Below, one piece after another: positions 1 to 64,000 of a DNA stretch of 64,000 bases. A program made the translations under genes and the position numbers. Origin of the DNA: Acidobacteriaceae bacterium (GTDB lineage: Bacteria > Acidobacteriota > Terriglobia > Bryobacterales > Bryobacteraceae); contig JAFAYL010000038.1 of NCBI GenBank assembly GCA_019240405.1, forward strand, positions 1 through 64,000, in the 5' to 3' direction. The first letter of the stretch is position 1; each line of letters opens with the position of its first letter. The notes beneath the pieces are model-generated. The model saw nothing but the letters and a program-made list of their open reading frames with translations, was not told the DNA's origin and made no database searches.

Positions 1-113
1 GCGATGTCGTATTTCCAGGATGCCCTTGGAAAATCCCAAAAAATCAACTGTTTGACGAAATTTCCGGCGGTTGCCCCGAATTGGGCGGTCGCGTGTACGC
101 TCACGGCTTCATG

Positions 114-740
114 TTAGTACTTCCGCATCACAGCAAGCACGCGTCCCTGAATTTGGAGATGACCCGGATTCACAAAGATCGGCGACATTGAGGAATTGGC
201 CGGCTGGAGGCGAACGCGGCCATCCGGCTCGTTATAGAAGCGCTTCAGCGTCGCCTCCGTCCCATCTACTAATGCCACGACAATATCGCCGTTCTTAATA
301 GAATCAGTCTTCTCAACCAGCACGAAATCGCCGCTGCAGATGTGATCATCAATCATCGAGTCACCCCGCACCTGCAAGGCGAATGTGCTCCCGTTTGCGA
401 CAAATTCGGAAAATTCGAGTGTTTCGGGATTTTGGATCGCCTCTACAGGCTTGCCGGCCGCAATGCGGCCAAGCAACGGAATCGTGCTCTGCCCAATTTC
501 CGGCTTTCTTGCCCTTTCTTCGGCGAAGTAGCGATCAGATATTTCCAATGAGCGGCTGTGGTTATAGCTCCGACGCAGATACTGCTTCGCCTCGAGCGCT
601 TGTATGTGCTTGTGAACTGTCGCGAGCGACGCGAGACTCAATCCCTTAGCGATTTCGTCATAGCTGGGGCTATACCCATGTTGCTGGATAAAGCCCGACA
701 GGAAATCCATTACTTCTTTCTGCCTGCGCGTTAGTGCCAT
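114..740 (-). CDS. lexA: LexA repressor, SOS response regulator
   Basis: This is the transcriptional repressor of the SOS DNA-damage regulon; it self-cleaves when stimulated by RecA filaments. From the ATG at 740 the protein is 208 residues, a normal LexA length. The N-terminal winged helix-turn-helix (about 1-65, starting MALTRRQKEVMDF) is followed by a short linker and an S24 peptidase-type domain. The cleavage site is Ala95-Gly96 (IAAGKP), and the Ser-Lys dyad is Ser128 (GDSM) and Lys166 (EATLKRF). An in-frame GTG at 794 would add 18 residues that do not fit the family, so I prefer 740. I could not identify a convincing LexA operator upstream; acidobacterial SOS boxes are not well fixed in my knowledge. 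It stands alone, divergent from the next small gene. Confidence 0.96.
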   Translation of the reverse strand: MALTRRQKEVMDFLSGFIQQHGYSPSYDEIAKGLSLASLATVHKHIQALEAKQYLRRSYNHSRSLEISDRYFAEERARKPEIGQSTIPLLGRIAAGKPVEAIQNPETLEFSEFVANGSTFALQVRGDSMIDDHICSGDFVLVEKTDSIKNGDIVVALVDGTEATLKRFYNEPDGRVRLQPANSSMSPIFVNPGHLQIQGRVLAVMRKY

Positions 741-928
741 TGGTACCAGGGTTCCCTTTTCAGTTTGGGCGAAGAAAGGTCGAAAGTCAAGCACATTTCT
801 GCTCTGGCTGAAACGGACCCGGGCGGAGCAATCCTAGACAGGGTTTGCAAATTATCCGATAGAGTTCCCGCTGCCTCCGGCGTGAAGATTATCCCGTACT
901 CTTCCGATAAACCAGCAGGAACAGTGGA

Positions 929-1150
929 TTGGCACCTAAGCTCCATTGCCGGAAGCGCAACGAACTTGTGGAATCGCTCGTCGATGTCTCAATCAAGCTT
1001 TCGATTGCCGCATCGCAAATGGCGGACCTCGCAGCGATTCGCGATACGGCTGGGTTTGACCGTGCAAAAACAGAGGTGCAACGATTGCGCGATGAATGCG
1101 AGCGCATAAAGCGGGAACTCGACCACCATAGAGCCCAGCACGGGTGTTGA
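929..1150 (+). CDS. Small predicted coiled-coil protein, function unknown
   Basis: A 73-residue protein starting at TTG 929, with a possible ribosome-binding site GCAGGA at 915-920. The sequence is charged and helical: a basic N-terminus, a hydrophobic helix at about 13-35, then a heptad-like helix rich in Arg/Glu at about 45-68. It has no signal peptide and no metal-binding motif. It is divergent from lexA, so the two may share a regulatory region, but no motif links them. I do not recognise a family. The start is uncertain because the codon is weak; codon use and the coherent helix pattern argue that it is coding. Confidence 0.5.
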   Translation: MAPKLHCRKRNELVESLVDVSIKLSIAASQMADLAAIRDTAGFDRAKTEVQRLRDECERIKRELDHHRAQHGC

Positions 1151-1331
1151 GTGATGCTGGTGCGATTTCTGGGATATCGATTTTAGTTACATCCGGTAAA
1201 AAGGTACTGGCGTTACCGAAACTTCTTGCTCTAAGGCACGCGCTTGTTTAGAGTTGATTAGTGGTCTTCCCACGAAGGCGCCAAAAGGAGCACGATAGTG
1301 CCCAGCCAATGTAACGCGGTGTGACACTTGG

Positions 1332-1353
1332 GGGCTGCGCATAAACGCAGCCC
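1332..1353 (-). terminator. Hairpin downstream of the zinc-ribbon gene
   Basis: An 8-bp perfect stem (GGGCTGCG / CGCAGCCC) with a 6-base loop lies 14 bases past the stop of the FmdB-type gene. Read on the minus strand it lacks a clean U-tract. Read on the plus strand it is followed by CTCTTTT after a short gap, so it could serve either strand. The 1151-1367 gap holds nothing else I can support. Confidence 0.4.
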
Positions 1354-1367
1354 AGCTCTTTTGTGTG

Positions 1368-1598
1368 TCAATTCACGTTCATTCCACACATGCCGTTTTG
1401 GCACATGCCGCCGCCACAACCGAATCCCGGCTCTGAATCCTTCTTGGCCACGCCTGTTTTTGCCGCGAACGTGGAGTACTGAGTGGTAACGTGCTCGTCG
1501 CCGCATGCAGGACATCGCACGCGGTCCTGATCGCTTCGCCGGACTAGCCTCTCAAATTTGGTTCCACAATCGTCGCACGAATATTCAAATATCGGCAT
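1368..1598 (-). CDS. FmdB-type zinc-ribbon protein
   Basis: A 76-residue protein beginning MPIFEYSCDDCG, the signature of the FmdB / CxxC_CxxC_SSSS zinc-ribbon family (putative regulatory or chaperone-like small proteins of unknown exact role). Two zinc-binding knuckles are visible: CDDC at about 8-11 and CPAC at about 29-32. The C-terminus is Gly/Cys/Met-rich (GFGCGGGMCQNGMCGM), suggesting an additional metal site and typical of this family in Acidobacteria and delta-proteobacteria. A GGAGG stretch lies very close to the ATG. It is not obviously in an operon. Family assignment is firm; molecular function is not known. Confidence 0.85.
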   Translation of the reverse strand: MPIFEYSCDDCGTKFERLVRRSDQDRVRCPACGDEHVTTQYSTFAAKTGVAKKDSEPGFGCGGGMCQNGMCGMNVN

Positions 1599-1640
1599 GC
1601 CTCCAAATTAACAGCAATCGCGCAAGATGTGCGGTTTTCA

Positions 1641-2501
1641 CTAGGGCGTTGCCGTGAACCCTTCATAGTTACTGTTCGTAGTGGACTTGAAGAATCCGGC
1701 GATGACGCCCTTGTCGTTAATGCCGGTCGCGTCCGTCAGCACGGCCCCGGGATACTCGATCGTAGTGAATTTGCCGTTGTTTTCAACGTATCCGAAGGTT
1801 TGGCCTTTGCTGTTCTTGTAAGCTCCGACGATTACCGGGAAGTTGTAGCAGATCCCGGCCACCGTCGTTTCTGTGGCGCCGGGCACATCTATGAATGTGA
1901 ATTTCCCGCTTGTATAGGTGAAGCCGTGCCTCTTGCCCGAGCTGTCGAGATATGTTCCGACGACCTCGCCTTTATTGTTGATCCCGTCCGCTTCAGTCCC
2001 TGTCGCTTTGGGAACGATGAGGTATTCGAACTTGCCTTTCGTGTAGATAAAGCCCTGCCCGGTCGCCGAGCCTCTCAGCCCGCCGACGATAACGCCGGAG
2101 TCGTTAATTCCAAGGAAAGTAATTGAGTTGAGCGTGCTACTAGGGCTCTTTATTTCGGTGTACTTGCCGCCATTGTAGATAAACGCGATGTTGGGACCGC
2201 TTGCGACACTGTAAAGCCCGACAATTTCCCCAGAATTATTGATGTCAGCCGCAACAGCCTTGGTCGCGCCCGGGGGCGCAATCGTTGTAAACTTGCCACT
2301 TTTATAGAGAAAGCCATCAGAACCTGAAGCGGTAAGATAGCGCCCTACAATCTCGCCGACGTTGCTGACACGCCCGCCTTGCGTACCCTTTGTGCCGCTG
2401 GGGTCGGTGAACGCTTTGTACGTGTAGTTTGTGTTGCTGAGCAGTGTGGTAGCTATGCAAGCTATAAACAGGATGCCTGTGACGAATCGAAAATGCCTCA
2501 T
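1641..2501 (-). CDS. Secreted HAF-type repeat protein
   Basis: A 286-residue protein with an N-terminal signal peptide (about 1-22, [16 protein letters not shown]). It is then built almost entirely from about 40-residue repeats of the form GIN-x-x-G-x-IVG-x-Y followed by GF-x-Y-x-x-GKFT-x-I-x-x-PGA. These match the probable extracellular HAF repeat family known from Acidobacteria and Planctomycetes, likely a beta-propeller or beta-solenoid on the cell surface. About six repeats are visible. A related repeat protein on the other strand lies at 16343-17554. Ligand and function are unknown. It is divergent from msrB, with roughly 110 bases between the start codons. Confidence 0.85.
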
Positions 2502-2610
2502 TGGGGAATATGCCTCTCAGAGATTGTCGCATCAAAATACACTAGCAGCGCACGGCATAAGCTTGTTTAGTACTCACGCAGTGATTGCGCCGCGAGGGTA
2601 CCATAAAAGT

Positions 2611-3159
2611 ATGCGGCGCAGGATATTCCTCCAAAGGGGTTTTTGGCTTTTTGCAGGTACTGGCGTGGGCGTGGCAACCGGTTTCAAAGCGGCGGCGTTC
2701 GGCTCCCGAAAAACGGTTAAGGTTGTCGAGTTCAGCGATGCAGGAGAGCGAAAGGGAGTTATGGAAGTTGAAAAAGTGTCTAAGAGCGATGCTGAGTGGC
2801 GGGGGCAGTTAACGCCTGAGCAGTACGAGGTCACCCGAAAAGCCGGAACGGAGCGCGCTTTCACCGGAAAGTACTGGAATAATCACGAGCACGGCATCTA
2901 TCGATGCGTATGTTGCGGGAACGCGCTCTTCTCGTCTGACACCAAGTTTGAATCCGGAACTGGGTGGCCGAGTTTTTGGCAACCCATCGCGAAACAGAAT
3001 GTGGTAGATCACGCTGATGCCAGCTACGGAATGATGCGCACAGAGGTGCGATGCGCAAAATGCGATGCACATCTTGGCCACGTTTTCAATGACGGCCCAC
3101 GACCGACCGGGCTTCGGTACTGCATGAATTCGTCTGCCCTCGATTTCATGAAGAGCTAG
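2611..3159 (+). CDS. msrB: Peptide methionine-(R)-S-oxide reductase MsrB, exported (Tat)
   Basis: Reduces methionine-R-sulfoxide in oxidised proteins. From ATG 2611 the product is 182 residues. It begins with a twin-arginine-like signal (RRRIFLQRG, hydrophobic stretch about 11-30), so it probably repairs proteins outside the cytoplasm. The MsrB domain runs from about 60 to the end. Structural zinc ligands are C99/C102 (CVCC) and C148/C151 (CAKC), and the catalytic Cys is C171 in the GLRYCMNS motif. The frame is open further upstream to 2431, but that extension is antisense to the HAF gene leader and unlike MsrB. The esterase gene follows after about 15 bases and may be co-transcribed. Confidence 0.95.
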
Positions 3160-3174
3160 GAACTTCGCTTACGT

Positions 3175-3966
3175 TTGGTCCATACACTTACCGGAACTGT
3201 CAGACTTCACAACGCATTTCATTCGCGCTTTGTTAAAGACGCTCGCGACATCATTGTTTACTTGCCGCCGGACTACAACTCCGCGCGATACCGGCGTTAT
3301 CCGGTTCTTTATTTGCACGATGGGCAGAATATTTTCGATGCCGCAACTGCCTTCAACAACAATGAGTGGGGCGTCGACGAAGTCACAGAAGCGCTGATCG
3401 TCGGCGGGGAGATTGAGCCATTAATCGTTGTCGGCATTTATAACACGGGCACGAAGCGCATGCACGAGTACACGCATGTCCCGGATTACCGGGGGCGCGG
3501 CGGTCTAGCGCGCGCGTACGGAAAGATGATCGTGCACGACCTGAAGCCGTTCATTGATCGGGAGTATCGGACGCTTTCCAACGCTGCCAATACAGGGCTG
3601 GGCGGTTCTTCGCTTGGCGGACTCGTAACTATGTATCTGGGCTTGCGCTATCGCGAAGTGTTCGGAAAGCTCCTCGTAATGTCGCCCTCCGTGTGGTGGG
3701 CGAACCGGGACATTTTGAAGAAAGTGCAACGGACCAGATACACGGGGTCGCAGAAGATCTGGCTGGATGTGGGCACGTGTGAAGGCATGAATCCGCAGCT
3801 CTGTTTGAGGAATGTTCGGGATCTTCGTGATGCACTCGTTCTGAAAGGCTGGCGGGCCGGGCAGAACCTCGAGTTCGTTGAGGATCAAGGCGCGGGGCAC
3901 GACGAGAAAGCGTGGGGCGCTCGCACCGGTCAAGCTCTGAGGTTTCTGTTTCCGCCGCGTGTGTAA
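3175..3966 (+). CDS. Alpha/beta-fold esterase (esterase D / enterochelin-esterase-like)
   Basis: A 263-residue hydrolase of the putative esterase family (PF00756). Visible features are the oxyanion-side YLPPDY and VLYLHDGQN motifs (about 29-52), the nucleophile elbow GGSSLGG with Ser146, a predicted acid in the segment LDVGTCEG (about 199-206), and the catalytic His in GAGHDEKAW near the C-terminus. No signal peptide is seen with the TTG start at 3175; the start is uncertain and there is no good ribosome-binding site. Substrate cannot be named; relatives act on acyl or siderophore esters. It follows msrB on the same strand with a very short gap. Confidence 0.88.
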   Translation: MVHTLTGTVRLHNAFHSRFVKDARDIIVYLPPDYNSARYRRYPVLYLHDGQNIFDAATAFNNNEWGVDEVTEALIVGGEIEPLIVVGIYNTGTKRMHEYTHVPDYRGRGGLARAYGKMIVHDLKPFIDREYRTLSNAANTGLGGSSLGGLVTMYLGLRYREVFGKLLVMSPSVWWANRDILKKVQRTRYTGSQKIWLDVGTCEGMNPQLCLRNVRDLRDALVLKGWRAGQNLEFVEDQGAGHDEKAWGARTGQALRFLFPPRV

Positions 3967-4002
3967 CTACTCGATCCGGCATTTTCGATAACATAAAGGA
4001 CT

Positions 4003-4899
4003 ATGGCCTTCTGTACCAACTGCGGAACTCAACTTGGCGACAATGCGAAATTCTGTTTGAATTGCGGGCAAGCTGTGGGATCGGGGGCGCCGGCGACCTA
4101 TTATCCACCTGCTCCTCCTGTTGAGCCGCTTCGTTACGACATTGAAGGTCACAATCTGCAGATTGCGCGCGTGCATCTTCAGCCGAACCAGGAAATCTAC
4201 GCCGAAGCGGGAAAAATGGTGTACAAATCCGCGAACGTGGACTGGCAGACTCGCATGGCAGGCCAGTCTTTCAGCGACAAAATTATCGGCGCGATCAAGC
4301 GCAAGCTTACGGGCGAGTCACTGTTCTTCACCTACTTTCGGGCCAATTCTGCCGAAGGCGAAGTAGGCTTCGCGGGGCATTATCCAGGTAAGATTCAAGT
4401 CTTCGAACTCGCTCCTGGCCAGACCATCATGGTCCAGCGCGATGGATTTCTGTTTGCCCAAGGCACGGTTGGGTTTGACATCGCAATGGTTCGAAAATTG
4501 GGGGCCGGGCTGCTCGGCGGCGAAGGATTTATTCTTCAAAAGTTGACCGGCCCGGGAGCAGTATTCGTACATGCAGGCGGAGATCACGTCGATTTCACTC
4601 TGGCGCCAGGTCAAGTACTCCAGGTTCAAACCGGCCATTTGGTCGCGTTTGAGCCGACGGTAGATTACGACATTCAAATGGTCGGGAGCATTCGCACTGC
4701 GATCTTTGGCGGCGAAGGGCTCTTTCTCGCCACACTCACAGGCCCCGGCAGGGTGATTTTGCAAAGCATGACGCTTGAACGGTTGCGCCATGAATTGTCT
4801 CCTGGCGAGCATCCGCACAGCGGCGAAGAGCGGCATCCGTTGCGTGCTATCTCGGATGGGATCGGCGGACTGGGAAGCTTCTTCTCTAGTGACGACTAG
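4003..4899 (+). CDS. AIM24 / TIGR00266-family protein with N-terminal zinc ribbon
   Basis: A 298-residue protein. Residues 1-25 form a zinc ribbon with C4/C7 and C18/C21 (CTNCG...CLNCG). A Pro-rich linker (about 31-42) follows, and then an AIM24-like domain (TIGR00266 family) rich in beta strands and glycines fills the rest, with typical motifs AEAGKMVYKS and GGEGFILQKLTGPG. Bacterial members have no settled role; the eukaryotic AIM24 is mitochondrial. No signal peptide or membrane helix is seen. It overlaps the likely start of lipA by 11 bases, so translation is probably coupled. Confidence 0.88.
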   Translation: MAFCTNCGTQLGDNAKFCLNCGQAVGSGAPATYYPPAPPVEPLRYDIEGHNLQIARVHLQPNQEIYAEAGKMVYKSANVDWQTRMAGQSFSDKIIGAIKRKLTGESLFFTYFRANSAEGEVGFAGHYPGKIQVFELAPGQTIMVQRDGFLFAQGTVGFDIAMVRKLGAGLLGGEGFILQKLTGPGAVFVHAGGDHVDFTLAPGQVLQVQTGHLVAFEPTVDYDIQMVGSIRTAIFGGEGLFLATLTGPGRVILQSMTLERLRHELSPGEHPHSGEERHPLRAISDGIGGLGSFFSSDD

Positions 4900-5833
4900 T
4901 TTTTCCGGCGTTTCGGACTCGCTGATTCAAATTGAGGAGATTCGCGGGGCTCGCGTTCAGCCGAGACTGCCTGTTTGGCTGCGCAAGAGCCGTACGCATT
5001 TCGAATCTGTCCAGTTGCTGAAAGGCGAGCTGCGCCGGCGTAATCTTCACACAGTTTGCGAATCGGCGCGCTGCCCGAATATTCATGAATGCTTTCATCG
5101 CGGGGCGGCGACGTTCATGATTCTCGGCAATCTTTGCACCCGAGGGTGCGGCTTCTGTTCCGTTCCGAAGGGTTCAGCGGCGAAGAAGCAGTTTTCACTC
5201 GACCCGGAGGAACCGTGGCAGGTCGCCGAAATGGCCGCCCAGATGCGATTGCGATACATCGTGATTACATCAGTGAATCGGGACGACCTGCCGGACGGCG
5301 GCTCGCGACACTTTGCGGAGACCGTGCGTCAGGTGCGGCGAGCACTCCCGAGCGCGCGTGTTGAAGTGCTGACGCCGGATTTCTGCGGTGACGTGGATGC
5401 GGTCGCGCGCGTGCTCGATGCCGGCCCGCACGTGTTCAATCACAATATGGAGACGATTTGCCGGCTTTACCGGCGTGTGCGGCCGCAGGCGGACTATTTA
5501 CAATCGCTGCAAGTCCTAAAGTTTGCGAAACAGTACCGGCCCGGCGCTCTGACCAAGTCGGGATTGATGGTGGGACTCGGCGAATCCGCTGAAGAAGTCC
5601 GGGAACTTTTGCGGGACATTTTGGCCGCCGATGTCGATGTCGCGACGGTCGGACAATATCTACAGCCTACGCGCCGAAATCTGACAGTTGCGGAGTTTGT
5701 CCCTCCGGCGCAGTTCGATGCGTATCGGGACTATGGCCTCGGAATCGGATTCAAGATGATCTTTAGCGGGCCCTTTGTTCGCAGTTCTTATATGGCCGAT
5801 CAGGTGAGTGACGAAGCTCGGGCGGATGCCTAA
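4889..5833 (+). CDS. lipA: Lipoyl synthase
   Basis: A radical-SAM enzyme that inserts two sulfurs into octanoyl groups on E2 and H-protein domains to make lipoyl cofactor. Numbered from GTG 4889 (315 residues): the auxiliary-cluster cysteines are C57, C62 and C68 (CESARCPNIHEC), the radical-SAM cluster cysteines are C83, C87 and C90 (CTRGCGFC), and the C-terminal RSSY motif is present. The start is inferred from family length; it lies inside the end of the AIM24 gene. The 3-prime end overlaps the start of lnt. AceE (52144) in this window belongs to a complex that needs this cofactor, though no lipB is present here. Confidence 0.96.
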   Translation: MTTSFSGVSDSLIQIEEIRGARVQPRLPVWLRKSRTHFESVQLLKGELRRRNLHTVCESARCPNIHECFHRGAATFMILGNLCTRGCGFCSVPKGSAAKKQFSLDPEEPWQVAEMAAQMRLRYIVITSVNRDDLPDGGSRHFAETVRQVRRALPSARVEVLTPDFCGDVDAVARVLDAGPHVFNHNMETICRLYRRVRPQADYLQSLQVLKFAKQYRPGALTKSGLMVGLGESAEEVRELLRDILAADVDVATVGQYLQPTRRNLTVAEFVPPAQFDAYRDYGLGIGFKMIFSGPFVRSSYMADQVSDEARADA

Positions 5834-7325
5834 GCTGACGCCCCATTTTTCTGCGCATCATGGCGAAGTTTTCCTCCATACGCTACTTGCGTTTTCGTCT
5901 GCTGTTCTGCTGCTGCTGATCTTTCCCAAATTCGATCTGCGGTTTTTGGCGCCGGTCGCACTTACGCCGCTATTGGTTGTTGTTGCCCGCACGCAAGACG
6001 GGTGGCAGCGCTTCGTTTATGGCTGGGGCGCGGGAATTCTCTTCTGGTTCTTCTTATGTACGTGGATTCAGTTTGTGCTTGAAGTGCACGGCGGAATGGG
6101 TCGCTGGGGAGGATGGGGCTCGTTTTTGCTCTTTGCTGTTCTGAAGGGCTTGCATATGGCGGTATTCACCTGTTTGGCAGGTCCGCTCATGCATCGCGGC
6201 TATGCAGTGCCTGCGGTTGCGGCACTATGGACGGGTCTCGAACGCACGCATGGAACGTTTGGATTCGCGTGGCTCGATCTGGGGAATGCGGGGATCACGA
6301 TGTCCGTTCCGTTGCGGCTTGCGCCGTTTATCGGCGTTTATGGGTTGTCCTTCGTATTTGCCATGCTGGCCGCCGCACTCGCTTGCGTTCTCTTGGGATA
6401 CTCGCGATTTCGACTAATCCCACTCCTGGCGCTCCCGCTTTTATGGCTGTTGCCGACGATACCGGAGCGCACTCCGGCAACACAGCAAGCGCTGCTGGTT
6501 CAGCCGAACATCGACCCGACCACTGAATGGACCAGCCTTGTCGCGCAAAAAACCCAGGAGCAGTTAGCGTTGATCTCCGAGGCATTGCCTTCTCCGCTCA
6601 TCATCTGGCCCGAGCTGCCCGCGCCCTTCTACTATTACGACGATCCAATCTTTCACGATGCCGCGACTCAGATTGCGAAGCATCACGGCTATTTCTTGTT
6701 TGGCACAGTTGCATACACCCACGAAAAGCAGCCGCTCAACTCCGCGCTTCTCCTCGGGCCGGATGGATCGGAATCAGGCCGCTACGACAAGATCAACCTC
6801 GTGCCGTTCGGCGAATTTGTGCCTCCCCTGTTCTCGTTCGTAAATCGAATCACGCATGAGGCAGGCGATTTCGTTCCGGGTCATGACATAAAATTGCTGC
6901 CCGCCGCGGGACATGAGCTGGGCGTCTTCATCTGCTATGAATCGGCTTTCCCCGATCTGGTCCGCCAGTTCACCAAACGAGGCGCGGACGTGCTGGTGAA
7001 TTTATCCAATGATGCCTATTTCGGCCGCAGCGAAGCCCGCGAGCAGCATTTATCACTCGTGCGCATGCGCGCGGTCGAAAATCGGAGATATATTATTCGC
7101 TCAACCAACGACGGCCTCAGCGCCGTGATCGATCCGGCGGGACTTGTCGTGAAACGCGTGCAGCCGTATCAAGAGCTCGCGATTCCCATTCGCTACGGCG
7201 TTGTCGAGAGCACAACGTTCTACGCGCGCCACGGCGATTGGTTCGCGTGGGGTTGTCTGGGGACTGGATTCTTGCTCGCCGGCCGGGAGTTTCTGTTTCG
7301 CCGCAGATCTCAGTCGGGTCGCTAG
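5826..7325 (+). CDS. lnt: Apolipoprotein N-acyltransferase
   Basis: An inner-membrane enzyme that adds the third acyl chain to the N-terminal cysteine of lipoproteins. The protein is about 499 residues: several membrane helices at the N-terminus (about 15-205), then a nitrilase-like periplasmic domain with Glu263 (WPELPAP), Lys322 (RYDKINLVPFGEF) and nucleophile Cys370 (GVFICYESAFP), and a final C-terminal helix. I chose the ATG at 5826, which overlaps the lipA stop; a GTG at 5808 is possible. Tight overlap indicates one transcript with lipA. A window lipoprotein substrate could be the amidohydrolase at 60790-62118. Confidence 0.96.
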   Translation: MPKLTPHFSAHHGEVFLHTLLAFSSAVLLLLIFPKFDLRFLAPVALTPLLVVVARTQDGWQRFVYGWGAGILFWFFLCTWIQFVLEVHGGMGRWGGWGSFLLFAVLKGLHMAVFTCLAGPLMHRGYAVPAVAALWTGLERTHGTFGFAWLDLGNAGITMSVPLRLAPFIGVYGLSFVFAMLAAALACVLLGYSRFRLIPLLALPLLWLLPTIPERTPATQQALLVQPNIDPTTEWTSLVAQKTQEQLALISEALPSPLIIWPELPAPFYYYDDPIFHDAATQIAKHHGYFLFGTVAYTHEKQPLNSALLLGPDGSESGRYDKINLVPFGEFVPPLFSFVNRITHEAGDFVPGHDIKLLPAAGHELGVFICYESAFPDLVRQFTKRGADVLVNLSNDAYFGRSEAREQHLSLVRMRAVENRRYIIRSTNDGLSAVIDPAGLVVKRVQPYQELAIPIRYGVVESTTFYARHGDWFAWGCLGTGFLLAGREFLFRRRSQSGR

Positions 7326-7442
7326 GCGCGGCGTGACTTGGGAGCTGGTGCGTCTCTCAATCCGCTGAGAGGATGCCGACGATCTGATTTGGGATTTGGA
7401 CCAAGCGCTGGGCCAGCGCCGTCGACAACTGATTGCGTGACC

Positions 7443-7475
7443 GTCCGTATATGATACGATTCGTATCTTCCGGAC
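7443..7475 (+). promoter_or_regulatory. Nested inverted repeat in the leader of the sensor kinase gene
   Basis: A perfect 7-bp dyad (GATACGA, one base, TCGTATC; 7453-7467) is flanked by outer arms GTCCG (7443-7447) and CGGAC (7471-7475), ending 9 bases before the ATG at 7485. It could be an operator, or in RNA a hairpin. The outer right arm overlaps the only candidate ribosome-binding sequence (GGACGAG, 7472-7478), so folding could limit translation. Function is inferred from position only. Confidence 0.45.
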
Positions 7476-7484
7476 GAGTTTTGT

Positions 7485-10400
7485 ATGGATGGGCGTTCGC
7501 TCGCTGCGCTCGCCGTCGCCATCACGGCAGCACCTCTGTTAGAGAGCGCGCGGTTGCCTGTCCGGGCGTACACCACCGCCGATGGGTTAGCGAGCAATCG
7601 TATCAACCGCATCGTCCGCGATTCACGCGGTTTCCTCTGGTTCTGTACTCGCGCGGGTCTTTCGCGGTTCGATGGATACCAGTTCACGAATTTTGGAGCC
7701 GCGCAAGGCTTGCCGGTTCCGGTTTACGACTTACTGGAAACCCGTTCAGGCGAATACTGGATCGCGACGGCTGGCGGCATAGGCCGCCTGAATCCGAAGT
7801 CTTCCGGCCCGCTCTTTGATTTCTCTGTAGCCGCGGACCTGAACGGAACAAGGACTCTCACTCTCGCGGAGGACCAAGCCGGCACGGTCTGGTGCGGCAC
7901 TCATACCGGATTGTGCCGTCTCGCGCCGCCACGGCAAGCGCGTCCTCAGAAAGAGCGCTCCTGGAAGCCGACGATTGTCGATCTCGGCATACCTTCTAAT
8001 TCCGAAGATGGCAATATCCAAACGCTTCATGTGGACCGTAGTGGGACAGTGTGGGCGGGTGGCCAGCAGGGGCTGTACCGGCGCTTGTCCGGAGATCGTT
8101 TTATCCGATACACAGCCGCTAACGGGCTTCCGGACACTCACGTTACTGCACTATTGCAGGATCGAAGCGGGCAAATATGGGCCGGTACCTGGCGCGGCCT
8201 CTGCCGCATCGGGGGCAACTCTGGAAACGGGCACTCCGTCAGAGAGATCGTCAGAGTTGCTACCGGACCGGCTCACACCGGGACTGTGACGGCGCTGGTT
8301 GAGTCCTCGACCGGTGAGTTATGGGTTGGCACCGATACGAAACTCTGCAAATATCTTTTTTCAGGTGATCAAGAAACCTTTGAGAGCTACACAACTGCCA
8401 ACGGCCTGACCCAAAACCAAGCAGACGCGCTTTCGGAGGACCGCGCAGGGAATCTTTGGATAGGCTCGCTAGGCGCCAATAAGATCAGCCGTGGCGGCTT
8501 CATCACCTATGACGAGCGCGACGGCCTCATGTCGAAGTTCGTCGCGTCCGTTTTCGAAGACAAGAGTGGCGAGCTCTGTGTGTTGAACAGACTTCCGGAC
8601 TCGGAGACGCTGAGCAGCTTTAACGGGCATAAATTCGATTCGGTGCGGCCCAACATTCCGCGCTCGATCACCTACTGGGGTTGGGGTGAAAACCAACTGA
8701 CTTTTCAGGATCACGCGGGCGAATGGTGGGTTACAACCGGCAAAGGCATTTTCCATTTCCCGCCTGTTTCGTTTCGGCAACTCAGATCTGTCCGTCCGAA
8801 GGAGGTCTACTGCCGCCGCAATGGTCTGAAGGTAGAGGACGTTTATCGCGTTTTCGAGGATTCGCGCGGTGATGTTTGGATTTCCACGTCTTCGCCCTCT
8901 ATCAACGGGCTCACTCGTTGGGAACGGGCGACCGGAAAACTTCATCCGTATGCGGAGCGCGAAAACATACCATCCCGCGGTCTAGCGCGAGCGTTTGCGG
9001 AAGATCACGCCGGCAACGTTTGGATTGCGTATCCCGCCTTTCTCGCCCGTTACCACCATGGTGAAGCGTACTTCGAACATTTCAAACTGCCAGAGGCGCC
9101 GGAATTCGGCCGAGTTGAGTCTCTGTACGTTGATCACGCCGGCCGTTTATGGCTCGCTTCTGGCGCCGGGGTCGTTCGCATCGACTCACCCGAGGCGGCA
9201 ACGCCACAGCTGATCACCTACACCACTGGCGATGGGCTGGCCGGCAATGCCGCTTTCAGTATCACGGAAGACCGGTGGGGCAGGATCTATATCGCCAATG
9301 AGTACGGAGTCGACTGCTTCTACCCGCAAAGCCCGTTGCACATCAAACATTACAGTGCAAGCGACGGGCTTGTGACAGGAGAATTCTATTCGGCCTTCCG
9401 CGACCATCACGGTTCGCTCTGGTTTGGATCGCCAGAAGGACTCTCGCGCCTAGATCCCCAACCGGATCATTCGTCGCCGGCCCCGCCCGTTTTCATCACC
9501 GGTTTGCGGGTGCGCGGCGTACCCCGTGCTGTTTCAGCGCTCGGTGAAACTGCTCTTTCCGGAATTCAATTTAGTCCCGGCCAGAATCAGCTTCAGGTGG
9601 AATTCGCCGGACTCGGTTTCTCCGTTGGCGAAGTTCTTCACTATCAATACCGGCTCGACGGCGGCGACAGCCAATGGAGCCAGCCGGGTTATCAGCGCAC
9701 TGTGAACTACTCAAGCTTGGCGCCCGGCAGTTACCGCTTTTCGGTCCGCGCGATCACTACCGAGGGACTTGTAAGCACCACGCCAGCTACGCTGGAATTC
9801 ACTATTCTGCCGGCGGTATGGCAAAGCTGGTGGTTTCGCGCGGTTTTGGTGATGATTGCGGCGTCGGCAGTCTATGCGATTTACCGCTTCCGCCTGGCGC
9901 GGCTACTCGAGGTCGAGCGCCTGCGTACACGCATCGCGACAGACCTTCATGACGACATCGGAAGCACGCTCTCCCAAATTGCCATTTTGAGCGAAGTAGC
10001 GCGTCAAGGCAGCACAGCAAACAGACTTGATCCGCTCTCCGATATCGCGCACCTCTCGCGCGAGTCCGTCGAATCCATCAGCGATATTGTTTGGGCAATT
10101 GATCCGGAGCAGGATCGCCTCGGCGACCTCACGAACCGTATGCGGCATTTCGCCAATGATCTCTTCGGTAACAACGGGGTCTCGGTTCAGTTCCGTACCG
10201 GGAGCGGGCAAGAGCACGTTGAGATCGACGCCGCTATGCGGCGACAGATCTTCTTAATTTTCAAGGAGCTGCTTCACAACTGTTTGCGCCATTCGGGCTG
10301 CTCAGTGATCGAGATCGAGTTTTCGGTGAACGCTGGCTGGCTGTCTTTGAAAATTCACGATAACGGCCAGGGTTTCGAGCCCTCAGCAATTGTCAACGGA

Positions 10401-10553
10401 CACGGACTGCGAAGCATGGAAGCGAGAGCCAAACAGCTCGGTGGCTGGATGAGGCTCGATTCCGTTCCAGGCCGCGGAACGCGGGCTGAAATCAATGTCC
10501 CTTTGCGGCCATCTTTCTGGCACCGACGAGCACGGAACTACACAAACGGATAG
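7485..10553 (+). CDS. Two-component sensor histidine kinase with extracytoplasmic double propeller
   Basis: A 1022-residue membrane sensor. After a short hydrophobic N-terminus, about 14 Reg_prop repeats (pattern E-D-x-x-G-x-x-W-x-G-T-x-x-G-L-x-R) cover about residues 30-670, enough for two seven-bladed propellers. A Y_Y_Y-type beta domain follows (about 675-765), then one membrane helix (about 769-790), a HisKA_3 dimerisation domain with the phospho-acceptor His822 (DLHDDIGS), and an HATPase_c domain (N-box ELLHNCLRHS; G-box NGHGLRSMEARA). This is the architecture of periplasmic polysaccharide- or nutrient-sensing kinases. Its response regulator gene follows directly. The dyad just upstream suggests regulated expression. 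Ligand unknown. Confidence 0.93.
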   Translation: MDGRSLAALAVAITAAPLLESARLPVRAYTTADGLASNRINRIVRDSRGFLWFCTRAGLSRFDGYQFTNFGAAQGLPVPVYDLLETRSGEYWIATAGGIGRLNPKSSGPLFDFSVAADLNGTRTLTLAEDQAGTVWCGTHTGLCRLAPPRQARPQKERSWKPTIVDLGIPSNSEDGNIQTLHVDRSGTVWAGGQQGLYRRLSGDRFIRYTAANGLPDTHVTALLQDRSGQIWAGTWRGLCRIGGNSGNGHSVREIVRVATGPAHTGTVTALVESSTGELWVGTDTKLCKYLFSGDQETFESYTTANGLTQNQADALSEDRAGNLWIGSLGANKISRGGFITYDERDGLMSKFVASVFEDKSGELCVLNRLPDSETLSSFNGHKFDSVRPNIPRSITYWGWGENQLTFQDHAGEWWVTTGKGIFHFPPVSFRQLRSVRPKEVYCRRNGLKVEDVYRVFEDSRGDVWISTSSPSINGLTRWERATGKLHPYAERENIPSRGLARAFAEDHAGNVWIAYPAFLARYHHGEAYFEHFKLPEAPEFGRVESLYVDHAGRLWLASGAGVVRIDSPEAATPQLITYTTGDGLAGNAAFSITEDRWGRIYIANEYGVDCFYPQSPLHIKHYSASDGLVTGEFYSAFRDHHGSLWFGSPEGLSRLDPQPDHSSPAPPVFITGLRVRGVPRAVSALGETALSGIQFSPGQNQLQVEFAGLGFSVGEVLHYQYRLDGGDSQWSQPGYQRTVNYSSLAPGSYRFSVRAITTEGLVSTTPATLEFTILPAVWQSWWFRAVLVMIAASAVYAIYRFRLARLLEVERLRTRIATDLHDDIGSTLSQIAILSEVARQGSTANRLDPLSDIAHLSRESVESISDIVWAIDPEQDRLGDLTNRMRHFANDLFGNNGVSVQFRTGSGQEHVEIDAAMRRQIFLIFKELLHNCLRHSGCSVIEIEFSVNAGWLSLKIHDNGQGFEPSAIVNGHGLRSMEARAKQLGGWMRLDSVPGRGTRAEINVPLRPSFWHRRARNYTNG

Positions 10554-10570
10554 GGACGCACTGCCGCTCT

Positions 10571-11230
10571 GTGCCGTATGCTCAAGGGTTGCCCGTGCTC
10601 AAAGTGGCGATTATCGAAGATCAGCCTCGGGTTCGCGAGGGCCTGCAAGCGCTCATCGGCTGCACTGACGGACACCGCTGCACTGGCGCTTTTGCCTCCA
10701 TGGAAGAAGCGCTCGCCGAAATCGACGGCGATCTTCCGGATGTCATCCTGGTGGACCTCGGTCTGCCCCGAATGTCGGGGATTGAGGGTATTGGCGTCCT
10801 CAAGAAGAGATATCCCCACGTTGCGGCAGTGGCGCTCACGGTTTACAACGACGACAAGCGCATCTTTGATGCAATCTGCGCCGGTGCTTCCGGATATCTC
10901 TTGAAGAAGACGGCTCCGGCGCGGCTGTTGGAAAGTTTGCAAGAGGCGGTGGGCGGAGGCGCTCCGATGTCCCCCGAAGTGGCCCGCCGCGTGATCGCGA
11001 TTTTCCGTGAGATCCGCCCCCCCGAGCAAGCCGATTATCACCTAACGCCTCACGAGATTCGCCTGCTGAAGCTGCTGGTGGAGGGCCACAACTATAAGAC
11101 AGCCGCAGCGGAATTGAAGGTGAGCGTAAACACGATCCGCTTTCACATGCGCTGCATTTACGAGAAGCTGCAGGTGCACTCCAAATCAGAAGCGGTTGCC
11201 AAGAGTCTGCGGAAGGGGATTGTTCGCTGA
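10571..11230 (+). CDS. NarL/LuxR-family response regulator
   Basis: A 219-residue DNA-binding response regulator paired with the sensor 17 bases upstream. The receiver domain (about 9-130) has the acidic pocket IIEDQ, phospho-acceptor Asp62 (ILVDLGLPRMSG) and the conserved Lys in YLLKKT. The C-terminal LuxR-type helix-turn-helix (about 155-215) contains LTPHEIRLLKLLVEGHNYK and the recognition helix VSVNTIRFHMR. The GTG at 10571 or the GTG at 10595 (closer to the receiver core) could be the start. The first copy of the 21-bp intergenic motif begins 15 bases after its stop, and four more copies follow within 8 kb, making it the best candidate regulator of those genes. Confidence 0.94.
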   Translation: MPYAQGLPVLKVAIIEDQPRVREGLQALIGCTDGHRCTGAFASMEEALAEIDGDLPDVILVDLGLPRMSGIEGIGVLKKRYPHVAAVALTVYNDDKRIFDAICAGASGYLLKKTAPARLLESLQEAVGGGAPMSPEVARRVIAIFREIRPPEQADYHLTPHEIRLLKLLVEGHNYKTAAAELKVSVNTIRFHMRCIYEKLQVHSKSEAVAKSLRKGIVR

Positions 11231-11245
11231 GCGGTTCGGTTCGAA

Positions 11246-11266
11246 CCTACACATTTGTGCGGTGAC
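11246..11266 (+). promoter_or_regulatory. Conserved 21-bp intergenic motif, copy 1
   Basis: First of five copies of CCTACACA-NN-TRTGCGGTGAC. This copy contains the short palindrome CACATTTGTG and is directly preceded by another palindrome GGTTCGAACC (11238-11247). It lies 15 bases after the response regulator stop and 126 bases before the first GloVer gene start. It could be an operator, promoter element or RNA element; see findings. Confidence 0.7.
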
Positions 11267-11392
11267 GTGGGTGAACAGATCGGATATCAATTTCAAATAG
11301 AAGAACCCCTGTAGCGATCAGGCAATCAAATCACGAAGATCGGCTATGGAAAAGAGTGCTCTGTAATGAGGCTGCAGAATAGGAGACTCAAA

Positions 11393-12673
11393 ATGTTTAC
11401 CGATGATCGTCACAAACAACGGGAGTTCGCCTGGATCTCCTGGAGATATTCGCGTCCCCGAATGACCGCGCTTGCAGCGGTCGTGCTCGTTTCAGCTACG
11501 CTCGCAGGCTCAATCGCTCAAGCGCAGACTGAGACCGTGCTGTACGCCTTCACGGGGGCAACGAGCGGGAGTAACCCCAACTCAGGCTTGGTCCGAGATG
11601 AGGAAGGCAATCTTTATGGGACTGTGTTGAATGGAGGCGCAGGCAGGATCTCCTGCTCTTACTTTGGCCTACCGGGTTGCGGAACGGTCTTCAAGGTCGA
11701 TCCGAGGGGAAACTTGACCGTGCTCCATAATTTCACGTTGGGTGCGGACGGCGCGGGACCTTGGTTGGGCACTTTGATTCGGGACGAGGACGGCAATCTC
11801 TACGGCACCACCTACCTCGGCGGCTTTAACCCGTTTACGAATAGCGGCGCCGTCTTTAAGGTGGACCGGAACGGAAAAGAGACGGTCCTGTACGTGTTCA
11901 AAGGCGGCACAGACGGCGGAGGTCCTTTTGGAGGTCTGACCCGGGACGAGGAGGGCAACCTGTACGGCACAACTAGCTACTCAGGCGCTTTCGGCTACGG
12001 CGTGGTATTCAAGCTGGATCCGTCGGGCAAAGAGACCGTGCTGCATAGCTTCGCCGGGCCGGATGGCTCGGACCCCAGTGCGAGCCTAATTCGCGATAGG
12101 CAAGGAAACCTGTACGGTACTACCTTTTCGGGCGGCGCTAACGGCCTGGGCACGGTATTCAAGCTGGACCCCACAGGCGTCGAAACTGTACTGCACAGCT
12201 TCACCGGAAATCCGGACGGAGCAGATCCCATCGGGGGCGTGATCCGCGGTAAGAACGGTAATTTGTACGGCACTACCAGCCGGGGCGGAGCCTACGGCCA
12301 GGGGACCGTCTTCAAACTGGATCCGGCCGGCAATGAGAGCGTCCTCTACAGCTTCACAGGAAAAGCGGATGGAGGATATCCAGGTGCCAGTGTGATTCGC
12401 GACGAGAAGGGAAATCTGTACGGCACCGCGTTGTTCGGCGGAATCCAAGGTTCCGGAGTGGTTTTCAAGCTGGATCCGAACGGCAAAGAGACTGTTCTTT
12501 ATAGCTTCACTGGCGGTGCAGACGGCGCGAATCCTTACGCGCCCTTGATTCGCGACAGGGAAGGAAACCTATACAGCACAACCAGTTCAGGCGGCGATCT
12601 AAGCGGTACGTGTGCGCCCTCTGGCTGTGGAGTGGTGTTCAAACTCACACCTGCAGGCGGCAAAAGCAATTAG
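11393..12673 (+). CDS. Secreted GloVer tandem-repeat protein (1)
   Basis: A 426-residue protein from ATG 11393, chosen because AGGAG at 11381-11385 is 7 bases upstream; an ATG at 11366 has no such site. A signal peptide precedes about residue 45 (LAAVVLVSATLAGSIAQAQ). The rest is seven repeats of about 45-50 residues with the core GNLYGTT-x-x-GG, then GTVFKLDP-x-G-x-ETVLYSF, and D-G-x-x-P-x-x-x-LIRD. This is the choice-of-anchor GloVer repeat (TIGR03803-like) of acidobacterial secreted proteins, probably a seven-bladed propeller. It is followed after 9 bases by a paralogue. Preceded by motif copy 1. Confidence 0.92.
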   Translation: MFTDDRHKQREFAWISWRYSRPRMTALAAVVLVSATLAGSIAQAQTETVLYAFTGATSGSNPNSGLVRDEEGNLYGTVLNGGAGRISCSYFGLPGCGTVFKVDPRGNLTVLHNFTLGADGAGPWLGTLIRDEDGNLYGTTYLGGFNPFTNSGAVFKVDRNGKETVLYVFKGGTDGGGPFGGLTRDEEGNLYGTTSYSGAFGYGVVFKLDPSGKETVLHSFAGPDGSDPSASLIRDRQGNLYGTTFSGGANGLGTVFKLDPTGVETVLHSFTGNPDGADPIGGVIRGKNGNLYGTTSRGGAYGQGTVFKLDPAGNESVLYSFTGKADGGYPGASVIRDEKGNLYGTALFGGIQGSGVVFKLDPNGKETVLYSFTGGADGANPYAPLIRDREGNLYSTTSSGGDLSGTCAPSGCGVVFKLTPAGGKSN

Positions 12674-12677
12674 GAGG
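12672..12677 (+). promoter_or_regulatory. Ribosome-binding site coupling the two GloVer genes
   Basis: AGGAGG overlaps the TAG stop (12671-12673) of the first GloVer gene and is 5 bases from the ATG of the second. This supports one bicistronic transcript and explains why no 21-bp motif lies between these two genes. Confidence 0.75.
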
Positions 12678-12682
12678 ACAAC

Positions 12683-14062
12683 ATGAAATCCCTGGTGTTT
12701 AGAACAGAACTGCTGTTAGCGCAAATACGGCTACTCGCGTTCACCTTTGGTGTAATTGCCAGTTCCTCAGCGCACGCGCAAGATTATCAGGTCCTCCACG
12801 CCTTCACTGGCGTCGCGGATGGCGCGTGGCCGCTCGACAATCTCATCCGAGATGCGGCAGGCAATCTCTACGGCACAACGCAACTCGGCGGCCAAGGCAA
12901 CGGAGTGGTGTTCAAGTTGGACATCGGCGATACGGAAACTGTGCTGCATAGCTTCACCGGATACCCAAGTGACGGAGCATTACCTGTCGGCAATCTGATT
13001 CGGGATTCCGCAGGGACACTGTACGGGACAACTGCGTTTGGCGGCACATCTGGGTTCGGAACCGTGTTCAAGCTCAACCCGGCCGGTGCTGAAACAGTGC
13101 TGTATAACTTTACGCTTGCGGCTGACGGCAGCCCTTACGCCGGTTTGGTCCGGGACTCTGCTGGTAACCTTTACGGGACCACGAGTTCCGGCGGCATACC
13201 CTGCAACTGCGGCGTCGTGTTCAAGGTGGATACCGCCGGCAACCAGACTGTCCTCTATACGTTCGCGGGCGGAACAGACGGTGGATCTCCGTTTGCGGGT
13301 CTGATCCGAGATACCAAGGGGGACCTCTACGGGACTACATTCTTCGGCGGTGACTTAAGCGCGTGCGGCGGAGTGGGCTGCGGAGTGGTTTTCAAGGTCG
13401 ATCCAAGTGGTAATGAGACTGTCCTCTATAGCTTCAAAGGAGGGAGTGACGGTTTAGAACCCGCAGGGACTCTGGTCCGCGACGCGGCAGGGAATCTCTA
13501 TGGCACCCCTTATGAAGGCGGTTGTTCCGGCGCGGGAACGGTGTTCAAGATTGATACGGCAGGGCACGAGACCATCTTGCACACTTTCGCGGGCGGAAGA
13601 GATGGAGCTAACCCGTACGGCGGCTTGATTCTGGATGCAGAGGGCAACCTGTACGGGACGACCACCTTGGGCGGAATCAGAAGAGCATGTCCCAGCGCCG
13701 ACGGATGCGGAACGGTGTTCAGAGTGGACGCGCGCGGCAGAGAAACCATCCTGCACCGTTTTACGGCCTATAAAGGGGGTGGGTATCCTCAAGCGAGTCT
13801 AATGCTCGATAACAACCACAACCTTTACGGCACAACTTATGCGGGTGGCCCGTTTGACGCCGGAGTCATATTCAAGCTTAAAGTTCACGAGCAATGTGAT
13901 GAGGAATCCGATACGCAGATCGACATCGCTGCCGCTGACGATAATGCACTGCCGGCAACACAGGAGAAACCGGCAGCAGACAGCCGTGCGCTTCGGAGCC
14001 AATGGGATCGCTTTCAAGGCGGACCCTTGTATCGCGTTCCTGCCCTCGGCGCAGTTAAGTAA
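12683..14062 (+). CDS. Secreted GloVer tandem-repeat protein (2)
   Basis: A 459-residue paralogue of the preceding gene, translationally linked to it. It has an N-terminal signal (about 1-33, ending SSSAHAQ) and again seven repeats with the LYGTT core and GVVFKLD / GTVFKVD strands. Two repeats carry extra Cys pairs (PCNCGVVF, ACGGVGCGVVF), which may form disulfides. A non-repetitive charged tail of about 60 residues (HEQCDEESDTQ onward) is absent from the first copy. The pair looks like a tandem duplication followed by divergence. Propeller fold is inferred from repeat number; ligand unknown. Confidence 0.92.
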   Translation: MKSLVFRTELLLAQIRLLAFTFGVIASSSAHAQDYQVLHAFTGVADGAWPLDNLIRDAAGNLYGTTQLGGQGNGVVFKLDIGDTETVLHSFTGYPSDGALPVGNLIRDSAGTLYGTTAFGGTSGFGTVFKLNPAGAETVLYNFTLAADGSPYAGLVRDSAGNLYGTTSSGGIPCNCGVVFKVDTAGNQTVLYTFAGGTDGGSPFAGLIRDTKGDLYGTTFFGGDLSACGGVGCGVVFKVDPSGNETVLYSFKGGSDGLEPAGTLVRDAAGNLYGTPYEGGCSGAGTVFKIDTAGHETILHTFAGGRDGANPYGGLILDAEGNLYGTTTLGGIRRACPSADGCGTVFRVDARGRETILHRFTAYKGGGYPQASLMLDNNHNLYGTTYAGGPFDAGVIFKLKVHEQCDEESDTQIDIAAADDNALPATQEKPAADSRALRSQWDRFQGGPLYRVPALGAVK

Positions 14063-14094
14063 TGCGTAGCAGCGCTGGCGTTTCGACGTAGATA

Positions 14095-14115
14095 CCTACA
14101 CATTTGTGCGGTGAC
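14095..14115 (+). promoter_or_regulatory. Conserved 21-bp intergenic motif, copy 2
   Basis: Identical to copy 1 across all 21 bases. It sits 32 bases after the second GloVer gene and 41 bases before the ATG at 14157, the shortest spacing of the five. It shares with copies 4 and 5 an additional partly conserved downstream stretch (GTCAATTGCTTA here). Confidence 0.7.
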
Positions 14116-14156
14116 ATGCGTGCGTCAATTGCTTACGCTCTCACCAAAGAGACAAT

Positions 14157-16161
14157 ATGCGACCCCCTGTGTTCGTAATCCTATTTGCACTCGCCACATT
14201 TGCCCAGGACGCAATACAGAAGCCGGCGCCCGCGGCGAGTTCCGGCGGTACGGTACCCCGCCTGGTCAGCTTCGGGGGCGTGCTTAAGGACGATGCCGGA
14301 AAGCCGGTCAGTGGTCCCGTTTCCATCACGTTCTCTCTGTTCGCAGAACAGGACGGCGGAACCCCGCTTTGGTCGGAAACGCAAGTAGTCGACGTCGGCC
14401 CGCAGGGCAGGTACGCTATCTTCCTGGGCGCGACGAATCCCAACGGCTTGCCCCTCGACATCTTCGCAAACGGCGCCGCGCGCTGGCTGGCCGTTCAGCC
14501 AGACCCACCCGCTGCGGTCGAGCCCTCGCGCATTTTGCTCGTCGGTGTGCCCTACGCCTTGAAAGCCGCCGATGCCGATACGCTGGGTGGCAAACCGGCC
14601 TCGGCGTTCATGGCCGCACCCGCGCAGTCCGCGCCATCATCCGGCGAGTCGCCGGCCGCCGCGGTTGCTGCCGTCCCCGGCATTACACCAGCGACAACGC
14701 CAACGGGCAGTGGGACCACCGATTACGTCCCGCTCTGGACCAGCAGCACAAATCTAGGCAACTCGATTCTGTTTCAAAGCGGCAGTGTCATGGAAGTGAA
14801 CGGCACGCTCGAATTACCGGCGCTCGGCACCGCGACCGCTTCAACCGGTTACGATTCGCAGCCGTTCGATCTGTTTGCTTCGGCGTACAACAGTTCCAGC
14901 AAGGCTGCCGTTGCGCAGCATTTCCGGTGGCAGGCCGAGCCGGTATCGAACGACACCAGTTCAGCATCGGGGAGAATCGATCTGCTCTATGCTTCCGGTA
15001 CGAGTACGCCTGCTGAGACAGGATTGTCGATCAACCCGCATGGCGTGATCACCTTCGCCTCCGGGCAGACATTTCCAGGCACCGGGCCGGGGACCATCAC
15101 CGGGGTTACAGCCGGAACGGATCTCACCGGCGGCGGCACGAGCGGAAAAGTAACTCTGAATCTCGATACGACGAAAGTCCCGCAGTTGAATGCCTCGAAC
15201 AATTTCACTGGAAATCAGGGTGTGAGCGGCAATATCACGGCCACCGGAACGATTACCGCGTACGACTTCCAAGTGAATAATGTTCTCACAGGCGGTGCCG
15301 GAAATTTCGAAGGCGGCGTCCAGGGTAGCGGCCCCTTTTGGGGCGTTTACGGCTATTCAAACGGCAGCATAGACAGCGCCGGTGTATGGGGCTATCAGGC
15401 GACCTCTTCTAGCACCGGTACCGGCATCTACGGAGAGCTAATTGGCGCGAGCACAGAAGGATCGTCCGTGGGTGGCTCTGCCGGGGTGTGGGGCGACACG
15501 AATCAAACCTCGAGCAGTGCAGTTGTTGGCACGGCCGACGCCGGCTTTGGTGGCGCATTTTACAACAACACTAACAACGGGGATTCTGCTCTTTCGGCGG
15601 AAAACGATTACTCGACACCGTCGCAGGCTCTTGTCTTCTCCGCAGGAGGAAACTCATCTGTGAGCGGGTGGGGGAGTTGCAGCATTGACGGGGCAGGTGA
15701 CCTGACCTGTAGCGGCACCAAGTCGGCTGTGGTTGCGGTCGACAACAATACCCGCAAAGTGGCCCTATACGCGGTCGAAGCCCCCGAAAACTGGTTCGAA
15801 GATTTCGGCTCCGGACACCTTTCCTCCGGCGCAGCGACTATTGCTCTCGAACCGACATTCGCGCAGACCGTGAATACGGGCACGGAGTATCACGTATTCC
15901 TAACGCCAAAGGGTGACTGCAAAGGTCTACGTCTCAAACGAGACGGCGCAGAGCTTCGAGGTTCGCGAGCTGAGCGGCGGAACATCAAGCGTATCGTTCG
16001 ACTACCGAATCGTCGCGAAGCGCAAAGGCTACGAGATCGTCCGCCTGGCGGACAAGACGAAGCAAATCGATGACCAGAGGCTCCGGCGCGAGCAGGCACG
16101 GCACAAGAATCCAGCGAAACCGGCCATTCCGAAACCGCCCTTAACCGCCGCGCTGCATTAG
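14157..16161 (+). CDS. Large secreted repeat/stalk protein, frameshifted near its C-terminus
   Basis: A signal peptide (about 1-16, VFVILFALATFAQ) is followed by a beta-rich region (about 30-140, with PRLVSFGGVLKDDAGKPV and LLVGVPYALKAADADTLGG). A Ser/Thr/Gly-rich body then resembles phage-tail or surface-stalk proteins, with repeated VWGY / GVWGDT glycine motifs. This architecture is frequent in Acidobacteria; function unknown. The first frame runs to 16073, but from about 15927 the sensible sequence continues in another frame (YVSNETAQSFEVREL, then FDYRIVAKRKGYE) to the stop at 16161. Restoring two bases (ggtctac to ggtctctac) gives one protein of about 668 residues. The ATG follows motif copy 2. 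Confidence 0.8.
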
Positions 16162-16198
16162 TAGTCGTCCAGACAAGAGTTTCAACAGGCCGAAAAAA

Positions 16199-16219
16199 CC
16201 TACACATTTATGCGGTGAC
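16199..16219 (+). promoter_or_regulatory. Conserved 21-bp intergenic motif, copy 3
   Basis: Differs from copies 1 and 2 only at the R position (TATGCGG instead of TGTGCGG). It lies 37 bases after the stop at 16161 and 123 bases before the ATG at 16343. Confidence 0.7.
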
Positions 16220-16342
16220 AAGCGACTGCATTTAGGCGGACTCTTCGAAGTGGAACCAATACCCGTAAATCGATGCGGTGAAAATTACGGATTGGCCGCA
16301 TACAACTGGAACAGTTTCAAAAAAGGCGAAAGGAGTTTCCAC

Positions 16343-17554
16343 ATGAAATCGACGCGAAAGGCTTTTATTGACGCAACGCTCACGTCTATCGCCACATGCA
16401 TTTTTTCACTGTGCATCGTGGCAGTACTCACAACTTCAGTTCGGTCGTTCGCGCAAGAGAGCCCAAAGAACGACACCCGTTACGAACCGAAAATCATTGA
16501 ATTCAGCGCTCCGGACGCCGGCACGGTATCCTCGGCCGGGTGCGGTGGCTATTGCGGGACTTTCGCTTATGCCGCGAACGATGGAGGAGTGACTGTGGGT
16601 TACTACACAGACAAAAAGGCCGTTGCCCACGGCTTTCTGCGCAGTCCGGATGGCGACATTACTTCCTTCGACGCTCCCGGAGCCAGCCTAGGGCCCGGGC
16701 AGGGCACATTTGGCTACTCGACCAACGACAAAGGCGCGATCACGGGGGAGTTCGTGGATTCCAAATACGCCGCTCACGGCTTTGTGCGGGAACCCTGCGG
16801 TACCTTCAAAACATTCGACGCTCCCGACGCAGGTACAGGAGCCTACCAGGGCACGGTTCCCCAAGCCATTAACCCGGCGGGCGAGGTGGACGGATTCTAC
16901 ACTGACGGCAATGGTGTGTCTCACGGCTTCCTTCGCACTCCCGACGGTGTAATCACGACCTTCGATGTTCCGAGTGCGGGCACAATTACGATTCCCTTAG
17001 CCATAAACCCGGCCGGGGCGATCACCGGATACTACTTTGACACCAGCAATGTGTATCACGGCTTTCTGCGCACCCCCGACGGCGTTATCACCTCACTTGA
17101 CGCGCCCGGTGCAGGCAGCAACTTTCAGGGCACTTTTGCTCTGGCCATCAACCCGGAAGGGGCCATCACCGGATACGACATTGATGCCGGCAACGTATAT
17201 CACGCATTTCTCCGCGCGCATGACGGCAGCTTCACACTTTTCGAGGCTCCAGGCGCGGGCACGGGCAACGAACAGGGCACCCAGGCCTATTTCCTCAACG
17301 GAGCCGCCACCATTACCGGGTCATACATTGACGCGAATAACGTCTCCCACGGCTTTGTCCGCTATCCGGACGGCGCGCTCGCGACGTTTGATGCTCCGGA
17401 TGCTGGCCATATTGGTGACCAGAACCCTATCCAGGGTACCGATCCTCAGTTCATAAACGCATCCGGCATGATCGCTGGATACTACTTCGATGACAAGAAT
17501 GTGAGTCACGGCTTTCTGCGCACTGCGGATCACCGGTGTTCGCAGAAAGATTGA
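16343..17554 (+). CDS. Secreted HAF-type repeat protein
   Basis: A 403-residue protein from ATG 16343, with AGGAG at 16331-16335 upstream; an in-frame ATG at 16250 has no ribosome-binding site. Signal peptide about 1-37 (CIFSLCIVAVLTTSVRSFAQ). Eight or so repeats follow of the form AINPAGAITGYY-x-D, then NVYHGFLRTPDGVIT-x-x-DAPGAG, the HAF extracellular repeat. It is related to the reverse-strand protein at 1641-2501 but the repeats are more regular here. Probably a surface or secreted propeller. Preceded by motif copy 3. Confidence 0.9.
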   Translation: MKSTRKAFIDATLTSIATCIFSLCIVAVLTTSVRSFAQESPKNDTRYEPKIIEFSAPDAGTVSSAGCGGYCGTFAYAANDGGVTVGYYTDKKAVAHGFLRSPDGDITSFDAPGASLGPGQGTFGYSTNDKGAITGEFVDSKYAAHGFVREPCGTFKTFDAPDAGTGAYQGTVPQAINPAGEVDGFYTDGNGVSHGFLRTPDGVITTFDVPSAGTITIPLAINPAGAITGYYFDTSNVYHGFLRTPDGVITSLDAPGAGSNFQGTFALAINPEGAITGYDIDAGNVYHAFLRAHDGSFTLFEAPGAGTGNEQGTQAYFLNGAATITGSYIDANNVSHGFVRYPDGALATFDAPDAGHIGDQNPIQGTDPQFINASGMIAGYYFDDKNVSHGFLRTADHRCSQKD

Positions 17555-17613
17555 AAAACGGAAACAGCATCAGGGTAAGGGAATAGTTTAACGATGCGTT
17601 CCAGGCCGCTAAA

Positions 17614-17634
17614 CCTACACAAGTATGCGGTGAC
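17614..17634 (+). promoter_or_regulatory. Conserved 21-bp intergenic motif, copy 4
   Basis: Carries AG at the variable pair and TATGCGG, and matches the consensus at all other positions. It is 59 bases after the HAF gene stop and 75 bases before the ATG at 17710. Downstream it shares ATAAATCGCTCA-like sequence with copies 2 and 5. Confidence 0.7.
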
Positions 17635-17709
17635 GGGCGGGCATAAATCGCTCATTCTTCCTATTAAGCAGGAAAACAAGCCTGCTGAAATTCATCAGGA
17701 GAGATTTTT

Positions 17710-18699
17710 ATGAAGAACCTCGGATCTTCCAGGGGGACAGGGAAATCGATCATCGGGATTCTGGCCTTCTTGATCTCCGCGCCAGCGCTGTATAGCGCCG
17801 CCGCAAGCGATCCGCTCATCGACAGCGTCGACGTGAATTACAACGCTAACACCTTGACAATTTCCGGCTCCAACTTGCTCGGATACTACGGTGCCGGTGT
17901 CTTTTCGGTTTCGCTGCCAAATACGAATCTGACGGTGAGCTCCGACTCGCCCACATCGATCGTTGCGAGCTTCCCCGCCGGGCAGCCGCCAAGCAGTTTC
18001 GCGCCTGGAGACTACAGGCTCACCGTGGTGTTCAAGAAAGCGAATGGGACGGCTGATGCAGCAGCGGGACACGAAGCGAATTTCGACGTGACGCTGGGAG
18101 CCGTTGGTCCTGCAGGACCGGCGGGACCCCCAGGGGCGCAAGGGCAGCCAGGAGCACAAGGTCCCGCAGGGCCACCCGGACCAGCAAGGCCGAACCCGTT
18201 GGCTGTTGCTCTTCTGCGCTGGTATCCAGCCAACCAGACGGCGAGCTTTAGTGTCGGAAACGCGCCAGTGGGCATTGTCTTTGACGGTTCCAACGTATGG
18301 GTCGCGAACCTAAATGACAACACTGTTACGAAGCTGCGGGCTAGCGATGGCTCGGTGGTGGGAACGTTTGCTATTGGGGCGGCACCTGGAAGTATTGCCT
18401 TCGACGGCGTCAATATTTGGGTTACCAGCTATGGCAGCAACAACGTCGCGGAGCTGCGGGCCAGCGACGGCACGGTGTTAGGGACGTTTGGCGTCGGAAG
18501 CTACCCGGAGGGGATTGCGTTTGACGGTGTCAACCTTTGGGTCGCGAACGGTCAAAGCAACAACGTTACGGAGCTGCGGGCCAGCGACGGCACGCTGCTA
18601 GGAACGTTTGCCGCCGGAAGCAACCCAGGTAACGTCGCGTTCGATGGCGCGAACATCTGGGTAACGAACCTCCGAAGCAACACCGTGAGCAAGTTGTAA
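17710..18699 (+). CDS. Secreted IPT / collagen-like / propeller-repeat protein
   Basis: A 329-residue protein with a signal peptide (about 1-35), an IPT/TIG-like beta domain (about 38-130), a perfect collagen-like Gly-X-Y tract at residues 133-158 (GPAGPAGPPGAQ and onward), and four 40-residue NHL/YVTN-like blades at about 177-329 (IAFDGVNIWVTS, NNVAELRASDGTVLGTF). The blades are repeated at DNA level with a strict 120-bp period. Four blades are fewer than a closed propeller usually needs, so it may oligomerise (perhaps through the collagen tract) or be shortened by repeat loss. An AGGAG lies about 8 bases before the ATG. Preceded by motif copy 4. Confidence 0.87.
   Translation: MKNLGSSRGTGKSIIGILAFLISAPALYSAAASDPLIDSVDVNYNANTLTISGSNLLGYYGAGVFSVSLPNTNLTVSSDSPTSIVASFPAGQPPSSFAPGDYRLTVVFKKANGTADAAAGHEANFDVTLGAVGPAGPAGPPGAQGQPGAQGPAGPPGPARPNPLAVALLRWYPANQTASFSVGNAPVGIVFDGSNVWVANLNDNTVTKLRASDGSVVGTFAIGAAPGSIAFDGVNIWVTSYGSNNVAELRASDGTVLGTFGVGSYPEGIAFDGVNLWVANGQSNNVTELRASDGTLLGTFAAGSNPGNVAFDGANIWVTNLRSNTVSKL
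18238..18697 (+). repeat. Tandem DNA repeat, 120-bp period, inside the propeller gene
   Basis: Near-identical segments recur exactly every 120 bases; for example GAGCTGCGGGCCAGCGACGG occurs at 18451 and 18571, with a diverged copy at 18331. Each unit encodes one 40-residue blade. High nucleotide identity between the last units indicates recent duplication or gene conversion, and possible copy-number variation. Confidence 0.85.
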
Positions 18700-18801
18700 A
18701 GGCGATTGTCAGGCGGTTGAGAAATAGATGACTCAAGATCCGAGGCAGTCGCCCAAAAGCTCTGCGCAGCCGGATCGTTCCATAATGCCGCCAGCCGCGA
18801 T

Positions 18802-18822
18802 CCTACACAAATGTGCGGTGAC
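18802..18822 (+). promoter_or_regulatory. Conserved 21-bp intergenic motif, copy 5
   Basis: Has AA at the variable pair, giving CACAAATGTG, the exact reverse complement of the CACATTTGTG core in copies 1 and 2. It lies 102 bases after the propeller gene and 134 bases before the ATG at 18957. Its downstream GTGAATCACTTA resembles copies 2 and 4. Confidence 0.7.
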
Positions 18823-18956
18823 GCGCGCGCGTGAATCACTTACTTTGTCAAGCAGAGAGGAAATCACGCCTGCTTGAGTTCTGACGCGATGACTTAGGGA
18901 CTTCGTTATGAAAAGCACATTTGAAGTGCGGAGAAATGGTTCTTAGGAGGTCTAGC

Positions 18957-19655
18957 ATGACACGAATGAAAAAGAATTTGTTGGTTGTTGCCATTCTGGC
19001 AGTTCTCGGCATCGTCGGATCGGCCATGCAGAAGGCTCAACCAGCCGTTGCTAAACCCGCATTACCTAGCATTCCAGTGACAGTGACTAGCCCCCTGCCT
19101 ATGCCTGTCTCCGGAACCCTATCGGCGCAGCAGAGCGGAACGTGGAATGTGGGAATTAATGGGACGCCCAACGTGAACATCGCGAATTCACCCACCGTGA
19201 ATCTCGCTAGCTCCGCTGCTGCGCCGTTCTTCGTCCGGAATGTCGATGATCCCGGCCGAATTCCGTATCAAGCAACCGTAACCGGAACCCCAGTTTGCAG
19301 CAGCAACAACAGTTGCTCCTGGTCTTTTCCCGCGATACTCGCCAATCACCGTCTGGTTCTCGAACACGTATCGGGAATTCTTACTCTTACTCAAGCTCCG
19401 CAAGGTGTTAATGATGCAATCCAAGTGTCAAACGGAAACCAAATCGGCACTTATTTCCCTGTCCCGCCATTTCCGGCGGGAAATACCAACGTTGCGTTTG
19501 ATCAACTGGTGCTGCTCTGGGTCGACGGCGGCACATCGCTCAGCCTTTACCCGATAGGTAACTTCGGGACGAGCCCTCCAGAGGCCGCGATTACCGTGAC
19601 TGGCTATCTTCTCGATTGCTCCGCCGGGCCTTGCGCACCGATTTTCCAGCAATGA
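18957..19655 (+). CDS. Secreted protein of unknown function
   Basis: A 232-residue protein from ATG 18957, with a perfect AGGAGG at 18945-18950. The N-terminus has a Lys-rich start and a hydrophobic helix (about 6-20, LLVVAILAVLGIVGSAM), so it is exported or anchored. The body is beta-rich and Pro/Ser/Asn-rich with short repeats (VTVTSPLPMPVSG, GTPNVNIANSPTVNLA) and two Cys pairs (CSSNNSC near the middle; CSAGPC at the C-terminus) suited to disulfides. No family recognised. It is the last member of the motif-fronted set; no copy of the motif follows it. Confidence 0.82.
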   Translation: MTRMKKNLLVVAILAVLGIVGSAMQKAQPAVAKPALPSIPVTVTSPLPMPVSGTLSAQQSGTWNVGINGTPNVNIANSPTVNLASSAAAPFFVRNVDDPGRIPYQATVTGTPVCSSNNSCSWSFPAILANHRLVLEHVSGILTLTQAPQGVNDAIQVSNGNQIGTYFPVPPFPAGNTNVAFDQLVLLWVDGGTSLSLYPIGNFGTSPPEAAITVTGYLLDCSAGPCAPIFQQ

Positions 19656-19766
19656 TCGACTCTGCCCGGCGTAATCGGCTGGCGCTTCTCGTGTGACTCG
19701 ATTTCATGCTGCCGTTTTAGACGAAGCCGAAGGAGTAATGAATCCGCGATCCGATAGCATGAAATC

Positions 19767-20624
19767 TTGAAAATCGGATCTGTTCTTCTAATCCTTGCGG
19801 CTCAGCTCGCGAGTGCTCAGCAGCCACACGTAGTAACGGCCCGGCAAGTTGTGGGCTTGATCCAGCAGCACGTCGGCGTTCCATGGCGCGCCAAAACCGT
19901 CGACACGTTCAAAGCGGGAGATCCCGATACGCCGGTCACCGGAATTGCAACGACAATGATGGCGACTTTCGACGTATTAAAACGGGCAGCGGCTCAGAAC
20001 GCGAACCTGATCATTACACACGAGCCGACCTTCTATAACCACGAGGATCAAACAGCATCCTTCCAAGCCGCGAGTGATCCGGTATGGCGCGACAAGGAAG
20101 CATTCATAAAGGAGCACCACCTCGTGGTCTGGCGATTTCACGATCACTGGCACTTGCATCAGCCCGACGGAATTTTGAGCGGAATGGCGCATGCGCTCGA
20201 TTGGGAAAAATATCAGAGCGCCAGCACGCCGAATCTCTTTGTATTACCTCGTCAATCGGTGCATGACCTGGCGGCAAGCATCAAAGAACGAATCGGAATC
20301 AAAATTCTTCGAGCCGTTGGCGATCCCGCCATGCAGGTGACACGCATCGCGCTTGTGCCGGGTGCAGCCGGTACCGAGACGCATCTCAAATTCCTGAGGC
20401 GCGACGATGTGGAAGTGCTCGTCATCGGCGAAGTTCCGGAATGGGAAACCATCGAGTATGTCGCCGATGCCGCTGCCGAAGGCAAACCAAAAGCTCTCAT
20501 TCTCATGGGCCACATTCCATCCGAGCAAGCGGGGATGGAAAACTGCGCGGAGTGGCTGAAGACGTTTATCCAAGGAGTGCCGATAATTTTTGTCCCGACA
20601 GCCGAGCCTTTCTGGACTCCGTAA
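19767..20624 (+). CDS. Nif3-like dinuclear metal-centre protein, exported form
   Basis: A 285-residue protein of the NIF3 family (GTP cyclohydrolase I type 2 homologues; exact activity generally unsettled). Metal-site motifs are IITHEPTFYNHED (about 75-87) and the C-terminal region MGHIPSEQAGMENCAEWL. Unlike typical Nif3 proteins it begins with a signal peptide (about 1-17, GSVLLILAAQLASA), so it probably works outside the cytoplasm. TTG start at 19767. It is not linked to the motif-bearing genes before it. Convergent with the reductase-like gene that follows. Confidence 0.86.
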   Translation: MKIGSVLLILAAQLASAQQPHVVTARQVVGLIQQHVGVPWRAKTVDTFKAGDPDTPVTGIATTMMATFDVLKRAAAQNANLIITHEPTFYNHEDQTASFQAASDPVWRDKEAFIKEHHLVVWRFHDHWHLHQPDGILSGMAHALDWEKYQSASTPNLFVLPRQSVHDLAASIKERIGIKILRAVGDPAMQVTRIALVPGAAGTETHLKFLRRDDVEVLVIGEVPEWETIEYVADAAAEGKPKALILMGHIPSEQAGMENCAEWLKTFIQGVPIIFVPTAEPFWTP

Positions 20625-20641
20625 AAACCGCCAGTAAGCGT

Positions 20642-21185
20642 TCAGGACCGTCGCTTGGATTTGGTGCGGGCGCGCTCGTATTTAAGCGTGATTAGGCCTC
20701 TTGAAAACGTCTTGTTCTCGATCAGCTCGAGATTACGCTGCGGGAAGCCGGCGGGAAAGAGCGGGATGCCTTCGCCAAGTAAGACGGGAACAATGCCGAG
20801 ATAGAGCTCGTCGACCAAGTCTGCTTTCAAAAAGTCGCGTGCAAGTTCGCCGCCGCCCATGAGCCAGATGTCCTTGCCGCGCCGTTTTCGGAGGCTGCCA
20901 ACAAGTTTCGAAGGCGATTCGTTCACGAAAATGACGCCATCTCGTTCACCAGGCGCTTCGGAGCGTGAAAAAAACGTAGTTCTCCTGGAACGGGCTGCTG
21001 AATGAACCCCCTGCCAGCTTGCGGCCGGCATCGAGTGTCTTCCGGCCCATGATCGCCGTATCGACAGTCTTCATAAACGGACCCATGGAGTAGTCCTTAG
21101 GCATAAACAGAAAGTCGACAGCGCCATTCAGACGGGCGATATAGCCATCGAGGCTGATTCCAAGACCTAGAACGACTTTGCGCAT
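20642..21185 (-). pseudogene. Dihydrofolate reductase-like (RibD C-terminal-like) protein, frameshifted
   Basis: The N-terminal part starts at 21185 (MRKVVLGLGISLDGYIA, IMGRKTLDAGRK), and the C-terminal part lies in another frame (RSEAPGERDGVIFVN, DIWLMGGGELARDFL, VDELYLGIVPVLLGEG). Together they form one complete protein of about 180 residues in the DHFR-like / RibD_C family of NAD(P)H reductases. The break falls in a run of seven A (plus strand, 20968-20974); six A would restore the frame through the segment NYVFSRSEA. It could be a sequencing error or a slippage-prone real lesion. No substrate can be named. Convergent with the Nif3-like gene. Confidence 0.8.
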
Positions 21186-21197
21186 AATTTTGGGTAA

Positions 21198-22058
21198 TTG
21201 GCTGGAGATGTATTATACGTTCGGTCAAACGAAAAAGTGCGAACTGCGATCCGAGCTTGCGCAGCTCTTGTCTCGATAGCCGTCATATATTCAGTGCTTC
21301 ACGGCTTCACAGCGCGGTACGTCTACTATCCGATGCGATATCCGCAGGGCGATTGGGACTTGCGGGAAAGAGTAGGTGCTGAGGAACGCTGGTTCCAAGC
21401 GGCCGACGGAACAAAGCTGAATGCCTGGTGGTTTCCGAAACCTGCCGCACACTTTGCGACCGTCTTTCTGCACGGCAACGCCGGCAATCTGACCCATCGC
21501 ATCAATCACGCGCAGGCGATCCTCACGGCCGGATCAGCCTTTCTCGTAGTTGATTATCGCGGATATGGCAAGAGCGAAGGCCGGCCGAGTGAGCGCGGGC
21601 TTTACGAAGATGCGGAGGCTGGTTACGAGGAGCTGATGAAGCTCGGGTATACGCCGGAGCGCATCATCGCGCAGGGAGAATCACTCGGCACCGCCGTCGC
21701 TGTGAATCTCGCGGCTCGCAAATCGTGTGCTGGACTGGTTCTCGAGTCGCCGCTCATGTCCGCTGGCAAGGTTGCGGCAAGGGTGGTGCCGTTTTTTGGC
21801 CCGCTGCTCATACGCGGCTACGATACGTACGCCCAAATCTCGCGCGTAAACGTTCCAGTGATGGTGATCCATGGTGAAGCGGACGAAATCGTACCGTTCT
21901 CGCAAGGCCGCGCTGTCTTTGAAGCTGCACGCGAACCGAAGCAGTTCTGGGGAGTGCCGGGCGCGCATCATAACGATCTGCTCGATACTGCGGGGCAAGC
22001 TTACGTGGAGCGCTTGCGGAAGTTCTATGAACAACTGCGCGCGAGCGCTACCGAGTAG
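21198..22058 (+). CDS. Alpha/beta hydrolase (BEM46-like), membrane-anchored
   Basis: A 286-residue serine hydrolase. An N-terminal hydrophobic helix (about 16-36) likely anchors it, followed by the oxyanion segment VFLHGNAGNLTHR, the strand VVDYRGYGKSEG, the nucleophile elbow GESLG (about residue 157), the acid in HGEADEIVPF, and the catalytic His in GAHHNDLL. This is the BEM46/ABHD13-like pattern. Substrate unknown. TTG 21198 is the first start; GTG codons slightly downstream are possible. It is divergent from the reductase gene and its 3-prime end overlaps the convergent hydrolase by 11 bases. Confidence 0.9.
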   Translation: MAGDVLYVRSNEKVRTAIRACAALVSIAVIYSVLHGFTARYVYYPMRYPQGDWDLRERVGAEERWFQAADGTKLNAWWFPKPAAHFATVFLHGNAGNLTHRINHAQAILTAGSAFLVVDYRGYGKSEGRPSERGLYEDAEAGYEELMKLGYTPERIIAQGESLGTAVAVNLAARKSCAGLVLESPLMSAGKVAARVVPFFGPLLIRGYDTYAQISRVNVPVMVIHGEADEIVPFSQGRAVFEAAREPKQFWGVPGAHHNDLLDTAGQAYVERLRKFYEQLRASATE

Positions 22059-22842
22059 GCTGCGACCGTTTTCCTGCCGAGAGGAACTGGAGTACGAGAT
22101 CATTGAAAACCTCTGGACGCTCGCACATGAAGACATGCCCAGCGCGCGGCACGATGCGAAGGCAACTCTGCGGTATCGCCTTGCGCAGGGGTTCTGCAAG
22201 CTTCACCGGGACCATCACGTCGCGCTCACCCCAGATCAGCAGACACGGCGCTGTGATCGTACATAATTCGCGATGAAAGTTTTGATGTACCTCCATGCCG
22301 AGAAGCTCGTGAGCCGAGCGGAAGAGTGTGACGGGGCCGGCACGTGCCGTGTCCCATAGTAAGCGGGGGATGAATCGCAGCCGCGTGTAGAAGGCAGCGC
22401 GCATCACTGGGGAGAGATGGGAGGCAAGGGTCGTGCGTGAGAGGCCGATTGAAGGCGCAGCCAGGATGAGACGGTCCACCTTTTCAGGCCACCGCGCGGC
22501 GAACATGGCTGCTATCAAGCCACCCATTGAGTGCCCGAGGATCGATACTCGATCAAGATCTAGCGCAGCGAGAAAGGAGGCGAGCCACTCCGGGCCCGAC
22601 GCAATTGAGAATTCGCTCTTTAAACGGCGCGATGCTCCGAAACCGGGAAGATCGACCAGATACACGGAAAAATTCTGACTCAAGGCGGGAACGTTGCGGT
22701 CCCACCAAGCGCTCGAGCCGGCGAGGCCGTGAATTAATAGAAGTGGGTCGCCAGAGCCATAAACCTCGTACCGCACGAGCGCGGAACCTACCTGTACGGT
22801 TCGGCTTCTTGCGCCATTGAGAGAGTAGGGAGGTGGCTTCAT
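22048..22842 (-). CDS. Alpha/beta hydrolase
   Basis: A 264-residue cytosolic hydrolase with HGLAGSSAWWD (about 39-49), the nucleophile motif GHSMGG (Ser about 104), an acid in IWGERDVMVPVKLA and the catalytic His in RAGHVFMCERPE. This is the standard fold of esterases, epoxide hydrolases and C-C hydrolases; sequence alone does not fix the substrate. It begins 3 bases after the stop of the M28 peptidase gene on the same strand, so the two are co-transcribed. Its end overlaps the end of the opposite-strand hydrolase. Confidence 0.9.
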   Translation of the reverse strand: MKPPPYSLNGARSRTVQVGSALVRYEVYGSGDPLLLIHGLAGSSAWWDRNVPALSQNFSVYLVDLPGFGASRRLKSEFSIASGPEWLASFLAALDLDRVSILGHSMGGLIAAMFAARWPEKVDRLILAAPSIGLSRTTLASHLSPVMRAAFYTRLRFIPRLLWDTARAGPVTLFRSAHELLGMEVHQNFHRELCTITAPCLLIWGERDVMVPVKLAEPLRKAIPQSCLRIVPRAGHVFMCERPEVFNDLVLQFLSAGKRSQPTR

Positions 22843-22845
22843 ACT

Positions 22846-23720
22846 TCAGCGTGATGCCAGATCGCGAATGATCGCAGCGATGCCGGTAACTGCGCGGGTC
22901 AAGCGATCATAATCGAGCTTGTCTGGAGTGTCTTGCGCTGTGTGATAGTACGGATACCGAAACGGCGCAGTATCGGTGAGCATGAGCGCCGGATAGCCGA
23001 ACTGCCAAAACGACCAGTGATCTGACCATCCGACGCCGGGTATTACCGCAGGAGCAGCGGCGCCGGCGGCCGGGAGCGAAGTTGCACGGCGAAAACTTTT
23101 GAGCGCGCGCCGCAAAAGCGGAGCTGAGCGAAATTGGCTGCAAAACCGAGGAAATCGCCGCGATCCGGATAGCCTGGATGAAAGCCGATCGGATACCTTT
23201 GGCTGCCAGGCTTGTCGGAATAATAGCCGATAGTCTCGAGTGAGAGCATCGCTGCGATCTTTTCATTTTGATCACGGCAGCGCTTCGCATAAACGTAACT
23301 GCCCATCAATGGAGTTTGGAAATACGGCGGCTCTTCGTTTACAAAGAAGAGCCAACGGACGTGGCTCGTGAGATTGCCAGCGAATTGCCGGGCTAGCTCC
23401 AGAGTTGCGGCGATTCCACTCCCATTGTCGTTTGCGCCGGGCAGACCTCCCGCCGTATCGTAGTGAGCACCCACAATGATGGTTCTGTTTCGCTGGTCCG
23501 GGCGGGCTCGTTCTGATTCGATATTGTCGAAGGCTTGACCGCGAATCTGATACGTCTGCCGCGCGGGCGTGTAACCAAATGACCGCAGTTGCGCCTCGAT
23601 GTAGCTCGCTGCTCTCTGAAGATTCGCATACTTCTGCGCATCGCGCCCACCGATATCGCCGGCTAGCACCTGAACGTGCTTGCGAAGGCGATCTCTGGCA
23701 TCGAGCTCGAGGCTTGTCAA
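22846..23720 (-). pseudogene. M28-family zinc aminopeptidase, frameshifted
   Basis: From TTG 23720 the first part shows a typical M28 domain: GAHYDTAGGLPGANDNGSG (zinc His and Asp), NEEPPYF (catalytic and ligand Glu) and LETIGYYS. After about 23132 the frame breaks, and the family sequence resumes in another frame (LLRRALKSFRRAT, GWSDHWSFWQFGYPALMLTDTA, and YYHTAQDT with the last zinc His) to the stop at 22846. Adding one base to the AAATT tract at 23131-23133 gives a continuous protein of about 291 residues with all five metal ligands. Likely a sequence error or recent inactivation. It has no obvious signal peptide in this frame and heads an operon with the hydrolase. Confidence 0.8.
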
Positions 23721-23956
23721 GATGCTTTAACGGTAACGGATTCGAGCTCAGAAAGGTCTACACTCAAGCTCGTTTAAGGAGACTTTACATTCGATGCGGC
23801 GTTGCGAATTTATCGAAAGCTTGCTCGCTGCGGTGAAGGATTGGCTCAATCACCCGCGTTTTCGGCAATCACTCTGAAAATTGCGGAAGGTGATTTACAT
23901 TTGCGCTGAAAGAGTGTTATTTTCGAAGCGTTCTCAGAAATAGTACAAAAAGGTTA

Positions 23957-25219
23957 ATGGAGGCTCTTCTGATCAGAAGTCACTTTTCGTTGTTTTTGGC
24001 ATCCGCCTTGGCGAGCTTGTCTGGCGTGGTGTTATTCGCTCAAGATGGCTCTTCGCTTCGAAGAATTGATCCGAGCGAACTACATGTTTTGAGCGATCAA
24101 TCGGCGAGGGAGGCGCTCGCGGGCAAGTCGAAGCTTGGCGGAGCGCGAACGCGGCTGGCGCCAGCCGGCGGCAGTCTCCCTCTCTGGACTTACCAAGTGC
24201 GAGCAGCTCAAGACGGGCAGACTTACACAGGAATGATTGTTGGTACGAGCCCTACCGGTAAACAGACCACCACAACCGTTCCGGCTATTCTCGTCCCCGT
24301 GATCCTCAAGATCACGCAGGGAGGAGTCACGTACATTTTTGATCCCACCACCGCCGATCCCAGTTGCCTCGGATCTGGACATTCCGCGTTAGGTCTAACC
24401 CAATCGTCGCCGCTATTTCAGAATGCAAATTTCACTTTTAACGGCGTCAACGTGGGCAATACGCAATATTCGGATGCGATGTTGAGAGGCGAGTTCTGGA
24501 AGTATATAAAATCCTCATCCAGCGCTTACCATTTACACTTAAGCCTCACGACGAAGTCTGCCCTGACTATTAGCGTGAACGCAGGGGGCAGCGGGAATTC
24601 CACGGCTGCCGTTTATAACTTAGGCGGCGGGTACTGCGGATCCAACACGCACACGAACCAGGCCGGTCTGCTTGGCATCGTTGACATCGACACAATTGAC
24701 AATGCGCTCGGAAACTACATCAGTGCCAACGGCCTCAACGCGGGACAGTTCCCCTTCTTCGTTATCTACAATTCGGTAATGTCCGAAGGCTCAGCTGACA
24801 ATCTGAATAACTGCTGTATTCTGGGTTATCACAATGCTTTAGGCAACCCCGGACAGACGTACGGCATCGCGGATTTTGAAGGGCGGGATCAGACTGTTTT
24901 CAGTGGTGTTTCAGATGTAGCGGCTGCATCGCACGAAGTCAACGAATGGGTAAACGATCCGAGCGGCGGAAATCCAACGCCGTCCTGGGGAAACATCGGA
25001 CAGGTCAGTGGATGCCAGAACAATTTTGAAGTTGGCGATCCCTTGAGCGGAACTCTTTTTCCTTCGGTTTACCTGAACGGATTTACATATCATCTTCAGG
25101 AACTAGCGTACTTCTCCTGGTTCTACGGCGGCGCTTCGTTGGGAGCCGGCGGGAAGTATTCAGACAATGGCACATTCACCGGCGACGCGAACCTGTGCCC
25201 GCCCGGCGGAACGAACTAA
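23957..25219 (+). CDS. Secreted protein with SHEVNEW motif, possible metalloprotein
   Basis: A 420-residue secreted protein: signal peptide about 1-29 (SLFLASALASLSGVVLFAQ), a propeptide-like region, then a beta-rich domain with several Cys (DPSCLGSGHS, GGGYCGS, NNCCILGYH, SGCQNNFEVGDP). The segment AASHEVNEWVNDP (about 323-335) resembles the HE-x-x-E metal-binding helix seen in exordium/PHI-1-like and some peptidase-like proteins. The following DP and the late Cys-Asn-Glu-Val-Gly-Asp segment fit that pattern. A protease role is only a guess. It stands alone, ending at a strong terminator. Confidence 0.72.
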   Translation: MEALLIRSHFSLFLASALASLSGVVLFAQDGSSLRRIDPSELHVLSDQSAREALAGKSKLGGARTRLAPAGGSLPLWTYQVRAAQDGQTYTGMIVGTSPTGKQTTTTVPAILVPVILKITQGGVTYIFDPTTADPSCLGSGHSALGLTQSSPLFQNANFTFNGVNVGNTQYSDAMLRGEFWKYIKSSSSAYHLHLSLTTKSALTISVNAGGSGNSTAAVYNLGGGYCGSNTHTNQAGLLGIVDIDTIDNALGNYISANGLNAGQFPFFVIYNSVMSEGSADNLNNCCILGYHNALGNPGQTYGIADFEGRDQTVFSGVSDVAAASHEVNEWVNDPSGGNPTPSWGNIGQVSGCQNNFEVGDPLSGTLFPSVYLNGFTYHLQELAYFSWFYGGASLGAGGKYSDNGTFTGDANLCPPGGTN

Positions 25220-25237
25220 GTATCTCTTTTTGCTATG

Positions 25238-25263
25238 GGCCGCTGTCTCGCGCAGCGGCCTTT
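25238..25263 (+). terminator. Intrinsic terminator
   Basis: An 8-bp perfect stem GGCCGCTG / CAGCGGCC with a 7-base loop is followed directly by TTTCT. It is 18 bases after the stop of the secreted SHEVNEW protein and just before the end of the convergent oxidoreductase gene. Confidence 0.75.
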
Positions 25264-26412
25264 CTATTGAACGTCAACCCAAGTGCGTTTAGCGGCGCTC
25301 TCCGCCACTTTTTCGAGCAGAATCATTCCGCGAAGGCCATCTTCAAAAGTCGGATAGTCGACCGGGGCTGTGGGATCGGCGACTTTCGCATAAAACCGTT
25401 TGAACACCTGCTTATGGGAGTCGTCATAGCCTTCACTGTGTCCGCCGGGCAGATCGGCGAAAGCAGCAGCGGCAGGATACATCAGTGAGCCGTCTTTGAT
25501 GATCAGTTGATTCGGCTCATTGCGATGCCCGATCCATAAGGTATCGGGCTGCTCCTGGTTCCACGCGACTCCAGCCTTGCTGCCGAAAATTTCGAACGCG
25601 AAACGATTTTTGCATCCGGCGGACACCTGACTCACGGTGAACGCGCCGCGAGTCTGATTACCGAGTCTAAGCATAACCACGCCGAAATCCTCAGTGTCGA
25701 TGGGGACCTCTTCATAGTCAGTCGGTTGTAGCTTTTTCCCTGAGAACGTCTCAACGGACCCTTTCGGTCGCTTGCGTTTCGGATGAAATGTGGCGAGATC
25801 GGCAGAAAGCGCAGTGATCTGCAAGCCCGTGAGGTATTGGATCATGTCCATCCAGTGGGAACCGATATCGCCCATGACGCGAAGCTTGCCGTTTGATTTA
25901 GAATCGAGCCGCCAATTCCAATCGGTCTCGTACAGCAGCCAGTCTTGCGAATAAGTCCCCTGCACAATCAGGATGTCGCCAAGATCTCCCGCCAAAATCA
26001 TCTGCCGGATTTGCTGCACGACGGGGTAGTAGCGAAGGTTGTGCTGAACGCAGTTGATGGTGTTTTTTGTTTTCGCTGCATCTACTAGTTGCCGCGCTTC
26101 ATCAGCCGTCATGGCCAGAGGCTTTTCGCATAACACCGCTTTGCCGGCATCGATCGCGGCAAGCGACATTGGAAAGTGATCTACATTCGGCGTGCAGATG
26201 TGAACTGTAGTGATTTCTCGATCCTCCAAAACATCGTTGAGGTTGCTCGTCGCAAATGGGATCCCGGCGCGTTCTGCGAAAGCTCTCGCCGTCTCAGGCC
26301 GGCTCCCGACGACAGCAACGATATCTACATTACCCAAGCGGCGAACATTTTCGGTGTGAACTTTACCCATGAAACCCGTACCGACGATGGCGCTCTTGAT
26401 TCGTTGCATCAA
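25264..26412 (-). CDS. Gfo/Idh/MocA-family NAD(P)-dependent oxidoreductase
   Basis: A 382-residue sugar or inositol dehydrogenase-type enzyme. The N-terminal Rossmann domain has IVGTGFMGKVH (about 8-18) and the family hallmark CEKPLA (about 95-100). The C-terminal domain contains GDIGSHWMDMIQYLTG, whose His is the usual catalytic residue position, and the substrate-cleft segment GCKNRFAFEIFGSKAG. No signal peptide, so cytosolic. Such proteins oxidise sugars, inositols or sugar acids; the substrate cannot be assigned. It is a single-gene unit with a 375-base gap upstream. Confidence 0.92.
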   Translation of the reverse strand: MMQRIKSAIVGTGFMGKVHTENVRRLGNVDIVAVVGSRPETARAFAERAGIPFATSNLNDVLEDREITTVHICTPNVDHFPMSLAAIDAGKAVLCEKPLAMTADEARQLVDAAKTKNTINCVQHNLRYYPVVQQIRQMILAGDLGDILIVQGTYSQDWLLYETDWNWRLDSKSNGKLRVMGDIGSHWMDMIQYLTGLQITALSADLATFHPKRKRPKGSVETFSGKKLQPTDYEEVPIDTEDFGVVMLRLGNQTRGAFTVSQVSAGCKNRFAFEIFGSKAGVAWNQEQPDTLWIGHRNEPNQLIIKDGSLMYPAAAAFADLPGGHSEGYDDSHKQVFKRFYAKVADPTAPVDYPTFEDGLRGMILLEKVAESAAKRTWVDVQ

Positions 26413-26787
26413 AAATCTTTCTCCTCAATTGGGACGAGCATTTCTCAAAAGCTTTCGATCAGCCTTACGCAGACCGTGATGAGTATATCTGATGCCTATG
26501 ACCGTAATAGAGAATGACTATGCAGCGTACTCGGGAAGAGAGTAGCAGAGGCAGAGGGTACACGGTTTACTTCGATTCAATTACAAGCCAGCGAAAACTG
26601 CCAACTCAAGCATTCTGAATTTCATACACGATTTGATCATTTCCTACACAAAGCCGTACTGAACTTTTCCTACCCGCTCAACCTGGTACCGGATTGGCTC
26701 GATAAATCAAAGAGGAGCGAAGACGTTTTTGGTTCAGAAACTTTCGGAACTTCACGTGCATCAAGAATTACAGCAAGGCGAATTGAA
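26413..26787. other. Intergenic stretch with no supported gene
   Basis: AT-richer than its surroundings and divergent between the oxidoreductase and the small membrane protein, so it probably holds both promoters. I see no credible coding frame, terminator or strong repeat. A partial match to the 21-bp motif (TCCTACACAAA at 26643-26653) lacks the conserved right half. Confidence 0.5.
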
Positions 26788-27135
26788 ATGCCTGAATCTC
26801 GAACTACAGCCATTGCCGTATGGGCAGAACCGGCGCGCGCTTGGACGGTAAGCGTCCTGCAATCGGCCGGAAACACACTTTCGCGCGGCCTCGCTTGGGC
26901 CGGTGATACAGCTCAAGAGTTTGGAGCGCTGTTGTCGGCGCTCATGGGCCCTGCCGTGGTTTCGGCATATGCATTAGCGCTGTGGAGTCTTGCGGCGAAT
27001 TTGGGTTGGACCGACACGTTCGTCTTCGCCACCGGGCCGTTATCTAACTGGCTGGTCTGGTCTGCGATTGCCCTATCAGTCAACTTGGCAGCGGGAATCC
27101 TCAAGCGGCGTACGCAATCAGAGAATCAGTCATAG
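26788..27135 (+). CDS. Small predicted membrane protein
   Basis: A 115-residue protein starting at ATG 26788, with AAGG about 9 bases upstream. It has a soluble amphipathic N-terminal part (about 1-45) and two predicted membrane helices (about 47-70 and 83-103), ending in a basic cytoplasmic tail (KRRTQSENQS). No motif or family recognised. Coding is supported by the clean hydrophobic segments and open frame; it lies 90 bases upstream of the rhomboid gene on the same strand. Confidence 0.6.
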   Translation: MPESRTTAIAVWAEPARAWTVSVLQSAGNTLSRGLAWAGDTAQEFGALLSALMGPAVVSAYALALWSLAANLGWTDTFVFATGPLSNWLVWSAIALSVNLAAGILKRRTQSENQS

Positions 27136-27225
27136 TACTTATACGCGTCCTAGCCTCCGCCAGCGCGAGCGTCGCTGAAATCTGATCTCCTTTGTTATCC
27201 TAAGAAGGAAAACCTTCCCACGCGC

Positions 27226-27996
27226 ATGTCCTTCAGTTCGCGTTCGTACGTGAATCCTTATATCCCCTCGAACCGTTTTCCAGCCGGCCTCAAATGGCTG
27301 CTGATTGTGAACACCGGGCTTTTTGTCCTGTTCATTCTTGCGGGGCAGCTTGCCGAACGTCAACTGGGCTTGGTCGTTGATTACCTGGGACTTGTCCCTG
27401 CGCAAGTTGTGCACAGGTTTGCTATCTGGCAACTTGTGACCTACATGTTTGTCCATTCGGGCTTTTCTCACATTCTCTGGAACATGCTCGCGTTGTGGAT
27501 GTTTGGCGCGCAGATAGAGCGATTGTGGGGAACCCCCCGCTTCCTCCGGTTTTATTTCACGTGTGGAGTTTTTGCTGCGCTAACAGTTATCGTGTGCGCC
27601 TATATTTTTGGTGGAACTAATATTATGACGGTAGGTTCGTCGGGGGCCATCTACGGCATACTTGTTGCCTACGGGCTCATGTTCCCGGATCAAACCGTTT
27701 TGTTCGGCTTCTTAATTCCCATCAAATCGAAGTATTTCGTGATGATCATAGGTGGAATCGTTTTCCTGCAAGCCTATATGGGAACGGTTGGAGGAAAGGG
27801 AAGCGGAGTGGCGGTAGTGGCGCATTTAGGGGGCTTAGTAGCCGGTTACCTTCTCTTGCGAGGCAACCGCTTGCGCTCACAGATCGTCCGTCCTATATCG
27901 GCGAGTTATCGGGATTGGAAACTGCGCCGCGCACGGAGGCAATTCGAGGTGTATCGTCGAAAACACAATTCTGATCGCGATCGCTGGGTCCATTAA
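27226..27996 (+). CDS. Rhomboid-family intramembrane serine protease
   Basis: A 256-residue membrane protease that cleaves within membrane helices. Six hydrophobic segments are visible between about 22 and 210. The catalytic dyad is Ser139 in the GSSGAIYG motif and His200 in VVAHLGGLVAGY; the conserved FVHSGFSHILWNMLALWMFG region (helix 2, with His and Asn of the oxyanion site) is intact. The basic C-terminal tail (about 215-256) is cytoplasmic. ATG at 27226. Substrates unknown. Confidence 0.94.
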   Translation: MSFSSRSYVNPYIPSNRFPAGLKWLLIVNTGLFVLFILAGQLAERQLGLVVDYLGLVPAQVVHRFAIWQLVTYMFVHSGFSHILWNMLALWMFGAQIERLWGTPRFLRFYFTCGVFAALTVIVCAYIFGGTNIMTVGSSGAIYGILVAYGLMFPDQTVLFGFLIPIKSKYFVMIIGGIVFLQAYMGTVGGKGSGVAVVAHLGGLVAGYLLLRGNRLRSQIVRPISASYRDWKLRRARRQFEVYRRKHNSDRDRWVH

Positions 27997-28030
27997 CAAT
28001 TTGGATAATGCCAGCACAAGATAGATAGTT

Positions 28031-29161
28031 ATGAAGTACCGATTCGTTGTTGCCGCGCTTGCCGGTCTAGCTTTAATTTTGACGAGTGTCCCGCTATATG
28101 TTCGAGCGCAGGACAGCCCGCAATCACAGAGCAGCGATTCTGTTGCCAAACCCAAACCGAAACCCGGCGAGAATCCCCAGCCCGATCAGCAGCAGATTCC
28201 ATCAGAGTATAAGAAGCAAAAGGAAGCGCCGCCGAATACTCCGACATTCGAGGCAAATGCCACCACGGTGTCTGTTGATGTCGCTGTGCTCGACAACAAA
28301 GGCCGTTTCATTCCCGCCATTCCGCAGGACAAGTTTCGAGTGCTCGAAGATGGTGTTCCACAGCAGATTACGCAATTCGGAAAGAGCGAAGCGCCGATAA
28401 CCATTTGTATGCTGATCGAGTTCAGCGGCCGTTTTCAGGCATTCTGGTCCTACGGTTGGTATGAGACGCTTCAGGCCTCGTACGGCTTTCTCGAGACGTT
28501 GAAACCGGACGACAACGTTGCAGTTGTCGAGTTCGATATGCGGCCCACGATTCTTTCTGACTTCTCGCCCGATAAGCGCAAAGCAGAAGAAGCAATGGCC
28601 CGGCTGCGGATTCCCGGTTTCAGCGAATCCAACATATTCGATGCCTTAACCGACATGGCGGATCGTATGTCGGGCATCGAGGGACGCAAGGCGATTCTGG
28701 TAATTGCAACTGGACTCGATACCTTCAGCAGGATCACATTCGATCAAGCGCGGAAATCGCTGCAGGAATCGGGCGTGCCGATCTATTCGATCAGTATTCT
28801 TCAGATCGCGCGAATAATGGCCGAATCGCGGGGAATGGGTCCGATTCAGGAAATGGATTTCCTGCAGGCCGACAACGAAATGAAGACATTTGCTAAAGAA
28901 ACTGGAGGACAAGCCTATTTTCCCCGGTTCCTTGGAGAATATCCAGGCGTTTTCCGCGCTGTCCAGGATTCGCTCCGAAACCAGTATTCGCTCGCTTATC
29001 ATCCGACGAACACTGCAAAAGACGGCAAGTTTCGGCATATCAAAGTGGAGCTGGTGAATCCCTCGACTAATGAGCCGCTGCGGATTGTTGAGAATGGCAA
29101 GACCGTCAAGTACCAGATTCTGGCGAAAGCCGGATACAAAGCTCCGCGCGAAGTTGATTAA
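28031..29161 (+). CDS. Secreted acidobacterial VWFA-related domain protein
   Basis: A 376-residue exported protein: signal peptide about 1-27 (AALAGLALILTSVPLYVRAQ), a Pro/Gln/Lys-rich linker (28-75), then a VWFA-related domain as in TIGR03436. Diagnostic segments are VSVDVAVLDNKGRFIP, FRVLEDGVPQQITQF, VVEFDMRPTILSDFSPD, RKAILVIATGLDTFS, and a C-terminal YSLAYHPTN with VKVELVNP-type strand. The MIDAS position reads IEFSGRF instead of D-x-S-x-S, so classical metal-dependent binding is doubtful. This family is highly expanded in Acidobacteria and is a taxonomic marker here. Function unknown. Confidence 0.92.
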   Translation: MKYRFVVAALAGLALILTSVPLYVRAQDSPQSQSSDSVAKPKPKPGENPQPDQQQIPSEYKKQKEAPPNTPTFEANATTVSVDVAVLDNKGRFIPAIPQDKFRVLEDGVPQQITQFGKSEAPITICMLIEFSGRFQAFWSYGWYETLQASYGFLETLKPDDNVAVVEFDMRPTILSDFSPDKRKAEEAMARLRIPGFSESNIFDALTDMADRMSGIEGRKAILVIATGLDTFSRITFDQARKSLQESGVPIYSISILQIARIMAESRGMGPIQEMDFLQADNEMKTFAKETGGQAYFPRFLGEYPGVFRAVQDSLRNQYSLAYHPTNTAKDGKFRHIKVELVNPSTNEPLRIVENGKTVKYQILAKAGYKAPREVD

Positions 29162-29264
29162 GCCCTCAACGGATCTCGTAAAACGCTAGCCTTCCATAGG
29201 CCGCACTCTGGGACACTCATGTCAAGCACTCGATGTGCAACGATTTGAGTCCGATAGAAAGTGA

Positions 29265-29293
29265 TTGACAGTTCGGAATGGCTCTGTTACTTT
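29265..29293 (+). promoter_or_regulatory. Candidate sigma-70-type promoter
   Basis: A perfect TTGACA (29265-29270), a 17-base spacer and TACTTT (29288-29293) lie directly upstream of the receiver-domain gene. The ATG at 29306 is only about 12 bases past the -10, and no ribosome-binding site is seen, so the transcript may be leaderless. Confidence 0.45.
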
Positions 29294-29305
29294 CTCTGAG
29301 TCTGG

Positions 29306-29758
29306 ATGCGATCAGCTCCTTCACACCGCTCTCCAACTCCCGCGTTGATTCTTCTCGTCGACGATAATCAGGACGGCGTCGTTGCACGCCGCTCCGTGCT
29401 CGAAGAATTGGGGTACAAAGTGATCTCGGCTTGTTGCGGCCGCGATGCTTTGCAAGCTGTCGAAAAAGAAGATGTCGACTTGGTTATCACTGACTATAAA
29501 ATGGCGCCAATAAATGGGCTCGAATTCATCGACACTCTGCGGAAGCGAGGATTTCAGAAGCCCATTATTTTGCTTAGTGGTTTCGCCGAGAGCCTCGGGT
29601 TTCGCAGCGAAACGAGCGGAGCCGATGTCGTAATTCAAAAGAGTGCGAATGAGATTGCGCAACTCGTGCGTTGCACAAAACGCCTACTTACGGTTCCCAA
29701 GAAGCCTGCCGGTTCCCGTACTGTGGGAAAAAAAGGCCGGGGAACTGCAGCATCGTAG
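29306..29758 (+). CDS. CheY-like single-domain response regulator
   Basis: A 150-residue receiver domain without an output domain. The acidic pair is at LLVDDN (about 17-21), the phospho-acceptor is Asp63 (LVITDYKMAPING), the switch Ser is in ILLSGFAE, and the conserved Lys is in VIQKSAN. The C-terminal tail is basic (KKPAGSRTVGKKGRG). No kinase gene is adjacent, so its partner is elsewhere. It probably relays phosphate by protein-protein contact. Confidence 0.92.
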   Translation: MRSAPSHRSPTPALILLVDDNQDGVVARRSVLEELGYKVISACCGRDALQAVEKEDVDLVITDYKMAPINGLEFIDTLRKRGFQKPIILLSGFAESLGFRSETSGADVVIQKSANEIAQLVRCTKRLLTVPKKPAGSRTVGKKGRGTAAS

Positions 29759-29885
29759 ATATTCTCCGGAAATCAGGATCGATTTCGCTCGCTCGCTTTT
29801 TAGCACCAAACGCCAAAGCAGCTCGCCAGGTGACATGGCTCACCAGAGCGATGCGCGTTTCTCTCCTCCCACTATAGTGGGGGAA

Positions 29886-31703
29886 ATGGCTATGCATCAG
29901 GCGTTCTCAAGTTTCCTTTGTGCGCTCGCGCTCCTCGTCATCACGCTGCAGGGCACGGCGGCGAATCTCTCAACCGCCACTGCGCGAAAAGGCATTCCTC
30001 CCAAAACTGGGGGAACGCCATATTCGCTGATACGTTCACTGTCTTTGCACGATCGAATCGCGCAGTTGATCATAGTGCGAGCTTACGGTGATTATCCGTG
30101 CGCCGACGAGCCCGAATACAAAAGACTTGTGCGGTGGGTGCGAGAGGACCGAGTCGGCGGATTCATCGTTGCAAATCGTATTCAAGACGGTGCGGTAATC
30201 AATGCACAGCCTTTCGAGATGGCTGCGTTCATCAACCACATGCAACGCCTGGCAAGAACGCCGCTGCTGATCGCGGCGGACTTCGAGCGCGGCGCTTCGA
30301 TGCGCGTCGCGGAAACTGCAAAATTCCCCTACCTGATGGCGTATGGGGCGGCTCGTGACATGACGGCTACCAAGGAGCTGGGCGCGGCAACCGCCCGGGA
30401 GGCCCGCGCTCTGGGAATCAGATGGGTCTTTGCTCCCGATGCAGACGTAAACAATAATCCGGATAACCCGATTATCAACGTGAGGTCGTTTGGAGAAGAC
30501 CCACAGGCTGTTGCTAACGGGGTATCCGCGTTCATTGAGGGTGCGCACTCGGATCCGAGCAACTATGTTCTGGTGACCGCGAAGCATTTTCCGGGACATG
30601 GCGACACAGCGGAAGACAGCCATATGCAGTTGGCCAAGCTTGATCAACCTAAAGAAAGAATCGAATCGGTCGAATTGGTGCCGTTCCGGGCGGCTGTCGA
30701 GCATGGAGCGGATTCAATAATGACAGCGCATATGGAAGTTCCGGCCTTCGATCAGCAGGGTGTTCCGGCAACGGTTTCGGAAAACGTTCTTACTGGCCTG
30801 CTCAGAAACGAGATCGGGTTCCGAGGGTTGATCGTTACGGATGCCATGGACATGCAGGGGCTCGCCTCTCTGTATTCGCAGGGCGAAGCAGCGGTCCGCG
30901 CGATTGAAGCAGGCGCGGATGCGCTCCTGATGCCTTCCGATCCCGAGGCATGCATTCATGCGCTAATGGCAGCAGTCACAAGCGGCCGGATCTCCCGCCG
31001 GCGCATCGACGCGAGCGCCGCGAAGGTAATGGCTGCCAAGCAGGAGGTCGGACTGCTGCGGAGCCGGTTTGTGAATCTTGATTTCATCAGCGATCAGACG
31101 AAAGACCCCGGCTACGAACAGATCGCGCAAACCATTGCAGACCGTGCGGTAACGTTGGTGAAAGATGACAAGCGTCTGTTTCCCCTGCCTGATCCGAATG
31201 CATGCCTCATCGTGATGAGCGAAGGAGAATTTTCGCAGCGTGGCCAGACGCTCGTGACCGAGTTGCGTCGCGGCGCGCCGGGAATCAGAAGCTACATTGC
31301 GCATCCCGAGATGCCGAATCCCATACTCGAAGCGATAGGGAGAGACGCATCCACCTGCAAGGAAATTTACGTGGCAGCTTTCGTGACAGTCGCCGCGTAT
31401 CGGGGGAGCGTTGCGCTCCAAGGCGGACTCAATTCCTTAATGAACGCGCTGGTGCACGGGCCGGTTCCCGTTGGGTTGATTTCGCTCGGCAATCCATATT
31501 TACTCCGTGAATTCCCGGACGTCTCTTCCTATGCTGCAACCTTTAGCACGACCGCGACTTCGGAAATTGCGGCGGCCCGCGCGATTTTGGGCGAGATCCC
31601 TATAACCGGCAAAATGCCGGTATCCATTCCTGGATTCGCGCGCATCGGAGACGGTCTCGATGTACCAGCCAAAGCCAAGGTGGCGTCTAACCGAACGCAA
31701 TGA
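29886..31703 (+). CDS. Glycoside hydrolase family 3, beta-N-acetylglucosaminidase-like, exported
   Basis: From ATG 29886 (or 29892) the protein is about 605 residues; the frame is open to 29643 but the extension overlaps the receiver gene and lacks similarity. Signal peptide about 1-27. The GH3 barrel has NVRSFGEDP, the NagZ-type loop KHFPGHGDTAEDSH, and the nucleophile Asp319 in VTDAMDMQGL. The loop with GDT-x-x-DSH indicates beta-N-acetylhexosaminidase rather than glucosidase activity, so muropeptide or chitin-type substrates are likely. A C-terminal alpha/beta domain (about 410-590) is present, unlike short NagZ. The next gene overlaps its stop by 4 bases. Confidence 0.9.
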   Translation: MAMHQAFSSFLCALALLVITLQGTAANLSTATARKGIPPKTGGTPYSLIRSLSLHDRIAQLIIVRAYGDYPCADEPEYKRLVRWVREDRVGGFIVANRIQDGAVINAQPFEMAAFINHMQRLARTPLLIAADFERGASMRVAETAKFPYLMAYGAARDMTATKELGAATAREARALGIRWVFAPDADVNNNPDNPIINVRSFGEDPQAVANGVSAFIEGAHSDPSNYVLVTAKHFPGHGDTAEDSHMQLAKLDQPKERIESVELVPFRAAVEHGADSIMTAHMEVPAFDQQGVPATVSENVLTGLLRNEIGFRGLIVTDAMDMQGLASLYSQGEAAVRAIEAGADALLMPSDPEACIHALMAAVTSGRISRRRIDASAAKVMAAKQEVGLLRSRFVNLDFISDQTKDPGYEQIAQTIADRAVTLVKDDKRLFPLPDPNACLIVMSEGEFSQRGQTLVTELRRGAPGIRSYIAHPEMPNPILEAIGRDASTCKEIYVAAFVTVAAYRGSVALQGGLNSLMNALVHGPVPVGLISLGNPYLLREFPDVSSYAATFSTTATSEIAAARAILGEIPITGKMPVSIPGFARIGDGLDVPAKAKVASNRTQ

Positions 31704-32395
31704 CACAGATTACCTGGCTTGGGCACGCTACATTTCAACTGAAATTCGATTTTGGCGAAGTGTTGCTGATGGATCCGTGGATTGAGGGAAATCCCGCATA
31801 TCCCAAAGACTACGAGATCGAAAAAGTGGATGCGATTGCAGTCTCCCATGCGCATTACGACCACACCAACGATGTCGTTCCGCTCGCAAAAAAGCACAAT
31901 GCAAAGGTGATCGCGATCGTCGAAACATCGGCGTGGCTTGAAAAGAAGGGCGTGAAGAACGCTGTCGGCATCAACAAAGGGGGGACGCTGGATCTCGGCT
32001 TTGTGAAATTAACCATGACCCATGCCGTCCACAGTGGCGGTATCAAGGACGGTTCGGATTGGCTTTATGGCGGTGAGCCCGCCGGGTATGTGCTGACCCA
32101 AAAGGATGGACGCCGGGCATATTTCGCTGGAGACACCACAGTGTTCTCCGATATGGCGTTGATCCAACAACTGTACGAGCCTGAGCTGGCGTTTCTGCCG
32201 ATTGGGGATCACTTCACAATGGGTCCGCACGAAGCGGCACATGCGGCGCGGTTACTCAAACCCAAAAGAGTGATACCTATGCACTTCGGAACATTTCCGC
32301 AGCTAACGGGCCGCCCCGAGGACTTGGCCGATAAGCTGAAAGGCGATTCGATCGAGGTCTGGACCCTCAAGCAAGGCAATCCAGTGCGCTGGTGA
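31700..32395 (+). CDS. Metallo-beta-lactamase-fold hydrolase (UPF0173 type)
   Basis: A 231-residue metal-dependent hydrolase. It has the zinc motif SHAHYDHTND (about 49-58), a second His in THAVHSGG, AGDTTVFSDM with the metal Asp, GDHFTMGPHEA, and the terminal His in MHFGTFP, matching the UPF0173 family (UlaG-like). Cytosolic. Its ATG overlaps the TGA of the GH3 gene (ATGA), so it is translationally coupled to a glycosidase; a role in sugar catabolism is possible but not shown. Confidence 0.92.
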   Translation: MTQITWLGHATFQLKFDFGEVLLMDPWIEGNPAYPKDYEIEKVDAIAVSHAHYDHTNDVVPLAKKHNAKVIAIVETSAWLEKKGVKNAVGINKGGTLDLGFVKLTMTHAVHSGGIKDGSDWLYGGEPAGYVLTQKDGRRAYFAGDTTVFSDMALIQQLYEPELAFLPIGDHFTMGPHEAAHAARLLKPKRVIPMHFGTFPQLTGRPEDLADKLKGDSIEVWTLKQGNPVRW

Positions 32396-32421
32396 TAAAC
32401 GGCCGGAGGTCCGTCTCTTCT

Positions 32422-33030
32422 TCAGTAATGCTGCACGATCACGTCGCGAAAGCCCGTCTTGCGAAGTGAATCACGCGTTGACGAGAGATCGGCAGTGCTT
32501 TGAATTGGGCCAATCAACACGCGATAGAACTTCGTATTGCCCGGTTTCGGCGCTGCGTGCGCCCGAAAATTCTTCTTTCGTAGGACGTCGGCAATTGCTT
32601 CCGCCTCGTCGCGCCCCACAGCGGCCACTTGCAGAAACGTTTGGCCCTTTTGTGGAGTGAAGCTTTCATCGCTCGCGGGCGTCGGGGCCGAAGCGTTCAC
32701 TTTTTTAGTTCCTAGCGGCGGCGGAGGTTCGGAAGTGGCATCTTCTTCCTTGGCCTTCGAATTTCCGGGCGGATTTGTGGCACCGGAGTTCGATTGGGCG
32801 TCATTGCTCGAGGAGTCCGGCGTCAAAGTGTGCGTTTCTCCAGGTGCGGCGTTCTTGGCTTGAGCAGCGGTCGTCTCAGCCGCGGCTGTCCTCTTGTCGA
32901 GCGATTCACGGCCGACCATGTAGCCCCCCGTAAAGGCAACGCCGAGAAGAATCGCAACTACAAAAAATATTCCAAGGAGTTGCTTGTTGCCGAGCAGAAT
33001 CTCCGTTTCATTTTCGTCGGTCCGCAACAT
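32422..33030 (-). CDS. SPOR-domain membrane protein
   Basis: A 202-residue bitopic protein: cytoplasmic N-terminus, one membrane helix (about 18-40, LLGIFFVVAILLGVAFTGGYMVG), a long Pro/Ser/Ala-rich periplasmic linker, and a C-terminal SPOR domain (about 125-202; TFLQVAAVGRDEAEAIADVLRKK, and FYRVLIGPIQ). SPOR domains bind denuded peptidoglycan glycans at division sites, so a cell-envelope or division role is likely. Divergent from the YVTN protein gene. Confidence 0.9.
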   Translation of the reverse strand: MLRTDENETEILLGNKQLLGIFFVVAILLGVAFTGGYMVGRESLDKRTAAAETTAAQAKNAAPGETHTLTPDSSSNDAQSNSGATNPPGNSKAKEEDATSEPPPPLGTKKVNASAPTPASDESFTPQKGQTFLQVAAVGRDEAEAIADVLRKKNFRAHAAPKPGNTKFYRVLIGPIQSTADLSSTRDSLRKTGFRDVIVQHY

Positions 33031-33116
33031 TTCTAATTAAAAGTGTACTTGACTGTTTCAGTAATGAGAAATCAGATGTTACTTTTCCAAGTTCACGCTA
33101 CCCTTACATATAAGCC

Positions 33117-34304
33117 ATGGATTTTCGCACCAAGTTGATGCCCATCGCCGTATGGGTGCTTGCAGCCGGCTATTTTCTGACAGGTTTCTTCGTCAATTCC
33201 GGCAATACATGGGTCGTGAACGCGGCGAGCGGCGCGGCTCCAAAGCTGAATCTCCTGCCTGGAATGCCGCCGGTTCTCGATTCTGGAGATATCTATTCGG
33301 CTGATCATCCGGGCATGCTGAGTTCGCTCGTGAAGAACTTTCCATCTCGCATTTACGTTCCGAATTCCAAGAGTGATTCAGTCGATATCATCGATCCGTC
33401 CACTTTCAAGATTGTCGATCATTTTTCTCTTCCGCGAGACCCGAAGCACCCGAAGCATCCTTTGGAGCCTCAGCACGTTGTGCCTTCCTGGGACTTAAAG
33501 AAATTGTGGGTGGCGCAAGATCTCGGTGATCAGCTAACCCTGATCGATCCGGCCACAGCAAAGCGGGGCGAGACAATTCACGTTGACGATCCGTACAACA
33601 TGTATTACACACCCGACGGTAAGTATGCGATCGTCATGGCGGAACGGGAGAAGCGCATTGATTTCCGGGATGCTCAGACGATGCAGGTCGTCAACCGCGT
33701 TCCCGTCAATTGCGAAGGGGTAAATCATGGCGACTTCTCAATTGATGGGCGCTACATGATTGCGACCTGCGAATTTTCGAATGAGCTTATCAAGGTGGAT
33801 GTCGCCGAGCAGAAGCTTCTCGGTCACTTGAAGCTTGACCCCAAGGGCATGCCTCAAGATTGTAGAATCTCGCCGGACGCAAAAGTCTTCTACGTGGCAA
33901 ACATGGAGGCGGATGGCGTTCACTTGATCGACGGCGATGCGTTCAAGCAGATCGGTTTTATCAAAACCGGCAAGGGCGCTCACGGCCTCTACTTCAGCCG
34001 GGATTCGAAGTATATGTATGTCAGCAATCGCGGGGAGGGCTCGGTATCTGTCCTCCGGCTCGCTACCCGAACTGTTGCGACGAAATGGACGATCCCCGGC
34101 GGCGGAAGTCCGGATATGGGCGGAGTGTCCGCGGACGGAGAGGTCCTGTGGCTCTCTGGTCGGTACAACAGCGAAGTCTACGCCTTTGATACAGCGAACG
34201 GTGTTTTGAAAGCGCGCATCAAGGTAGGCGAAAGCCCGCACGGCTTATGTGTATATCCACAGCCGGGCCGTTACTCGCTCGGGCATACCGGAAATATTCG
34301 CTAG
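33117..34304 (+). CDS. Secreted YVTN/beta-propeller repeat protein
   Basis: A 395-residue protein with an N-terminal anchor or signal helix (about 7-27) and a seven-bladed-type propeller built from YVTN-like repeats: RIYVPNSKSDSVDIIDPSTFKI, KLWVAQDLGDQLTLIDPATAK, KYAIVMAEREKRIDFRDA, VFYVANMEADGVHLIDGD, YMYVSNRGEGSVSVLRL. Similar proteins bind surface or periplasmic ligands or resemble cytochrome d1 propellers, but there is no haem motif. Function unknown. Confidence 0.87.
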   Translation: MDFRTKLMPIAVWVLAAGYFLTGFFVNSGNTWVVNAASGAAPKLNLLPGMPPVLDSGDIYSADHPGMLSSLVKNFPSRIYVPNSKSDSVDIIDPSTFKIVDHFSLPRDPKHPKHPLEPQHVVPSWDLKKLWVAQDLGDQLTLIDPATAKRGETIHVDDPYNMYYTPDGKYAIVMAEREKRIDFRDAQTMQVVNRVPVNCEGVNHGDFSIDGRYMIATCEFSNELIKVDVAEQKLLGHLKLDPKGMPQDCRISPDAKVFYVANMEADGVHLIDGDAFKQIGFIKTGKGAHGLYFSRDSKYMYVSNRGEGSVSVLRLATRTVATKWTIPGGGSPDMGGVSADGEVLWLSGRYNSEVYAFDTANGVLKARIKVGESPHGLCVYPQPGRYSLGHTGNIR

Positions 34305-34352
34305 AACCCGGAGTGAATCACGTGCCGGAAGCTAGTTCTCAAACTCTAATTC

Positions 34353-35705
34353 ATGGCTGAATTGGGCTGTGCCATTAGTCAGCACGGCAAAGGTGTTGCG
34401 GGACACGGGGTGATGTCAGGGTTCAGCCACTTACTCCAACGCAATCGAAATTATCGATACACCTGGATTGGACAGATCGTCAGTGAGGCCGGCGATCATT
34501 TCAACAACGTTGCTGTTCTGAGTCTAGCGGTTGCGGAGACACATAATGGCGCGATAATCGCGGGAATCATGCTGTCCCGCGCCATTCCTGCAGTAATGGC
34601 GGGCCCGCTCGCCGGCGTCTTACTGGATCGTTTCGACCGGCGGCGGATCATGATCGCAAGCGATCTGATTCGAGCCGTGATCGCGCTTGGCTTTATATTG
34701 GCGATCAGTTACAAGCAGATTTGGCTGCTCTATTTGTTGAGTGCGCTGCTCATGCTCGCATCGCCTTTTTTCACGAGCGGGCGCTCAGCGATTCTTCCCG
34801 CCATCACGACCGAATCGGAACTGCACACTGCCAATTCACTAACGCAGACAACCGGATGGATGACACTCGCAGCCGGCGCATTCCTCGGCGGCACAACGGT
34901 CGCGAGATTCGGGTATCAGCTCGCTTTCGTCTTTAACTCGCTCTCATTCTTGTTTTCGGCATTCTGTATCGCGCAACTTCGCTCGCCGCTAGGACATTTT
35001 CGCGCAGAGAAGCGAGCTGCAAGAGAAACCAACATAGGCCGGCCCTGGCACGACTACAGAGACGGACTACGTTACATGGCGGCGACACCGCTAATTTTGG
35101 GAATCGGGCTGATTGCAGTAGGTTGGGCGAGCGGTGGCGGCGCGGCGCAAGTGCTGTTCACGCTCTTCAGCGAAATGGTCTTCAATCGTGGACCGAAAGG
35201 GCTCGGACAATTATGGGCGACCGCGGGCGTCGGCCTTTTGATCGGCGGGTTCATTGGAAATAGAATTGGCAAGACAATCGGGTTCGAAAACTACAAGAAA
35301 ACGGTCTTCTTCTGCTATGTTCTGCACGGCGGCGCATACATCGTGTTCAGTCAGATGCGCGCGTGGGGTTGGGCGCTTTTCTTCATGGGACTCTCCCGCG
35401 CCGCCGTAGCTGTTAGCTCTGTTCTGAACTGGTCCAACCTGCTCAGGCACGTGGACGATCAATATCGAGGGCGCGTCTTTTCCACTATCGAAACAATGAG
35501 CTGGTCAACAATGATGCTGTCCATGTTGGGGGCGGGAACAGCATCCAGATACTTCAGCGTTCGAACTTTGGGAGCCGCTTCCGGCGCCCTCAGTTCTTCC
35601 ACCGCGCTCTTCTGGGGCTGGGCAAACTGGACCGGCAAGTTGCCCGAGCCCGCAAGAACCGCGGATACCGAAGTTGTAGAAATTCACTCTGACCGAATGA
35701 GCTAA
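34353..35705 (+). CDS. Major facilitator superfamily transporter (EntS-like)
   Basis: A 450-residue integral membrane protein with about 12 hydrophobic segments. It shows the MFS loop 2-3 signature LAGVLLDRFDRRRIM (about 87-101) and an equivalent segment around GNRIGKTIGFENYKK in the second half. It is closest in pattern to MFS_3-type exporters (enterobactin exporter-like), often efflux of small molecules or siderophores. The ATG at 34353 or the ATG at 34413 (M21, nearer the first helix) could be used. No companion genes indicate the substrate. Confidence 0.87.
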   Translation: MAELGCAISQHGKGVAGHGVMSGFSHLLQRNRNYRYTWIGQIVSEAGDHFNNVAVLSLAVAETHNGAIIAGIMLSRAIPAVMAGPLAGVLLDRFDRRRIMIASDLIRAVIALGFILAISYKQIWLLYLLSALLMLASPFFTSGRSAILPAITTESELHTANSLTQTTGWMTLAAGAFLGGTTVARFGYQLAFVFNSLSFLFSAFCIAQLRSPLGHFRAEKRAARETNIGRPWHDYRDGLRYMAATPLILGIGLIAVGWASGGGAAQVLFTLFSEMVFNRGPKGLGQLWATAGVGLLIGGFIGNRIGKTIGFENYKKTVFFCYVLHGGAYIVFSQMRAWGWALFFMGLSRAAVAVSSVLNWSNLLRHVDDQYRGRVFSTIETMSWSTMMLSMLGAGTASRYFSVRTLGAASGALSSSTALFWGWANWTGKLPEPARTADTEVVEIHSDRMS

Positions 35706-35709
35706 GTGG

Positions 35710-36057
35710 TTACAGCAAGCTGATATTCGCCACTTTGATAATACTTCCATCAATCTCGCCGCTAACAATGACCTTCAGATTGTCGCGATCTGAGGTATTC
35801 TTCAATAGCTCGCGTGCCCGCTTGTTTCCAGCATCGTCAAATCTGAAGAATCTTCGATCATCGGTAATCATCCCGTAACCCTCGCGCGCGTAATCTTTCA
35901 TCAGCGAGCATTCGTGACGTTTCTTGACCACGTGCCGTCCATGTTTCAAGATGTCTTGTGCGCAGTTGGGGTCGATAATGACCCCTTGCAGCTCCGTGCC
36001 CGAGGCACGCCAAACCACGGCAAAAAGTAGACATGCAGCCAGCACATTTATTCTCAT
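35710..36057 (-). CDS. Small exported protein of unknown function
   Basis: A 115-residue protein with a signal peptide (about 1-20, INVLAACLLFAVVWRASG). The mature part contains GVIIDPNCAQDILKHGRHVV and RHECSLMKDYAREGYGMITDD, with two Cys that could pair, then a compact beta-rich end (NLKVIVSGEIDGSIIKVANISLL). Such short proteins are common in acidobacterial genomes without a known role. Convergent with the MFS gene. Confidence 0.8.
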   Translation of the reverse strand: MRINVLAACLLFAVVWRASGTELQGVIIDPNCAQDILKHGRHVVKKRHECSLMKDYAREGYGMITDDRRFFRFDDAGNKRARELLKNTSDRDNLKVIVSGEIDGSIIKVANISLL

Positions 36058-36223
36058 AAGTGATGTAGTGCTGCCTTGGATTGCACGCTCAATTCTCGCA
36101 TTGACGGTCTGCGAAAATAATTAGCAACTCGAGGGTTGCTCTCGAATCGAACACTTGTGAAAGATCGTTGCCAGACCCTTCGCCCCGAACTGATCCGCGC
36201 GCTCGGAGTATAGGACGGCCAGC

Positions 36224-37567
36224 ATGGCGGATCACGTCGAACAGATCGAAGAGCAGGATCAGCAAGCGTCTCAGCGCGAGGAGAATCGCTCTCCCAGCCG
36301 AGCGGACGTGGAGGCGGAGAGAAGACATAGCAATCCGCGGCGAAAAAGAACGATCCGTTTTATTGTTCTGGCGATCTTAGTTGTCGCACTTATCGTTTCT
36401 ATCCCCATTTACGCGTATTATTCGGTTCGTGAATCCACGGATGACGCTCAAGTGGATGGACACGTGGTTCCCATCAGCCCCCGTATCGCGGGGACCATCA
36501 TCGCAGTGCTGGTGAATGACAATCACCCCGTCAAAGCCGGTCAGGAGTTAGTGCGGCTGGATCCGACCGATTATCAACTCGCATATGACCAAGCCGAAGC
36601 CCAGTTGGCAGTTGCAGAGGCGGCAGTTGCTGAATCGAGCGTCAATGTCCCCTTGACCTCGATCAACACGCGAGGACAGGTACGCACTACGACAACGGAA
36701 GCGGATCAATATGTCGCCGGAGTTGCTTCCGCCCAACAGGCGGTGGACGCAGCACGAGCGCGGCTGAACTCAGCGAACGCCACCCTCACCGAAAAACAAG
36801 CCAACTATCTCAAAGCACAGAAAGATCTGGGGCGCATGAAGGATCTGGTCGAAAAAGACGAGATCTCCAGGCAAGAGTACGACGCCGCCGTGGCCGCGGC
36901 CGATGCAAATGCCGCGCAAGTGGAATCTGCTAAAGCGGACGTCGTGGAAGCGCAGCACAATCTCGATCAGGCAATCGCGGAAGTTCAGCAGGCACGAGCC
37001 AGGCTCGCAACCGCCGTCGAGCAAAGACGATTAAGCGAGCAAGTGAAACCGGAGCAAGAGGCCGTCTCGGCTGCCCGCTACAAGCAAGCGCAGGCTCAGG
37101 TACAGCAGCGCCAGGCGGACCTCAATCAGAATAAACAAAATCTCGAGTACACGATCATCAAAGCGCCCGTCGACGGTGTCGTGAGCCGTAAAAACGCAGA
37201 ACCCGGGATGCAAGTATCACCGGGGCAGCAGATCATGGAACTCGTCCCTTTGGATGACGTCTGGGTGACGGCAAATTTCAAGGAAACGCAGCTTCGCAAA
37301 ATGCGCGTTGGCGAGAGTGTCGAGATTGAGGTGGACACCTACGGCAGCGGTCGCAAGTATCGCGGCCACATCGATAGCATTGCGGCAGTATCAGGCGCCC
37401 GAGTCAGCCTTTTACCGCCCGAAAACGCAACTGGAAATTATGTCAAAGTTGTGCAGCGCGTGCCCGTTAAGATCGTTCTCGAACCCGGTGAGGATCGGGA
37501 TCACCGCCTCTTGCCAGGAATGTCCGTTGTTCCGACGGTCCTCCTAAATAGCGGCGGCGGTAAATAA
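36224..37567 (+). CDS. HlyD/EmrA-like membrane fusion protein
   Basis: A 447-residue periplasmic adaptor: a charged cytoplasmic N-terminus (1-42), a membrane helix (about 43-65), a lipoyl-like half-motif (DDAQVDGHVVPISPRIAGTI), a long helical hairpin rich in Ala/Gln/Glu (about 125-300), the second half-motif with TIIKAPVDGVVSRKNAEPG, and a beta-barrel end. EmrA-type proteins connect an inner-membrane exporter to an outer-membrane channel. No exporter or TolC gene is adjacent, so it is an orphan here. An AGGA lies about 11 bases before the ATG. Confidence 0.92.
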   Translation: MADHVEQIEEQDQQASQREENRSPSRADVEAERRHSNPRRKRTIRFIVLAILVVALIVSIPIYAYYSVRESTDDAQVDGHVVPISPRIAGTIIAVLVNDNHPVKAGQELVRLDPTDYQLAYDQAEAQLAVAEAAVAESSVNVPLTSINTRGQVRTTTTEADQYVAGVASAQQAVDAARARLNSANATLTEKQANYLKAQKDLGRMKDLVEKDEISRQEYDAAVAAADANAAQVESAKADVVEAQHNLDQAIAEVQQARARLATAVEQRRLSEQVKPEQEAVSAARYKQAQAQVQQRQADLNQNKQNLEYTIIKAPVDGVVSRKNAEPGMQVSPGQQIMELVPLDDVWVTANFKETQLRKMRVGESVEIEVDTYGSGRKYRGHIDSIAAVSGARVSLLPPENATGNYVKVVQRVPVKIVLEPGEDRDHRLLPGMSVVPTVLLNSGGGK

Positions 37568-37737
37568 ATCTTTTCCGCTTCATCTCACGCCGGATCATTC
37601 TCCTTCCGGCAAGTCGGAAAATTTCTTAGATAAAAAAGGCGAAGAAAATAGCTGCATTAAATCGTGAGCTTTTTCTGTAGCAAACCAGATTCGAAGTCGT
37701 CCACGAAATGAGAGCAATTATCGAAGGAGGAATGATA

Positions 37738-38817
37738 ATGCCTACGATGACAGCATCCACAGTTGTCGCATTTTTTCGAAATATTGCTGACGCGCAAGCG
37801 GCGGCTGCCGAGTTAAGAGCAAACGGCTTCAATAACGACGAGATTTATATCAGCTCTACGAGCGAGAGTGAAGGTTCTCAATACCGCGAAACCAAGCACG
37901 AAGGGGGCATTGCCGGATGGTTCAAACGAGTATTCGGAAGCGATGATCAAGATGAGCGCTCGTACTACGAGACGGCGGTGAACCGAGGAAATGTTTTGCT
38001 AAGCGTTGACACAGATGAGGAGAATTCTGCCACCGCCGCGGAGATTCTGAACCGCCACTCTCCAGTGGATGTTCAGCGCGACGACCCCGCCGCGACGACT
38101 AATCCGCGCGCAAAGAGATCTGGAACAAAGAGCAGTGACGTTTCGGCGGGGCAGTCGAAGGCCGTGCCGGTGGTGGAAGAACAACTGAAAGTCGGGAAGC
38201 GAGCCGTCATGCGAGGCGGCGTGCGCGTCTACTCAAGGGTAGTTGAGCAGCCCGTTGAGGAAACTGTCAATCTGCGCGAGGAAAAGGTTCGCGTGGAGCG
38301 CCAGCCTGTCAATCGTCCGGTCCGGGAATCGGATTACGGAACGGGACGGGATGAGGTGATCGAAGTTAAAGAATACGCCGAAGAACCAGTCGTTTCGAAA
38401 GAAGCGCGGGTGGTTGAAGAAGTACGAATCAACAAAGAAGCCACGTCGAGGAAGGAGACGGTCCGCGACACCGTACGTCGCACCGAGGTAAACGTCGAGA
38501 ATCTTGGGCGCGGCGAGGTGCAGGGGCGGGGTTCTCCCGTAAGCGATATAGACCAAGATTTTCGGACTCACTACGCGGTCACCTACGCCGGGACCGGCGA
38601 TGCTTACGAATCCTATGCGCCCGCTTACCGATACGGATCTGAAATGGCGAACGATCCGCGCTATCAAGGTAAGGACTTCAATGAAGTCGAATCAGACCTT
38701 CGTGCGGAATACGGTCGCGCTTACCCCAACAGTACTTGGGAGAAAATGAAGGACTCCGTTCGGTACGGGTGGAACAAAGTAACCGGCCGTTCAAGCTCCG
38801 CAACTGCTTCGCGATAA
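37738..38817 (+). CDS. DUF2382 stress-type protein (YsnF/AvaK-like) with N-terminal GSP17M-like domain
   Basis: A 359-residue soluble protein. I chose ATG 37738 because AGGAGG (37725-37730) is 7 bases upstream; ATG 37732 is too close. The N-terminus (about 1-80, VVAFFRNIADAQAAAAELRANGF) resembles the general stress protein 17M domain. A DUF2382 domain follows (about 135-245; VVEEQLKVGKRAV, ETVNLREEKVRVERQPVNRPV), with strongly alternating charged strands. The C-terminal part contains a Tyr/Asp-rich segment (YAPAYRYGSEMANDPRYQGKDF). Likely desiccation or general stress related; exact function unknown. Followed closely by a second DUF2382 gene. Confidence 0.87.
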   Translation: MPTMTASTVVAFFRNIADAQAAAAELRANGFNNDEIYISSTSESEGSQYRETKHEGGIAGWFKRVFGSDDQDERSYYETAVNRGNVLLSVDTDEENSATAAEILNRHSPVDVQRDDPAATTNPRAKRSGTKSSDVSAGQSKAVPVVEEQLKVGKRAVMRGGVRVYSRVVEQPVEETVNLREEKVRVERQPVNRPVRESDYGTGRDEVIEVKEYAEEPVVSKEARVVEEVRINKEATSRKETVRDTVRRTEVNVENLGRGEVQGRGSPVSDIDQDFRTHYAVTYAGTGDAYESYAPAYRYGSEMANDPRYQGKDFNEVESDLRAEYGRAYPNSTWEKMKDSVRYGWNKVTGRSSSATASR

Positions 38818-38829
38818 CGAGCAATCGCA

Positions 38830-39387
38830 ATGGACGAGACGCACGATAACGTCGTGATTCCCGTTATCGGTGAGGAGTTGCATGCGGACGCCGTTCCGGT
38901 GGAAACCGGAGGCGTCCGCATTACTAAGCACGTTAAAGGACACGAGGAAATCCTGGAACAAGAGCTGCGGAAGGGCCGGGTCGAAATCAAAAGAATCAAA
39001 ACCGATCGTGTGGTGGACGGGCCTCAACCGGTTCGGCGGGTCGGCAACAAATTGATTATTCCCGTCGTGTCCGAAGTGCTGCATGTTGAGAAGCGATGGG
39101 TCGTGACGGAAGAGATTCATCTGACACAGATCGAAGAACGCGAAACTGTGCGGGAAAAAGTAATGGTCAATCGCGAAGAGGCGCAGATTGAGCGGTTGGA
39201 TAAAGAGGGGAACGCCGTATCGACTGGGGTCGAGCCTCAAGCCGACGACCAAAACGTGCCGGCTCGGCTGAAACGCGAAGGCTTACTGGAGCGCCGGACG
39301 AGTTCTGAAACCAAGGACGAACCTAGCGCGAGGCGGAAAGTGCTTTCAGGGTCGAAAAGCATATTGAAAAACAGGCCGCATCATTAA
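38830..39387 (+). CDS. DUF2382 domain protein
   Basis: A 185-residue protein with two YsnF/AvaK-type segments: VIPVIGEELHADAVPVETGGVRITKHV (about 9-35) and LIIPVVSEVLHVEKRWVVTEEIHL (about 75-98), each followed by charged strands (RETVREKVMVNREEAQIERL). The C-terminal 45 residues are basic and low-complexity. It begins 12 bases after the preceding DUF2382 gene and clearly forms a pair with it. The last 4 bases overlap the convergent AlkD-like gene. Confidence 0.87.
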   Translation: MDETHDNVVIPVIGEELHADAVPVETGGVRITKHVKGHEEILEQELRKGRVEIKRIKTDRVVDGPQPVRRVGNKLIIPVVSEVLHVEKRWVVTEEIHLTQIEERETVREKVMVNREEAQIERLDKEGNAVSTGVEPQADDQNVPARLKREGLLERRTSSETKDEPSARRKVLSGSKSILKNRPHH

Positions 39388-40175
39388 CGGTGCGCCACCT
39401 TGGCGCTTACCTCTAAGAAATTCCCCGCGAGGATTTGGTTGCGCTCTTCCGGCGAGAAGTGCTCGATCGCATATCGCAGAGTCGTTCGGTTCATAGGCCC
39501 GTAGTGCTTCGCAATGAATTTGGTGAGGTCGGCACGAGAAGCCTTTCCTGCCTCACGCAGCGCCCATCCGGTAGCCTTGTGAATCAGCTCGTGTTTGTCT
39601 CGCAGAAGTATTTCTGCGATTTGGTACGTGTCGCGGGTTTCGCCGTGCTTTATAAATGAGAATGTAGCAACGATTGCGATGCGACGCTCCCATACCAGCG
39701 GTGATCGAGCGAGTTCGTAAAGCGTATCCCGCGAGCGCTCTCGCAAATGCTCGCCAACAATGTACGGGGCTGAGGTATCCACGAGATCCCAATTGTTTAC
39801 GCGAGCGGTCTGCTCGAGATAGAAATTGAACAGCCGTTCGGAGTCGGCTCCAGAGCTTCGCTCATATTGAGCAACAAGTATCTCAAGCGCGACGAAACGG
39901 TGCTCATGGATTTTTGAGGCAAGTAGGCGGGCGATGTCGTCCAGCGGCAGATCGCGATATCGCAGCGCAATTTTCCGCTGAACTGGTACCGTAATGCCTA
40001 GGAAGCGATCGCCTTCGCCATACTCGCCTTTGCCCGTCTTGAAGAACCACACCGAACTTTTGGCCCGCTCTGGATTCGCAGCCGCCGCGAGTTCGCGCTC
40101 TAGCTCTCGCCGGGTTCGTTTGACGCGATTTCTATTCCCGCCGATCATACTTGTCGGCAAATCGAGCATTCTCAC
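39384..40175 (-). CDS. DNA alkylation repair protein, AlkD-like HEAT-repeat glycosylase
   Basis: A 263-residue all-helical protein of the AlkC/AlkD family, which removes positively charged alkylated bases such as 3- and 7-alkylpurines without base flipping. Visible hallmarks are the HEAT-like repeats, the VNNWDLVDTSAPYIVG segment with the Trp/Asp of the active cleft, FSFIKHGET, and GWALREAGK near the end. GTG 40175 or ATG 40169 is the start, immediately after the HAD gene stop. Third gene of the GT2-HAD-AlkD operon. Confidence 0.92.
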   Translation of the reverse strand: MRMLDLPTSMIGGNRNRVKRTRRELERELAAAANPERAKSSVWFFKTGKGEYGEGDRFLGITVPVQRKIALRYRDLPLDDIARLLASKIHEHRFVALEILVAQYERSSGADSERLFNFYLEQTARVNNWDLVDTSAPYIVGEHLRERSRDTLYELARSPLVWERRIAIVATFSFIKHGETRDTYQIAEILLRDKHELIHKATGWALREAGKASRADLTKFIAKHYGPMNRTTLRYAIEHFSPEERNQILAGNFLEVSAKVAHR

Positions 40176-40790
40176 CTAATTGCGGAGTAGTAGCAAAACG
40201 TCGTCCCGATTTGTAAATTGAATCGCGCGAATACCAAGTAGTTCCGCTCCCTGAACGTTCTCGATGCGGTCATCCAGGAAGAGCGTCTGCTCAGGCGTTG
40301 CGTCGAGACCTTCTAAGCACAGTTGGTAGACGACTGGTTCCGGCTTCACAGCGCGAACCTCGTACGAGAGTGTTAGGTAATCAAAGCTGCTCAGCTTCTG
40401 TGTTCCGGATTTTAGAGCCTCTCCGAGATCGCGCGGCATATTTGAAAGAAGAGCGAGACGCTTCCCCGCTAGCCGGAGCTGATCGACCCACTCCCACATC
40501 ACCGAATCGAACTGCATCCAACTGCGTGTATCGAGCTCAATTAATTCCTCTACGCTTCTTTCCGAAAGAGTTGTCCCGGCTCGGTGCGCGACACGGTTCC
40601 AATATTCCTGCCCAGAGACCAGGTCCTTGTCGTAATCGGGGCGCTCTGACCAATACAACTCGTTCAAAAGACCTCGAGGAATCTGCGCGATCTCTGAAAG
40701 CCTGGCTTGATCTGCTTCTTGTTGATGGTGAGCTAAGACGCCGCCGTAGTCGAAAATGAACCTGTCATACGAGCTAACGAGTGCCATCAA
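40176..40790 (-). CDS. HAD-superfamily hydrolase, YihX-like
   Basis: A 204-residue phosphatase-like protein. Motif I is FDYGGVL, where Gly replaces the usual second Asp, as in the YihX and epoxide-hydrolase N-domain branch; motif II is LLSNMP (about 114-119), the motif III Lys is in VKPEPVVYQ, and motif IV is FLDDRIENV. Its likely substrate is a small phosphorylated metabolite. ATG 40787 is preferable to TTG 40790. It overlaps the upstream GT2 gene by about 14-17 bases and abuts the AlkD-like gene. Confidence 0.9.
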   Translation of the reverse strand: MMALVSSYDRFIFDYGGVLAHHQQEADQARLSEIAQIPRGLLNELYWSERPDYDKDLVSGQEYWNRVAHRAGTTLSERSVEELIELDTRSWMQFDSVMWEWVDQLRLAGKRLALLSNMPRDLGEALKSGTQKLSSFDYLTLSYEVRAVKPEPVVYQLCLEGLDATPEQTLFLDDRIENVQGAELLGIRAIQFTNRDDVLLLLRN

Positions 40791-41751
40791 TCACCCGGTC
40801 GCGGCGCGACCGAACTTCACGGATCGCGTAAATACGCCGGCCCTGACTCTCAAAGTATGTACGCATCAAAACCTCCCCGATCAGACCCGTGCTGAATAAC
40901 ATCAGCCCGGCGAACCAAAGCAATGCCCCTGCAACGAGCAAAGGTCCGTGTGTCGCGATCACATCTTTTCCGATGACTTTTTCAAAAATAATGTAGCCGA
41001 GAACTATCGTTCCCGATAGAATTCCCGCCAGCCCGAATGTCCCAAAAAAATGCATCGGGCGTGTCAGATAGCGCAGGAGAAACCTGATTGTCAGAATATC
41101 GAAGAACACGCGTATTGTGCGGCTGAGGCCGTAATGTGAGTTTCCGCTCGCCCGTTGGCTGCTCCTGATGGGTACTTCCACCACGCGCGCTCCGTAGAAG
41201 CTCGCCAGCGCGGGAATGAAGCGGTGAAGCTCGCCATAAAGATTCACATCTTTGAGAACTTCGGTACGATAGGCCTTGAACGTCGTGCCAAAGTCGTGCA
41301 ACTCGACACCTGAGGCCCGCTTCATCATCCAATTTGCGATCCGCGAAGGAATCTTTCGAGTAACCGCATTATCGACGCGATTTTTGCGCCATCCACTGGC
41401 TATGTCGTAGCCCTCCTCTATCTTTTCGAGGAGTAATGGGATGTCCTCAGGATCGTGTTGCAAATCGCCATCGAGCGTCACGATCAAATCGCCTTGCGCC
41501 TCGTCGAATCCCGCCGCAAGAGCGGCAGTTTGTCCAAAGTTTCGCCGCAATCGAATTACTTTCAAGCGATTATCGGTCTCAACCAAATTAGAGAGGAGAT
41601 CGAAACTCCGATCCGTAGAGGCGTCATCGATGAACAATATTTCGTAGGGCCTGCGCAGCTTCTCCATGACGCCCGTCAGGCGGTCATAAAGCGGCAAAAT
41701 CGCCGGTTCCTCATTGTGGATCGGAACAACGATAGAGAGCATCGCGAACAC
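40774..41751 (-). CDS. Family 2 glycosyltransferase, polyprenyl-phosphate sugar synthase type
   Basis: A 325-residue GT-A enzyme with SIVVPIHNEE (N-terminus), FIDDASTDRS, RNFGQTAALAAGFD, and the metal site TLDGDLQHDPED (about 92-103). Two C-terminal membrane helices (about 235-260 and 270-295) are typical of GtrB/DPM1-like enzymes that transfer a hexose from a nucleotide sugar to undecaprenyl phosphate. The likely start is ATG 41742 rather than GTG 41751. It begins the reverse-strand operon and is divergent from gyrA. Confidence 0.92.
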   Translation of the reverse strand: MFAMLSIVVPIHNEEPAILPLYDRLTGVMEKLRRPYEILFIDDASTDRSFDLLSNLVETDNRLKVIRLRRNFGQTAALAAGFDEAQGDLIVTLDGDLQHDPEDIPLLLEKIEEGYDIASGWRKNRVDNAVTRKIPSRIANWMMKRASGVELHDFGTTFKAYRTEVLKDVNLYGELHRFIPALASFYGARVVEVPIRSSQRASGNSHYGLSRTIRVFFDILTIRFLLRYLTRPMHFFGTFGLAGILSGTIVLGYIIFEKVIGKDVIATHGPLLVAGALLWFAGLMLFSTGLIGEVLMRTYFESQGRRIYAIREVRSRRDRVIDGTR

Positions 41752-41892
41752 TTTTAGTGTAGCTGGGGAGAGGTGTCAAAGCGCAAAGATGGAGTGTCTG
41801 AACTGCTAAAATAGGATAAGGGCACAGATTTCGTAAGCTGTTCTGTTTCCAACAGTTTCCAGTAAATCGTGCTTTTCATTTAGGAGTCCTTT

Positions 41893-44391
41893 TTGCCCGA
41901 TCAAGACGGTTCCGCCGGTGGCCTGTTTCCGCCGGGCGACAGCAAGAATCTGATCCCGATCAACATCGAAGACGAGATGAAACGCTCGTACCTCGATTAC
42001 GCCATGAGCGTGATCGTGGGGCGCGCGCTGCCTGACGTTCGCGACGGTTTGAAGCCCGTGCACCGGCGCATTTTGTATGGTCTTCACGACATGGGTCTGC
42101 ACTATAATCGGCCCACGCGGAAATGCGCGAAGATCGTCGGCGAAGTCCTGGGAAGGTTTCATCCGCATGGCGATGCGCCCGTCTACGACTCGCTTGTCCG
42201 CATGGCGCAAGGCTTTTCGATGCGCTATCCGCTAATCGATGGGCAAGGAAACTTCGGGTCCATGGATGGAGATCCGCCCGCGGCGATGCGGTACACCGAA
42301 GCTCGGCTCTCGCGGATTGCGGGAACCCTGCTCGAAGACATCGACAAAGAAACCGTCGATTTCCGCCCGAATTACGACGATACCGAGGTCGAGCCGGAGA
42401 TTTTGCCTACTCGCGTTCCGAATCTGTTGATCAACGGCTCATCAGGCATTGCGGTGGGTATGGCGACGAATATCCCGCCCCACAATCTAAAGGAAATCGT
42501 TGACGCGGCGATTGCGTTAATTAATGATCCCAATACGCCGATTTCGAAGATTCTGGAGATGGTTCCCGGGCCGGATTTTCCAACCGGCGGATTCATCCTC
42601 GGACGTCAAGGCATTTTGGACTACTACTTGAAAGGGCGGGGAAGTGTCAAGCTGCGCGCCAAGGCGGCCACCGAGAAGTTCGGCAGAGACAACGAAGCAA
42701 TCGTCGTCACCGAGCTTCCGTTTCAGGTGAATAAAGCACGGCTGATTGAGCACGTAGCCGCGCTCATTGCGGAGAAAAAGCTCGAAGGTATGGGCGAGCC
42801 TCGGGATGAGAGCGATCGTCACGGCATGCGAATCGTGTTTCCGCTCAAGCGCGGAGAGCAGGCCGAAGTGGTGCTTAACAATCTGTACAAGCAGACGCAG
42901 ATGCAGGTGAATTTCGGCGTCATCATGCTGTCGATTGTGAACGGCCAGCCGCGCGAGCTCGGCTTGATCGAGGTCATTAAACGCTTTATCGATCACCGCA
43001 CAGATGTGGTCCGGCGGCGCACGGATTACCTACTAAGGAAGGCGAGAGAGCGCGAGCATCTCTTGCTCGGGTTCAAGAAAGCGCTCGAAATTCTGGATGC
43101 TGTCATCGCCCTGATTCGGGCGGCGAAGACGCCGAAGGAAGCGCGCGAGGGATTGATTTCGCGGTTTGAATTTACCGAGCGCCAAGCGCAGGCCATCATC
43201 GAATTGCAACTGCAACGCCTGACGGGCATGGAGCAGCAGAAGATTCTCGATGAGTTGACGGACATTCAACGGCAGATTGGAGAGTATCTCGAGATACTCG
43301 GCTCCGATAAGATCCTGAAAAATCTCATCATCAAGGAGCTCAAAGAAGTTCAGAAGGATTTCGGCGACGAGCGCCGAACACAAATTGTCGAGGATACTGG
43401 CGAAATCCGCCTCGAAGATCTGGTTCAGATGGAGGACGTCGCGGTAACCGTATCGCGTGGCGGCTACTTGAAGCGGACTTCAGTCGACACATACCGGCGT
43501 CAGTCGCGGGGCGGTAAGGGCCGCATCGGGATGGGTACCCGCTCGGAAGATGTAGTCGAGCATCTGGTGATTGCGTCGACACACGCCTATCTTTTGATTT
43601 TCACGAACAAGGGCCGCGTCTACTGGCTGAAAATCTACGAAATTCCGGACGCTGGCACGACCGGTAGAGGCAAGCATGTTTCCGGTCTCATCAACCTGCA
43701 ACCCGATGAAACTGTCAAAGCTTTCTTGCCAGTTAAAGAATTTGTGGCGGGCAAGTTCATCATCATGGTGACGCGCCATGGCGTGATCAAGAAGTCTGAG
43801 CTGACCGAGTTCGACAACCCGCTCTCGCGCGGCATCATCGCGCTCGCCTTAGATGACAGTGACGAGTTGCTGGGCGCGGCGATCACTAACGGAAATAACT
43901 TTATTTTCCTCGGTTCCCATGAGGGTATGGCGATTCGCTTCAATGAAGGCGACGTTCGGCCAATGGGACGGCAAGCTCGCGGAGTGCGTGGCATGGATCT
44001 GGAAGACGGCGATTACCTGGTCGGCCTTCTGGTCGTCGAGAAAGATGGCCTCATTCTTTCTATTTCCGAAAACGGCTTTGGCAAGCGCACGCCGCTTCAG
44101 GATTATCGTTTGACCGGGCGCGGCCGGAAGGGGGTCATCAACATGAAGACCACGCCGAAAGTCGGCAAGGTTGTTGCCGTGCTCTCAGTAAAAGAGAGTA
44201 CCGATCTCATGATCATCACCAAAGACGGTAAAATCATCCGCCTCGAATCGAGCGAAATTCGCCAGGCCGGCCGTTCAACTCAAGGTGTGCGTCTGGTCCG
44301 CATGGAAGAAGGCGATCAGGTGGCGGCGGCATCCGTGATTCCGGAAAACGGCGACGAGTCGGCAAAGAACGGCGAATTGCCGCTGCAGTAG
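41893..44391 (+). CDS. gyrA: DNA gyrase subunit A
   Basis: An 832-residue type II topoisomerase subunit that cuts and rejoins DNA during negative supercoiling. The breakage-reunion domain has the catalytic Tyr134 ([11 protein letters not shown]). The C-terminal propeller starts after about 520 and carries the GyrA-box variant QSRGGKG. The start is TTG 41893, with TAGGAG 6 bases upstream. The quinolone-determining segment reads [10 protein letters not shown], with Ala95 and Pro96 at the positions equivalent to E. coli Ser83 and Ala84. No gyrB is adjacent. It ends 2 bases before the convergent histidine kinase gene. Confidence 0.97.
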
Positions 44392-44393
44392 TA

Positions 44394-45845
44394 TCAAACC
44401 GGCTGTTGTGTTTGGGCCATCGCCGTTGACGCCTCTCTTGGCAAGGTGTGCCGGGATGGTTCCAGCGTAACCGGCAGACTGAAATGGAACGTCGACCCCG
44501 CTCCAGGCCTTGACTCCGCCCAGATATGGCCGCCGTGGCGCTCCACAATCTTTCGCGCGATTGAGAGACCCATTCCGGTTCCTTCTACGTCGCGGCCGTG
44601 CAGACGCTGGAACAGCCCGAAAATTCTTTCGGCATATTGCGGCTCAAAACCCTGCCCGTTGTCGGAGACTGAGAAGGTCCAGAGGCCACCTTCTCGCTTC
44701 GCTTTCACCTGAATAACGGGTGACTCGCCGCTGCGGTATTTGATCGCATTTGAAATCAAGTTCTGAAAAACTTGAGAGAACTGCACTTTGTCGACGATTA
44801 ACGCCGGAAGGGGCCCGTGTTGAATTTCAGCCTGGCACTCCCGGATAGAAGCCTGAAGGCTTGCTTCCGCTTCTTCAAGTAACTGTTCAAATGAAACGGG
44901 TAACGTGGGCTGGCCGGCTTTCCGCAGATGCACCAGCGTCAAAAGACCATTTATCAAATCACGCATCCGGGATGATGAGCTAACGATGTATCCGATGAAT
45001 TCATCGGCATCATCGTCAAACTGCCCCTTATATCTCTCGGCGAGGAGTTGAGTGAAGCTGGTTATCGTTCGAAGCGGCTCTTGCAAATCGTGACTTGCCA
45101 CATAGGCGAACTGTTGCAGCTCTTCATTGATTTCTTTAAGCTCGCGAGTCCTCTCATCAATGCGCGCTTCCAATTCCGTGTTTAGCGCCTGCAACTGCGC
45201 TTGGGCCGCATCCCGTCCTTCCAGAAAGTGAATTAATGCGTTGTAAAGCGAGATTAGGACGACGATCATGATGGCCGTTCCCGCTATAAACAGCACAAAG
45301 GCGGCGTGGTTGAGCGTGCGCTGGCGATTAAGATACGAGCTTTGTTCGTTGCTTAGCTCGGTCTTGAGATCGCCCACGCTCTTCCGAACGAGATCCATGG
45401 TTTCATGTGCATTGCCCGTTTTCATCAGTTCTAATGCGGCTGCAAAGCCTTTCGTCCGTTGAGTCTCCAAAACCTGATTCGTTTCAGCGAACCTTTTCTG
45501 CATCAGTCCGATGGCTTCTTCCACCTTCGGCTGCAATCCGGGCCGGTCTTTCGCGTAGGCACGGCAAAGATCGATTTCACCTGGAAGCCACGCGTTCGCC
45601 TCCTCAAGAGGGGTCAAATAACGATCATCCCCAGTGAGCAGGAATCCGCGCTCGCCCATTTCGACATCTTTTGAAAGTGACAGTAGCCGGTCGAGGCTCG
45701 AGTTCAGATTCTGGAGTTGAAGGAATCCTACATCAATGTGTTCGGCAATCTGATTCGCCAGGAAAAACAGCAGACTGAACAGCAGAGGTACCGTGAAAAG
45801 CAGAGCCACTCGTTGGCGTGTCTTAGTTTCTGCTGCCAACTTCAC
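44394..45845 (-). CDS. Membrane histidine kinase with CHASE3-type sensor
   Basis: A 483-residue sensor kinase: membrane helix about 13-33, a four-helix CHASE3-like extracytoplasmic domain (about 35-185; SLSKDVEMGERGFLLTGDDRYL), a second helix (about 187-208), a coiled coil (about 215-250), HisKA with the phospho-acceptor His in ASHDLQEPLRT, and HATPase_c (NLISNAIKYRS, DNGQGFEP, GTGMGLSIARKIVERHGG). This is the phytochrome-like/CHASE3 kinase pattern. GTG start at 45845 overlaps the stop of the M50-like gene (GTGA), so the two are coupled. No response regulator is adjacent. Confidence 0.93.
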   Translation of the reverse strand: MKLAAETKTRQRVALLFTVPLLFSLLFFLANQIAEHIDVGFLQLQNLNSSLDRLLSLSKDVEMGERGFLLTGDDRYLTPLEEANAWLPGEIDLCRAYAKDRPGLQPKVEEAIGLMQKRFAETNQVLETQRTKGFAAALELMKTGNAHETMDLVRKSVGDLKTELSNEQSSYLNRQRTLNHAAFVLFIAGTAIMIVVLISLYNALIHFLEGRDAAQAQLQALNTELEARIDERTRELKEINEELQQFAYVASHDLQEPLRTITSFTQLLAERYKGQFDDDADEFIGYIVSSSSRMRDLINGLLTLVHLRKAGQPTLPVSFEQLLEEAEASLQASIRECQAEIQHGPLPALIVDKVQFSQVFQNLISNAIKYRSGESPVIQVKAKREGGLWTFSVSDNGQGFEPQYAERIFGLFQRLHGRDVEGTGMGLSIARKIVERHGGHIWAESRPGAGSTFHFSLPVTLEPSRHTLPREASTAMAQTQQPV

Positions 45846-47080
45846 GGGCGCACTCTTTCCCGGAGCTGCGCATTTCTATGCTGCTCGGCCACTTCTAAAG
45901 CCCTCTCGTGCAGTTGCTGAAGCAATTTCCGCTCAAACTCATAGTACGGGAGATGCCGCGGAAATGAAAACCTGGCCCGCTGGATCTCGGCCAATGTCTC
46001 GCTTATATTGGCTTCCGTAAGCTGGGCGGCTGCTTTCGCCCGGTGCATAAAATTGCGCGGAGAGAGAGCGTCCAGATCGACCTGTGCAAATTTGAATTTT
46101 GCGGCTGCAAAATCACTCTCGAATAGAACGTCAAAAAATGCCGATTGCGCCAGTGCAAGATTTTGCATTCGCAGATCGCAAAATTCGCTCAGTTCGAGCG
46201 CACGGCGCTGCCAAGCTCTCGCAGTCTGCAAGTCTTCACAATCGAGAGCCCAGAATGCGATGGCTTGAGCGAAAATCAGCGACATGTCAGGCCTACCTCG
46301 TGTCGCGGCTAGCCTGCGAATGATACGTTCCGGATAGTCACGCGGCCTCACGCCGGTAATTGAGAGCTGCGTAACCAGATGATATAGAAGAATCTCTTGC
46401 GCTTCGACAGTATTTCGCATCAACGAGTAGCACAATGTCGCATCGTTTCGCGCACGCGCTCTGCTGCCATTCGGAACGAGTCCTAGCGCGAAGAAAAAGA
46501 TGTTCAGCTCTGTCGAAAACGTGAGGAGGTTTTTCATCCAGCTATCGAATACGCCGCTGAACAGCAGCAATCCGGAGATAGTTCCGCTCAGAAAGGTTGC
46601 GGCGGGACCCGCAGCGACCACCAGCAACATTCGTTTCCGCCAAGCGTGATTGTCCCTGGGAATCGCGGATACTGACGCGGAAAAGAAATTGCCCGATAAA
46701 TGAAAACTCCAGGAACCGTGAAGATAAGTGGCACGAATCGGCCCGAGTGAGAGGCCGAGTATATCGAAATTCAGAAGAAGCGCCGCGGTTAAGTGCCCGG
46801 CTTCATGCCACACGATGGCGATTGCAAAAGCAATGGCGAGAGCCCCAGCGCCTGCGAAGTTTTCGACGCTTACGCCTTCAAAGAGCACGCGCATCCACGA
46901 AGGTCCGAAGATTCGCGCTCCCGCCCCGATGGCCACCGCCGCAATCAGCAAATACCACGAGAATTTTGGTTTCTGTTCCGGCTTTTCCAATTGCCGGGGC
47001 AGCCGTGGAAGTGCCGGATCCACTTTTCTCCAGGCGTGCGTTTCCACATCATCTCTATCGTCGGAATTTGGAACGATCAA
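45842..47080 (-). CDS. M50-type membrane metalloprotease-like protein
   Basis: A 412-residue membrane protein. Helices at about 42-60 and 78-100 frame the zincin motif WHEAGH (His92, Glu93, His96), followed by further helices (about 147-175 and 185-200). The second M50 motif position reads LGLVPNGSRARARNDA, where Asn and Asp remain although the classic N-P-D-G is not exact. The C-terminal half (about 230-400) is soluble and helical (TPR-like). Site-2-type proteases release membrane-tethered regulators. TTG start at 47080. It overlaps the histidine kinase gene, suggesting a shared signalling task; activity is inferred. Confidence 0.8.
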   Translation of the reverse strand: MIVPNSDDRDDVETHAWRKVDPALPRLPRQLEKPEQKPKFSWYLLIAAVAIGAGARIFGPSWMRVLFEGVSVENFAGAGALAIAFAIAIVWHEAGHLTAALLLNFDILGLSLGPIRATYLHGSWSFHLSGNFFSASVSAIPRDNHAWRKRMLLVVAAGPAATFLSGTISGLLLFSGVFDSWMKNLLTFSTELNIFFFALGLVPNGSRARARNDATLCYSLMRNTVEAQEILLYHLVTQLSITGVRPRDYPERIIRRLAATRGRPDMSLIFAQAIAFWALDCEDLQTARAWQRRALELSEFCDLRMQNLALAQSAFFDVLFESDFAAAKFKFAQVDLDALSPRNFMHRAKAAAQLTEANISETLAEIQRARFSFPRHLPYYEFERKLLQQLHERALEVAEQHRNAQLRERVRP

Positions 47081-47147
47081 CAGGTCCCCGGACGTAAAAC
47101 TCGAAAATTGCGCTCGCTTGGTAAACTAGGGCGAATCAACAGCCTAA

Positions 47148-48098
47148 ATGGCAATTCAGACGCTTTTTGGATCGGTTCCCACCGAGCCTAATCTCCTCGA
47201 CCGCCTCAAGGCGGGTATCCAGAAAACGCGTTCCGGGCTCGTAGATCGGCTTGAAGATGCCTTGTACGGAAGGAAAGAAATTGACGCCGATCTTCTCGAG
47301 GAACTCGAATACACGCTGATTACTGCGGATCTGGGTGTCCGTACAGTTCAGGACATTCTCGAACGTATCCGGCAAACTGTGGACCGCAGCGCAACGAATG
47401 ACGCGGCCGAAATCCGTGGCCTCATCCGGGACCACTTGCTAGAGATTCTTCGCGCATCGGAAACCCCCATCAAAGTGGTGAAGGATCCGCCTGCTGTTGT
47501 GATGATCGTCGGAGTTAACGGTTCGGGAAAGACCACCAGCATAGGCAAGCTCGCAAACCGCTTCTTGGGTGAAGGCAGAAAAGTTCTCCTTTGCGCCGCC
47601 GATACCTTTCGCGCCGCAGCAATTGAGCAACTGGAGATTTGGGCTCAGCGCGCTGGAGTCGATATGATCCGTCAAAAAACGGGCGCTGATCCCAGCGCGG
47701 TTGTGTTTGACGCTCTGCAAGCCGCAAAGGCGCGCCGGCTCGATTACGTCATCGTCGATACGGCCGGCCGCCTTCACACGAAAGAAAACCTCATGGCGGA
47801 GCTCGAAAAGATGCGCCGAACAGCCCAGCGCGTGGTGTCGGGCTCGCCACACGAGGTTTGGCTGGTGCTCGACGCCACCACCGGGCAAAACGGCCTCGAG
47901 CAAGCGCGGAAATTCACGGAGTCAGCCGGTGTCACCGGCATCATTCTGACGAAACTGGACGGCACCGCCAAAGGAGGCATTGTCATCGCCATCGCGCGCG
48001 AGCTGAATTTGCCTATCCGGTTCGTTGGCGTCGGCGAGAAAATCGACGATCTCTTGCCGTTCGAACCCGAAAGTTTCGTCGCATCTCTGTTCGACTGA
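47148..48098 (+). CDS. ftsY: Signal recognition particle receptor FtsY
   Basis: A 316-residue SRP GTPase that docks ribosome-SRP complexes at the membrane. The N domain is helical (about 15-105). The G domain has GVNGSGKTT (122-130), [11 protein letters not shown], the GTPase motif [18 protein letters not shown], and [12 protein letters not shown]. The long acidic N-terminal A domain of some FtsY proteins is absent, as in many bacteria. Followed by ribD after 16 bases, so it heads an operon with riboflavin genes. Confidence 0.97.
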
Positions 48099-48114
48099 TG
48101 AAAGTGTCGCTGCT

Positions 48115-49212
48115 ATGAACGGCTACATGCAGGAAGCTCTCCGCCTCGCGGAGCAGGGCCGCGGTCTCACAAGCCCGAATCCTACCGTGGGGGCTGTCGT
48201 CGTGCGCGATGGAACTATCGTCGGTCGTGGATTTCACACGTGGGCTGGCGTCGATCACGCCGAGATCATTGCTCTACGAGAGGCGAGCGAAGCTGCGCGG
48301 GGCGCGACGTTGTATGTGACCTTAGAGCCTTGCGCGCATCATGGCCGGACAGGTCCCTGCGCCGACGCCATCCTCCGAGCCGGAATCTCGCGCGTCGTCG
48401 CCGGGATGGAAGATCCCAATCCCGAAGTGAGCGGCCGCGGTCTCGCGAGGCTCCGCGAGGCGGGAATCGAAGTGATCGTTGAAGATGGCCACGACTCCGC
48501 TGCCCGCCGCTTGAACGAGCCGTTCATCCACTTCATGAAAACCGGACTGCCGCTCGTAACGGTTAAAGCCGCGTTGACCTTAGATGGAAAAATTGCTGCG
48601 CCACAGGACAACATCGGGTGGATCACGAGCGATATCGCTCGAGCCGGCGTTCAGCAAGTGCGGCACTTCTCTGATGCGATCCTTACCGGTATTGGCACCG
48701 TTCTAGAGGACGATTGCCTGCTAACCGACCGTTCCGGTCGCGAACGGAGCCGCCCCCTTCTCAGGATCGTTCTGGATTCACAGTTGCGAATCCCACTGAA
48801 CTCAAAAATGATCATGAGCGCGAAAGGCGATGTCCTGGTTGTCGGGACATCGGCTGCGCCCGGACCCCGCAGAAGAGCTCTCGAGAATGCCGGAATTCAG
48901 GTTCTGATCGCCGATGGACAAGTCGGCCGGACTGATCCCCGCAAAGTGATCGAGCATTTAGCCAAAAACCGATACCTCTCCGTGCTCGTCGAAGCAGGAA
49001 GCAAAGTGAATTGGGCGATGCTCGATAGCCAGATTGCGGATAAGATCTTGTTCTATTACGCGCCGAAGATTCTTGGCGGCTTGCAGAGCCTGCCCGTCGC
49101 CGGTGGCAAAGGTCGCATGCGCCGCGCCGACGCAATGCTTCTCGAACGTCTGACGGTGCATCCAGTATCGGAAAATGAGTTCGCAGTCGAAGCGTACGTT
49201 GTAAAGAACTGA
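48115..49212 (+). CDS. ribD: Bifunctional riboflavin deaminase/reductase
   Basis: Catalyses two successive steps of riboflavin synthesis: deamination of the pyrimidine amine and reduction of its ribose side chain. From ATG 48115 the protein is 365 residues. The deaminase domain has the zinc ligands His48, Cys73 and Cys82, the proton-shuttle Glu50 (DHAEII, EPCAHHGRTGPC), and the reductase domain (about 145-360) contains KAALTLDGKIA, TGIGTVLEDD and VEAGSKVNW. It lies between ftsY and ribE. I see no FMN riboswitch in the 16-base gap; such an element, if any, would be upstream of ftsY. Confidence 0.96.
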   Translation: MNGYMQEALRLAEQGRGLTSPNPTVGAVVVRDGTIVGRGFHTWAGVDHAEIIALREASEAARGATLYVTLEPCAHHGRTGPCADAILRAGISRVVAGMEDPNPEVSGRGLARLREAGIEVIVEDGHDSAARRLNEPFIHFMKTGLPLVTVKAALTLDGKIAAPQDNIGWITSDIARAGVQQVRHFSDAILTGIGTVLEDDCLLTDRSGRERSRPLLRIVLDSQLRIPLNSKMIMSAKGDVLVVGTSAAPGPRRRALENAGIQVLIADGQVGRTDPRKVIEHLAKNRYLSVLVEAGSKVNWAMLDSQIADKILFYYAPKILGGLQSLPVAGGKGRMRRADAMLLERLTVHPVSENEFAVEAYVVKN

Positions 49213-49802
49213 TGTTCACCGGCATTATTGAGGAACTGGGCCGAGTGACCGCATTCGAGAGGAGAGATGCGGGTGCCCGGCTCACGATTGAATGCTCGAA
49301 TATTTTGAAAGATGCCAAAACCGGCGCGAGCATTGCAGTAAACGGCGCATGTCTTACCGCTGTTGAGCTGGACGGGAACAGATTTGCAGCCGACCTTGCG
49401 CCGGAAACGCTGAAGCGAACCAATCTGGGAGAGCTTACACTCGGATCGCGCGTCAATCTCGAGCGTCCATTACGGGCAGAAAGCCGCCTTGATGGACATT
49501 TCGTTCTCGGTCACGTCGACGGGACGGCTGACATAGTCTCTGTCGAATCGCTCGGCAACCAGAACTGGTGGTTACGCATTCGAGTGCCACACGAATTGAC
49601 TCGTTATATTGTTGGCAAAGGCTCGGTAGCGGTTGACGGCATCAGTCTAACGGTGGCGGAAATCGCGGACGATATCGTCGGATTCACGATCATTCCGCAC
49701 ACTTTCGAGAACACTACACTGCACACCTATCCGGCCGGCTCGCGCGTGAATATCGAAGTCGATATTCTCGCTAAGCATCTCGAAAAACTGATTCCGCGCT
49801 GA
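49212..49802 (+). CDS. ribE: Riboflavin synthase, alpha subunit
   Basis: A 196-residue enzyme that dismutates two 6,7-dimethyl-8-ribityllumazine molecules to riboflavin. It starts MFTGIIEELG and contains two lumazine-binding repeats (about 1-95 and 96-190; LDGHFVLGHVDGTADI, GSVAVDGISLTV), the normal size. The ATG overlaps the ribD stop (TGATG), so it is coupled to ribD. ribBA and ribH are not in this window. Confidence 0.97.
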   Translation: MFTGIIEELGRVTAFERRDAGARLTIECSNILKDAKTGASIAVNGACLTAVELDGNRFAADLAPETLKRTNLGELTLGSRVNLERPLRAESRLDGHFVLGHVDGTADIVSVESLGNQNWWLRIRVPHELTRYIVGKGSVAVDGISLTVAEIADDIVGFTIIPHTFENTTLHTYPAGSRVNIEVDILAKHLEKLIPR

Positions 49803-49833
49803 ACCTGACGATTTACTCCCGCCAACTCGATCT

Positions 49834-51072
49834 TCAGGCTGAGGCGGCCCGTCGCTCTGAAGCATCTGGCGTTCTCACGTGCTCCGGACGAACGCCGATC
49901 CCAATAACACGCGCCGGAATCCGCCGCAGAAACGGCCACCTTCGAACCAACTTCAGCGGGAACGGCAGGCCCAGCTTTCGATCACTGCGGAGCACTCGAC
50001 TGATTACCCGGTTTTGGATCAATACCTGGAACCGCTGGGTGACGCGCGTGGGCAGCTCGCGCCGCTTCTGGACCTGATGAAGGTGGTCAATTGCAAGCCG
50101 ACCCTGCTTCAGCGGTCCGGCAAGGATGTTCGCGGCGGCAACCGCATCCTGGATTGCAAGGTTAATGCCCACTCCTCCGACGGGAGACATCGCATGGGCC
50201 GCGTCCCCAATGCACAGCAGCCCTGGCCGGCACCAGTGAATCAAGCGATTAATCATTACTGTCAACAGCTTAATGTCACTCCAATCGGTCAGCTCGCTTA
50301 GTCGGTCGCGCAGGAACGGAGCAGCCTGCGCGATGTTCTCGCGAAATGCTGGGAGGCCTCTTTCCCGAATCTCGTCATACTCTCCCTTGGGAATCACGTA
50401 CGCGCACTGCCAATAATCGCCGCGATCGATCATCACGAGAATCCTGCCCTGATCAAATCGACCGAGCGATTGCTCACCGTCATCGCTGTGTCGTGATAGA
50501 CGCATCCAAAGCACATCAATTGGGGCGCCGAGATCCACGCCTTTAAGCCCGGCCTTCTCGCGAACCGTCGAATGCCGTCCGTCGGCTCCAACAATCAAAT
50601 CGGCGCGAACCTCCAATTCGCCATCAGGTATGTTTACGCGGACACCCACAACGCGGCCGCTCTCCTCGATCAGGTCCACAGCCTCAGCTTGCATCTTTAG
50701 TTGAAAATTTGAGTAGCGCTTCGCCTGCTCTTCGATGAAGTTCAAAAAATCCCACTGCGGCATAAAAGCGATGAACTTTGACCGGGTTGGCAGATGCGTG
50801 AAATCGGCCACCGTAATTTTCGTCCCGCCGATTTGTGCATGCAGTCGCGTCACTTCCTGATGAGGCCGTTTCAAAAACTGATCAGCAAGTCCCACTTCAT
50901 GCATGAGTTCGAGCGTCGACGGGTGGATGGTATCGCCGCGAAAATCCCGCAGGAAATCCGCGTGTTTTTCAAGCACCAGCACTTGCGCTCCTGCGCGAGC
51001 GAGTAGAAAACCGAACATCATTCCAGCCGGTCCTCCACCTGCCACGCAGCAATGGACGTGCGCGCTTTTCAA
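49834..51072 (-). CDS. FAD-dependent monooxygenase-like oxidoreductase
   Basis: A 412-residue flavoprotein of the PHBH/UbiH class: the FAD motif CCVAGGGPAGMMFGFLLARAG with the acidic end of the second strand (VLEKH), the second FAD motif GADGRHSTVREKAG, and the C-terminal LLCIGDAAHAMSPVGGVGIN. These enzymes hydroxylate aromatic or quinone substrates or reduce isoprenoid bonds. Substrate unknown. Its TTG start overlaps the stop of the DHH gene upstream, so it is the second gene of a pair. Convergent with ribE. Confidence 0.92.
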   Translation of the reverse strand: MKSAHVHCCVAGGGPAGMMFGFLLARAGAQVLVLEKHADFLRDFRGDTIHPSTLELMHEVGLADQFLKRPHQEVTRLHAQIGGTKITVADFTHLPTRSKFIAFMPQWDFLNFIEEQAKRYSNFQLKMQAEAVDLIEESGRVVGVRVNIPDGELEVRADLIVGADGRHSTVREKAGLKGVDLGAPIDVLWMRLSRHSDDGEQSLGRFDQGRILVMIDRGDYWQCAYVIPKGEYDEIRERGLPAFRENIAQAAPFLRDRLSELTDWSDIKLLTVMINRLIHWCRPGLLCIGDAAHAMSPVGGVGINLAIQDAVAAANILAGPLKQGRLAIDHLHQVQKRRELPTRVTQRFQVLIQNRVISRVLRSDRKLGLPFPLKLVRRWPFLRRIPARVIGIGVRPEHVRTPDASERRAASA

Positions 51073-52022
51073 TTTTTCAGTTCTTCCCTGATTTCCGCCG
51101 CTGCCCTGCGTGCTTCACCTACTGCGCCGATGGGAAAGCTGATCGCCCCTACTTTGGGGTGACCTCCGCCGCCGTAGCGCTCGCAAATTGTCGCAAGATT
51201 GTGGCGCAGTGGTTCGCGTACCCACGGATTTGACCCTACTGAAACCTTCGTGCGAAAGCTCGAAGTGGAAACCGAAACTGTATAGGCAGAATCGGGGAAC
51301 AAGTAATACGGAATAAATTTGTTATACCCTTCAATTCCTGAGTCCACCAGGTCGAAATAGATTACGCCGCGATCGCATGATCCCGAGCCACGAATGACAT
51401 CAATGGTCCGCAGATGCGCCTGATAAAGCTTGTCGTAGTTAGCCCTTACTTCAGGTTCAGTGATGATGTCCGCCAGCGGGCGTCGCTGCATATCGCGGAT
51501 GATCTTCTCTACCAGCTTGGAGCCTTTGCTTCCTTCGATGACAAGCGTCAGCTTCATCGCTGGCGCATTCATCTCGACAGCCGCTTGAGCGCTCTCGAAC
51601 AAGGCTCCGTCTATAATGTCGGCCCAGGTAATTAACTCCTCCAAATCCGGCGCTTCAAAACCGTACTGTTCTCTGACAACCGTCGAAATGAATTTAGTGC
51701 AGGACCGATAACTCGGATCCAGCAGCTTCCGTCCCGAGGTCTCGTGCCGGAAGTGTTCTGCATCTTCCGGAGTCAAAAAAGCGCTTTGGTGGTGATCAAA
51801 CCACCAAGTTACGTTTGGGTGCGGCGAGTACTTGAAATCAACAATCACGTTCACGTCGCCATCGAACAGACTGTCCTCGAATAGTTGATCGGCGCGATGC
51901 GCCAAGCCCGTATACCAGGGATCAGCGCCTGGATAAAACTTTGTTTGTAAAAAGCGAGTTACAAACGCTGCCGATGCCGCCCCATCGAAACAGTGGTCGT
52001 GATACAGAACTCGCAGCTTCAT
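51069..52022 (-). CDS. DHH/DHHA1-family phosphoesterase-like protein
   Basis: A 317-residue predicted phosphoesterase. The metal-binding motifs are YHDHCFDGAASA (about 7-18), VIVDF (about 58-62), and FDHHQSAF (about 74-81). A C-terminal DHHA1-like motif ERYGGGGHPKVGAISFP binds the substrate phosphate in this family. Members degrade short oligonucleotides or cyclic-dinucleotide products, or hydrolyse phospho-compounds; the exact substrate is open. Co-transcribed with the FAD monooxygenase through a 4-base overlap. Confidence 0.92.
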   Translation of the reverse strand: MKLRVLYHDHCFDGAASAAFVTRFLQTKFYPGADPWYTGLAHRADQLFEDSLFDGDVNVIVDFKYSPHPNVTWWFDHHQSAFLTPEDAEHFRHETSGRKLLDPSYRSCTKFISTVVREQYGFEAPDLEELITWADIIDGALFESAQAAVEMNAPAMKLTLVIEGSKGSKLVEKIIRDMQRRPLADIITEPEVRANYDKLYQAHLRTIDVIRGSGSCDRGVIYFDLVDSGIEGYNKFIPYYLFPDSAYTVSVSTSSFRTKVSVGSNPWVREPLRHNLATICERYGGGGHPKVGAISFPIGAVGEARRAAAEIREELKN

Positions 52023-52143
52023 TGAAAACCTTTTAGATTGCCTTACCGGAGTGAGAAATGCAAGCGATAAGCGATAATTAAATGCAGTAAGCGTTCTATA
52101 ACCGCTTCAGGGTTGTCGTTAACACGCCCGAAACACTGACGAG

Positions 52144-54822
52144 ATGCTTCGAACCAAAGAAGAACGCCCGAAGGACCTTGATCCTCAGGAAACGTCGGAA
52201 TGGCTGGAAGCGCTCGATCAGATCGTCGATGAGGCCGGTCCGGATCGTGCTGCTTATCTAATCGAAAAGCTGCTTGAGCGTGCCGCCGAATTCGGCGTTT
52301 CGGCTCCGCAACTCGTCAATACACCCTTTATCAACACCATTCCCGTTCATGAGGAGGTCCCATTTCCGGGGAATGGAGATATCGAGCGCCGCATCAAGAG
52401 TCTCATTCGCTGGAACGCCTCAGCTATGGTCGTCCGGGCGAACAAGTATGATCCCAACATTGGCGGTCACATCTCGACGTACGCCTCACTTGCAACCCTG
52501 AGTGAAGTTGGATTCAACCATTTCTTCCGAGCGACGATCGACGGCCAACCGGGTGATCTGATCTATTATCAAGGTCACGCTTCTCCCGGTGTGTACGCGC
52601 GTGCCTTTCTGGAAGGGCGGCTCACTGAACAGGATCTTCAGAACTTTCGCCACGAGTTGCGCGAAACGCCCGGCCTTTCCTCATATCCGCACCCTTGGTT
52701 GATGCCCCGTTTTTGGCAATTTCCAACCGTATCCATGGGCCTCGGACCGATCAATGCAATTTACAATGCGCGTTTCCTTCGATATCTCGAAAACCGCGAA
52801 ATTCTCCCGAAGACTGACCGCAAACTGTGGGCTTTCCTCGGCGACGGCGAAATGGATGAGCCGGAATCTACCGGTGCCTTGCACGTCGCAGTACGCGAGA
52901 AGCTCGACAACTTAATTTTTGTAATTAACTGCAACCTGCAGCGGCTCGATGGGCCTGTGCGCGGCAACGGAAGCATCATTCGAGAGCTTGAAGGAGTATT
53001 CCGCGGCGCTGGCTGGAACGTGATTAAGCTGATTTGGGGCAGAGATTGGGATGAGTTGCTGAGGCGCGATACGAGCGGTCTCCTCATGAAGCGTATGGGA
53101 GAGTGCGTCGACGGTGAATATCAAAATTTCAAAGCTCGCGGCGGCGCATACACCCGCAAAGAGTTTTTTGGAAAATATCCCGAGCTGCTCAAACTGGTTG
53201 AAGACAAAACAGACGAACAGATTGCTCGCTTCCGGCGCGGCGGTCACGATCCCGTAAAGGTCTACAACGCGTACAAGCGTGCTGCCGAACACCAAGGTCA
53301 GCCCACTGTCATTTTGGCGATGAGCGTCAAAGGCTATGGGCTAGGCGAGGCGGGCGAAGGAAAGAACATCACTCACCAGCAGAAGAAATTGAATGAAGAA
53401 GAGCTTGTCTATCTCTCAAAACGTTTCGATCTGAATCTACCTGACGAAACCATCCACTCCATCTCGTTCGTCCGTCCGCCCGACGATAGCCCCGAGATTA
53501 AGTACCTCAAGGAACGCCGGGAAAAACTTGGCGGCTATCTGCCGGCACGAGCTCCAAAAAGAATTGAGTTAAAGGCCCCTCCGCTCGACGCGTTCAAAGA
53601 CGTTTTAGCGGGCTCTCGCGGCCGCGAAGCTTCCACAACCAGCGCCTTTGTCGCAATCCTCAAGACGCTTCTAAAAAACCCGGATCTTGGCAAATATGTG
53701 GTGCCCATCATTCCCGATGAAGCACGCACCTTCGGAATGGAATCGATGTTCCGCGAGCGCGGTATCTACGCGAGCGGTGGCCAGCTCTATAAGCCTGTCG
53801 ATAGCGAAGTTCTCATGTACTACAAAGAGGCGAAGGATGGGCAGATCCTCGAAGAAGGAATTACAGAGGCGGGCTCCATGGCCTCCTTTACAGCAGCCGG
53901 TACTGCGTATGCGAATGTTGGCGTCCCTGCGATCCCCTTCTTCATTTATTACTCAATGTTCGGCTTCCAGCGAATGGGCGACCTCGTCTGGGCCTTTGCA
54001 GATGCGCGAGGCAAAGGTTTCTTGGTGGGCGGTACCGCGGGACGCACCACTCTGTTGGGCGAAGGATTACAGCACGAGGATGGTCACAGTCACGTGCTGT
54101 TCAGCGTCGTCCCCACTTGCATCAGCTATGATCCCGCGTTTGCCTACGAAATTGCGGTAATCATACAAGATGGCATTCGGCGCATGTATGAGAACAACGA
54201 GGACCGCTTTTATTACCTTACGGTCGGGAACGAGAATTATGCTCAGCCCGCGATGCCTGAGAGCGACGGAGTGCGTGAAGGAATCCTGCGCGGCCTGTAC
54301 CTCTATAAAGCCTCCGAAACCGGACTGGCTCAAGTCACACTCTTCGGCAGCGGATCGATTTTGAACGAGGCTCTAAAGGCGCAAAAACTTCTCTCTGAAA
54401 AATACGGCATTGGTGCCAACGTTTGGAGCGTCACCAGCTATAACGAGCTTCGGCGCGAAGCTCTCGCTGTCGAGCGCTGGAACCGGCTGCATCCGGGCGA
54501 GCCTGAAAGAAAACCGTATCTCCTGCAAGCGCTCGGCAACATTGAGATGCCAGTCATCGCGGCCACGGATTATATGAAAGTGGTCGCCGACCAGATTTCG
54601 CCGTGGCTGCCAGGCCGCCTCACGTCGCTCGGCACCGACGGGTTCGGGCGCAGTGACAATCGCGAGCATCTGCGAAAGTTCTTTGAAGTGGATAGCACCA
54701 GCATTGCAGCCGCCGCTCTTTCGCGCCTCGCGCACTGGGGCCGTTACGACGCAAACCGCGCCCGCGATGCGATTCAGGAACTTGGGATCAATCCCGAGAC
54801 CCTTGATCCTGCCATTTCGTAA
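52144..54822 (+). CDS. aceE: Pyruvate dehydrogenase E1 component, homodimeric type
   Basis: An 892-residue thiamine-diphosphate enzyme that decarboxylates pyruvate and transfers acetyl to lipoyl-E2. It has the full homodimeric architecture: an N-terminal region with TYASLATLSEVGFNHFFR, the ThDP motif GDGEMDEP (233-240) ending at NCNLQRLDGPVRGN, and a transketolase-like pyrimidine-binding domain (TAAGTAYANVGVPAIPFFIYYSMFG). Also visible is the C-terminal domain (LGTDGFGRSDNREHLRKFFEVD). No E2 or E3 genes follow, so the complex is split across the genome. LipA (4889) supplies its cofactor. A 122-base upstream region holds a short direct repeat (AGCGATA twice). Confidence 0.97.
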   Translation: MLRTKEERPKDLDPQETSEWLEALDQIVDEAGPDRAAYLIEKLLERAAEFGVSAPQLVNTPFINTIPVHEEVPFPGNGDIERRIKSLIRWNASAMVVRANKYDPNIGGHISTYASLATLSEVGFNHFFRATIDGQPGDLIYYQGHASPGVYARAFLEGRLTEQDLQNFRHELRETPGLSSYPHPWLMPRFWQFPTVSMGLGPINAIYNARFLRYLENREILPKTDRKLWAFLGDGEMDEPESTGALHVAVREKLDNLIFVINCNLQRLDGPVRGNGSIIRELEGVFRGAGWNVIKLIWGRDWDELLRRDTSGLLMKRMGECVDGEYQNFKARGGAYTRKEFFGKYPELLKLVEDKTDEQIARFRRGGHDPVKVYNAYKRAAEHQGQPTVILAMSVKGYGLGEAGEGKNITHQQKKLNEEELVYLSKRFDLNLPDETIHSISFVRPPDDSPEIKYLKERREKLGGYLPARAPKRIELKAPPLDAFKDVLAGSRGREASTTSAFVAILKTLLKNPDLGKYVVPIIPDEARTFGMESMFRERGIYASGGQLYKPVDSEVLMYYKEAKDGQILEEGITEAGSMASFTAAGTAYANVGVPAIPFFIYYSMFGFQRMGDLVWAFADARGKGFLVGGTAGRTTLLGEGLQHEDGHSHVLFSVVPTCISYDPAFAYEIAVIIQDGIRRMYENNEDRFYYLTVGNENYAQPAMPESDGVREGILRGLYLYKASETGLAQVTLFGSGSILNEALKAQKLLSEKYGIGANVWSVTSYNELRREALAVERWNRLHPGEPERKPYLLQALGNIEMPVIAATDYMKVVADQISPWLPGRLTSLGTDGFGRSDNREHLRKFFEVDSTSIAAAALSRLAHWGRYDANRARDAIQELGINPETLDPAIS

Positions 54823-55051
54823 TATTGCGCGAGCGGTTTCTTTTTGTAACCGCTTATTCGAGCCAAGCGCGTAATACCCGAATTTCAGGCTGGAATCGGA
54901 ATTGTAAATCTCAAGTTTTGTTCGGTTCCGGAGTATAGCGCCTCAGTCGATTACAGCTTCGGCGAACGTTAAGTATCAATATCGCAGTGGATCATGAGCC
55001 CTTGAAGTGATCTACCGAGTTTGGCGTCATCGTCCGCTAGAATGGCGGCTG

Positions 55052-56029
55052 ATGACGCCATCCGGCCGCCTCCGCATCGTCATCCCGGGCGGAACTGGCC
55101 AGGTCGGCCAGATTCTCGCGCGCCACTTCCACGAGCATGGTCACGCCGTCACCGTTCTTGCGCGGCATCCACATCCAGTCGAGTGGAACCTCGTTCATTG
55201 GAACGCCTGCGATCTCGGAAGCTGGACCCGCGTTATCGACGGCGCCGATCTCGTCATTAATCTTGCCGGCCGCAGCGTCAACTGCCGTTACAGTGCGGCG
55301 AACCGGCGCGAAATCAAGAACTCACGAACCATTACTACCGGTTTGATCGGTCAAGCCATTGCTCAAGCTGCGCATCCACCGGCGTTGTGGCTAAATGCCA
55401 GTACGGCGACCATTTATCGCCACGCTCTCGACCGTCCAATGGACGAAGCCACAGGCGAGATCGGCGGAACAGAACCCAACGCACCAGCCAAATGGAGCTT
55501 CAGCATCGATGTAGCCAGTAGTTGGGAACGGGCCTTTTTCGCAGCTGAGACCCCGCGCACGCGCAAAATCGCGATGCGAAGCGCAATGATCATGAGCCCT
55601 GATTCGGGCGGCATATTTGACACCCTGCTTCATCTGGTTCGCTTGGGCTTCGGAGGAACCATCGGTTCCGGACAGCAGTACGTTTCTTGGATTCACGATG
55701 TGGACTTCATCCGCGCTATCGAGTTTCTAATCGCGCGCGAACAACTGAGCGGTGTCGTCAATATCTGCTCTCCACATCCGGTTTGCAACCGCGATTTCAT
55801 GCGATCCCTGCGGAATGCCTGGTGCACTCGCTACATCGGAATTCCGGCTTCAGAATGGATGCTCGAAATCGGCGCTGTTTTCCTACGCACTGAGACCGAG
55901 CTTATTCTCAAGAGCCGGCGCGTAATCCCGGGCCGGTTACTCGCCGGCGGTTTTGAATTTCACTTTCCCAATTGGCGCGCCGCGGCTCAAGATCTTGTTC
56001 ATCGCTGGCGCGAGCTCCATGGAGACTAA
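55052..56029 (+). CDS. TIGR01777/YfcH-like NAD(P)-dependent epimerase
   Basis: About 325 residues from ATG 55052; the frame is open from 55007. A Rossmann motif IVIPGGTGQVGQILARHF opens it, and the family-typical segments VINLAGRSVNCRY, NSRTITTGLIGQAI, LNASTATIYRHA and YVSWIHDVDFIRAIEFLI follow. The C-terminus matches the DUF1731 tail (LKSRRVIPGRLLAGGFEFHFPNW). These short-chain reductase-like proteins have no firm substrate; YfcH is the E. coli relative. It stands alone with a 229-base gap upstream that shows no other gene. Confidence 0.9.
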   Translation: MTPSGRLRIVIPGGTGQVGQILARHFHEHGHAVTVLARHPHPVEWNLVHWNACDLGSWTRVIDGADLVINLAGRSVNCRYSAANRREIKNSRTITTGLIGQAIAQAAHPPALWLNASTATIYRHALDRPMDEATGEIGGTEPNAPAKWSFSIDVASSWERAFFAAETPRTRKIAMRSAMIMSPDSGGIFDTLLHLVRLGFGGTIGSGQQYVSWIHDVDFIRAIEFLIAREQLSGVVNICSPHPVCNRDFMRSLRNAWCTRYIGIPASEWMLEIGAVFLRTETELILKSRRVIPGRLLAGGFEFHFPNWRAAAQDLVHRWRELHGD

Positions 56030-56105
56030 CTACAGAATGTAAAGTCGTTTATGAGCGCGGGCGCGCACTCCACTCGATGAAGAACGTCTGGAACGCTTGC
56101 GCATC

Positions 56106-56492
56106 TCACAAAAGATGTTTGAAGGCCTTGCCGATTCCTTTCGCGATTTTCCCCGTGCCCTTCGCGGCGCCCACCCCTGCGTTCTTACCGGCACCCGCAG
56201 CGCCTTTTCCTACATCAGTCGCCGCATCGATCGGGTGCAGTGTTGCGAGATCCCCAGCTCCCTTTGCGGTACCCTTCGCCAAGCTACCGGCTCCCTTCGC
56301 TGCTCCGCCCGCCATGTCGCCCGCGCCATGCCCCATTTCTGACGCAGCGCCGCGATCTTTCTTCGGTTTCTTCTCTTTCTCGACCGTGCTTTGCGTCACG
56401 GTCGACCCCTGTTCGCTCGTTGATTGGGCCGCCCCAAACCCGGCCAGCTGCAGCGCTATTCCCATGCAACGTATCAACTGAGTCGTACCCAT
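56106..56492 (-). CDS. Exported Gly/Ala/Lys-rich low-complexity protein
   Basis: 128 residues from ATG 56492, chosen because GGAGGG lies 6 bases upstream; an ATG at 56513 overlaps that site. A short hydrophobic N-terminus (about 5-22, IRCMGIALQLAGFGAAQ) suggests export. A charged segment (EKEKKPKKDRG) follows, then a repetitive tail with imperfect units such as GGAAKGAGSLAKGTAKGAGDLA and GKGAAGAGKNAGVGAAKG. It looks like an amphipathic or disordered LEA-like protein. No family recognised; coding is supported by the strong ribosome-binding site and by the consistent repeat. Confidence 0.7.
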   Translation of the reverse strand: MGTTQLIRCMGIALQLAGFGAAQSTSEQGSTVTQSTVEKEKKPKKDRGAASEMGHGAGDMAGGAAKGAGSLAKGTAKGAGDLATLHPIDAATDVGKGAAGAGKNAGVGAAKGTGKIAKGIGKAFKHLL

Positions 56493-56708
56493 AACAATCC
56501 CTCCAACAATCAAAGATTGCGCCGTATACGTGTGATGAGAAGATCTCCTTGCCGGTTCCCGTGAATCAGATTAGAGTGGCGCAATGCCTTAGTACATTTC
56601 TGATCTAAAAGTAGTACCAAAAGGCTCGATCTGCAAGCAGCGCTATCCGGTCCATCCCAAGCCTGTGATAGGTTCTGTTTAAAACCTCACATTAGAAGGG
56701 CGCCTGGA

Positions 56709-58372
56709 ATGCAACTCCTGAAAACTGCTTTTGCTTGCACCAGCATTATCTCTATTTTGTATGTGATCTACGGTCTGACCGGAAATGCGTCTAGCCCGCA
56801 AACTACAGTCAAACCTAACTTCACCGTGCTCTATAACCTCGGCAGCACTCCTGGAAATCCCCAAAATCCCGTTACCCCGGGTGTACTGGTTGAAGGGCGC
56901 GACGGGAGTATCTACACTACCAGCCCTGCAGGGGGAGCCAACGGTAATGGAACAATCTTCAAATTCACCCCCGCCGGAACTCTGACTGTTCTCTACAGCT
57001 TCGACGGTGCACACGGTGCTGCTCCGCAGGGAGGCCTCACTTTGGGAACCGATGGCAATTTCTATGGAACAACAATACAGGGAGGCAGCGCCGGATATGG
57101 CACGGTGTTCAAAATAACTCCCGCGGGCAGTCTCACTGTTCTTTACAACTTCACAAACGGCACCGATGGTGGCCAGCCCTACGCCGCTCCGATCCAGGCC
57201 GCCGACGGCAATTTCTATGGCACCACTACCTCCGGTGGCGAAGCAGCTTTCGGAACCATCTACCAGATAACGCCTGTGGGCAAACTGACCACCATTCACG
57301 CATTTACCGGAAGCTATACCAATGCAATGGCTCCATTGCTCCAGGGCAACGACCGAAATCTGTATGGCACCACTTTTTACGGAGGATCGTACAATGTCGG
57401 CAGTATATTTCGCGTCTCCCCTTCGGGTACGTTCACTTCTCTCTACACGTTCAATGAAACGAATGGCGGCCAGCCATTCGCTGCTTTGATTCAGGGAACT
57501 GACGGCAACTTTTATGGCACAACATCTTTGGGCAGCACTCATTCATCTGGACTCATCTTCCAGTTAATGCCAAGCGGAGTGCTGAACAAGCTTTACGCCT
57601 TCGGTACAATCCCCGGCGATGGAGCTTGGCCGTACGCAAGCCTGATTCAAGCCTCAGATGGAAACCTGTACGGCGCAACCGCGGCCGGCGGGATTGGAGA
57701 CGGATACGGAACCATCTTCGAATTCCAGCTTTCGCCGCAGCCTGCTTATTCTCTTCTTATTCCTTTTACTCCAAATTTGGGCGAGAATCCTCAGGTGCCG
57801 CTTCTGCAACACACGAACGGCGTACTCTATGGACTCACGAACTACGGAGGGACCGGAAATCAGGGAACCATCTACAGCTTGAATCTCCAGTTGCCGCCAT
57901 TCGCTCGGCTAATTTCCACTTCTGGGCAGGTCGGCTCCACGGTCGAGATTTTGGGACAGGGATTCACGAATGCTACAGCAATTTCTTTTGGCGGTAAGGT
58001 GGGCACCGTCACCTCGCAATCAGGGACTTACCTGACCTCGACCGTACCCGCGGGTGCCCTGACAGGTCCAGTCACACTGACGACTGGGAGCAATATTTTA
58101 ACAACCACTCAAGTATTTCGTGTGACTCCAAAGATGACGAGTTTCGCCCCCACAAGCGGCCCCCAGGGAAAAATGTAGTCATCACGGGTACTGGCCTCAC
58201 TCAAACGCTGCAGATTTCTTTCGGTGGCGTGAACGCCGGTGCCTTTACGGTGAACTCCGATTCCCAAGTCACTGTTCCAGTCCCCACAGGTGCAAAAACC
58301 GGGGCGATCGCGGTAACCACTCAAGGCGGTTCGGTTACGAGCTCCGGGACGTTTACGGTTACGGGTACTTAG
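56709..58372 (+). pseudogene. Secreted GloVer-repeat protein with C-terminal IPT domains, frameshifted
   Basis: Signal-type N-terminus (about 1-30), seven GloVer repeats (FYGTT-x-x-GG, GTVFKITPAG-x-LTVLYNF), then an IPT/TIG domain (about 402-475; GQVGSTVEILGQGFTNATAISFGG). In a second IPT domain the frame stops at 58178 (GPQGKM stop), but the alternative frame continues naturally (VVITGTGLTQTLQISFGG) to a stop at 58370-58372. The break is in an A tract (five A at 58159-58163); six A would give GPQGKNVVITG and a protein of about 554 residues. This third GloVer protein is far from the other two, has a different C-terminus, and has no copy of the 21-bp motif. Confidence 0.83.
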
Positions 58373-58407
58373 GATCGGACAGAATTGCCGAGAACAGCCG
58401 TCAGAGT

Positions 58408-58638
58408 CTATTCCTGAGCAGGAACTTGCTGATCAGAATCGCGCCAAGCGCTGATCTTCAAACGCCGGCAAACCCAGCAGAGTTCATCGGGAGTTTGAGG
58501 CCCCGTCAGAGGCGTGCATAACGCGCCGCACACCCCACAGCGCGTCGTCGCAGGTCTTTTTTCAGCCTCTAGCGACTTCTTAGCCAATTCCAAAAGCTCC
58601 GGGGCGACGATAGGCTCAACCGTAAGTTTCTTTTTCAT
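58408..58638 (-). CDS. Small zinc-ribbon protein
   Basis: A 76-residue protein from ATG 58638 (an upstream start at 58662 is possible). Four cysteines form a zinc knuckle pair: CGVCGALC and ELCWVC. The N-terminal half is helical and charged (VEPIVAPELLELAKKSLEAEKR). I recognise no named family. A second small zinc-binding protein gene lies 61 bases upstream on the same strand, so they may be co-transcribed. Both are too short for a catalytic domain; a nucleic-acid or protein-binding role is plausible only. Confidence 0.65.
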   Translation of the reverse strand: MKKKLTVEPIVAPELLELAKKSLEAEKRPATTRCGVCGALCTPLTGPQTPDELCWVCRRLKISAWRDSDQQVPAQE

Positions 58639-58699
58639 CGCTTCGTCTTCACTATAGAACACATTGGACGCAGTGCGGATTGCCCCGATAGCGGACCGC

Positions 58700-58912
58700 T
58701 TAGGCAGCTCGATCCCGCTGCATCACGTAGCCCGCGTCCAGTGGAGAATGGCAGCGTGAGCACTTCTGCCCTGGCTTCACGATCAGCCTTTTCCCGCGTA
58801 AAATAACTTGAGCTTGCACCGTGTGCGTGCAGATAGGACAATAAGCCAGGTCTATGCGCGACTCTGTTTCGCGTGGTGCTGCCCGGTTCTCCTTAACCGC
58901 TGTATGTAGCAT
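58700..58912 (-). CDS. Small zinc-ribbon protein
   Basis: A 70-residue protein from ATG 58912, with the strong ribosome-binding site GGAGGAG 6 bases upstream. Zinc-binding pairs are CPIC (about 25-28) and CSRC (about 51-54), separated by a beta-rich stretch (VQAQVILRGKRLIVKPGQK), a classic zinc-ribbon layout. No family recognised. It is divergent from fabD and lies just before the other small zinc-ribbon gene. Confidence 0.7.
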   Translation of the reverse strand: MLHTAVKENRAAPRETESRIDLAYCPICTHTVQAQVILRGKRLIVKPGQKCSRCHSPLDAGYVMQRDRAA

Positions 58913-58990
58913 CGCAATCTCCTCCCAAACTCTCTGCAACCGAGCCCGCCCGGTGACTCCCCTGAACCCGACGCGTCTGCTCGTTCACCC

Positions 58991-59956
58991 ATGAGACGCA
59001 ACGAGTCCGCGCAAGGGTTCGAAAATCCAAAGCTCGCGTTTCTATTTCCCGGCCAGGGGTCGCAGTACGTCGGAATGGGAAGGCATCTTGCGGAAGAGTA
59101 CCCGGAGGCGCGGCGCTCCTTTGACGAAGCCGACGCAGCGCTCGGATATGCTCTCTCGAAGCTCTGCTTCGAGGGTCCGGAGGAGGATCTCAGAAAAACA
59201 GAGAACACACAACCCGCGTTACTCGCCGTATCCATAGCAGCACTCCGCGTTCTGCGCGAGCTAGGGTATGAGCCGGGCCTTGTTGCCGGACATAGCCTGG
59301 GAGAGTATTCAGCTCTCGTGGCTGCCGGGTCTCTCGACTTCGCCGGTGCACTCCGCTTAGTTCAAAAGCGCGGCCGGTATATGCAGGAAGCCGTGCCGCA
59401 AGGAGTAGGTGCCATGGCTGCTCTCCTCAAATTGCCCGAAGGCAGGCTCCAGCACGTCATTGATCAGGCTGCTCAAGGCGAAGTAGTTACGGCAGCGAAC
59501 TTCAACTCTCCCGATCAGGTCGTCATTGCCGGCCATGCCGGAGCCGTTCAACGAGCCATAGAATTGGCCAAAGCAGCGGGCGCAAAGCGTGCAGTTCTTC
59601 TGCCTGTGAGCGCGCCGTTTCATTGCCCCTTAATGCGGCCAGCCCAGGAGAGACTCAGGGCCGATTTGGACTCAACGGCGTTTAAGGACCTGAGAGTTCC
59701 GCTGATCAACAACTGGCAAGCTCAGGAGATTACAACCGCCCAAGAGGCCCGCCAAGGACTGTTTGAGCAAATACCGAATCCGGTCCTCTGGACTGAAAGC
59801 ATACGCGGGATCGCCAATCGCGGAATCGCGCGCTTCATCGAAGTAGGCGCAGGCTCCGTGCTTCTCGGTTTATGCCGCAGCATCAATCCGGCGCTTCAGG
59901 GCGCCAAGTTCGGTGAACCGGCCGATCTCGAAAAGCTGCGAACCCCTCTGGCTTAG
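58991..59956 (+). CDS. fabD: Malonyl-CoA:ACP transacylase
   Basis: Transfers malonyl from CoA to acyl carrier protein for fatty-acid elongation. The 321-residue protein has the N-terminal FLFPGQGSQYVGMG, the nucleophile Ser102 in GHSLGEYSAL, and the catalytic His211 in VSAPFHCPLM, plus a glycine-rich end GAGSVLLGLCRSI. Unlike many genomes it is not next to fabH, fabF, fabG or acpP. Its last 74 bases overlap the convergent GT9 gene. Confidence 0.95.
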   Translation: MRRNESAQGFENPKLAFLFPGQGSQYVGMGRHLAEEYPEARRSFDEADAALGYALSKLCFEGPEEDLRKTENTQPALLAVSIAALRVLRELGYEPGLVAGHSLGEYSALVAAGSLDFAGALRLVQKRGRYMQEAVPQGVGAMAALLKLPEGRLQHVIDQAAQGEVVTAANFNSPDQVVIAGHAGAVQRAIELAKAAGAKRAVLLPVSAPFHCPLMRPAQERLRADLDSTAFKDLRVPLINNWQAQEITTAQEARQGLFEQIPNPVLWTESIRGIANRGIARFIEVGAGSVLLGLCRSINPALQGAKFGEPADLEKLRTPLA

Positions 59957-60785
59957 TTCTGCCCGCCTCGACTTCTGGCGGCCCGAGCAGACCATTTACC
60001 GCGTCGAGCACCTGCTCGACACTCAATTCTTCGAGCGATTCCGCCCATAAGATCGTTATATTGCTCCCGCGTGGCGCCCAGGCCGGGGATGATGACGGCC
60101 CGAATAGCGCGAGCGTTCGCGCTCCCGCCGCCGCGGCTAGATGAGTGATTCCCGAATCGTTACCAATGTAAAGCCGCGCGCCTCGAATCCAGCGCGCCAG
60201 TTCTCCGAGATCCGTAAAGCGAACCGCTCCTGCAAGTACGTCTTCAGGACCCGCCGTCCACTCAACTTCCGAGCCGAGTCGCGCAGCCAGTTCCCGGTAG
60301 CGTTCGAGCGGCCAATTCTTACGAGCGCCGCCGGAAAACGGATGAACAACGACAGAGTCTTGAGAAGTAATCCCACTCATTGCGATCCGCGGAATAAGAG
60401 CCTCTGGCGCCCCAACCTGGCGGGCAAAAAAGTCGACCGCATGTTCGGGACTGCCTCGCGGCGGAAGCGCTGCATGGAAGCGGCACCTAACCCCGAGCTT
60501 CGTGAGTGCCTCACGAAACTCCGGCCGGTTTGCGCCGTACCAACTCACGATTTCGTCGAACTGCTGAAGCTTCTCTTTGAGCTTCGGATCCATCGCCAGG
60601 TCTCCAACGCCGGCCAGATCAATTCCCGTCGAAGCAAGTGAGCGCACAACATCGCCGAACCAAACGAGGGGAACCACCGCCCCGGGAATCCAAATTTCCG
60701 TGAACTCCGCCGCCAAATATTCAAGCGCGGGAAAGCAAAGGATGCAATCGCCAATCGCGCCAGGACGGATCAGGAGGCGCCGCAT
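59883..60785 (-). CDS. Family 9 glycosyltransferase (heptosyltransferase-like)
   Basis: A 300-residue GT-B enzyme. The N-terminal segment LLIRPGAIGDCILCFPALEYL matches the heptosyltransferase start; the C-terminal donor domain has HPFSGGARKNWPLERYRELA and GNDSGITHLAAAAGARTLALFGPS, the GT9 hallmark. It probably adds sugar to lipopolysaccharide core. The gene starts 4 bases after the amidohydrolase stop, so the two are co-transcribed. The 3-prime end overlaps fabD by 74 bases in antisense. Confidence 0.9.
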   Translation of the reverse strand: MRRLLIRPGAIGDCILCFPALEYLAAEFTEIWIPGAVVPLVWFGDVVRSLASTGIDLAGVGDLAMDPKLKEKLQQFDEIVSWYGANRPEFREALTKLGVRCRFHAALPPRGSPEHAVDFFARQVGAPEALIPRIAMSGITSQDSVVVHPFSGGARKNWPLERYRELAARLGSEVEWTAGPEDVLAGAVRFTDLGELARWIRGARLYIGNDSGITHLAAAAGARTLALFGPSSSPAWAPRGSNITILWAESLEELSVEQVLDAVNGLLGPPEVEAGRTKPEGFAAFRDRPVHRTWRPEAPD

Positions 60786-60789
60786 GGCC

Positions 60790-62118
60790 TCAGAACCGGT
60801 ACAGTCTTCTCGCGTTTTCCCGCATCACCATGTGCGCGATCTCTTTCGCGCGATCCTCGCTGATCTCGCCGTCGTCGATCATCGCTGTCAGCGCCAGCCC
60901 CAGTGCCTGCCTTCCGTTGTTGGACCCGATCCAGGCAGTCTCTTCCCACCCCACATCGCCGCCCCACGGACTGGCGTCCGACCCGTAAAGTACCTTTTCA
61001 GGCGCGGATTCGAGGAACAGGCGAATGTCACGGGCTGCCTGCGAGGGATAGGCGAAATACTCGAACGCGGAAAAATCAAGATACACGTTCGGCTTTAGGA
61101 TCATAAGGGCTGATTCTTTAGTAAAGGGCCAGCCACCGTGAAGCAGGACGAAGTTCGTCTTGCGCATGCCCGGATCGTTGAATAGCGGCTCGAGCGCTAG
61201 TGAATTCCCGGTAGCATCGCGAAAGTAGCTGCCCGCGCCCAAAGCGCAATGAAAATGTACCGGCAACCCGAGCCGGCCCGCCTCATGCGCGATGTGGCGG
61301 AATACGTAATCTTGAACCATCTTGTACTCGTCATCTGAGGGCGCCGACGACTGGCTGTAGATGGAATATACCCGCTCCGCATTTTCCTTCTGTGGATTGC
61401 CTATATCTAAGTCACGCAGGTACGCCAGCTCGAACTTAAACGCCACGGCTCCCCCGGATTTCCAGCTTTCGAGCTGATGCGAGACAAACGTCAAATAATC
61501 ATCGAAGCTCACTGGGAGTTTCTGCATTTGTGCGTTCGCCATGTATCCCTTGAGCAGCTTCTCTTCTCTACCGAAAAAGACATCGTGATCCGGATCTTTC
61601 GCCTTGTATGACTCGTTGTTCAGCGGGAACAAAAACATATCCGCAAAAGGCACCCATTTAAACCGATCGCTCGGCAGGCCTCGCCCCATCGCGACCCGGT
61701 TGGCAAGCATGATCTCCGTGTTCGCTTGATTCAGAACCCAGGAAGGATAAAGATCGCCCTTTTGCTTCGCTAAATCCCGTTTTGCTTTTTCGAGCTCCGC
61801 CAGATGCTCAGGCTTCGAATCGGAATACCGGTACCCGAAAAGCGTGTGCCACGCCTGTGGGAAATAGGGATTGCCCTCGCTAAACACAGTCGGCAATGCG
61901 AAGCTCGGGATGCCTTCGACGGGCAGCGCGTCGTATTCGTGATCTTCTTCGCCTTGCCCGACAGCTTTCATCGGGTGTGCATGATTGTCGATCGCGTGAA
62001 TCTGCCTCAGCTCATACTCAACTGAGCTCTTGACGCTGGCGTGCGAACCACGTTGCCCCTCGCACGAGGCGAGCAAAAATGCGCCAAGAATTGCGAGAAC
62101 GAGTGCTGATCGCGGCAA
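60790..62118 (-). CDS. Amidohydrolase-family lipoprotein
   Basis: A 442-residue exported metal-dependent hydrolase. A lipobox LLASC with Cys19 indicates lipidation, consistent with the lnt gene in this window. The TIM-barrel metal site is visible as IDNHAHPMK (about 43-51), the central HFHCALG, the HGGWPF segment, and YGSDASPWGG near the C-terminus with the final Asp. This is the amidohydrolase 2 (PF04909) pattern; substrate unknown. TTG start at 62118, with AGG upstream. It leads the operon with the GT9 gene. Confidence 0.87.
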   Translation of the reverse strand: MPRSALVLAILGAFLLASCEGQRGSHASVKSSVEYELRQIHAIDNHAHPMKAVGQGEEDHEYDALPVEGIPSFALPTVFSEGNPYFPQAWHTLFGYRYSDSKPEHLAELEKAKRDLAKQKGDLYPSWVLNQANTEIMLANRVAMGRGLPSDRFKWVPFADMFLFPLNNESYKAKDPDHDVFFGREEKLLKGYMANAQMQKLPVSFDDYLTFVSHQLESWKSGGAVAFKFELAYLRDLDIGNPQKENAERVYSIYSQSSAPSDDEYKMVQDYVFRHIAHEAGRLGLPVHFHCALGAGSYFRDATGNSLALEPLFNDPGMRKTNFVLLHGGWPFTKESALMILKPNVYLDFSAFEYFAYPSQAARDIRLFLESAPEKVLYGSDASPWGGDVGWEETAWIGSNNGRQALGLALTAMIDDGEISEDRAKEIAHMVMRENARRLYRF

Positions 62119-62287
62119 GATCTTACCTGTCTCGCTCGATTGTACGAAAGTGTCAGGTTCAGCACGATGTACCGGGAACTTCGTCCAGCGGTCACAACAC
62201 TCAAAAAGAATTTCGCCTTAAAAGTCAGAGACTTACTCCGACTTACCAGGCCCGGCGCGCCCAACAATGCTACTTTCGAGCCGTTCG

Positions 62288-62497
62288 ATGCGACGTAGCA
62301 TCAAAGAAAAGATCGAGCAAGCCCGGCTTCGCGCGGCTACTCGTGTGCGGCCTCCATACATCATCGAGCCGACTGGCAGAGGGCGCACGAAATGCCACGC
62401 CGACGCTCCCGATCCCAACTGTCGCCGCTGCCGCCGCCGTTTGCTAATGCGACGCCTCCGCAATCAGCGCCGCGAAACGCAGCCCGGAAAGAACTGA
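62288..62497 (+). CDS. Small basic Cys-containing protein, possible
   Basis: A 69-residue open frame from ATG 62288. Arg-rich, with CHADAPDPNCRRC, three Cys and one His that could bind zinc, and a helical N-terminus (SIKEKIEQARLRAAT). It is followed 26 bases later by a well-formed intrinsic terminator, which supports a real transcript here. No ribosome-binding site is convincing. I do not recognise a family, and this may be non-coding. Confidence 0.42.
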   Translation: MRRSIKEKIEQARLRAATRVRPPYIIEPTGRGRTKCHADAPDPNCRRCRRRLLMRRLRNQRRETQPGKN

Positions 62498-62523
62498 CGG
62501 GCCGCTTCCTCACGCATTTCACC

Positions 62524-62553
62524 GCCCGGTGCCGTCGCGCATCCGGGCTTTTT
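62524..62553 (+). terminator. Intrinsic terminator
   Basis: A 6-bp stem GCCCGG / CCGGGC with a 13-base loop is followed directly by TTTTT (62549-62553). It ends the transcript containing the small Cys-containing frame or an RNA from the gap downstream of the divergent amidohydrolase. Confidence 0.65.
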
Positions 62554-62567
62554 CATTTGGGGCGCAG

Positions 62568-62587
62568 GGGCTTGGCTTGCCAAGCCC
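62568..62587 (+). repeat. Short palindromic hairpin
   Basis: A perfect 8-bp stem GGGCTTGG / CCAAGCCC with loop CTTG, about 30 bases upstream of the GPRTPEGK gene start. It is similar in style to repetitive extragenic palindromes. Could affect the leader of the gene at 62620. Confidence 0.5.
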
Positions 62588-62619
62588 GCAGCCCACGATC
62601 TAACGAAAGGACCATAACC

Positions 62620-63332
62620 ATGTCGACTCCCGCTCAAATCTCAGCCAACCAAGCCAACGCTCAACTCTCCACCGGCCCCCGTACTCCCGAAGGCAAAGCC
62701 GCCTCCGCGCGAAATCACTTCTCGCACGGCCTGTCCGGTTCTCAATTCACCGTTCTCGATTGGGAGCATCAGCACGCCTTCGACGAGCTCCTGCAAAGCC
62801 TCGATCTCGAGCACCAACCCGCCACCCCAACCGAACAGATCCTGGTTCGCAAACTGGCCCAGCACTACTGGCTCACCCAGCGCGCCATCACGCTCCAAAA
62901 TTCCTGCTTCAAACCCGAGATCGCGCCGGAGGATCCGAAAAGCAGCTCGCTCTCTACCTCCGTTACCAGACCACGCACGACCGAGCCTTCCACAAGAGCC
63001 TCGCTCAGCTCCTAAAGCTCAGAGCGGAAAAGCGCAAAGCCGAAATTGAGTTCGAATCGCAGCAGCGCAAATTAGTTCAGCAAGAAGAACGAGCGCGACG
63101 CCAACAAGCGCGCCTGGAAGCGGAAAATGCCCGCCAGGCGGCCGACCACGCCCGCCGGGAAGCCGCCGAAAAGCGCAAGCAGGACATGCACCGCTTCGAC
63201 ATTATGTTCCGCCAGGCCGAAATGGATCACCAGATCTCGAAAACCAACATGCTGCAAATGGACAGAATCGCCGCAGAACTTCGCGCCGAAGAGGCAGCAG
63301 AAAGGCCCATCCGCCCGCAAAAGGCCGCATAG
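62620..63332 (+). pseudogene. GPRTPEGK-motif protein with coiled-coil tail, frameshifted
   Basis: Start ATG 62620, with GAAAGGA upstream. The first part has QLSTGPRTPEGKAASARNHFSHGLSG, a motif shared by many uncharacterised proteins of Acidobacteria and Planctomycetes, followed by a helical region (TEQILVRKLAQHYWLTQRAI). The first frame ends at 63015, but the natural sequence jumps frames near 62936 (KQLALYLRYQTTHDRAFHKSL) and runs as a long charged coiled coil (EERARRQQARLEAENARQAAD) to the stop at 63330-63332. Restoring one C in GATCC gives about 237 residues. Function unknown; some relatives are linked to mobile or repeat loci. Confidence 0.77.
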
Positions 63333-63365
63333 CTCTTGAACCCCACAACTGAACCGATTTGTAGG

Positions 63366-63383
63366 GTGCGGGCATGCCCGCAC
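63366..63383 (+). repeat. Perfect 18-bp palindrome, REP-like
   Basis: GTGCGGGCATGCCCGCAC is a perfect palindrome located between the convergent GPRTPEGK and Uma2 genes. The preceding GTAGG and high GC resemble repetitive extragenic palindromes. It may also act as a bidirectional terminator or folding element, but has no U-tract. Confidence 0.55.
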
Positions 63384-63422
63384 GAAGAGATCAGCGGGGT
63401 GAACCGTTATCGGCCATTCGCT

Positions 63423-63983
63423 TTATGGAAGTACCGAAAAGATCTCCGATACGCGAATCCCGAGCTGGGGAAGCGGATGGGGCAACATGACAGTTTCGCC
63501 GTTGCGGAATTCCCTGCTCGTGTCCTCGGATTCCCACACGGTGGTGGTGCGTGTTTTTGGATAAACAACCCACACAGCCGATGAGCCATGACGAAGATAA
63601 AGTCTGATCTTCTTCAGGAGTTCCTTTTTTGTATTTCCGGGCGAGACGACCTCAACCGCCAACTCTGGAGCCCCGGCGGGGAACACATCGCGCTCGGCTG
63701 CAGCCAAGAACCGCCGTCGGTCCATCACAAACGCGTCTGGCCGCGGCATGCTGACCGGGTTCGAAGCATCCAGGACAATGCTCAAATCCGAGTTAACCTC
63801 GAAATCTGCGCCCTCGAGCATTTCATCAAGCAGTCGCACGAGTCTCTTAATCACAAGCGCATGTCTAGGGGATCCCGACGGCGAAATGACTATTTCTCCC
63901 TCGATGAGCTCATCCTTTGTCCCCTCCGGCGCTTCAAAACTGAGGTAGTCTTCCATCGAGACCGTGAGTGATGTGGTACCCAT
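63423..63983 (-). CDS. Uma2-family nuclease-fold protein
   Basis: A 186-residue protein of the Uma2 (DUF820) family, which has a PD-(D/E)XK nuclease fold. Recognisable segments are TKDELIEGEIVISPSGSPRH, PRPDAFVMDRRRF (predicted metal Asp), APELAVEVVSPGNTKKELLKKIRLYLRHG (Glu-x-Val and the downstream Lys), and VWVVYPKTRTTTVW. Often found in multiple copies in genomes of cyanobacteria and acidobacteria; biological role is not established. A GGAG lies about 9 bases before the ATG at 63983, near the window edge. Confidence 0.87.
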   Translation of the reverse strand: MGTTSLTVSMEDYLSFEAPEGTKDELIEGEIVISPSGSPRHALVIKRLVRLLDEMLEGADFEVNSDLSIVLDASNPVSMPRPDAFVMDRRRFLAAAERDVFPAGAPELAVEVVSPGNTKKELLKKIRLYLRHGSSAVWVVYPKTRTTTVWESEDTSREFRNGETVMLPHPLPQLGIRVSEIFSVLP

Positions 63984-64000
63984 AGGGGAACTCCGTTCAG

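Follow-up and report, generated by a model that had tools for sequence, protein, structure and literature searches.

NarL-type response regulators bind inverted repeats of 7-2-7 geometry, and the region around -42.5 is where activators contact RNA polymerase. In the polysaccharide-utilisation hybrid systems of Bacteroides, a periplasmic sensor of propeller and Y_Y_Y type is encoded beside the genes under its control. In these hybrids, as far as the account in PMC11253607 extends, sensor kinase and regulator are combined in a single protein. At the E. coli yeaR and ogt promoters, a 7-2-7 site for NarL abuts the -35 element or lies just upstream of it, and a single NarL site is described as enough for activation at yeaR (PMC7419079, in the portion on these promoters). 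The ogt1052 promoter has been presented as NarL/NarP-dependent, though not nitrate-coupled, in the corresponding portions of PMC9314961 and PMC7419079. For the IclR and GntR families, operator letters have been compared with the DNA-binding domain family-wide (PMC8222616, PMC4494728), and these accounts, in the parts that bear on co-evolution, deal with protein families other than two-component regulators.

The locus described here lies in a window of 64,000 nucleotides (the whole stretch of acidobacterial DNA that was analysed) and shares with yeaR and ogt the NarL-family regulator, the 7-2-7 inverted repeat and the placement of the site at the -35 element, while its kinase resembles the Bacteroides hybrids in the propeller/Y_Y_Y sensor (Table 1). 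It differs from yeaR and ogt in that the operators have other letters, a propeller/Y_Y_Y kinase takes the place of NarX/NarQ, the targets are probable exported repeat proteins, and the sites found lie in one cluster instead of serving a global regulon; it differs from the Bacteroides hybrids in that the kinase and the NarL-type regulator have a gene each. As a NarL 7-2-7 site beside the -35 has already been described, only the regulon is new and not the mechanism, and to that extent the "undescribed regulon" of an earlier note on this DNA holds. The regulon family is thus new, and its kind is known from NarL at yeaR and ogt.

Table 1. Two-component system, operators, predicted promoters (from sequence) and target genes of the locus, in window coordinates.
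Feature	Coordinates	Strand	Description
Sensor histidine kinase	7485..10553	+	1022 aa; Reg_prop 3e-45, Y_Y_Y 3e-11, HisKA_3 2e-7, HATPase_c 2e-11 (Pfam)
NarL-type response regulator	10571..11230	+	219 aa; Pfam Response_reg and GerE
Operator 1	11247..11262	+	CTACACA-TT-TGTGCGG; upstream of GloVer gene pair
Promoter 1	11262..11290	+	-35 GTGACG 11262-11267, 17-bp spacer, -10 TATCAA 11285-11290
Target 1a	11393..12673	+	GloVer repeat protein; NCBIfam TIGR03803 1e-107; export judged by eye
Target 1b	12683..14062	+	Second GloVer repeat protein; TIGR03803 9e-103
Operator 2	14096..14111	+	CTACACA-TT-TGTGCGG; upstream of stalk-like protein gene
Promoter 2	14111..14139	+	-35 GTGACA, 17 bp, -10 TACGCT 14134-14139
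Target 2	14157..16073	+	Stalk-like protein, 638 aa; export judged by eye
Operator 3	16200..16215	+	CTACACA-TT-TATGCGG, 4/7 pairs; upstream of HAF-repeat gene
Promoter 3	16215..16243	+	-35 GTGACA, 17 bp, -10 GGACTC 16238-16243; poorest of the five -10 candidates
Target 3	16343..17554	+	HAF-repeat protein; TIGR02913 1e-7; export judged by eye
Operator 4	17615..17630	+	CTACACA-AG-TATGCGG, 4/7 pairs; upstream of collagen/propeller gene
Promoter 4	17630..17658	+	-35 GTGACG, 17 bp, -10 CATTCT 17653-17658
Target 4	17710..18699	+	Short collagen-like stretch and beta-propeller repeats; TIGR02276; Collagen under its cut-off; export judged by eye
Operator 5	18803..18818	+	CTACACA-AA-TGTGCGG; upstream of last exported-protein gene
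Promoter 5	18818..18846	+	-35 GTGACG, 17 bp, -10 TACTTT 18841-18846
Target 5	18957..19655	+	232-aa protein; export judged by eye

The window kinase carries all four of its domains in one protein, which is the propeller/Y_Y_Y sensor kinase architecture. The regulator is assigned to the NarL/FixJ type, with Response_reg (9e-21) and GerE (9e-12) both over their cut-offs; its best match in the PDB is NarL (1a04), and its recognition helix reads TIRFHMRC, with residue 188 as the first. Since its score with the NCBIfam NarL equivalog is 115 bits and the cut-off is 250, it is to be regarded as NarL-like and not as NarL itself.

The five copies of the 21-mer begin at 11246, 14095, 16199, 17614 and 18802, all on the + strand and exactly where they had been placed; they vary at positions 9, 10 and 12 and agree at the other 18 of 21. 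Each is intergenic, as claimed, and they end 126, 41, 123, 75 and 134 bases before the start codon with the best ribosome-binding-site score of the gene that follows. Copy 1 begins 15 bases past the stop codon of the regulator gene; neither between the two GloVer genes nor after the last gene of the cluster has a copy been found, again in agreement with the earlier description. Target 1b begins 9 bases after target 1a, without an operator of its own. An alternative start of target 1a lies at 11366, 27 bases earlier.

Bases 2-17 of the 21-mer form the 7-2-7 inverted repeat CTACACA-NN-TRTGCGG, and the palindrome proposed for copies 1, 2 and 5 is borne out with five of seven pairs matching, compared with four in copies 3 and 4. 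A -35 element is suggested by GTGAC at bases 17-21, which starts on the last base of the repeat, and a weak -10-like hexamer, poor in copy 3, is predicted 17 bp further on, which puts the centre of the repeat 30 bp before the -10 hexamer, that is at about -42.5 from the predicted start. Because the 21-mer ends in what resembles a -35 element, operator and promoter are best read as one unit; the assignment to the adjacent two-component system is supported by the linkage in other genera and the moderate correlation of letters with helix described below, while the treatment of operator and promoter as alternatives falls with the -35 overlap.

We consider it likely that each copy is an activator operator joined to a promoter, and that the NarL-type regulator, phosphorylated by the kinase, would activate five promoters for probable exported proteins. 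The propeller/Y_Y_Y part of the kinase would face the periplasm, where it may meet a ligand; the kinase would then phosphorylate the adjacent regulator, a dimer of which would bind the repeat and bring RNA polymerase to five promoters that are weak by themselves, whereby a local regulon of exported repeat proteins would be switched on. The same regulator and operator could also act in the opposite sense, the bound protein blocking RNA polymerase at the -35 until a signal arrives. Such repression fits the last operator base, which also belongs to the -35 element, and E. coli NarL acts as activator and as repressor, as described in the relevant part of PMC4549865. We nevertheless hold it to be rather unlikely, as all five window promoters go unreported in a generic sigma-70 scan, which is expected if they are activator-dependent, and as the 30 bp from centre to -10 falls between the 29 bp of CRP class II and the 32 bp of NarL at ogt1052 (distances as given in portions of PMC9314961 and PMC7419079).

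The earlier note had also entertained a cis-acting RNA, a special sigma factor and a dispersed repeat, all three of which are now disfavoured. An RNA element in leader transcripts would suit five intergenic copies with the genes behind them all in the same orientation, and copies 4 and 5 are followed further downstream by a possible AGCAG...CTGCT hairpin. However, arms with a two-base loop cannot fold into a hairpin, and the predicted -10 comes after the motif, which would therefore be outside the transcript; a search of 10500-19700 with Rfam 15 gave two chance-level matches inside genes, and the gathering score was reached by none, which leaves an RNA element scarcely credible.

Copies 2, 4 and 5 have the additional downstream likeness that had been claimed, with bases in common in the promoter spacer and the -10 region, and copies 4 and 5, the most alike, further share AAGCAG...GCCTGCT beyond the -10 region. 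Promoter segments may therefore have been copied within the cluster, and this likeness would equally suit a functionless dispersed or duplicated repeat that spread together with the downstream genes. That the copies are nothing else is highly improbable, as the genes behind them belong to different families or to none (Pfam and NCBIfam at E 0.001 gave zero matches for targets 2 and 5), in other genera the motif adjoins regulators of this kind, and the source genome (4.45 Mb, 63 contigs, 96% complete) holds the 21-mer at up to three mismatches in these five places and nowhere else, so that the genome-wide scatter looked for at this threshold has not been found. At the same threshold, a backwards control pattern gave one match in the source genome, and the 21-mer gave 0.01 matches in the shuffled window.

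The expected proximity of motif matches to homologues of the kinase-regulator pair in other genera is supported. In the genome collection, the single exact match lies 194 bp past a relative of the regulator, and the 236 family relatives gave three one-mismatch matches, two of them 26 and 424 bp past such a relative and the third 4.8 kb from one, on the opposite strand. Counting the window's own, eight regulators reach 70% identity or more, and each is followed by a site no further than 60 bp from its end; seven of these sites are window-type, with 4 mismatches at most, and one has letters of its own.

For a wider set, 116 regulator genes were counted after nearby split matches had been merged and L199 had been dropped, which apparently is the same contig as L009, with identical sequence after the regulator. 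A lenient first rule gave a small excess (at least 22 sites, where the opposite strand has 12 and a shuffle has 13.3), and a strict layout rule, set after this result, gave 19 sites at 17 genes, compared with 0 each for opposite strand, reversed and complemented controls and a mean of 0.175 over 200 shuffles. The 55 genes fetched after the strict rule had been fixed contribute 11 of the 19 sites, at 9 genes, with none on the opposite strand or reversed and 0.095 per shuffle. The rule is passed by only three of the five window copies, and for 99 of the 116 genes the 350 bp searched contain no strict site. Over the 116 genes, the commonest GTGAC offset is that of the window (13, next 3) and the commonest spacer length is 17 (13, next 2); all seven repeat pairs match in L041, L050, L051 and L065. 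Reg_prop, Y_Y_Y, HisKA_3 and HATPase_c were found by Pfam in 10/10 kinases of relatives scanned, HATPase_c of L057 being under its cut-off; of 12 kinases chosen, L040 and L185 were omitted for a short upstream reading frame. Pfam on these ten was used because tblastn picked up the propeller part in only 13/90; within 1.2 kb of the regulator, tblastn found no kinase core at 26/116 regulators, 5 of these at a contig edge.

Regulator relatives occur in 38/396 genomes of a phylum-wide sample (E up to 1e-66), and an order-level search (E up to 1e-70; 20 further genomes searched) gave family members only among the matches listed. The relaxed pattern CCTAYMYANNYRTGYGGTGAC at up to two mismatches gave 39 matches, against 33 for the control, in 23 of 36 regulator-bearing genomes; as the control comes near the real count, such places have been used only where the layout scan agrees. 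Exact CCTAYMYANNYRTGYGGTGAC matches lie at regulator loci in 12/12 cases, a linkage that is not independent, since five of them belong to the window and sites at these very loci had served to write the pattern. At 4-5 mismatches, the window pattern gave 16 matches and the control 15. Matches to two paralogous operators fall on contigs of their own regulators: both L047-type matches in G160 lie on the contig of its regulator, and the nine L057-type matches in G128 (six distinct places) all lie on two contigs with its regulator or a partial copy. Against linkage, G128 has a window-type site (L122) on a 4.6-kb contig where no regulator matched, and one L051-type match in G103, with 3 mismatches, may speak against privacy.

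The operator letters differ among paralogous regulators, while G[T/C]GAC stays. Among 26 pairs chosen by hand, usually with the site near the regulator gene, though 3.9 kb from it in L181, operator distance is correlated with helix distance when the rest of the regulator is controlled for (partial Mantel r 0.37, p 0.0006), residues 190 and 195, then 189, showing the strongest correlation. The value is r 0.29 (p 0.009) for the 18 strict palindromes, r 0.22 (p 0.02) for 35 pairs with nine omitted ones restored (L160, L171, L172, L175, L187, L195, L198, L063 and the second L064 regulator), and r 0.27 (p 0.11) for the small set of nine second-set pairs alone; in the dereplicated sets of 9 and 4 pairs, which are too small, it is not significant. 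The L123 copy and the isolated layout hits L043:2315, L044:9133 and L070:3126 were likewise left unused. The correlation is moderate and hinges on which pairs enter. It bears on the reading of the 21-mer as a promoter for a special sigma factor with an incidental palindrome: GTGAC, 17 bp and a -10-like hexamer do look like a promoter, with GTGAC one of the stretches that vary least, yet it is the palindrome letters that vary by paralogue and correlate with the recognition helix, and the -10 letters look like ordinary TAnnnT. We regard a special sigma factor as very unlikely and return to the activator operator joined to a promoter.

In the relatives, some genes behind the sites are without an evident signal peptide by eye (e.g., L040:5387, L043:9277, L057:9297 and L082), and a switch of the same kind also fronts di-haem cytochromes (DHOR), so that the circuits would control varied functions. 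To our knowledge, no operators have been mapped for relatives of the window regulator. We give an even chance to the wider reading that Acidobacteriota hold many insulated kinase-regulator circuits with private operators in a fixed layout, in which each propeller/Y_Y_Y kinase with its NarL-type regulator would drive only neighbouring genes, mostly for exported proteins; the letters would be set mainly by helix residues 190 and 195 (NarL 188 and 193 by alignment), and regulators of a deeper branch, with helix R[NDSK][YH], would recognise sites like GCATGNNCATGC. A recognisable operator-promoter makes each such locus a testable regulon and allows start sites and regulated genes to be predicted before any expression data are at hand. 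As related regulators have switches that are alike in kind and differ in letters, the matching of regulator to switch has become testable, and the natural helix-operator pairs are material for how NarL-type regulators change specificity.

A 21-bp motif in five intergenic copies before genes for exported-type proteins had been claimed in the earlier note, and this has been borne out. CCTACACANNTRTGCGGTGAC matches the window in five places and in no others at up to three mismatches (0.01 expected), and its own genome (4.45 Mb, 63 contigs, 96% complete) has no such match outside them; read backwards, the motif has given one match there at the same threshold. All copies are intergenic and lie on the + strand, each in front of a single gene or a pair of genes encoding proteins with N-termini that look exported as judged by eye.

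Motif copies in the window, the units behind them and associated features
Feature	Position	-10-like hexamer	Unit behind or gene product
Kinase gene	7485-10553 (+)		propeller-repeat sensor kinase
Regulator gene	10571-11230 (+)		NarL-type response regulator
Copy 1	11246 (+)	TATCAA	two GloVer-repeat proteins (TIGR03803)
Copy 2	14095 (+)	TACGCT	638-aa protein without family
Copy 3	16199 (+)	GGACTC (poor)	HAF-repeat protein (TIGR02913)
Copy 4	17614 (+)	CATTCT	collagen-like/propeller protein
AAGCAG...GCCTGCT, copy 4	17653-17700
Copy 5	18802 (+)	TACTTT	232-aa protein without family
AAGCAG...GCCTGCT, copy 5	18841-18890

Two parts of the motif have been told apart by aligning these sites with those of relatives. 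The first, bases 2-17, is a 7-2-7 inverted repeat, CTACACA-NN-TRTGCGG, with 5/7 matching pairs in each of copies 1, 2 and 5 and 4/7 in copies 3 and 4; the perfect form, CCGCACA-CT-TGTGCGG, occurs in the relative L041. Bases 17-21, GTGAC, fit a -35 element, and 17 bp after GTGACN a -10-like hexamer follows. As the 30 bp from the repeat centre to this hexamer fall between the 29 bp of an Escherichia coli CRP class II site at -41.5 and the 32 bp of the ogt1052 NarL site at -44.5 (excerpts of PMC9314961), the centre would lie near -42.5. A generic sigma-70 scan has reported none of the five window promoters. AAGCAG...GCCTGCT, which is common to copies 4 and 5 beyond the -10 region, may be a leader hairpin or the trace of a segment duplication.

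Copy 1 begins 15 bases after a gene for a NarL-type response regulator (Response_reg and GerE), whose best solved-structure match is NarL, 1a04; upstream of this gene lies that of a kinase combining propeller repeats with Y_Y_Y, HisKA_3 and HATPase_c. In NarL, 7-2-7 sites are bound by a dimer of the output domain (excerpts of PMC4549865). In the best-supported account, the neighbouring regulator would activate the five window promoters, its main rival being that this regulator represses them instead. Precedents for activation with a 7-2-7 site near -35 are found in E. coli, where one site just upstream of -35 is enough at yeaR and one abuts the -35 at ogt (excerpts of PMC7419079). Activation by the adjacent regulator is a mechanism of known kind; among the open-licence papers listed, none deals with operators of propeller/Y_Y_Y kinase systems in Acidobacteriota, and none on GloVer or HAF-repeat proteins bears on such regulation.

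The suggested scan of related genomes has given one-mismatch matches in 3 of the 236 other genomes of the family and an additional exact match in JACPPM010000036.1, from a metagenome-assembled genome of Acidobacteria. Three of the four follow a relative of the window regulator by 26, 424 and 194 bp, and the remaining one (genome G157) lies 4.8 kb from such a relative on the other strand. Regulator relatives are present in at least 36 of 237 family genomes (E <=1e-60) and at least 38 of 396 phylum-wide genomes (E <=1e-66), with the own genome counted and the best 7-12 candidates per genome scored. Over the first 41 loci, among them the motif-found L009, the motif has given 14 matches versus 0 backwards at up to three mismatches, and 16 versus 15 at four to five. 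Each of the eight regulators that share at least 70% identity with the window's (own included) is followed within 60 bp by a site; seven of these sites are of window type (that of L042 has four mismatches), and the site of L047 has other letters. A kinase core like the window's has been detected by tblastn within 1.2 kb upstream of 90/116 regulators and not in this interval for 26, five of them at a contig edge; all ten kinases scanned from 12 chosen loci carry the four kinase domains, HATPase_c of L057 scoring below cut-off. Exported-looking products stand behind sites in relatives too, and several genes behind sites have no evident signal peptide (both by eye). Pfam searches covering L042, L045 and L065 have identified di-haem DHOR cytochromes behind the sites of all three, L065 having a different operator; a di-haem cytochrome or the same N-terminus directly follows the operator in L042, L044, L045, L064 and L066 (window-type) and L065 (other type).

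Other relatives keep the layout with changed palindrome letters, among them CTACCTG-TA-CAGGTAG (L051), CCACCTG-TT-CAGGTGG (L050), CTACCTA-CA-TAGGTGG (L057), CCGTCTG-TA-CAGATGG (L047), CCCCCAA-CT-TTGGGGG (L065) and CTACTTA-CA-CAAGTAG (L183). A lenient layout rule has shown little excess over controls. The strict rule (>=5/7 pairs, an in-register G[T/C]GAC and a -10 score at a 17-bp spacing), scanned over 350 bp before and after each of 116 regulator genes, has found 19 sites at 17 genes, versus 0 on the opposite strand, 0 reversed, 0 complemented and, over 200 shuffles, an average of 0.175 with never more than 2; it covers a minority, since 99/116 genes have no strict site in these flanks. The layout had been derived from the first 61 genes, and the 55 fetched later have yielded 11 sites at 9 genes versus 0 opposite, 0 reversed and 0.095 per shuffle. 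Across the 116 genes, the G[T/C]GAC offset from the palindrome takes the window's value 13 times (next 3) and the TAnnnT spacer is 17 bp in 13 cases (next 2); a related rule on whole loci of the first set has given 21 sites versus 3 reversed. In seven more distant relatives (L163, L165, L159, L170, L173, L183, L185) a strict site ~67-153 bases before the regulator gene suggests autoregulation, of which the window has no sign. At L057:9297 and L123:12558 GTCAC precedes the operator, and as GTGAC-like sequence thus flanks the palindrome on both sides, it might serve a divergent promoter.

In a deeper branch of ~50%-identical regulators with helix R[NDSK][YH], RCATRNNYATGY lies within 350 bp in 14/21, versus 11/95 other regulators and 0/116 in reversed sequence, a lead rather than a test because the pattern was picked after examples had been viewed. 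GCATGNNCATGC-like palindromes stand on both gene sides in 8/14 of these regulators having a site (L085, L090, L200, L203, L204, L206, L207, L208), which suggests autoregulation there.

Recognition-helix distance has been found to correlate with operator distance with the effect of the rest of the protein partialled out (partial Mantel r 0.37, p 0.0006, 26 chosen regulator-site pairs). Residues 190 and 195 give the strongest signal (p 0.0005 each), followed by 189 (p 0.0035); the former two align with NarL 188 and 193 in the numbering of the structure match, and in NarL the base-contacting residues include K188, V189 and K192. Among regulators with S or C at 195, right half-site position 3 is T in 10/10 (2/11 with R or H) and position 5 is C in 9/10 (1/11), counts inflated by an S/C group that is mostly one close clade. 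Strict palindromes alone give r 0.29 (p 0.009, 18 pairs), restoring nine omitted pairs r 0.22 (p 0.02, 35 pairs) and the second-set pairs by themselves r 0.27 (p 0.11, 9 pairs), and dereplicated sets of 9 and 4 pairs are not significant; the correlation is likely real, if not settled, and weakens with other pair choices.

The operators may be largely private to their regulators. All five window-type matches in the own genome lie inside the cluster, and both L047-type matches in genome G160 lie on its regulator's contig. In G128 the L057 type has nine matches at six distinct places, the palindrome often scoring once per strand; all lie on the two contigs that carry the L057 regulator or its partial copy, and G160 has no matches; of two L051-type matches in G103 one is on the regulator's contig and the other (three mismatches) on a different one, with no matches in G277. 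Against full privacy stands a window-type site, L122 (G128:C199:666), on a 4.6-kb contig without regulator match that is too short to decide. As this site fronts an exported-looking protein resembling one behind L043:8880, the target family is possibly conserved. The G128 locus has a second copy, L123:12558-13041, with unchanged operators; the regulator match there stops at the recognition helix, and the copy may be a duplicate in decay. G128 carries more than one operator type, as does G160, and every type stands beside its own regulator, as expected of insulated circuits.
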